Source: Flavobacteriaceae bacterium
GTDB lineage: Bacteria > Bacteroidota > Bacteroidia > Flavobacteriales > Flavobacteriaceae
Assembly: GCA_027066745.1 (NCBI GenBank)
Contig: JAMONB010000297.1
Location: forward strand, 1 to 32,081
DNA: 32,081 nucleotides
Direction of reading: 5' to 3'
Shown here one piece after another: positions 1-32,081 of this stretch. A program made the position numbers and the translations under genes. The notes beneath the pieces were generated by a model. The model had not been told where the DNA came from, did no database searches, and saw only the letters and a list, made by a program, of their open reading frames with translations. Numbering within the stretch: position 1 is the stretch's first letter; every line of letters starts with the position of its first letter.

Positions 1-3000
1 TTGGTGTTGAATCTGGATCTGGTAATGAACTATTTGTTATTTGAGCCTGATTAGTATATTCGCCACACACATTAACTGTAACGGTATATTCTAAAGTTAC
101 AGTACTACCTGACGCTAATACATACACCCCTAAATCCCATTCTAATTCTCTTGTACCGACATTATAAGTAACAACACCTTGAGTTGTATTAAAATTTGGA
201 TGTGTATATATAAAATCATTAGGGATTACATCTGAGACTGTAATATCTGAAGTTACCGAAGGACCTGCATTGCTTACTCTCAATGTAAAAGTGATTGTTT
301 CTCCTTGATTTGGAGAGGCATTACTGACTGTTTTTCTTAAGCTTAAATCTGCACCTATTATCGTAATGGTTACGGTAGCCGTATCCGTTTGTCCAAAACT
401 ATCTGTAATGGTATAGGTAAAACTATCTGTACCAGCAAAATTGGTATTAGGTGTGTAAGTAAAAGTTCCATCAATATTAATAACTAATGTACCATTAGAG
501 GGATTGGTATTTGCAGTCACTGTAGTTGGTGTAACGCCTAACACATCTTGACCATTACCATTATCAACAAAAATATCACCTGAGACTGCTGTATTTAAAT
601 TGGTTGAAAACGCATCATCTATTGCATCAACCGCAGCTGCATTTAAAGGCATGTGTAATTGTAACACATCGCACATACATTGTGTTACCGAAGGATTCAT
701 TACAAACACCATTCCATCAGCAATACTACATATTGTATTTGAGGTAAAATTGATGTTCTTTGTTATCGTGGCACCTGCAGCTACAGCTTGAGAAATTGTT
801 CCTGAATGCATAGATGCTCCTGTAGGGTTTCCTGCATTATCAGCACAATAAATATCGTATATATATCCGCTTGGAGCATCAACTCCATTATTGATTAAAT
901 TTATAGTAAAGCTATAATTATTGTTTGCATTGAAAGAAGTTATAGATGCACTTGACCCTCCTGCATCTACCAAATCTGGTTTTATTATATCTAATAATTC
1001 TGTTGATGAACCTGTAGTTACAATAGAATTTACACAAGAAGCTGCACCACAAGTTAAACCTCCAGTTTCTATATAATTAATGATTGTAAAATTTGCATCT
1101 ATAGCACATCCACTAATTGCTGTTTGGATATCAAAAGAAAAATCAGCTGATTGTAAATTTGTAAGTCCTTGTGGATAGTTAATTACCAATTCATTTGCTG
1201 TAGACGAAACTAAAGTGATTCCATCAGGTGATGCAAATGTTCCATTAACGTAACTTAAATTTGTTGGAATAGTAACTCTACCAAAATCATTCACATCTGT
1301 TTGTGTTGCAGATTGACCTGCAATATTAGAAAATGTAGTTGTTATATGAACTGTTTCAGTAGTATTACACCCATCTATATGAGCACCATTGGCATCTAAT
1401 TCATTAGGAAGTAAAATTGCTGAAAAGGCATCATAAGGCTGTACAACACCATTGATATTTATATCATTAGAATACAGTAATGATCCGTTTCCTTCTGCAG
1501 GTTCTCCACAAGGTTTGTCTGCAAACACTTTAAAAAGTAAAGGAGTTCCTGAAATATAATCACAAGTTGTTTTTAATTCAAAATCTAGTTCTACCTGTCT
1601 ATCTACTACCGTCAACGCATCGTTAGTTCCTGGAATACCTCCTAAGGCGTTTATAACACTATGTCCTAATAAATCAATCTTCAATGTATTGCCTGTCGTT
1701 GTATACACTGCATTTTCTGTTCCTACCGCATTATATGGATATTTTACTTTGACAGATAATATATCTAATGACGAGAGTCCAGAAGGTATAGTAAATTCAA
1801 CTCTTGGATTTAGTAATTTTGCCAACTGTGCACTATTTACTTTTACTTTGATATGAAAAGCATCACACATATCTATACGGGTAGTAGGTTGGTCTGTTAT
1901 TTCTAGTTGTACTTTAGAACTTCTTGGAGATAACTGCAATTGAACTATATTCTCATAACATTGATTTGTTAGATTTACATATTCTTGTTGTGTTGGATAA
2001 GCATCACAACTCCAACCATGAGAAAAATCGATAAATTGATCTGTACATGAACTATAGGTCGCTTGAATTCTTATATCTTTTGAAGAACCGTTTGCAATTG
2101 CACCTACTTCTACCCATGTAACACCGCCAGCTTGTACTATATTTAAAGCTATGGAAGCTCCCCCTGTAATATCATAAGCTCCTAGGATTGTAATATTTGG
2201 ATTTTGCGAAACACGAATCCAATTGTAATCAATTGATCCAGTCCCAGATGATGTATTAACAATACTCCCTTCAAAATTTGCAATGGTATTTACACCATCT
2301 GTAATTGGAGAATTTATAGGTTGTATGGTAAAGTTAGGTTTTGTATACTCTAAAGCTCTACTTGTATTTTTCGTTGGTTCTATAACATTTGCTCCATAAT
2401 GAAAATCTTTATAGTTAGTTTCATAATTAACAAGCCCATCTTCATCTGAAGTACAAGAACCTTTTACCCAAAAAGAAGCTCTAGGATAATAGGTATTTGT
2501 TTGATCACCATTTCTAAAATTTGCTGTTGGCGTTAATGTAATGGCGTTACCCACTTGTGAGAAAGTTATACCGTTATTTGCAATAGTAAAATTCCCTTGA
2601 TTATTTAATATTTCTGCTCTGCCTGTAAAGGTAAACCCTTGTGGTAAAATTGCTGTCACACTCTCTAAACCAAAAGGCGGTCTATATTCATTAGAGAATA
2701 AATCTCCTGCATTTGAACGTTCTGTTGAATAAACTCTTAAGACACCATCCTCGCAATTTTTAAAACGATAAAGATTTGCACCAAAACCTCTTGTTACTCT
2801 TAAAACAGATGCTTCAGACCCATAGGTGTCACAAGAGACTTTATTATTTAAATTATCGATTGCATAAAACTCCCCTCTAAAATTGGTAAGTTTATGTAAA
2901 TTCGAACTTGTTTGATTCATATTAAACCTATAATTCAAGGACATGAAAATAGAATCAGCACTATCAAATAAAACATTATCATATAAATTTTTATAGGAAC

Positions 3001-5461
3001 TTAAATCAAATTTTGCCGTATGTGTATCACCTGAACTTGTTACCACAGGTATGCTTGTTAATACTTGTACTGCTGTTGTTGTTCCTGAAGAGCTATCGTA
3101 AACATTAATAGTTCCATCTAAATACTCAATTGTACTTGCACCAAGTGCGTTACCTATAGTTGAATACTTTATTTCGAAAAACTGGTTGTCAGTTGTATAG
3201 TTATTTATAATTGCTTTTGTCTTTATTCTCATAGTATCACCAGCCAAATAGTTATGTAATGCATAACCATTCGCATCAGCTTGAGATAAATCAACTCTGG
3301 TATTTTGCGTATTGTCAGTCCAACCTGCAGAAGTTCTATCGGCATCAAAATTTGTTATTCTTGGACCATCACATCTAGGAAAACAATCATGAGTTGTAAC
3401 AGTTTCAAAATTTCCACAGTGAATATCTTCATTAAAACATAAATTACCATTACCATCTCTCAATCTTAAATTGGTCGTATACCCAACTGTAAAGACATTA
3501 GAGTCATTGTTAGCTATATATGCTGCACAATCAAATTTTAATGGAAATTTTAAAATCCCAGACTGAAAGACATTAGCAAGAATTAGGGGATAGTTATGTA
3601 AATTTGTAGTTGAATAAGTAATTGTATTACCTGTTTGACTAAACAAACCTGCATTTACATTTGCGGCATCTAAGGTTACTCCACTAGGTACATTAATAGA
3701 TACCGTAAATTCACTATCAGCATTTGAAGACAATGCATTATGCCCATTCAATGAGATACTGCTGTACATGGCTGGTGCAATAGTTAACTCAAAAGAATCA
3801 CCATCAGATACATCTTTATCACCAGCTATCTCAGTAGTTCTTAAATAATCTCGTATCAAGTTTCTATAACCAAAATCTAATCGCTTGGCATCTTTTGGCT
3901 CTAAACATTGGTTTTTAATATTTACATCAAAATATAAATGCTCCCAACCAATATAATCATATCTTCCTGTACCACAATTGGAACGTGGGTTGTAATCAAT
4001 ATCTAATTCTATAATCGTTGATTCTCCTGGGGCCAAATCATCATAAAAACTATCACCATCTAAATCCTCAAGCCCAACACCTGGACCGTCTGGATCAACT
4101 GTTAAAAAATTTGGTGGTATAGCTAAAGTATTTCCAGAACCTCTAGTAGGATACAATGTTGAAGGATTATCAAATGTTGGTATTACAGCAGGCCCATTGG
4201 TAAAACGCACATTACTTAATGATCTTGTGTTTTGATAATCGTATGCCCAAAAAGGATTTGAATTATAGCTGGTTAAAATAGAATTATTGTGCCCTAAACC
4301 AATGTTAATATACACATCTTTCGCCATTGTTCCTACACCTACAGCTGTGTTTTCTATCTTCACTCTAAAATGATTTGTAGCACAAATATCATTATCACCT
4401 TCTAATTGTGTTAATTCCAAATTAGGAAATTGATCTCTTAATAGAATGGCCCCAGCTTTTAATCCGCTTTTTTGACATTCTGCATTACTACAACCCCAAT
4501 ATACATCATGAAAAACATTGACATTATCACAACTAATGACAATAAATTTTTCTTCAAAATTTAAAGTTTCTCCATTTTCAAATAACTGATTTCCATTTTC
4601 GTTTGCTGTAGCGACATTAAAAGGTGCTTGAGTTAGATCAATATCATATATTAATGTGGTTATATTAGTAATTGCATCAACAATGGTACTTGTTGGTATT
4701 TGTACTGCACCATTAAATAAAAATTGATAATTAGAAACTCCTGGGTGAACAAAAATTTCATGATGATATTGTTGAATATTTCCATTACCCCCTTGTACAA
4801 CCTCAACAGGTCTTGTAAAATAAACTGGTGCTCCTGTACTACTTAATAATGCATTAATGGGATTAATATCCAACACACTTAAAGAGGCTGATAACAAATC
4901 ATATGAAGAAATACTATCATCAAAATCTTGAGCAGATTTAGATATACTATTGTCTAGATAATTAATCTCATGTCTATCTTTGAAGGCTCCTTCAGCTTCT
5001 TTAAAGTTAACCGCAGGACAATCTGCAGTTCGTTGAAAACTAAAAATAACCTTATCTCCTAAACTCCAATTTTCATCAGTACCTCCTCCATTAAGGTTTC
5101 TAATTTCAAATTCAGGACTTGTTAAAGAAGATGAGGCTACATAAGTAATTGCGTAAGCTCCAAGGTTTTGAGTTAAGGCAATTGTACCTGGAACGTATTC
5201 AACGCCAATGGGAAGTGTAAATTCAATACTAAAATTATGCAATCTATTGTTCTTTTTTGCTGTTATAGTTACAATTTCGTTTGAGTTATTACTTGCTTCA
5301 CAAACCCCTAAATCTTCAGGAGATAAATTTACTCTAAAATCACTATTGTCAATTTGAGCACTAACAAAACTAGCAACAAAAAACAACAGTATAGCTGTCC
5401 ATTTTTTCAACTTGACTGCATTTTTTAATTTGTTGGTTGGTTGACTATATTGTTTTTTCAT
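1..5461 (-). CDS. Very large secreted surface protein with DUF11-like and cadherin/Ig-like domains; partial, continues beyond the left edge
   Basis: Not in the ORF track because it has no stop in the window. The ATG at 5461 (minus) gives MKKQYSQPTNKLKNAVKLKKWTAILLFFVASFVSAQIDNSDFRVNLSPEDLGVCEASNNSNEIVTITAKKNN..., with a signal peptide. The same phase is open at ~2338 (PNFTIQPINSPITDGVNTIA) and at the edge. Near the edge it reads SGDIFVDNGNGQDVLGVTPTTVTANTNPSNGTLVINIDGTFTYTPNTNFAGTDSFTYTITDSFGQTDTATVTITIIGADLSLRKTVSNASPNQGETITFTLRV...CGEYTNQAQITNSSLPDPDSTP, a cadherin-like repeat followed by a DUF11 repeat. Confidence 0.9.
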   Translation of the reverse strand, partial: MKKQYSQPTNKLKNAVKLKKWTAILLFFVASFVSAQIDNSDFRVNLSPEDLGVCEASNNSNEIVTITAKKNNRLHNFSIEFTLPIGVEYVPGTIALTQNLGAYAITYVASSSLTSPEFEIRNLNGGGTDENWSLGDKVIFSFQRTADCPAVNFKEAEGAFKDRHEINYLDNSISKSAQDFDDSISSYDLLSASLSVLDINPINALLSSTGAPVYFTRPVEVVQGGNGNIQQYHHEIFVHPGVSNYQFLFNGAVQIPTSTIVDAITNITTLIYDIDLTQAPFNVATANENGNQLFENGETLNFEEKFIVISCDNVNVFHDVYWGCSNAECQKSGLKAGAILLRDQFPNLELTQLEGDNDICATNHFRVKIENTAVGVGTMAKDVYINIGLGHNNSILTSYNSNPFWAYDYQNTRSLSNVRFTNGPAVIPTFDNPSTLYPTRGSGNTLAIPPNFLTVDPDGPGVGLEDLDGDSFYDDLAPGESTIIELDIDYNPRSNCGTGRYDYIGWEHLYFDVNIKNQCLEPKDAKRLDFGYRNLIRDYLRTTEIAGDKDVSDGDSFELTIAPAMYSSISLNGHNALSSNADSEFTVSINVPSGVTLDAANVNAGLFSQTGNTITYSTTNLHNYPLILANVFQSGILKFPLKFDCAAYIANNDSNVFTVGYTTNLRLRDGNGNLCFNEDIHCGNFETVTTHDCFPRCDGPRITNFDADRTSAGWTDNTQNTRVDLSQADANGYALHNYLAGDTMRIKTKAIINNYTTDNQFFEIKYSTIGNALGASTIEYLDGTINVYDSSSGTTTAVQVLTSIPVVTSSGDTHTAKFDLSSYKNLYDNVLFDSADSIFMSLNYRFNMNQTSSNLHKLTNFRGEFYAIDNLNNKVSCDTYGSEASVLRVTRGFGANLYRFKNCEDGVLRVYSTERSNAGDLFSNEYRPPFGLESVTAILPQGFTFTGRAEILNNQGNFTIANNGITFSQVGNAITLTPTANFRNGDQTNTYYPRASFWVKGSCTSDEDGLVNYETNYKDFHYGANVIEPTKNTSRALEYTKPNFTIQPINSPITDGVNTIANFEGSIVNTSSGTGSIDYNWIRVSQNPNITILGAYDITGGASIALNIVQAGGVTWVEVGAIANGSSKDIRIQATYSSCTDQFIDFSHGWSCDAYPTQQEYVNLTNQCYENIVQLQLSPRSSKVQLEITDQPTTRIDMCDAFHIKVKVNSAQLAKLLNPRVEFTIPSGLSSLDILSVKVKYPYNAVGTENAVYTTTGNTLKIDLLGHSVINALGGIPGTNDALTVVDRQVELDFELKTTCDYISGTPLLFKVFADKPCGEPAEGNGSLLYSNDININGVVQPYDAFSAILLPNELDANGAHIDGCNTTETVHITTTFSNIAGQSATQTDVNDFGRVTIPTNLSYVNGTFASPDGITLVSSTANELVINYPQGLTNLQSADFSFDIQTAISGCAIDANFTIINYIETGGLTCGAASCVNSIVTTGSSTELLDIIKPDLVDAGGSSASITSFNANNNYSFTINLINNGVDAPSGYIYDIYCADNAGNPTGASMHSGTISQAVAAGATITKNINFTSNTICSIADGMVFVMNPSVTQCMCDVLQLHMPLNAAAVDAIDDAFSTNLNTAVSGDIFVDNGNGQDVLGVTPTTVTANTNPSNGTLVINIDGTFTYTPNTNFAGTDSFTYTITDSFGQTDTATVTITIIGADLSLRKTVSNASPNQGETITFTLRVSNAGPSVTSDITVSDVIPNDFIYTHPNFNTTQGVVTYNVGTRELEWDLGVYVLASGSTVTLEYTVTVNVCGEYTNQAQITNSSLPDPDSTP

Positions 5462-5500
5462 TTCTTAATTTCTATTATTTGGAATTGAATCTGGGGCAGT

Positions 5501-5968
5501 TTATGAATTTTTTATTATCTCTTCTTTATTTATAAACACTCTGTAAATACCTACACAAACTTTAGGTATTAAAGTTTGTGTATTATAGAATAAGTCTTGT
5601 CTCTCTGATTTTTTGGCAACAGGCGTAAAAAAAACATCCCCATATTTTTGAAGAATTTCACTAAAAACATCTAACATTCTAGCTCCTTCAGAATTAAATC
5701 TGTAGGCAATACTTTCTGAATTAAAAGTTTGATTTGGCACATTTCCTCTACTATTATTCACAAACATAATCAGTGTAGAGTTTTCATATGAGGATTGAAA
5801 ATGTGTTTTTACTATTTCTCTATTATTTCTAACAGCCAAAGCATGTCTATTTACAACAGCTATATTATTAACTGCTGTACTTTCAATAAAAGTAGTTTGT
5901 GCCACTGCAGAAATTATTACAACAGCAAAAATAATAGTAAGAACTATTCTATCTATTGATTTGGTCAT
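5501..5968 (-). CDS. Small secreted protein of unknown function (155 aa), likely co-transcribed with the large surface protein
   Basis: ORF with N-terminal hydrophobic signal (MTKSIDRIVLTIIFAVVIISAVAQ); ends ~40 bp upstream of the large ORF on the same strand; no recognised family. Confidence 0.65.
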   Translation of the reverse strand: MTKSIDRIVLTIIFAVVIISAVAQTTFIESTAVNNIAVVNRHALAVRNNREIVKTHFQSSYENSTLIMFVNNSRGNVPNQTFNSESIAYRFNSEGARMLDVFSEILQKYGDVFFTPVAKKSERQDLFYNTQTLIPKVCVGIYRVFINKEEIIKNS

Positions 5969-6158
5969 TGTTGATTTTATTTACTAAAGTAAAAGCCATA
6001 CATACTATAACAATTTCACATCATAAAACCCTACCTTATACTTAATCAAGGTGGATACAAAACTATATTATTTAATAACTCGAGAAATACTCTTTACATT
6101 AAAGACTTAATATTTTATATTCCTTTAACATTTTCACACCTTCCTACTATTACCGAAG

Positions 6159-6166
6159 CAAATATA
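6159..6166 (-). promoter_or_regulatory. Candidate Bacteroidota -7 element (TATATTTG) for the minus-strand 5968/5461 unit
   Basis: Plus-strand CAAATATA = TATATTTG on minus, matching TAnnTTTG; no clear TTG at the expected -33 distance. Confidence 0.35.
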
Positions 6167-6352
6167 TATTTTACCTATTAAGTTGTTAACATAATGTTAA
6201 TAACCTAATATTATTGTTAACAACTATCTTTCCAGCTAATACTCCACAAACGTAACCAACTGATTATTATTGTTTAATAATGAATAACATATAAACTACA
6301 AACTATCTTTTACCTTTTAATATAATTCCTTCAATCTCTTCATATTTTCTTC

Positions 6353-6360
6353 TATATTTG
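6353..6360 (+). promoter_or_regulatory. Candidate Bacteroidota -7 element (TATATTTG) upstream of sufA
   Basis: Exact TAnnTTTG match 28 bp upstream of the sufA ATG. Confidence 0.5.
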
Positions 6361-6363
6361 CAC

Positions 6364-6386
6364 TTATCTAGAATGAATCTATATAA
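6364..6386. promoter_or_regulatory. Imperfect palindrome at the predicted suf transcription start; candidate operator
   Basis: TTATCTAGAATGAATCTATATAA: 9 of 11 positions pair with the reverse complement around a central base; lies between the -7 element and the start codon. Confidence 0.4.
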
Positions 6387-6388
6387 TT

Positions 6389-6718
6389 ATGATACAAGTG
6401 TCTGAAATAGCAAAAGACAAAGTAATTGAGTTGATGGCAGCTGATGGCTTTGATGCGTCAATAGACTTTGTAAGGGTTGGTGTTAAAAGTGGTGGTTGTT
6501 CTGGTTTATCTTATGATCTGAAATTTGATAAAGAGCAACAAGAGAGCGATAAAATATTTGAAAATAACAACATAAAAATTATCGTTGATAAAAAAAGTTT
6601 TTTATACCTTGTAGGTACAACGTTAGACTATTCTGGCGGCTTGAATGGAACTGGGTTTGTGTTTAATAATCCAAATGCAAATAGAACTTGTGGGTGTGGA
6701 GAGAGTTTCTCGCTTTAA
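6389..6718 (+). CDS. sufA: HesB/IscA/SufA-family iron-sulfur carrier protein
   Basis: 109 aa with [14 protein letters not shown] and C-terminal [10 protein letters not shown] cysteines; directly upstream of sufB. Confidence 0.93.
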
Positions 6719-6753
6719 TTCCCATCCTAAATACTTCCCGAAGGGAAGGACTT
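6719..6753 (-). repeat. Dispersed intergenic repeat, family 1 (inverted orientation)
   Basis: Minus strand reads AAGTCCTTCCCTTCGGGAAGTATTTAGGATGGGAA; lies between sufA and sufB. Confidence 0.75.
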
Positions 6754-6768
6754 CATAAAGATGACAAT

Positions 6769-8217
6769 ATGAGTAAATATACTGAAGACGACTTAAAAAA
6801 AGAACTCGAAACCAAAGAGTATGAATATGGTTTTTATACAGATATAGAAGCTGATAAGTTCCCAGTGGGATTAAATGAAAATGTTGTTAGGGCTATTTCT
6901 AAAAAGAAAAATGAACCTGAATGGATGACCAAATGGCGTTTAGAAGCTTTTAAAGTTTGGAAAACAATGACCGAGCCTGAATGGGCAAATGTAAACTACC
7001 CTAAACCTGATTTTCAAGGTATTTCTTATTATTCAGCACCAAAAAAAAAGCCTGAATTAGAGAGCTTAGACGAAGTTGATCCTGAATTATTAAAAACTTT
7101 TGAAAAACTGGGCATTTCTATCAATGAACAAAAACGTATGACTGGTGTGGCGATGGATATTGTTATCGATTCCGTTTCTGTAGCGACCACTTTTAAGAAA
7201 ACACTAGGTGAAAAAGGAATTATTTTTTGTCCCATTTCTGAAGCCATACAAGAACATCCTGAATTGGTAAAAAAATATCTAGGTACTATCGTGCCAACAA
7301 CTGATAATTTCTATGCTGCTTTAAATAGTGCTGTGTTTAGTGATGGCTCTTTTTGTTATATCCCTAAAGGTGTAAAATGCCCTATGGAATTGTCTACTTA
7401 TTTTAGAATTAATGAAGGAGGCACAGGTCAATTTGAACGCACGCTCGTTATTGCTGATAAAGGAAGTTATGTAAGTTATTTAGAAGGTTGTACTGCACCT
7501 GCCCGTGATGAAAATCAATTACATGCCGCAGTAGTTGAGTTAATTGCTTTAGATGATGCTGAAATTAAGTATTCAACCGTCCAAAACTGGTATCCTGGTG
7601 ATGCAGAAGGTAAAGGTGGTGTTTTTAATTTTGTAACTAAACGCGGTCTTTGCGAAACCAATGCAAAAATTTCTTGGACGCAAGTAGAAACAGGATCTGC
7701 TGTAACTTGGAAATACCCAAGCTGTATCTTAAAAGGTGATAATTCTGTTGGTGAATTTTATTCAATTGCCGTAACCAATAATTACCAACAAGCAGATACG
7801 GGTACCAAAATGATTCATCTAGGAAAAAACACTAAAAGCACCATTATTTCTAAAGGTGTTTCTGCTGGTAAGTCTCAAAACTCTTATCGAGGGTTGGTAC
7901 AAATTCACTCTAAAGCTAAAAATGCTCGTAATTTTTCACAATGTGATTCACTCTTAATGGGAGATCAATGTGGAGCACATACCTTCCCTTATATTGAAGT
8001 AAAAAATAAATCATCCCAAATTGAACATGAAGCCACAACATCTAAAATTGGCGAAGATCAATTATTCTATTGTAATCAACGTGGTATTGATACCGATAAA
8101 GCCATTGCCTTAATTGTAAATGGCTTCAGTAAAGAAGTGTTGAATAAATTACCTATGGAATTTGCAGTAGAAGCAAGGAAGTTATTAGAGATTAGCTTGG
8201 AAGGAAGTGTGGGGTAA
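6769..8217 (+). CDS. sufB: Fe-S cluster assembly protein SufB
   Basis: Track ORF starts at 6688, overlapping suf[23 protein letters not shown] starting at ATG 6769 is the typical N-terminus. Family sequence includes [21 protein letters not shown] and [21 protein letters not shown]. Confidence 0.95.
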
Positions 8218-8253
8218 TCCCTCTGCCTTTGGCATCTCCTTGAAGGGGAGAAA
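8217..8253. repeat. Intergenic GC-richer repeat-like element between sufB and the lactonase-like gene
   Basis: tccctctgcctttggcatctccttgaaggggag; clear composition change and hairpin-like halves (gcctttggc; ctccttgaaggggag). Only one copy in the window. Confidence 0.45.
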
Positions 8254-8300
8254 TAGTAAGCTGTTGGCTGTAACGTAAAAAATTAAAAACCTTAGTTATC

Positions 8301-9175
8301 ATGAAAAAAATTATTTTATTACTTAGTCTTGGATTAACTATATTTTCTTGTAAAGACCTAAAAAAGGAGTTAAAGATGGTTATGCAGATGTAAAAAAAGA
8401 AGATTCAATTCCAAAAATCACCTTACATGTTTTTGATGGTGGTAAAATTGTAGTCAATAACCTCGAATTATTTTCTGAAGACACTACGTATCACGGACAA
8501 ACAAAAACCTTTGCTGATGCTTTTTATGTAATTCAACACCCTAAAGGTAATTTAATTTGGGATGCAGGTTTACCTGAAAATTTAGTTGGTTTACCTGAAC
8601 CATTTACTGATCCTAGTGGAGCTTTTACCGTTTCTAGAAAAGATTCTGTTCTAAATCAACTAAAAACAATTGGCTTAACACCAGAAGATTTTAAATACAT
8701 TGCCTTATCACATTCGCATTTTGATCATGTGGGGCATGCAAATCACTTTAAAAATGCCACATGGTTAGTGCAAGAAAATGAATATGATTTTTTCACCAAT
8801 GATTCTGCTCAAGTAAAACAAGCTGATATTTACGGAATGATTAAAGACCTAAAAAATATACAAAAACTACATGGTGAATATGATGTTTTTGGAGATAGTA
8901 CTGTAGTAATAAAACCTATGCCTGGACACACTATTGGGCATCAAGTATTGTATTTAAATATAGGACTTGAAAAACCGCTTTTATTAACAGGAGACCTCTA
9001 TCATTTTGAGGAAAACCGCACACATAGAAGATGTCCGATTTTTAATTATAATATTCCTCAGACCAAACAAAGCATGGAGGTTTTTGAAAATCTAGCTACA
9101 GCTAATAATGCAACTGTTATTATACAACATTCACAAAAAGATTTTGATAAACTCAAACAACTATTAAAAAATTAA
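8301..9175 (+). pseudogene. Metallo-beta-lactamase-fold (lactonase-like) lipoprotein with a single -1 frameshift at an A6 tract
   Basis: Frame 1 from 8301: MKKIILLLSLGLTIFSCKDLKKELKMVMQM*. Moving to the -1 frame at 8360-8366 gives ...KKGVKDGYADVKKEDSIPKITLHVFDGGKIVVNNLELFSEDTTYHGQTKTFADAFYVIQHPKGNLIWDAGLPENL... continuous with the track ORF 8729-9175, containing HxHxDH (SHSHFDHVGH) and PGHTIGHQ/TGDLYH. The track ORF start at 8729 is internal. Confidence 0.85.
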
Positions 9176-9192
9176 AAGATTTAAAATTGAAG

Positions 9193-9930
9193 ATGCTAGA
9201 AATAAAAAACTTACATGCCAATATTGGTGATAAAGAAATCCTTAAGGGAATAAATTTAACTATAAAAGCAGGAGAGGTACATGCTATTATGGGACCAAAT
9301 GGGTCTGGTAAAAGTACCTTATCAGCTGTTATTGCTGGAAAAGAAGAATATGAAGTAACAGAGGGTAACGTTTTCTTAGAAAAAGAAAACTTAGACGGGT
9401 TAACTCCTGAAGAAAGAGCCCATAAAGGTATCTTCCTGTCTTTTCAATATCCAATTGAGATTCCTGGAGTATCTGTTACTAATTTCATTAAAACGGCTAT
9501 TAATGAAACTAGAAAAGCAAATGGAAAGGAAGAACTTCCTGCTAAGGACATGCTAAAAAAGATAAGAGAAACAGCAGAACTTCTAGAAATTGACAGAAAA
9601 TTTCTTTCTCGCTCCTTAAATGAAGGCTTTTCTGGTGGAGAGAAGAAACGAAATGAAATCTTTCAAATGGCTATGTTAGAGCCTAAATTAGCTATTCTTG
9701 ATGAGACAGATTCTGGATTAGATATTGATGCTTTAAAAGTAGTAGCCAACGGTGTAAATAAACTAAAAAGTAAAGACAATGCCGTAATTGTTATTACGCA
9801 TTACCAACGCCTACTAGACTATATTGTGCCTGATTTTGTACATGTTTTACATAATGGTAAAATTGTAAAATCAGGCGGTAAGGAATTGGCTCATGAGTTG
9901 GAGGAAAAAGGGTATGATTGGCTAAAATAG
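9193..9930 (+). CDS. sufC: Fe-S cluster assembly ATPase SufC
   Basis: ABC ATPase MLEIKNLHANIGDKEILKGINL, GPNGSGKST, FSGGEKKRNEI, LDETDSGLDIDALK. The track start at 9187 is TTG; ATG at 9193 is more likely. Confidence 0.95.
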   Translation: MLEIKNLHANIGDKEILKGINLTIKAGEVHAIMGPNGSGKSTLSAVIAGKEEYEVTEGNVFLEKENLDGLTPEERAHKGIFLSFQYPIEIPGVSVTNFIKTAINETRKANGKEELPAKDMLKKIRETAELLEIDRKFLSRSLNEGFSGGEKKRNEIFQMAMLEPKLAILDETDSGLDIDALKVVANGVNKLKSKDNAVIVITHYQRLLDYIVPDFVHVLHNGKIVKSGGKELAHELEEKGYDWLK

Positions 9931-10040
9931 TATTCAGTTGGCAGTGTTCAGTAAACAATAGATTTTAACGAAGTTTAGAACTCAAAATAGTATTTGAACT
10001 TGTCATTCAGAACGAAGTGAAGAATCTCATGACTTTTAAT
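9931..10040. repeat. Composite intergenic repeat region between sufC and sufD
   Basis: CAGTTGGCAGTGTTCAGT, shared with 22069-22091 (CAGTTGGCAGTATTCAGTTGGCAGT), followed by TGTCATTCAGAACGAAGTGAAGAATCTCATGAC, an element type common between genes in Bacteroidota. Confidence 0.55.
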
Positions 10041-10075
10041 TAAAGCAACCTTATAAAAGAGAACACAAAACAACA

Positions 10076-11398
10076 ATGGATTTAAAAGAAAAATTAGTAA
10101 CATCATTTTTAGCTTTTGAAAATAAAGTAAGTACAGATACCGAAACCAATATTCATAATATTCGGTCTAATGCATTTATACATTTTGAGGAAAATGGCTT
10201 CCCTACAAAAAAGGATGAAGAATGGAAATATACCTCGTTAAAACCAGTGTTAAAACACAATTATACTCTTTTTCCAAATTCAGAAAATTCCATTGAATTT
10301 AAGGATGTCAAGAAATATTTCTTGCATGAAATAGACTCTTATAAGGTTGTATTTATTGATGGCATATATAGCTCATTTTTATCTGAAACTACGCATGATG
10401 ATTTTGATATTTGCCTGATGTCTTCTGCATTAAAAAAACCAAAATATAAAATGGTAATCGATCATTATTTTAATAAAATCACCTCTAAAAAAGATAGTAT
10501 TACTTCGCTAAATACTGCTTTTTCTAATGAAGGTGCTTATATTAACATTCCAAAAAATATTGTATTACCTAAACCTATTCAAATACTTCATTTTTCAACA
10601 GGTAATGAAGCTAAAATTATGCTACAGCCTCGTAACTTAATCATTGTTGGTGAAAACTCTCATGCTCGGATTATTGAACGTCATCAAAGTCTAACTGAAA
10701 ACACAGTGCTGACCAATTCGGTTACTGAAATTTTTGCAGGCAAACGAGCAATTATAGATTATTATAAAATTCAAAATGATAAAAAAACAGCTTCATTAAT
10801 TGACAACACTTATGTACAACAACAACAGCAAAGTGTAGCTTCTGTTAACACTTTTTCTTTTGGAGGAAACTTTACGCGTAATAATTTAGAATTCCATCAA
10901 GAAGGTGAGCATATCAACTCTAATCTTAACGGAATTACCATCATTGGCAATAAACAATTGGTTGATAACCATACATTGGTAAATCATAACTATCCAAATT
11001 GCGAAAGTCATGAACTCTATAAAGGTATTTATGCTGATAAAGCTACAGGCGTATTTAATGGAAAAGTTATCGTTAAACAAGCTGCTCAAAAAACAAATGC
11101 TTTTCAGCAAAACAACAATATTTTAATTGATGATGGAGCAACTATCAATGCCAAACCTCAACTCGAAATTTTTGCCGATGATGTAAAATGTTCGCATGGC
11201 TGTACTATCGGACAACTAGATGACAATGCCTTATTTTACTTACGCTCAAGAGGAATCCCTAAAAAAGAAGCTGAAGCCCTATTACTTTATGCTTTTGCAA
11301 ATGATGCCTTAGATAAGATTAAAATTCCTGAATTAAAAACAAGAATCACAAAACTTATTGCTAAAAAATTAGGTGTTGAATTGGGATTTGAGTTGTAA
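10076..11398 (+). CDS. sufD: Fe-S cluster assembly protein SufD
   Basis: 440 aa with KKDEEWKYTSLKPV and DDVKCSHGCTIGQLDDNALFYLRSRGIPKKEAEALLLYAFA; downstream of sufC. Confidence 0.95.
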   Translation: MDLKEKLVTSFLAFENKVSTDTETNIHNIRSNAFIHFEENGFPTKKDEEWKYTSLKPVLKHNYTLFPNSENSIEFKDVKKYFLHEIDSYKVVFIDGIYSSFLSETTHDDFDICLMSSALKKPKYKMVIDHYFNKITSKKDSITSLNTAFSNEGAYINIPKNIVLPKPIQILHFSTGNEAKIMLQPRNLIIVGENSHARIIERHQSLTENTVLTNSVTEIFAGKRAIIDYYKIQNDKKTASLIDNTYVQQQQQSVASVNTFSFGGNFTRNNLEFHQEGEHINSNLNGITIIGNKQLVDNHTLVNHNYPNCESHELYKGIYADKATGVFNGKVIVKQAAQKTNAFQQNNNILIDDGATINAKPQLEIFADDVKCSHGCTIGQLDDNALFYLRSRGIPKKEAEALLLYAFANDALDKIKIPELKTRITKLIAKKLGVELGFEL

Positions 11399-11433
11399 CT
11401 CTTCAATGAAAAAAATTAGCAAATTAAAAATAA

Positions 11434-12066
11434 ATGAACTTAATATATATATTAGATATTATTGGAACATTTGCATTTGCAATTAGTGGTGCATTAGTCG
11501 CCTCGAAAAAAAAATTTGATTTATTTGGTGTAATTATTATTGCTTTTGTAACTGCTGTTGGAGGGGGAATGATACGTGATATTCTTATTAATGCACATCC
11601 TATAAACTGGATTGCTGACTTGAATTACATCTGGACAATTTTAATAGCTGTAGTTTTTACTTTTTTATTTAAAAGTAAAATTGCACCATTGAGTAAAACA
11701 ATGTTTTTATTTGATACTATTGGTTTAGGGGTTTTCACATTATTAGGGGTTCAAAAAGGGTTATTATTTAATTTGCATCCCTTTGTTGCCATAGTGATGG
11801 GAATGGTATCAGCTGTGATGGGAGGTGTAACAAGAGATATTTTAACAAACCGCATTCCTTTAATCTTTAAAAAAGAAATATATGCAATGGCATCTTTAGC
11901 TGGAGGGGTTATGTTTTTAACAACAAATTATTTTAAATTAACTAATAATATTCAGTTTTTAGCAACAATAACAGTAGTTATTATTATCCGCTTAATTGCA
12001 GTAAAATACAAATTAAAATTACCTCAAATTAAAGAGGATCTATTTACCCAAAAAAACAGAAATTGA
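11434..12066 (+). CDS. TRIC/UPF0126-family membrane protein (YadS/YicG-like)
   Basis: Multi-TM with duplicated Gly-rich motif: FVTAVGGGMIRDIL and MVSAVMGGVTRDIL; AFAISGALVASKKKFDLFGV. Confidence 0.88.
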   Translation: MNLIYILDIIGTFAFAISGALVASKKKFDLFGVIIIAFVTAVGGGMIRDILINAHPINWIADLNYIWTILIAVVFTFLFKSKIAPLSKTMFLFDTIGLGVFTLLGVQKGLLFNLHPFVAIVMGMVSAVMGGVTRDILTNRIPLIFKKEIYAMASLAGGVMFLTTNYFKLTNNIQFLATITVVIIIRLIAVKYKLKLPQIKEDLFTQKNRN

Positions 12067-12144
12067 ATTCTATTTCATGCTATCTAAAATTTAGTTACAA
12101 TTCATCCTTCCATGAGTGACAAATGAGATTTTTACTTAAAAAAT

Positions 12145-13482
12145 TTACTCAACACTTTCTGTAATCTCTTTTAAAAATAAATTAAAATCAAAGCCTGCTC
12201 CTCCTACCAATCCCATTCTTACAATTACTAAATCTTTTGAAGGAATAATAAACACTCGTTGTCCCTGAAAACCATTGGCTGAAAAAATATCTTTGGGAGC
12301 ATCTGGATACTTTCCTCCTGCATTCAACCAAAAATGACCTCCATATACACCTTTAGAAGTTTCGGTTGGTGTCTTTACATAATCAACCCAAGATTCGTCA
12401 AAAAGCTGTTCACCATTCCAATTGCCTTTGTGTAAATATAATAAACCAAACTTAGCCCAATCTCGTGTGGTTGCCCATGAATAAGAAGAACCCACATAAT
12501 TACCTGCTAAATCTGCTTCAACAAGCATAGAATGCATACCAATTTTATCAATTAATGCACTGTACCAAAAGTCTAAATAATCTTGATGTGAATCGAAATA
12601 CTTTCTAAGTAATCCTGATAATAAATTACTCGTACCAGATGAGTAATTCCAACTTTCATTAGGTTTACCTACTTGCTTTTTTTCTTCTTGTACTTTTGAC
12701 ATATCTTCTGCTAAAAATAACATTTTGGTCACATCAGAAATACCTTTATATACCTCTTCCCAAGCCAAACCACTATTCATATGTAACAGATCATTTATAG
12801 TTATGTTTGCTCTTTCATCGTCTTTCCAAGAAGCAATTCCTGTTTTATCATTGATTTTTAACTTGCCTTGTTTTTGTAATATTCCATATATCGTTGCTGT
12901 TACACTTTTGGTCATTGACCACCCTTGTAACAATGAGTTTTTATCAAAACCAGCAGCATATTTTTCAGCTAGTATTTGATCCTTATAAATAACTAAAACT
13001 GCTCTCGTTTTTTTCACCTCATTATTTGAAAAAGCATCAGTAACTACATTTTCTAATACCTTATAATCTACCGAGGTAAAAACTGTGTCTTTTTGAGAGT
13101 TATCACCATAAGGGTACGGAAGGTCTATCTTATTTCTTGTCCTTTTCGGAACTAGATAAGGTTTGTTTTCATCATAACCTTTGGTTAGTAAAACACTACC
13201 TAAACCTTCACGATAAACAGCTTTACGCTGCATCAATCCAAAGGCCGAGGCTACTATTGCTTTTTCACCTTCATTTACCTCTATTGTTGCTTGATTTATA
13301 GGTGCAAAATTATTATCTTCATTACTTGTTTTTTCAACTGATCTTTTAGCTAAAAAAACAGAAGAGCTCATATTCTTTGCAGCATATCCGGAAATGATGT
13401 TTAGTTTTGGATAGTTAGTATAAACTACATAAATAAGAATTAACACAAGGGCTAAGGCTATTATTTTTAGAATTTTTTTCAT
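12145..13482 (-). CDS. Serine hydrolase, beta-lactamase (class C)-like family
   Basis: SxxK motif in GWSMTKSVTATIYGIL; LLHMNSGLAWEE; WNYSSGTSNLLSGLL; SANGFQGQRVFIIPSKDLVIVRMG. Confidence 0.9.
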   Translation of the reverse strand: MKKILKIIALALVLILIYVVYTNYPKLNIISGYAAKNMSSSVFLAKRSVEKTSNEDNNFAPINQATIEVNEGEKAIVASAFGLMQRKAVYREGLGSVLLTKGYDENKPYLVPKRTRNKIDLPYPYGDNSQKDTVFTSVDYKVLENVVTDAFSNNEVKKTRAVLVIYKDQILAEKYAAGFDKNSLLQGWSMTKSVTATIYGILQKQGKLKINDKTGIASWKDDERANITINDLLHMNSGLAWEEVYKGISDVTKMLFLAEDMSKVQEEKKQVGKPNESWNYSSGTSNLLSGLLRKYFDSHQDYLDFWYSALIDKIGMHSMLVEADLAGNYVGSSYSWATTRDWAKFGLLYLHKGNWNGEQLFDESWVDYVKTPTETSKGVYGGHFWLNAGGKYPDAPKDIFSANGFQGQRVFIIPSKDLVIVRMGLVGGAGFDFNLFLKEITESVE

Positions 13483-13556
13483 CTTTACTAAGGTTTTATT
13501 TAATTATTTAAAGCATACATCAACTTTACACTCAAGATAGAAATTCAACAATTAAT

Positions 13557-14822
13557 CTATCGTAAAATCAATAATCGCATCATTTCTTTAGCGGCAACAC
13601 GTGCTTTTAAATCGATAAAATTACGTGGTGTCTCATCACCAATTTCATAGGTTAAAGACTCTGCATTAAACTGCTTGTAAAACCAGCCTTTAGAAATAGG
13701 TTGATTTAACGGAAATGGTTGGTCATCTGGTGTATAATTTGGTATAGCATCATCAATAGCTTCCATCCAATAATCTTTAAACGGATAAATATCCGAATGC
13801 ATCTCGTCAGAAAAACTGTAATACAAATCTTCTTGTGTTGAATGAAAGTCTAACCCTAAAATTACATTACTTTTTGAAGATTTTGCTGCATTTACAACAG
13901 TGTTTACAATAGCTTTTACTTCTTCTTGTCGGTAATACGCCCAATCTCGATTCAAGTCAATTCCGCCTGCATTATGACGCCAATGTCCTAAATCTACACC
14001 ATCAGGATTTACTAACGGATAGACTAAAACACGATATTTTGATCTAAAATCTCTCGCCAAACGGCTGTCTTGTAACAATTCTTCCACAAAAGATTGCATG
14101 GCTAAATACCCTGTTACTTCGGGTGGGTGCTGCCTACTCAATACTACAATAATATCTTTTCCTTTAGGATCACCTGTATACACATCCAAACCTATTAAAT
14201 CACGCTTTAATTTACTCTTACCAATAACTTTAAAACGAACATCTTTATGTGTTGCTATCTGTTTAGACCACTGCATCGCTTCAGCAGAAGTTTTGATTTC
14301 TTGTGCTGAAATCCATAATTTTTCTGAGGTAAGATCTATTTTTAACAATGCGTTTTTAGTGCTATCTACCAATTGATAAGCTGTACTATCTATAGGTTTC
14401 CAAATTTTTCCATCTGTACTTAATTTTGGAACATACCGATGCTTAGAAGTAGGGTAATTTAATTTTACATATACCTGTTGTGCGTGTTTAGACCAAATTC
14501 TAAAAGCGAAATACGGACTTTGATTGATCGGTTCATTTTCAGGTAAAATTGTGACTTGATATGTAGAATCATTAAGTTGTGTAAAATCGTTTAATCGTGC
14601 ACCATCAAATTGATTATCAGCAAAAATGATATCATTAATAGTGTATTCTTTCTTCTCTTGATATTGAATTTCTCGTGTAGAGGTTTCTATTGGTTCTGGA
14701 AATTCAAACGTTTTCAGCTTTAAATTACTACATGCAGAAATTAATGAAATAAGCAGCACGTACCCAAAAATAGATCTTACACTATGACTAGTGACTTTAA
14801 AATAAGTTCTTTTTGACATCAT
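13557..14822 (-). CDS. M14-family zinc carboxypeptidase
   Basis: HxxE in LSRQHPPEVTGYLAMQ; VYPLVNPDGVDLGHWRHNAGGIDLNRDW; LDFHSTQ; LTYEIGDETPR; N-terminal hydrophobic segment plus SACS lipobox. Confidence 0.9.
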   Translation of the reverse strand: MMSKRTYFKVTSHSVRSIFGYVLLISLISACSNLKLKTFEFPEPIETSTREIQYQEKKEYTINDIIFADNQFDGARLNDFTQLNDSTYQVTILPENEPINQSPYFAFRIWSKHAQQVYVKLNYPTSKHRYVPKLSTDGKIWKPIDSTAYQLVDSTKNALLKIDLTSEKLWISAQEIKTSAEAMQWSKQIATHKDVRFKVIGKSKLKRDLIGLDVYTGDPKGKDIIVVLSRQHPPEVTGYLAMQSFVEELLQDSRLARDFRSKYRVLVYPLVNPDGVDLGHWRHNAGGIDLNRDWAYYRQEEVKAIVNTVVNAAKSSKSNVILGLDFHSTQEDLYYSFSDEMHSDIYPFKDYWMEAIDDAIPNYTPDDQPFPLNQPISKGWFYKQFNAESLTYEIGDETPRNFIDLKARVAAKEMMRLLILR

Positions 14823-14842
14823 ATTAATTCATCTTAGACTAA

Positions 14843-14871
14843 CAAAAGTACCATTTATTTTGTCAGTTCAA
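14843..14871 (-). promoter_or_regulatory. Candidate minus-strand promoter for the M14 peptidase gene
   Basis: On minus: TTG (14871-14869), 18-nt spacer, TACTTTTG (14850-14843), matching TTG-N17-23-TAnnTTTG. Confidence 0.5.
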
Positions 14872-14889
14872 AAAAAGGATTTACTTTTG
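14860..14889 (+). promoter_or_regulatory. Candidate plus-strand promoter for the TetR gene/efflux operon
   Basis: TTG (14860-14862), 19-nt spacer, TACTTTTG (14882-14889). Confidence 0.55.
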
Positions 14890-14906
14890 TCAACCAAACG
14901 GTTAAA

Positions 14907-14922
14907 TTGTTTAGTTAAACAA
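14907..14922. promoter_or_regulatory. Palindromic candidate TetR operator TTGTTTAGTTAAACAA
   Basis: 7-bp perfect arms TTGTTTA/TAAACAA around GT, ending one base before the TetR ATG (14924); preceded by a second small inverted repeat AACCAAACGGTT. Confidence 0.55.
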
Positions 14923-14923
14923 A

Positions 14924-15535
14924 ATGGTTAAATCAAAAGACACAACGACTGAAGCTCAAATTTTAAATGCAGCAAAAAGCATATTTCAACGTAAAGGTAT
15001 GATTGGTGCTAGAATGCAAGAAATTGCAGATGAAGCTGGAATCAACAAAGCCATGCTGCATTATTATTACAGAAGTAAACAACTACTTTTTGAAGCTGTT
15101 TTTAAAAAAGCTTTTTTACTATTAGCACCACAATTGAATGAAGTGATGAACTCTGATGATAAAATTTGTGAGAAAATTAAAGGTTTCACACATAACTATA
15201 TTTCTTTTGTAATTAAACACCCCTATTTACCTAATTTTATCATTCAAGAATTAAACAGAAATCCAGAATTTATACAAAAATTAATGACAGAGAAACACTT
15301 CCCTTCAATTGATAAATTTAGGAATCAGGTCAATGAAAAAGTAGCAGAAGGAATTTTAAGACCTATTAAAGCAGAACAATTATTTATAAATATTTTGGCA
15401 TTAAGCATCTTTCCGTTTATTGCCAAACACTTGTTAAAAAGCATCATAAATACTAATGAAACCGAATACAAACAATTACTTGAAGAACGAAAAACTGAAG
15501 TGGCAGATTTTATTATCAATGCCATTAAAATTTAA
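14924..15535 (+). CDS. TetR/AcrR-family transcriptional regulator
   Basis: N-terminal HTH: QILNAAKSIFQRKGMIGARMQEIADEAGINKAMLHYYYRSKQLLFEAVF. Confidence 0.95.
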   Translation: MVKSKDTTTEAQILNAAKSIFQRKGMIGARMQEIADEAGINKAMLHYYYRSKQLLFEAVFKKAFLLLAPQLNEVMNSDDKICEKIKGFTHNYISFVIKHPYLPNFIIQELNRNPEFIQKLMTEKHFPSIDKFRNQVNEKVAEGILRPIKAEQLFINILALSIFPFIAKHLLKSIINTNETEYKQLLEERKTEVADFIINAIKI

Positions 15536-15572
15536 ATCCTCAAAGAGGGTTTTGTATAAACAAGCAAAAACA

Positions 15573-16859
15573 ATGAAAAAACTGACAACATTTATACTCA
15601 TACTGCTTATCACAAATGCATTTTCACAAGAAAGATTGAACTTAGAAGAATGCCAAACTTTGGTGCGTAAAAATTACCCTCTAGGTAAAAAGGGTGCATT
15701 GTTAGTAAAGCAAAACAACTTGGATATATCAGTAATTAAAACAGCTAAATTACCAAAAATAGAAGCTTCTGCTCAAGCTACTTACCAATCTGATGTGATA
15801 GAATTGCCGATTTCAATACCTAACATAACTATTGAATCTCCAAATAACGACCAATACAAAGCAACACTTTCTGTAAATCAATTAATTTATAATGGCGGAT
15901 TAATAAATGCTTCTACAGATGTAAAAAAAGCTACCTTAAAAACACAACAACAACAAGTTGAAGTCAGTTTATATCAACTCAAAAAACAAGTTAATCAATT
16001 GTATTTTTCAATTGTATTATTACAAGAAAAAAGAGATTTATTAATTGCCAAGGAAACGCTCTTAACTACAAAATTAAAAGAAGTAAAGGCTGGTGTTGAA
16101 TATGGAGTAATACTACCTGCTTCTGATAAAATAATTGAAGCAGAACTCTTAAAAATAAAACAACAATTTACAGAAATTGACCAAAATAAAATTAGTTTAA
16201 TTTCTACGCTTTCAAAACTAATTGGAAAAGAAATACCAGTAACGATTTTTCTAGAAACCCCAATCATATTAACAACTTTTGATAATGAAATTCACCGTCC
16301 AGAATTAAAATTATTTCAGCTACAGAAGCAACAAATAGAAGCTTCTGAAAAAGTGATCTTAAAGAAAAATAGCCCTAAAATATTCGGTTTTGCAACTGGT
16401 GGCTATGGTAATCCTGGGTTGAATATGTTAGATAATTCTTTCCAACCTTATTATATTGTTGGAGCTAAATTAAATTGGACTGTTTTTGATGGAAAAGCCA
16501 CTAAAAAACAACGAGAATCTTTACGCATCAATAAAGAATTAATTGAAAACCAAAAAGAAGTATTTCAGTTAAACACCAATATTGAACTCGAGCAGCAACA
16601 AATAGAAATATCAAAAATTTCAGAATTTATTCAATCTGATAGTACACTTATTAATTTAAGAGAGGTTATTTTAAAATCTGCTGAAGCTCAATTAAAAAAT
16701 GGCGTAATAACCTCTTCAGCATATATTACAGAGCTTACCAATTTACACGAAGCAAAAAACACACTGAGTACGCATAAAATTGAATTAGAATTAGCAAAAG
16801 CAAATTATAAAACAACCAAGGGAAGTCCCATAACTCCAAAAGAGGAGATTTCAAATTAA
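15573..16859 (+). CDS. TolC-family outer membrane efflux protein
   Basis: Signal peptide MKKLTTFILILLITNAFSQ starting at ATG 15573 (track start 15456 overlaps tetR); LNLEECQTLVRKNYPLGKKG; coiled-coil segments; KLNWTVFDGKATK. Confidence 0.9.
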   Translation: MKKLTTFILILLITNAFSQERLNLEECQTLVRKNYPLGKKGALLVKQNNLDISVIKTAKLPKIEASAQATYQSDVIELPISIPNITIESPNNDQYKATLSVNQLIYNGGLINASTDVKKATLKTQQQQVEVSLYQLKKQVNQLYFSIVLLQEKRDLLIAKETLLTTKLKEVKAGVEYGVILPASDKIIEAELLKIKQQFTEIDQNKISLISTLSKLIGKEIPVTIFLETPIILTTFDNEIHRPELKLFQLQKQQIEASEKVILKKNSPKIFGFATGGYGNPGLNMLDNSFQPYYIVGAKLNWTVFDGKATKKQRESLRINKELIENQKEVFQLNTNIELEQQQIEISKISEFIQSDSTLINLREVILKSAEAQLKNGVITSSAYITELTNLHEAKNTLSTHKIELELAKANYKTTKGSPITPKEEISN

Positions 16860-16885
16860 ATGATTAAAAATATAAACAAATTCGT

Positions 16886-17779
16886 ATGAAAATTACTAAA
16901 ATAATATTCGGGTTACTAATCACAACAAGCATAATTACATCTTGTGATAAAAATAATGATAGAGCTGATGGTTATGGGAATTTTGAAGCTATTGAAACAA
17001 CCATTTCTTCAGAAAATAATGGAAAATTATTAGCCTTTAACATTGAAGAAGGGCAAATCATAAAAAAAGGGACTATTGTTGGTTATATAGACACTATACA
17101 ACTGAATTTAAAAAAAGAACAGCTACAAGTTTCTAAAAATGTGATCGCTTCAAAATCTAGAGGTGTATTATCACAAATACGTGTACTAAAGTCTCAACAA
17201 AGAACAGCAACTATTTCTAAAAATAGAATTGAAAACTTAATTAAAGCAAATGCAGGTACTCAAAAGCAATTAGATGATGTAGACGGAAAAATAGATGTAA
17301 TAAAACAACAAATTAGAAGTGTTGAAATTCAAAATGCTCCTATCGTTAACGAATTGAAAAGTATTGATGTACAAATTAAACAACTTAATGACCAGATTCA
17401 AAAAAGTAAGATTACCAATCCTGTAAATGGAACAATCTTAGTTAAATATATTGAACCCAATGAAATTACTTCTTTTGGAAGACCTTTGTATAAAATTGCA
17501 GATTTAGGAAACATGCAATTACGTGTCTATATAAGTGAAACACAATTATCATCTATTAAAATTGGTCAAGAAGTTACCGTAAAAATAGATGGTAAAGATG
17601 CTATGAAAGATTATGTAGGAACTGTCAGTTGGATCGCTTCGGAAGCTGAATTCACCCCTAAAATTATCCAAACGAAAGAAGAGCGTATTAACCTCGTTTA
17701 TGCTGTAAAATTAAATGTAAAAAACGATGGAAGTATAAAAATTGGAATGCCAGCAGAGATGTGGATTAAAAGTGAGTAG
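16886..17779 (+). CDS. HlyD/MFP-family periplasmic adaptor, predicted lipoprotein
   Basis: Lipobox TSCDKNNDRADG; GKLLAFNIEEGQIIKKGTIVGYIDT biotinyl-lipoyl-like segment; KITNPVNGTILVKYIEPNEITSFGRPLYKIADLGNM. Confidence 0.92.
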   Translation: MKITKIIFGLLITTSIITSCDKNNDRADGYGNFEAIETTISSENNGKLLAFNIEEGQIIKKGTIVGYIDTIQLNLKKEQLQVSKNVIASKSRGVLSQIRVLKSQQRTATISKNRIENLIKANAGTQKQLDDVDGKIDVIKQQIRSVEIQNAPIVNELKSIDVQIKQLNDQIQKSKITNPVNGTILVKYIEPNEITSFGRPLYKIADLGNMQLRVYISETQLSSIKIGQEVTVKIDGKDAMKDYVGTVSWIASEAEFTPKIIQTKEERINLVYAVKLNVKNDGSIKIGMPAEMWIKSE

Positions 17780-17833
17780 TTCTCTTATGCTAAAGCTACG
17801 GATGAATAAATAGTTAATCTTAAAATCATAACA

Positions 17834-18328
17834 ATGTCTACAAAAGTAATTTTATTAGTAAGTATTATGGCTATATTAACTAGCTGTAATAACACAAAAA
17901 AAGAAACATTAAGTACACAACCCATAACACAAAACAAAGCTATAAATACTAACACACAAGAAAACAAAGGTTATACCTTATTAAAAAACAATTGTTATGT
18001 ATGCCATAACCCAAATGCAAAATCGCATGATGAAATTATAGCTCCTCCATTTATGGCTGTAAAAAAACGTTATACAAGAGAATTTGACAATAAAAAAGAT
18101 TTCATTAATGCTGTAACTAACTGGGTTCAAAACCCGACAGAAGAAAAAGCTTTGATGCGAGGTGCAGTAAAACAATTTAAAATAATGCCTAAACTTGCTT
18201 TAAAAACAGATGATTTAAATAAAATAGCAGACTATTTATATGATAATGAAGTTGAAAAACCTATTTGGATGGATGCTCATATGAAAGAAATGCATGGAAA
18301 AGGAATGGGAAAAGGAATGAATAATTAA
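17834..18328 (+). CDS. c-type cytochrome lipoprotein with Met/His-rich C-terminus
   Basis: Lipobox LTSCNN; heme motif CYVCH in YTLLKNNCYVCHNPNAKSHDEIIAPPFMAVKKRY; MRGAVKQFKIMP; tail WMDAHMKEMHGKGMGKGMNN. Confidence 0.85.
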   Translation: MSTKVILLVSIMAILTSCNNTKKETLSTQPITQNKAINTNTQENKGYTLLKNNCYVCHNPNAKSHDEIIAPPFMAVKKRYTREFDNKKDFINAVTNWVQNPTEEKALMRGAVKQFKIMPKLALKTDDLNKIADYLYDNEVEKPIWMDAHMKEMHGKGMGKGMNN

Positions 18329-18345
18329 ATTATAAATACAATTTT

Positions 18346-18822
18346 ATGAAATACATTATTAAAATAATCTCAGTTATTACAATCTTAATTTTCACAACTT
18401 CTTGTAAAGATAATGTTGAAAATAAAGATACCTCTCCAAAAGTAGAAGAAAGTACAGAAACCAAACAACCAGAAGAACATCACCATGAAACTGGTGTCGT
18501 GCAACTAAATGATGGAAAGAAATGGGAAGCAAACCTTGAAACCACTGACGGCATTAAAAAAATGCAAGAAATTATGACTGCTTTTACTGATAAAGAATCT
18601 CCTAAAGCATATATTTCTTTAAAAGAAAATCTCGAAACTGAATTCACAACTATTTTTGAAAAATGTACCATGAAAGGAGAATCTCATAATCAGTTGCACA
18701 ATTACTTAAAACCTATGCTGGGCCTATTTGATGGTTTAATAACTGATGACATAAACACCCGTAAAAAGAGTTTTGAAACAATCAACAAACACCTATCACA
18801 TTACAGTAATTATTTTAAATAA
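18346..18822 (+). CDS. Lipoprotein of unknown function with His cluster
   Basis: Lipobox TTSCKDN; PEEHHHETGVVQLNDGKKWEANLETTDGIKKM; helical C-terminal half (KGESHNQLHNYLKPM). Confidence 0.7.
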   Translation: MKYIIKIISVITILIFTTSCKDNVENKDTSPKVEESTETKQPEEHHHETGVVQLNDGKKWEANLETTDGIKKMQEIMTAFTDKESPKAYISLKENLETEFTTIFEKCTMKGESHNQLHNYLKPMLGLFDGLITDDINTRKKSFETINKHLSHYSNYFK

Positions 18823-18828
18823 ATTAAA

Positions 18829-19200
18829 ATGAAAATCTCTAAAAAAATAGCCGCTATACTTGCCCTATTTATCGGATTAATGTCCGTTTTTGCAGGGTCA
18901 AAAGTACTGTTTGGTATTGATACCAAAGATTACACCATACTAATATGGCTGGTGTCATACAATGTTCTTTTTGGTGTCATTTCTGTTTTTGCTTCCTATT
19001 TAATATGGCAAAATAACGTTCTAGCCAAAAAATTAACATTATTCATTTTGGGTGTGCACTTTATGGTTTTTATTTATTTAAAATTCTTTGATGCTACCGT
19101 AGCCGCTGAAAGTATTAAAGCAATGCTATTTAGAACGAGTATTTGGACTGTAATAGCTTTATTAACTCTAATAGTTCCTAATTATCTAAACAAAAAATAA
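18829..19200 (+). CDS. Small integral membrane protein (four predicted TM segments)
   Basis: 123 aa mostly hydrophobic ORF in-line with flanking genes (6-bp gap upstream, 11-bp gap downstream). Confidence 0.75.
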   Translation: MKISKKIAAILALFIGLMSVFAGSKVLFGIDTKDYTILIWLVSYNVLFGVISVFASYLIWQNNVLAKKLTLFILGVHFMVFIYLKFFDATVAAESIKAMLFRTSIWTVIALLTLIVPNYLNKK

Positions 19201-19211
19201 CACTAAATATT

Positions 19212-20114
19212 TTGAGTATTAAAATTGAACATATCAGTAAATCATTTGAAGACGTTACCGCTTTAAAAGACATTTCTTTTGAGGTTAATGAAGGTGAATT
19301 GTTTGGCTTAATTGGTCCTGATGGTGCAGGAAAAACAACTTTATTTAGAATTTTGACTACACTATTAATTGCAGATAACGGTTCTGCAACTGTAGCTGGT
19401 TATGATGCCGTAAACAACTATAAAGACATTAGAAACCATGTAGGTTATATGCCTGGTCGTTTTTCTTTATATCAAGATTTAACTGTTGAAGAAAATTTAG
19501 AGTTTTTTGCCACTATATTCGGTACAACCATTGAAGAGAACTATGATTTAATCAAAGATATTTATGTTCAAATAGAGCCTTTTAAGAAGCGTAGAGCAGG
19601 AAAATTATCTGGCGGTATGAAACAAAAATTAGCCTTGTCTTGTGCTTTAATTCACAAACCAAAAGTATTATTTTTAGACGAACCAACAACTGGAGTTGAT
19701 CCTGTTTCGCGAAAAGAATTTTGGGAAATGCTCAAACGCTTACAACAAAAAGGGATTACTATTTTAGTGTCAACACCCTATATGGATGAAGCTGCTTTAT
19801 GTGATAGAATTGCATTGATTCAAGATGGCAAAATATTAGAAATTGATACTCCACAAGAGATCGTAAAACACTACCCGAAAAAAATATACGACATTAAAGC
19901 TGATAAAATGTATGAACTCATTTTATCTCTTAATACGTATGAACATAATCATAGTGTTTACCCTTTTGGAGAATTTGTGCATTATACAGACCAAAGAGAT
20001 GATTTTAACCCAACAGAGTTGATTCAGTTTTTAGAAGACAAAGGCTTGGAAAATATTAGTATTCAACCAACAGAAGTCACTATTGAAGATACCTTTATGG
20101 AATTAGCTAGATAA
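19212..20114 (+). CDS. ABC transporter ATP-binding protein (drug/ABC-2 export type)
   Basis: TTG start; GPDGAGKTT Walker A, LSGGMKQKLAL signature, VLFLDEPTTGVDPVSRKEFW. Confidence 0.95.
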   Translation: MSIKIEHISKSFEDVTALKDISFEVNEGELFGLIGPDGAGKTTLFRILTTLLIADNGSATVAGYDAVNNYKDIRNHVGYMPGRFSLYQDLTVEENLEFFATIFGTTIEENYDLIKDIYVQIEPFKKRRAGKLSGGMKQKLALSCALIHKPKVLFLDEPTTGVDPVSRKEFWEMLKRLQQKGITILVSTPYMDEAALCDRIALIQDGKILEIDTPQEIVKHYPKKIYDIKADKMYELILSLNTYEHNHSVYPFGEFVHYTDQRDDFNPTELIQFLEDKGLENISIQPTEVTIEDTFMELAR

Positions 20115-20116
20115 TT

Positions 20117-20155
20117 AAAGTCTCCTTCCCTTTGGGAAGGATTAAGAATGGGAAT
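20117..20155 (+). repeat. Dispersed intergenic repeat, family 1 (AAGTC-CTTCCCTTTGGGAAGG-ATTAAGAATGGGA)
   Basis: aaagtctccttccctttgggaaggattaagaatgggaat; near-copies at 6719-6753 (inverted) and 20923-20957. Confidence 0.75.
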
Positions 20156-20884
20156 ATGAAAAAAACAAACGTCATAAAAGCAGAGAATTTAACCAAAATG
20201 TTTGGTGAATTTACCGCGGTAAATGCTATTAGTTTTGATGTGAAAAAAGGAGAAATTTTTGGCTTTTTGGGTGCAAATGGTGCAGGTAAAACAACCGCTA
20301 TGAAAATGTTGATTGGTATCTCTACACCAACTTCTGGAAAAGCTGAAGTCGCTGGGTTTGATGTATATAAAAATGCTGAAAACATCAAAAAAAATATTGG
20401 CTATATGAGTCAGAAATTTGCCTTGTATGACGATTTAACCGTAAAAGAAAATATTACCTTTTTTGGTGGGATTTATGGCTTATCAAGAACACAAATTAAA
20501 GAAAAGAGAACGACACTGATTAATGAACTAGGTTTACAAGAAGTAAGCAACGAGTTGGTAAGTTCTTTACCTTTAGGTTGGAAACAAAAATTAGCTTTTT
20601 CGGTAGCTTTATTGCACGATCCTAAAATTATATTTTTAGATGAACCTACAGGTGGTGTTGATCCGATTACAAGACGGCAGTTTTGGGAAATGATCTATAA
20701 AACGGCTCATAATGGAACCACCGTTTTTGTAACCACTCATTATATGGATGAAGCAGAATATTGTGATCGTGTATCTATTATGGTTGACGGAAAAATTGAA
20801 GCCTTAGATACACCTAAAGAACTAAAAAAACAGTTCAAAGTAGATAGCATGAATGATGTGTTTTTAAAATTAGCTAGAGGATGA
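20156..20884 (+). CDS. ABC transporter ATP-binding protein (ABC-2 export type)
   Basis: ATG 20156 gives MKKTNVIKAENLTKMFGEFTAVNAISFDV; GANGAGKTT, IIFLDEPTGGVDPITRRQFW. The track start 20132 is a TTG inside the repeat. Confidence 0.95.
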   Translation: MKKTNVIKAENLTKMFGEFTAVNAISFDVKKGEIFGFLGANGAGKTTAMKMLIGISTPTSGKAEVAGFDVYKNAENIKKNIGYMSQKFALYDDLTVKENITFFGGIYGLSRTQIKEKRTTLINELGLQEVSNELVSSLPLGWKQKLAFSVALLHDPKIIFLDEPTGGVDPITRRQFWEMIYKTAHNGTTVFVTTHYMDEAEYCDRVSIMVDGKIEALDTPKELKKQFKVDSMNDVFLKLARG

Positions 20885-20922
20885 TGGTAAATGTTAGAAA
20901 ACACAAATATTAACTAATTAAT

Positions 20923-20957
20923 AAAAGTCCTTCCCTCTGGGAAGGGTTGGGATGGGA
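20923..20957 (+). repeat. Dispersed intergenic repeat, family 1
   Basis: aaaagtccttccctctgggaagggttgggatggga; abuts the permease start codon. Confidence 0.75.
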
Positions 20958-22063
20958 TGAAACGATTTATAGGATTTATAAAAAAAGAATTTTACCATAT
21001 TTTTAGAGATAGACGCTCTTTGTTTATTCTCTTTGGAATGCCTATTGCTCAAATTATGCTTTTTGGCTTTGCCATAACCAATGAAATCAACAATGTTGAT
21101 ATTGCTATTCTAGACAAATCTAAAGATGCGACTACAAAAGAAATAGTCAACAAAATTTCTTCATCAAAATACTTTAGTAATCGTGAAGCTATTGAAAATG
21201 AAGCCGAAATAGCCTCAGTTTTTAAAAAAGGAAAAATAAAAGCTATACTCATTTTTGAGAATGATTTTAATAAAAAACTAATTAAGGAACAAAGGGCAAC
21301 TATTCAAATTATTACAGATGCCACTGACCCTAATACAGCAAATACCATCAGTAATTTTATCAATTCCATTTTACAAAAATATCAGCAAGAAATTAATAAA
21401 GACATTAAAATTGTCTATCAAATTATTCCGCAAACACAAATGGCTTATAATGCTGAATTAAAAAGTGTCTTTATGTTTGTCCCTGGTGTAATGACTATTA
21501 TTTTAATGTTAGTTTCTGCCATGATGACTTCTATTTCTATCACCAAAGAAAAAGAATTAGGTACTATGGAAATCTTATTGGTATCACCAATAAGACCTTT
21601 TCAAGTAATCATTGGTAAAGTGTTTCCATATATATTTTTATCAGTAATCAATGCTATTGTCATTATTGTACTGAGTATTTTCATCTTTAAAATGCCCGTT
21701 CGCGGAAGTCTCTTTTTATTAGGAGCAGAAAGTATTCTATTTATTATCAACGCTCTTTCCTTAGGAATTCTAATTTCAACCATTTCAGAAACACAACAAA
21801 CAGCTATGATGATTTCTTTAATGGGTTTAATGTTGCCTGTAATTTTATTGTCAGGGTTTATTTTCCCCATTGCAAGCATGCCTTTACCATTACAGGTTAT
21901 TAGTAATGTAATTCCTGCAAAGTGGTTTATTATTATATTAAAAGGCATCATGCTTAAAGGTATAGGGATTACGTTAGTATGGAAAGAAACACTAATTCTA
22001 TTGGGAATGACCGTGTTTTTTATAGCATTGAGTATTAAAAAATATAAAATTAGGTTGGAATAA
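20957..22063 (+). CDS. ABC-2 type permease (YbhS/YbhR-like)
   Basis: MKRFIGFIKKEFYHIFRDRRSLFILFGMPIAQIMLFGFAI; SITKEKELGTMEILLVSPIRPFQVIIGK. Confidence 0.93.
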   Translation: MKRFIGFIKKEFYHIFRDRRSLFILFGMPIAQIMLFGFAITNEINNVDIAILDKSKDATTKEIVNKISSSKYFSNREAIENEAEIASVFKKGKIKAILIFENDFNKKLIKEQRATIQIITDATDPNTANTISNFINSILQKYQQEINKDIKIVYQIIPQTQMAYNAELKSVFMFVPGVMTIILMLVSAMMTSISITKEKELGTMEILLVSPIRPFQVIIGKVFPYIFLSVINAIVIIVLSIFIFKMPVRGSLFLLGAESILFIINALSLGILISTISETQQTAMMISLMGLMLPVILLSGFIFPIASMPLPLQVISNVIPAKWFIIILKGIMLKGIGITLVWKETLILLGMTVFFIALSIKKYKIRLE

Positions 22064-22065
22064 AA

Positions 22066-22137
22066 ATCAGTTGGCAGTATTCAGTTGGCAGTAAAACAGT
22101 ATAAAAAAATTAGTGATAATTAGTGAAATTCGTGTCT
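22066..22137. repeat. Composite intergenic repeat region between the two ABC permease genes
   Basis: tcagttggcagtattcagttggcagtaaaacag, then aattagtgataattagtgaaattcgtgtct; the first part is shared with 9931-9955 and is itself internally duplicated. Confidence 0.6.
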
Positions 22138-23259
22138 ATGAAGATAATAGGATATATCATTCAAAAAGAGTTCAAGCAAATTTTTAGGAATAAAGCAATG
22201 CTTCCACTCATCTTTGTATTGCCTTTAATTCAACTTATCATTCTTTCGAATGCAGCTACATTTGAAGTTAAAAACATCAAGTTCTCTTATATAGATCATG
22301 ATAAAACTTCTTTTTCAAGAGCTTTGATTGATAAGTTTGATGCATCAACGTATTTTAATGTTACTACTGACTTTTCTTCAAGTAAAATGGCAAATGCAGC
22401 GATGTTAAAAGGAGAAGTTGATGTTGTTTTAGAAATTCCTCAATACTTTGAACGTAATTTATTAAAAGAAAAAAAGACAGATCTCTCTATAACAATAAAT
22501 GCTATTGACGGTGCTGCTGCTGGTGTTGAAAATGTATATATCAATCAAATTGTACAAAGCTTTAATAAAAAGGCTCTAGTAACTTTAATACAGCCCTCAG
22601 ACCTAAAAAATAGGCAAAAAAACATCCTAAGTATTCCTTCTTTTTGGTACAATAAAACATTGAATTACAAAACGTTTATGGTGCCAGGTATTTTAGTTTT
22701 ATTGGTGACTATGATTACCTTATTCTTATCTGGAATGAATATCGTTCGTGAAAAAGAAATTGGCACATTAGAACAAATGAATGTTACACCTATAAAAAAA
22801 CACCAGTTTATTATAGGTAAATTATTTCCTTTTTGGGTAATAGGACTGATGCTTTTAACAATAGGGTTAATTATTGCAAGAATAATATTTAATGTACCCA
22901 TGGTAGGTAACATATTTTTAATGTATTTCTATACCTCTGTTTATATTTTGGTCATTTTAGGTATGGGCTTGTTTATTTCTAATTTTACAGACACTCAACA
23001 GCAAGCCATGTTTATTGCTTGGTTTTTTGTAGTAATTTTTATTTTAATGAGCGGACTCTTTACTCCTATTGAGAGTATGCCAAAATGGGCACAATTTCTA
23101 ACCGAATTTAACCCTATAAAATTCTATGTAGAAGTCATGCGAATGGTTATGTTAAAAGGCTCTAACTTAACTGATATTTTACCTCAATTTGGAAAAACTC
23201 TTTTATATGCAGTCGTTATGAATGGCTTGGCAGTGTGGAGTTATAAAAAAGTAAGTTAA
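22138..23259 (+). CDS. ABC-2 type permease (YbhS/YbhR-like)
   Basis: ATG 22138: MKIIGYIIQKEFKQIFRNKAMLPLIFVLPLIQL; NIVREKEIGTLEQMNVTPIKKHQFIIGK. The track start (GTG 22123) lies in the repeat. Confidence 0.93.
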   Translation: MKIIGYIIQKEFKQIFRNKAMLPLIFVLPLIQLIILSNAATFEVKNIKFSYIDHDKTSFSRALIDKFDASTYFNVTTDFSSSKMANAAMLKGEVDVVLEIPQYFERNLLKEKKTDLSITINAIDGAAAGVENVYINQIVQSFNKKALVTLIQPSDLKNRQKNILSIPSFWYNKTLNYKTFMVPGILVLLVTMITLFLSGMNIVREKEIGTLEQMNVTPIKKHQFIIGKLFPFWVIGLMLLTIGLIIARIIFNVPMVGNIFLMYFYTSVYILVILGMGLFISNFTDTQQQAMFIAWFFVVIFILMSGLFTPIESMPKWAQFLTEFNPIKFYVEVMRMVMLKGSNLTDILPQFGKTLLYAVVMNGLAVWSYKKVS

Positions 23260-23296
23260 TAAAATATTGACTTACTAAAAATATTTAATAATATTA

Positions 23297-23755
23297 ATGA
23301 TAAATCAAATGAAACACATCTTAAAATCAATACTACTAATAGCGTTATTTCTAGTGTCTTTTAACCATTTAAATGCTCAAGAAGCTTATTCTTTAAAAGT
23401 AAATGTGAAAAATTTACGAAACTCTAAAGGGGTTGTTCAATTTGCTATATATAACAAAGAAGGCTCTATTCCTGATGAAAAATACAAAAAATATTATAGA
23501 AAGGGTATTGCTATCATTAATAATAATACTGCAACCCTAACTTTCAAAAACTTACCAAAAGGAAAATATGCTGTAAATATTTTACATGACGAAAATAAAA
23601 ATGGTAAAATTGATAAACGCTTTGTTTTACCAAAAGAAGGGATTGGTTTTTCAAATTATAAATCTATCGGATTAACAAATCGCCCTAAATTTTCTAAAGC
23701 AAGTTTTGATATAAGTACAAATACCACGAAAACAATAACTATTATTTACATGTAA
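23297..23755 (+). CDS. DUF2141-family secreted protein
   Basis: Signal peptide; LKVNVKNLRNSKGVVQFAIYNKEGSIPDEKY...LPKGKYAVNILHDENKNGKIDKRFVLPKEGIGFSN. ATG at 23309 is an alternative start. Confidence 0.88.
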   Translation: MINQMKHILKSILLIALFLVSFNHLNAQEAYSLKVNVKNLRNSKGVVQFAIYNKEGSIPDEKYKKYYRKGIAIINNNTATLTFKNLPKGKYAVNILHDENKNGKIDKRFVLPKEGIGFSNYKSIGLTNRPKFSKASFDISTNTTKTITIIYM

Positions 23756-23757
23756 GT

Positions 23758-24654
23758 ATGAATAAGTTTTTTTACACTTTATGCCTAACTACTATTATTT
23801 TTAGCTATGGATATACTCAAGAAAGTAATGACAGTATTTCAAAGCTAGATATATCAAAAATAGCTTTAGCTAATCAAACTGACAGCTATGTTACTTTTCC
23901 AACAGATATTGGTAATATTGCTCCTTTAATGTTTGAAGGAAATATTAGTCCTAGTTTTATTATAAGAGAACGGAAAGATTCAAGGTTAATGGCTGCTCTT
24001 ACTTCTCAAATAATTATTAGAATGTATAATGAAGAGTCTTATCCTGTACGTACACCAAGTTATATACCCCAAGTTTCTTTTTATTATACATTAGGCAACA
24101 AAAAATCAAAAAAACACAACACGCTTTTTGGGAGAATTGCACATCATTCTAATGGTCAAGATGGAGATTTTTATGATGAAAACGGACATATTAATTTACA
24201 ATCAGGAAACTTTGCTACAAATTTTTTTGAGATAGGTATTATAAAAACATCTCAGAGTACTACATTAAATGCTATTAAGTTCTTTAAAAGTTCTATAGAA
24301 ATTCACCCTAGAAGTTGGATGTTAGAAGAATTACATGGTCAATATAGTGGTCTTAGATGGCACAATACATTTACCGCGTTTAAACTGCCTTTTATCAATT
24401 CTGGTAAAAATAACAATCCTAATTTTTCTTTAAAGGTAGAAACATCTTTAATGCTTGATAATTACAATAACTTAAACACTTTTGATTTAGACCGCTTAAA
24501 TGCAAGTTTAACTCTTTATTATCATCCAAAATTTTTGGAAGACATTGGCTTATTTGTTCAATTTTATCATGGTATGGATTATTATAATATATATTTTCAA
24601 GAAAAATTAGATGTTATCCGATTTGGAATTATGACTGAAATACTACGATTTTAA
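23758..24654 (+). CDS. Outer-membrane phospholipase A (PldA/OMPLA)-like protein
   Basis: HxSNGxxG active-site motif in GRIAHHSNGQDGDFYDENG; beta-barrel-like alternation; aromatic C-terminus (EILRF). Confidence 0.8.
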   Translation: MNKFFYTLCLTTIIFSYGYTQESNDSISKLDISKIALANQTDSYVTFPTDIGNIAPLMFEGNISPSFIIRERKDSRLMAALTSQIIIRMYNEESYPVRTPSYIPQVSFYYTLGNKKSKKHNTLFGRIAHHSNGQDGDFYDENGHINLQSGNFATNFFEIGIIKTSQSTTLNAIKFFKSSIEIHPRSWMLEELHGQYSGLRWHNTFTAFKLPFINSGKNNNPNFSLKVETSLMLDNYNNLNTFDLDRLNASLTLYYHPKFLEDIGLFVQFYHGMDYYNIYFQEKLDVIRFGIMTEILRF

Positions 24655-24743
24655 GCCCAAATACTATTGTTGTAATTAACAAAAGATTACGATTAATTTT
24701 TGCCATTTGTAGCTGTTCTAATATATTATTTTAATTTTTTATT

Positions 24744-26576
24744 ATGCTTTACCCAAAAAATAAATTACAAGAAATAGCAGTTTCAATTGATTTGATAATT
24801 GCTGAGATTTCTAAATTTGAGCATAAGTATCAACAACAAATAGATAATGTACACCCTAATTATACTAAAAGTGCTAAGAATTTAGTTCATTATTTAGCCT
24901 TACGGTCATTTAATATTGATGCTTTACAAAAAAGAATAGACGAAATTGGTTTACCAAATTCACCCGAATTTAAAGGCAGTATTTTGTATAGAATACTAAG
25001 TTTTAAAACCATTATTAATAGTTTATTGAAGATTGATTCTTCAGATGATAAAAAAATATTTCTCACTAATAAAGAAGCTAAAAAAATCTTAATAGAAAAT
25101 TTTGTAGCTATTTTTGGTAAGGTAAAAAGGAAAAGAAAAACTGCCATTATGGTTACTCAACCATTAGATGCGGCAAAAGATAAACAATTTGCAAAATCGC
25201 TCTTAGAACTGGGAATGGACTGTGCAAGGATTAATTGTGCACATGATGATGAAATTATTTGGGATAAGATAATTAATAATATTAAGGCGAACAGAAATAG
25301 CTGTAAAATTATGATGGATTTAGGCGGTCCCAAACTAAGGACAGGTAAAATGAAACCTGGTCATAAAGTAATACACATAAAGCCTAAAAGAAATGACCTG
25401 GGTAAAGTAATAGCTCCCGCAAAAATTTGGATTGCACCCTACGGTACTCAACCCAAAAAAGGTGAAGAGGCCGATGCCTTCATTCCGATAAACAAAAAGT
25501 GGCTTCAAAAAACACAAAAAGGCTCCTATATCGCTTTTAAAGATTCACGAGGTAAAAAGCGTAAAATTCATATAGATAGAAAAGAGAACAATGGCCGTTG
25601 GGGCACTTGTAAAAAATCGGCTTTTATTACTGCTGGAACATTGCTAAATGTATTTTTCAAAAAAAAATCAGCCTCTGAAAAACATATTGCTGATAAGTTA
25701 TTACCATTAGAAGAAATTATCTTTTTGACTAAGGGAGATTTATTGAGGCTTGATAAAGAGCCTATTTTAGGAGAACCTGCCGTCTATAGTCAAGAAGGTA
25801 ATATTACTGAAATAGCTCATATTTCCTGCACTTTACCCAAGGTTTTTAATATGGTTAATGAAAAAGAACTAATTTATTTTGATGATGGTAAAATTGAAGG
25901 AACCATCAAAGAAGTTCAATCAGAATATTTAATTATAGAAATTACAGAGACCAAAAGTAAAGGAGGTAAATTAAAAGCCGATAAAGGAATAAATTTACCC
26001 AAAAGTAAATTGAATTTTGACGAATTGACCGATAAAGATAAAAAGGACTTAAAATTTGTTGTAAAAAATGCTGACGTAGTTAATTTTTCATTTATCAATA
26101 ATAAACAAGATGTTGAAAATTTACTCAATGAATTAAAAAAGTTAAATGCTAAGATTGGTATTATTTTAAAAATTGAAACACAAGAAGCCTATAAAAATCT
26201 ACCTAGTATTATATTAAAAGCCATGGAAAATTACCCTGTTGGTGTTATGATAGCTCGAGGTGATTTAGCGATAGAAACTGGGTGGGAAAATTTCGCCGTT
26301 ATCCAAGAAGAAATACTACAGCTTTGTGAAGCTGCCCATTTACCAGATATTTGGGCAACTCAGGTTTTAGAAAATCTGGCAAAAAAAGGCATTCCGACAA
26401 GGGCAGAAATTACTGACGCAGCTATGGCACAAAGAGCAGAATGTGTCATGCTAAACAAAGGGCAATACATAAAAAAAGCTGTTAAAATATTGGATAAAAT
26501 ACTGTGTAAAATGCAGCAAGTTCAAAAGAAAAAAGAAACCCTATTGCCTAAATTGAAATTTAATGAAGCTCTATAA
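24744..26576 (+). CDS. Divergent pyruvate kinase-like protein with N-terminal helical extension and no C-terminal allosteric domain
   Basis: IMMDLGGPKLRTGKM; IGIILKIETQEAYKN; PVGVMIARGDLAIETGWE; IWATQVLENLAKKGIPTRAEITDAAMAQRAECVMLNKGQYI; N-terminal SAKNLVHYLALRSFNIDALQKRIDEIGL. Confidence 0.88.
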   Translation: MLYPKNKLQEIAVSIDLIIAEISKFEHKYQQQIDNVHPNYTKSAKNLVHYLALRSFNIDALQKRIDEIGLPNSPEFKGSILYRILSFKTIINSLLKIDSSDDKKIFLTNKEAKKILIENFVAIFGKVKRKRKTAIMVTQPLDAAKDKQFAKSLLELGMDCARINCAHDDEIIWDKIINNIKANRNSCKIMMDLGGPKLRTGKMKPGHKVIHIKPKRNDLGKVIAPAKIWIAPYGTQPKKGEEADAFIPINKKWLQKTQKGSYIAFKDSRGKKRKIHIDRKENNGRWGTCKKSAFITAGTLLNVFFKKKSASEKHIADKLLPLEEIIFLTKGDLLRLDKEPILGEPAVYSQEGNITEIAHISCTLPKVFNMVNEKELIYFDDGKIEGTIKEVQSEYLIIEITETKSKGGKLKADKGINLPKSKLNFDELTDKDKKDLKFVVKNADVVNFSFINNKQDVENLLNELKKLNAKIGIILKIETQEAYKNLPSIILKAMENYPVGVMIARGDLAIETGWENFAVIQEEILQLCEAAHLPDIWATQVLENLAKKGIPTRAEITDAAMAQRAECVMLNKGQYIKKAVKILDKILCKMQQVQKKKETLLPKLKFNEAL

Positions 26577-26606
26577 AATAAATACTCTTATTGATTAATT
26601 ATAATT

Positions 26607-27191
26607 ATGGAAAAAGATAAACATACAAATGCTAAAACCAAGTCAAAAAAAGGAAAGCAAGATAAATACGATTCTCGGGGAGTTCAAACATTGTTTAGAA
26701 CACTTTCCCGAAATCATTATAACCTGTTAAAAATGATTGATAATAAAGCAAGAATAGTGCTTACCGTTAACTCTATAATAACTTCGCTCTTATTAGGTAT
26801 CTTATTTTTAGCACCCAAAACTCAGGGGTTTAAAATTGAACTTGGTATCAGAATATTGATTATTTGTAGTATGCTCTCAATGGTTTTTGCCTTATTTAGT
26901 ATGCTTCCACATCGTTATTTTGGCAAAGCTTTTAAAAAAAGTGATTATAAAGGAGTTTTGTATGCCGAAAATTTTTCTTCATTATCCCTAGAAGAATTCA
27001 AAGCTGAATTCAAACGTATTATGGAAAAAGGGCAAACCATCTATGAAGAAATGATAAACGATCTTTACTTTTTGGGTCTGACCATAGCTCGAAAACAAAA
27101 AATCTTACTCCTTTCAGTAGCCATTTTTTTAGTTGGTCTGGTAACGGCAATAATCTATTCATTAGTAAACGGACTCATACCCTTTACATAA
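26607..27191 (+). CDS. DUF5706/Pycsar-effector-like membrane protein
   Basis: RTLSRNHYNLLKMIDNKARIVLTVNSIITSLLLGILF, a second TM pair, and a C-terminal TM; resembles the ADxKAxxLLxxNxxIxS pattern of DUF5706 proteins. Confidence 0.65.
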   Translation: MEKDKHTNAKTKSKKGKQDKYDSRGVQTLFRTLSRNHYNLLKMIDNKARIVLTVNSIITSLLLGILFLAPKTQGFKIELGIRILIICSMLSMVFALFSMLPHRYFGKAFKKSDYKGVLYAENFSSLSLEEFKAEFKRIMEKGQTIYEEMINDLYFLGLTIARKQKILLLSVAIFLVGLVTAIIYSLVNGLIPFT

Positions 27192-27411
27192 ATGCTAAAA
27201 ATTAGCTTTAAAGTTAATAATTTGGATGACTTAAATACTTTTAATCTCAATCGATTAAATACAAAACTTACTTTACCATCATCCAAATTTTTTAGAAGCT
27301 ATCGGGTTCTTTGTACAATTCTATCATGCCTTACATTATTATAATATTTATTTTCAAGAAAATTTAGATATTACTCGATTAGGAATTACGACAGAAATAT
27401 TAAAATTTTAA
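27192..27411 (+). pseudogene. Frameshifted C-terminal remnant of a second phospholipase A-like gene, paralogous to 23758-24654
   Basis: Translation SFKV..NNLDDLNTFNLNRLNTKLTL then, after a frame change, YHHPNFLEAIGFFVQFYHALHYYNIYFQENLDITRLGITTEILKF*, versus intact NNLNTFDLDRLNASLTLYYHPKFLEDIGLFVQFYHGMDYYNIYFQEKLDVIRFGIMTEILRF*. Confidence 0.9.
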
Positions 27412-27422
27412 AACATAACAAC

Positions 27423-28271
27423 ATGAATGATACTAGTATTTTTATTAAAAAAGCTTCGGGTGAATTAGAACTATTTTCATTTCGAAAGCTAAAAAAATCA
27501 CTTGAAAGGAGTGGAGCATCTGAGGCCATAATTCACTCTATTATAAAAACACTAAGCCCCCAACTTTATGATGGAATTTCCTCTAAAGAGGTTTACAAAA
27601 AAGCCTTTCGTTTATTAAAGAAATCTAATCGTGCCTGTGCTTCAAAATACAGTTTAAAAAGGGCAATTTTTGACTTAGGTCCAACGGGTTATCCTTTTGA
27701 ACGTTTAGTTGGTGCAATATTAAAACAAAAGGGTTATAAAACACAAGTCAGTGTACTTTTACAAGGTCAGTGTGTCACCCATGAAATTGATGTATTGGCA
27801 GAAAAAGAGGGAAACACTTTTACTATAGAGTGTAAGTTTCATTCAAATATTAAAACAGTAAGCAATGTGAAAATTCCTTTGTATATAAATTCTAGATTTT
27901 TAGATGTTCAAAAAAAATGGAATGACAACCCTGATAAAACATCCTTTTTAAAACAAGGATGGATTATAACTAATACTCGATTTACTGAGGATGCTATCCA
28001 TTACGGAAAATGTGCGGGTTTGATTTTATTAAGTTGGAATTATCCAAAAAATAATGGTATTAGTGACAATATAGATCACTATGGGCTTTATCCTATTACA
28101 GCACTAACTTCTCTTACAAAAAATGAAAAAAAACTTCTCATAGAAAATGATATCATTTTAACTCAAGAACTCTTATTGGTTGCTCATAAACTTAAAAAAC
28201 TTCATTTTTCAACAACTAAAATTGAAAAAGTAATTGCTGAAGCTCAAAAATTATGTAATTCATTTTTGTAG
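27423..28271 (+). CDS. ATP-cone domain + Mrr-like (PD-(D/E)XK) restriction endonuclease-like protein
   Basis: N-terminal ATP-cone: FIKKASGELELFSFRKLKKSLERSGAS...IIHSIIKTLSPQLYDGISSKEVYKKAFRLLKK; nuclease core GYPFERLVGAILKQKGYKTQ...HEIDVLAEKEGNTFTIECKFH. Confidence 0.85.
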   Translation: MNDTSIFIKKASGELELFSFRKLKKSLERSGASEAIIHSIIKTLSPQLYDGISSKEVYKKAFRLLKKSNRACASKYSLKRAIFDLGPTGYPFERLVGAILKQKGYKTQVSVLLQGQCVTHEIDVLAEKEGNTFTIECKFHSNIKTVSNVKIPLYINSRFLDVQKKWNDNPDKTSFLKQGWIITNTRFTEDAIHYGKCAGLILLSWNYPKNNGISDNIDHYGLYPITALTSLTKNEKKLLIENDIILTQELLLVAHKLKKLHFSTTKIEKVIAEAQKLCNSFL

Positions 28272-28299
28272 TTTTGTATTTAGCACCGATAATTGTCGG
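28269..28299 (+). promoter_or_regulatory. Candidate sufS promoter -7 element (TAGTTTTG) and palindrome CCGATAATTGTCGG
   Basis: TAnnTTTG at 28269-28276; 14-bp near-palindrome at 28286-28299 (6 of 7 pairs), 20 bp upstream of the sufS ATG. Confidence 0.35.
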
Positions 28300-28318
28300 C
28301 AGATTCTAAAAAAGAAAC

Positions 28319-29533
28319 ATGTTTGATCTCAAAAAAATAAGAGCCAATTTCCCTATTCTACAACGAGAAGTAAATGGCAAACCTTTAATCTATTTTGACA
28401 ATGCTGCTACTTCACAAACACCTCAAGTAGTTATTGATGCAATTGTTGATTATTATTCAAGTTATAATGCGAACATTCATCGTGGGGTACATACCTTAAG
28501 TCAAGAAGCAACCGATGCTTACGAACAAGCACGTTTGAAAATTCAACAGCATTTTAATGCAAAAAAAGTACACGAAATTATTTTTACTTCAGGCACAACT
28601 CATGGCATTAATTTGGTAGCAACTGGCTTTACGTCTTTATTAAAAAAGGACGATGAAATTATCGTTTCTCTATTAGAGCATCATTCAAACATTGTGCCTT
28701 GGCAAATGCTTTGTGAGCGTACAGGAGCAAAATTGAAAGTAATTCCTATCAATCAAAAAGGAGAATTGTTACTTGATGAATATGATAAATTGCTCTCAAC
28801 TAAAACAAAATTGGTTTTTGTAAATCATGTATCCAATGCCTTAGGCACCATAAACCCTATTAAAGAAATTATAACTAAAGCTCACAACGTAGGTGCTGCT
28901 GTATTAATTGATGGTGCTCAGGCAGCACCACATATTAAAGCAGATGTACAAGCGTTAGATGCCGATTTTTATGTAGTTTCTGCTCATAAAATGTGTGGAC
29001 CAACAGGTGTAGGTATCTTGTACGGAAAAGAAGAATGGCTCAACAAACTCCCTCCTTATCAAGGTGGAGGTGAAATGATAAAAGAAGTGACTTTTGAAAA
29101 AACTACCTATGCCGATTTACCACATAAATTTGAAGCAGGTACACCAAATATTTGTGGTGGTATTGCTTTTGGTGTTGCTTTAGATTATCTAAACGCTATC
29201 GGATTTGATACCATTGCTGCTTACGAAAAGGAACTGTTAGACTTTGCCACACAGCAATTATTGACCATTGATGGAGTGAAAATTTATGGTACTTCAACGC
29301 AAAAAACAGCGGTACTCTCTTTTAATATTGAAGGGTTACATCCGTATGATATCGGTACAATCATAGACAAACTAGGCATTGCAGTACGTACTGGGCACCA
29401 TTGTACTCAACCCATTATGGATTTCTATAACATTCCAGGTACCATACGTGCTTCTTTTTCTTTTTACAATACCAAAGATGAAATTATAACATTTGTTAAA
29501 GCCGTAGAACGGGCTAAAAATATGTTGTTGTAG
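28319..29533 (+). CDS. sufS: Cysteine desulfurase SufS
   Basis: MFDLKKIRANFPILQREVNGKPLIYFDNAATSQTP; LLEHHSNIVPWQ; SAHKMCGPTGVGILYG; RTGHHCTQP. Confidence 0.95.
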   Translation: MFDLKKIRANFPILQREVNGKPLIYFDNAATSQTPQVVIDAIVDYYSSYNANIHRGVHTLSQEATDAYEQARLKIQQHFNAKKVHEIIFTSGTTHGINLVATGFTSLLKKDDEIIVSLLEHHSNIVPWQMLCERTGAKLKVIPINQKGELLLDEYDKLLSTKTKLVFVNHVSNALGTINPIKEIITKAHNVGAAVLIDGAQAAPHIKADVQALDADFYVVSAHKMCGPTGVGILYGKEEWLNKLPPYQGGGEMIKEVTFEKTTYADLPHKFEAGTPNICGGIAFGVALDYLNAIGFDTIAAYEKELLDFATQQLLTIDGVKIYGTSTQKTAVLSFNIEGLHPYDIGTIIDKLGIAVRTGHHCTQPIMDFYNIPGTIRASFSFYNTKDEIITFVKAVERAKNMLL

Positions 29534-29721
29534 GTTAATAGAAGACAAAATACCCCGCACTTTTAGATACAAAATACACGACTTTTTAAAAAAATCACCA
29601 ACCCCTTTTTTTGTTTTTATATTTTTTTCGTACATTACCAAACGTAGGAGACCTTATTACAGGAAGTTATAAGAGAAAATTTTATCGGCAATAAACCCAA
29701 TTTGCTTACATTCATTTTTTG

Positions 29722-30006
29722 AATGGTAAGTAGAGATACCCTTTTAGAGTTGACGAAGATTGTGGCGAATGGATTTGGACAGAACGCACACGTCATGTAA
29801 CAGTTAATTACCCTAGTGATGGCTTTCTACCCCAATACACTCAAGAACTTGATGTTGTTGCAGGTAATAGATATCATATTATTGGTGCTAACCACTTAGA
29901 GGTAGGTGATATGAGTGCTGGAACTGTAGATGAAACAGCTGTTGAGTTTCGAAAAATTTTTGAAAGAACAGAAGGTGATTTTTTTAGAACAGACGAAAGA
30001 AATTAA
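29722..30006 (+). pseudogene. C-terminal fragment of an unidentified protein (possible toxin/hydrolase tip)
   Basis: Open without a start: RYPFRVDEDCGEWIWTERTRHVTVNYPSDGFLPQYTQELDVVAGNRYHIIGANHLEVGDMSAGTVDETAVEFRKIFERTEGDFFRTDERN*; an in-frame TAG lies immediately upstream and a TAA further up. Confidence 0.7.
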
Positions 30007-30009
30007 AAA

Positions 30010-31269
30010 ATGAAAAATATCCTAATCTTTTTAATACCAATCATCATCCTTACTACTTCTTGTACCAAGGATGATGATACTGCCACTACGCAAACTGATG
30101 AAAATGGTGTAATTACATTATTACCGCATCAATGGAAAAAAACATTGCATGCTGACGGTGCTGTTTCAAACGGACATATTGATTATCCCATTTATTATAA
30201 GGATAATATTGTTATCCCTACCACAAATGGGAAGGATAATAAATTTTTAACCTTGATAAATTCAAATGATGGAGAAACAATTTGGCAATGGAATGATAGT
30301 TATTTACCCTATTCTAGTCAAATCAAAATTTCATACCCTTATCAATACAACAATTTATTAACTTACCAAAAAGGAAGTAAAAGTTATTGTGTTAATTTAG
30401 ATAATGGCACTACACATTGGAAAATACGTAGAGAATCTTCTTTTGATGTTAGAATATATCCAAGTTTTGATAATAATTTTTTTAATTTGGTAGACATCAT
30501 TGATAATAATGGTTATAAAGAACAAACTGCTACAAAAACTGAAATAAATACTGGTAATTTAACTACAGAAGTAATTAGATCCAATTATTCTGGAGAATAT
30601 ATAAACCCTGATAATTTAATTGGAGCAATTACTAATATTATAAAAACACCTAGCAATAGTAATCTTTACGCAATCACTTATGTTGAACCTTCTCCTGGCT
30701 GGGTTGTAAACTCCTATTTAGGCTTATATAATTCAGATACTCAACAATGGGTTTATGAACGTAAATTAATGGCTCCACCAACTGTAAATAGTAGTACTTA
30801 TGAACCAAAGATTTATAACAACAAATTATATGCTTGGGTCGGTAAGAATTTAGTTTGTCATGATTTAGATACTGGAGAGCAATTATGGATAAAGCAATTT
30901 ACACAAGACTTTTTATTTTCAGGTTTTATCATAGAAGATGATAAAATAATTGCCAATAATGAAGACACATATACCTATGCACTAAACCCTAATACTGGTA
31001 GTCAAATTTGGAAAACAAAAACAGCAGGTACTAGTAGTAGAATGAGCTACCTAAATGGCATTGTTTATTTTGTAGGCGGCTCAACACGTAAACTACATGC
31101 TATTGATATCAATACAGGTAAACATGTTTGGAAAATAGACGGTCATAAACTAGATGGTGAAAATTTTAAAACCAATGCCGTTTATGTATTACCAGCTAAA
31201 AATGGTGAAAAAGCTAAAGTTATAGCCTTAACACATTTAAATGCTTATTGTTTTGAGGCATATCAATAA
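30010..31269 (+). CDS. PQQ-like beta-propeller repeat lipoprotein (copy 1)
   Basis: Lipobox LTTSCTKDDD; repeats DGETIWQWNDS, NGTTHWKIRRES, DTGEQLWIKQF, NTGSQIWKTKTAG, NTGKHVWKIDG. Confidence 0.88.
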   Translation: MKNILIFLIPIIILTTSCTKDDDTATTQTDENGVITLLPHQWKKTLHADGAVSNGHIDYPIYYKDNIVIPTTNGKDNKFLTLINSNDGETIWQWNDSYLPYSSQIKISYPYQYNNLLTYQKGSKSYCVNLDNGTTHWKIRRESSFDVRIYPSFDNNFFNLVDIIDNNGYKEQTATKTEINTGNLTTEVIRSNYSGEYINPDNLIGAITNIIKTPSNSNLYAITYVEPSPGWVVNSYLGLYNSDTQQWVYERKLMAPPTVNSSTYEPKIYNNKLYAWVGKNLVCHDLDTGEQLWIKQFTQDFLFSGFIIEDDKIIANNEDTYTYALNPNTGSQIWKTKTAGTSSRMSYLNGIVYFVGGSTRKLHAIDINTGKHVWKIDGHKLDGENFKTNAVYVLPAKNGEKAKVIALTHLNAYCFEAYQ

Positions 31270-31276
31270 AAAAAAA

Positions 31277-31318
31277 TGAAAGAACAGAAGGTGATTTTTT
31301 TAGAACTGATAGAAGATA
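31277..31318 (+). repeat. Duplicated tail of the upstream fragment (ERTEGDFFRTDRR*)
   Basis: 30-bp perfect match tgaaagaacagaaggtgatttttttagaac to 29961-29990, followed by a related stop-terminated end, directly before copy 2. Confidence 0.9.
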
Positions 31319-31321
31319 ATT

Positions 31322-32081
31322 ATGAAAAATCTATTTATAATATTTCTATTCATCATCTTTACTACATCATGTAGTAAAGATGATGATGGTATAAGTAAAC
31401 AAACCGACAGTAATGGTGTTGTAATTTCATTACCTTACCAATGGAAAAAAACATTACATAAAAATGGAACGGCTTCTAATGGTACAATTAGGTTGCCTAT
31501 TTATTATAATAACAATATAGCTATTCCTACAACAGAAGGTAAGGATAAAAGGTTTTTAACTCTAATAAACACCAATGACGGGGAAACTTTATGGAAATGG
31601 AATGATAGTTATTTACCCTATTCTAGTCAAATCAAAATTTCATACCCTTATCAATACAACAATTTATTAACTTACCAAAGCGGAAGTAAAAGTTATTGTA
31701 TCAATTTAGATAATGGTGATACACATTGGAAAATTAAGAGAGATAACTCTTTTGATGTTAGAATTTATCCAAATATAAATGAAACGTTTTTTTATAGCAC
31801 TCCTATAATTAACGAAACAGGAACTGAAGAGTTTAGTATGTCAAAATGTAACATAAACGATGGTACTATTAGAGAATTTGTAAGAGCAAATTATTCAGGT
31901 GATTATATAAACCCAGATAATTTAATTGGAGCAATTACTAATATTATAAAAACACCTAGCAATAGTAATCTTTACGCAATCACTTATGTTGAACCTTCTC
32001 CTGGCTGGGTTGTAAACACATATTTTGGCTTATATAATTCAGATACTCAACAATGGGTTTATGAACGTAAATTGATGGCTT
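31322..32081 (+). CDS. PQQ-like beta-propeller repeat lipoprotein (copy 2), partial at the right edge
   Basis: Not in the ORF track because it is open to the edge: MKNLFIIFLFIIFTTSCSKDDDGISKQTDSNGVVISLPYQWKKTLHKNGTASNGTIRLPIYYNNNIAIPTTEGKDKRFLTLINTNDGETLWKWNDSYLPYSSQIKISYPYQYNN..., a clear paralog of copy 1. Confidence 0.9.
   Translation, partial: MKNLFIIFLFIIFTTSCSKDDDGISKQTDSNGVVISLPYQWKKTLHKNGTASNGTIRLPIYYNNNIAIPTTEGKDKRFLTLINTNDGETLWKWNDSYLPYSSQIKISYPYQYNNLLTYQSGSKSYCINLDNGDTHWKIKRDNSFDVRIYPNINETFFYSTPIINETGTEEFSMSKCNINDGTIREFVRANYSGDYINPDNLIGAITNIIKTPSNSNLYAITYVEPSPGWVVNTYFGLYNSDTQQWVYERKLMA

Follow-up and report, generated by a model that had tools for sequence, protein, structure and literature searches.

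Changes to gene clusters through duplication and loss (PMC7055797) and the formation of mosaic operons are known types of event. PldA proteins have been reported to carry an HxSNG motif (PMC5043575), and in Pycsar systems a PycC cyclase is combined with an effector such as PycTM. Here we set against these descriptions a gene cluster of a marine Flavobacteriaceae bacterium, contained in the window (the whole stretch of DNA that was analysed, 32,081 nucleotides), in which the decayed end of a second PldA-like gene (psiPLD) stands between PycTM and a nuclease gene. We regard this remnant as an ordinary yet unusually readable trace of bacterial gene-order change. It offers a concrete intermediate of such change in one cluster, for which relatives keep the ancestral order and one relative shares the derived order.

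Genes of the locus

The intact PldA-like gene (PLD; Table 1) encodes a protein that is like PldA/OMPLA in having the HxSNG motif. Its predicted structure is a 12-stranded barrel (mean pLDDT 69, moderate confidence), with Escherichia coli OMPLA (1fw3; TM 0.48/0.56) among the structural matches to the model, which include many barrels and none below E 0.001. The HHSNGQ sequence is invariant across 11 homologs and fits the HxSNG of PldA proteins (PMC5043575). The protein is unlike PldA/OMPLA in that it matches no Pfam model at threshold, PF02253 (PldA/OMPLA) included; that model is matched by 3 of the 11 homologs (best E 2.8e-5), and the PLD of the related locus L007, scored alone, reaches 19 bits, under the 27-bit cut-off. 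'PldA-like' is a fair name, with formal PldA/OMPLA membership not secured.

Table 1 Features of the rearranged cluster in the window
Feature	Position	Strand	Basis
DUF2141 gene, usual upstream neighbour of PLD (2 bp)	23297..23755	+	domain, spacing
PLD, intact gene for a PldA-like outer-membrane phospholipase A of 298 aa with an HHSNGQ motif	23758..24654	+	homologs, motif, predicted structure
Part of PLD that matches the remnant gaplessly (81% over 141 nt)	24514..24654	+	repeat search
PK, pyruvate-kinase-like gene, subfamily NF011314; solitary elsewhere, inserted here	24744..26576	+	domain and neighbourhood comparison
PycTM, two-TM protein of PF18967, standalone; in relatives it normally follows the nuclease	26607..27191	+	domain and locus comparison
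psiPLD, remnant of a second PldA-like gene: its decayed 3′ end, with about codons 225-298 and the stop	27189..27411	+	tblastn, DNA alignment, repeat search
Mrr, ATP-cone/Mrr_cat nuclease gene; 11 bp past the remnant, as past intact PLD in relatives	27423..28271	+	domains, spacing

PK encodes a 610-aa member of its pyruvate-kinase subfamily with a long N-terminal part, of a kind that is normally solitary (the window gene and L056-L060). A conserved functional pairing of PK with PycTM was considered and rejected: PK relatives of the same type are solitary, without PycTM, in the six neighbourhoods examined, and among 36 PycTM loci PK stands beside PycTM in L007 alone. The window resembles Pycsar in having a PF18967/PycTM-type two-TM protein. 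It is unlike Pycsar in that the neighbouring genes examined include no cyclase (no cyclase domain was found among the scanned genes of 20957-32080) and that the usual partner of PycTM here is the ATP-cone/Mrr nuclease. Throughout the Flavobacteriaceae, a standalone PycTM-type protein is conserved beside the ATP-cone/Mrr-type nuclease (window 26607-28271 and 23 related loci), no cyclase was seen nearby, and the two are a possible candidate defence pair. Most Flavobacteriaceae genomes searched also have a ~400-aa open frame, one part of which is 30-38% identical to PycTM (for example, G000:C351:8524-9057); this is a separate family that is easily mistaken for a standalone PycTM gene. Among the scanned genes and at the borders there was no integrase or transposase, tRNA or terminal repeat, the PLD repeat itself being the sole repeat.

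A decayed second PldA-like gene

Comparison of the intact PldA-like protein with the window by tblastn recovered, besides the gene itself, 27271-27408 (residues 253-298, 72% identity) and, in a different frame, 27183-27275 (residues 223-253, 45% identity), with an E of 1e-20 for the two segments taken jointly. At the nucleotide level, psiPLD is 74% identical to the intact gene over 220 positions, and the local alignment scores 231.8, compared with at most 102.5 across 1,000 dinucleotide shuffles. In an ungapped repeat search, 27271-27411 and the corresponding part of the intact gene (Table 1) are 141-nt direct repeats with a spacing of 2757, and they flank both PK and PycTM. Elsewhere in the genome there was one other match, weak (E 0.09) and on a different contig.

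Similarity to the intact gene begins at about 27189-27195, where it overlaps or abuts the stop codon of PycTM. The frame changes by a net −2 nt near 27255-27275, and the total length is 223 nt against about 224 nt for the matching part of the intact gene. With the last ~74 codons alone and a frameshift, psiPLD is unable to encode the full protein. At the level of sequence, these comparisons establish it as a dead, non-functional 3′ fragment of a second PldA-like gene; most likely it has no function of its own and is a scar of rearrangement.

A sequence-only reading of this DNA had described the last ~65 residues of a second PldA gene between the membrane gene (DUF5706-like there, PycTM here) and the nuclease gene, with one frame change of about 2 nt lost and a short internal deletion, and had noted that PK and the membrane gene are bracketed by PldA 3′ ends. 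The remnant, its frame change and the bracketing all hold, and the TBLASTN search that it proposed is the one that recovered the two segments above. The fragment proved longer, at about 74 codons, and the internal deletion is absent.

Gene order in relatives

A scan of 84,980 species genomes yielded 36 loci with PycTM relatives, to which further loci from related genomes were added. In about 25 of the relatives' loci, PLD lies directly before the ATP-cone/Mrr nuclease with neither PK nor PycTM between them. The order PLD-Mrr-PycTM is present in 23 loci, not all of them independent, some being near-identical (L020/L021/L023). The PLD-Mrr spacing is 10-18 bp in nearly all loci with the ancestral order; at L036 (6964-7145) the gap is 182 bp, with no PLD remnant inside. 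Upstream of PLD, relatives usually have ABC genes, a LOG-type gene and DUF2141.

The window has the order PLD-PK-PycTM-psiPLD-Mrr, with psiPLD placed where relatives have intact PLD and with both outer junctions at their usual spacing (DUF2141-PLD, 2 bp; psiPLD-Mrr, 11 bp). Because both outer junctions are native, the new material sits between two PLD ends, and psiPLD is the mark left by something coming between PLD and Mrr. Only PK is new to the locus; PycTM is normally there already, after the nuclease. The window order derives most simply from the common PLD-Mrr-PycTM. The earlier reading had predicted relatives with PLD directly upstream of the nuclease or with two intact PLD genes; the former are the loci counted above, and the latter were seen in none of the relatives examined. 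The relatives neither consistently carry the fragment in the same place with PK and the membrane gene missing to its left nor lack both of these arrangements, the two outcomes that it had named as contrary.

A probable shared junction with an Altibacter locus

In the collections searched, the order PLD-PK-PycTM-gap-Mrr occurs outside the window only at L007, a locus of an Altibacter metagenome-assembled genome (MAG); in the same-genus genome G015 the contig breaks off within PLD. Its 157-bp gap (8586-8742) aligns with the window remnant at a score of 76.7, the best of 2,000 dinucleotide shuffles reaching 75.0; in 12 other loci, the sequence that follows PycTM gave no match to the remnant. Scored against a PLD profile, the gap reaches 5.5 bits versus 1.2 bits for 2,000 simple shuffles; scored against single intact PLD genes, it is not above shuffles. 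In both the window and L007 the remnant match begins at the PycTM stop, and both gaps end before the nuclease with a similar TTAAAA..TAAAACA sequence. The L007 psiPLD is more decayed than that of the window. This is moderate evidence that the two loci may have inherited one common junction.

Between the window and L007, nucleotide identity is 85% for PK and 84% for PycTM (59% and 53% at 4-fold sites), compared with 66-70% (30-38% at 4-fold sites) for the backbone ABC genes, PLD and Mrr; identity steps up at the PK start codon and down at the PycTM stop. Since PK and PycTM are far more alike than their flanks, the block appears to have been exchanged more recently than its surroundings diverged, and because the elevated identity stops short of PLD, the recent exchange between the two lineages was not visibly through PLD. 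Another member of the window's genus has a PK that is 70% identical (27% at 4-fold sites). PycTM of the window groups with that of L007 and L004 in a single clade (SH-aLRT 97) that conflicts with the neighbouring genes, and the other genomes of the window's genus, several of which are incomplete, yielded none of this PycTM. Together, these comparisons support well a horizontal exchange of the PK-PycTM block. Carriage by plasmids or phages was rejected: neither the plasmid nor the phage collections yielded a close PycTM, and PLD was absent from the plasmids. Where the two remnants align, their summed identity is about 61%, near the 4-fold figure, a value that is suggestive of unconstrained decay since the exchange.

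In the window, psiPLD is 74.1% identical to the local PLD and 72.7% to that of L007. A short DNA tree places it beside the window PLD (89/88); a position beside the L007 PLD is not rejected (p-AU 0.23), and positions with L004/L014 or Aequorivita are disfavoured (p 0.03). The differences between psiPLD and the window PLD number 6/5/16 of 47 by codon position, so that the third position dominates, and its second-position change is above that of intact PLDs (0-4 vs the window PLD). Given this excess of third-position differences, psiPLD would either have died after the junction formed or have been refreshed by the intact gene through gene conversion.

Other rearranged loci

At L004 (Maribacter sp. 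ACAM166; 7431-10280 and 12716-12847) the order is ABCb-(TMx remnant)-DUF2141a-PycTM-LOG-TMx-DUF2141b-cytb-PLD-Mrr-(ABCb 3′ remnant), the last of these being the end of an ABC permease gene; the DNA of its two DUF2141 genes is 81.5% identical. This arrangement suggests a second, separate case of duplication and loss around a displaced PycTM, and that local duplication and loss are common here. A single ancient duplication behind the window, L007 and L004, all of which have PycTM before the nuclease, was rejected: the other genes of L004 are close to those of L014/L085/L086, where the order is the normal one and the PycTM is different, so L004 acquired its PycTM separately. A search for a PLD remnant after the L004 PycTM gave no signal, its score being reached by 1,745 of 2,000 shuffles.

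In Cerina litoralis (L033:7856-7972) a PLD 3′ remnant lies directly before PycTM and the nuclease is gone; in Gelidibacter pelagius (L015:7563-7996) a decayed PLD and a decayed nuclease precede PycTM. At these loci PLD and Mrr appear to have been lost repeatedly, with PycTM kept.

Origin of the derived order

The best explanation, to which we give a probability of about 0.5, is an ancestral event that made a second, 5′-truncated copy of PLD fused to the stop codon of PycTM, in a block that then passed between lineages. In its simplest form, this would be a tandem duplication that began at PLD codon ~225 and ended with the stop of PycTM; a shared TAAA may have helped. Such a duplication would directly yield a truncated PLD that abuts the PycTM stop and has native spacing to the second nuclease; because the truncated copy arises from the duplication itself, no separate PLD deletion is needed. 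The redundant copies (the first nuclease and the second PycTM) would have been lost afterwards, PK would have entered behind the intact PLD, and the PK-PycTM block, probably carrying the remnant along, would have passed between the window and Altibacter-like lineages. Duplication and loss would be expected to leave a second copy of a flanking gene where the order changes, native spacing at the outer junctions and relatives with the ancestral order; all three are found here. Against this explanation, the L007 remnant is barely above the best shuffle and matches intact PLDs weakly. The third-position excess also counts against it, as a strictly ancient dead copy should have decayed earlier unless gene conversion refreshed it. 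One shared duplication, moreover, cannot account for L004, whose nearest relatives have a different PycTM. No significant trace of the lost first nuclease lay in the PLD-PK interval or ahead of PycTM, and none of the lost second PycTM lay after the nuclease.

Native spacing at both outer junctions is equally well explained by a single crossover in the resident PLD, through which a foreign PLD-PK-PycTM segment, circular or with one homologous end, would have produced PLD-PK-PycTM-PLD-Mrr before the 5′ part of the second PLD was deleted. That PK-PycTM is shared horizontally agrees with such an insertion, as does the distance of the remnant from the window PLD, which is as great as that of PLDs from other genera and is expected if one copy came from outside. 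We nevertheless consider it a serious but somewhat less probable account, because it requires a further deletion that stopped exactly where PycTM ends, the plasmid and phage collections revealed no donor molecule, and the remnant groups with the window PLD, though its grouping with the L007 PLD is not rejected. Improbable, in our judgement, is the independent decay of an old resident PLD by ordinary deletion, with intact PLD, PK and PycTM as a later replacement and the L007 gap unrelated: PLD does decay repeatedly at this locus (remnants before PycTM in L033/L084; L015 with a decayed nuclease), but L007 shares the order and has a matching gap whose left edge is the same, and the DUF2141-PLD spacing of the intact copy is native as well. 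The source assembly is fragmented (448 contigs), yet we give almost no weight to an assembly error, the independent assembly of L007 having the identical gene order, or to chance similarity, which is refuted by a remnant score far beyond the shuffles.

The sequence-only reading had proposed that an old duplication or homologous recombination at PldA ends delivered or rearranged a cassette of PK and the membrane protein. This is partly supported: an old event, shared with L007, is indicated, and PK did arrive at the locus. Homologous recombination at the PldA ends is indistinguishable from tandem duplication with gene loss, and PycTM did not have to be delivered.

Discussion

The remnant says nothing new about the functions of PLD, PK and PycTM. 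If duplication and loss are the true cause, the locus would provide direct field evidence, at the scale of an operon, for models whose support has so far come largely from theory and from the early stages of duplication. Tentatively, and with more doubt than confidence, we suggest that the ABC-LOG-DUF2141-PLD-Mrr-PycTM locus repeatedly reorders by local duplication and loss, that PycTM has come to precede the nuclease on at least two occasions (window/L007 and L004) and that readable fossils were left behind; if so, the locus would offer duplication-loss models of gene order in bacteria a natural test case on a small scale.

Like the cases treated by duplication-loss models, namely the SNAP hypothesis (PMC7055797) and tandem duplication-random loss in animal mitochondria (for example, PMC5745709), the window has a partly duplicated gene, an altered order and a decayed copy between the rearranged genes. 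It is unlike them in involving few genes of one cluster, in that the other expected lost copies are untraced, and in the presence of the foreign gene PK. Compared with mosaic operons, in the 2003 account (Genome Biol 4:R55) as relayed by PMC4455057, the swap in the window differs in coming with a PLD fragment and a change of order; the likeness is that genes of one cluster have conflicting histories, PK-PycTM having been exchanged and their neighbours not.
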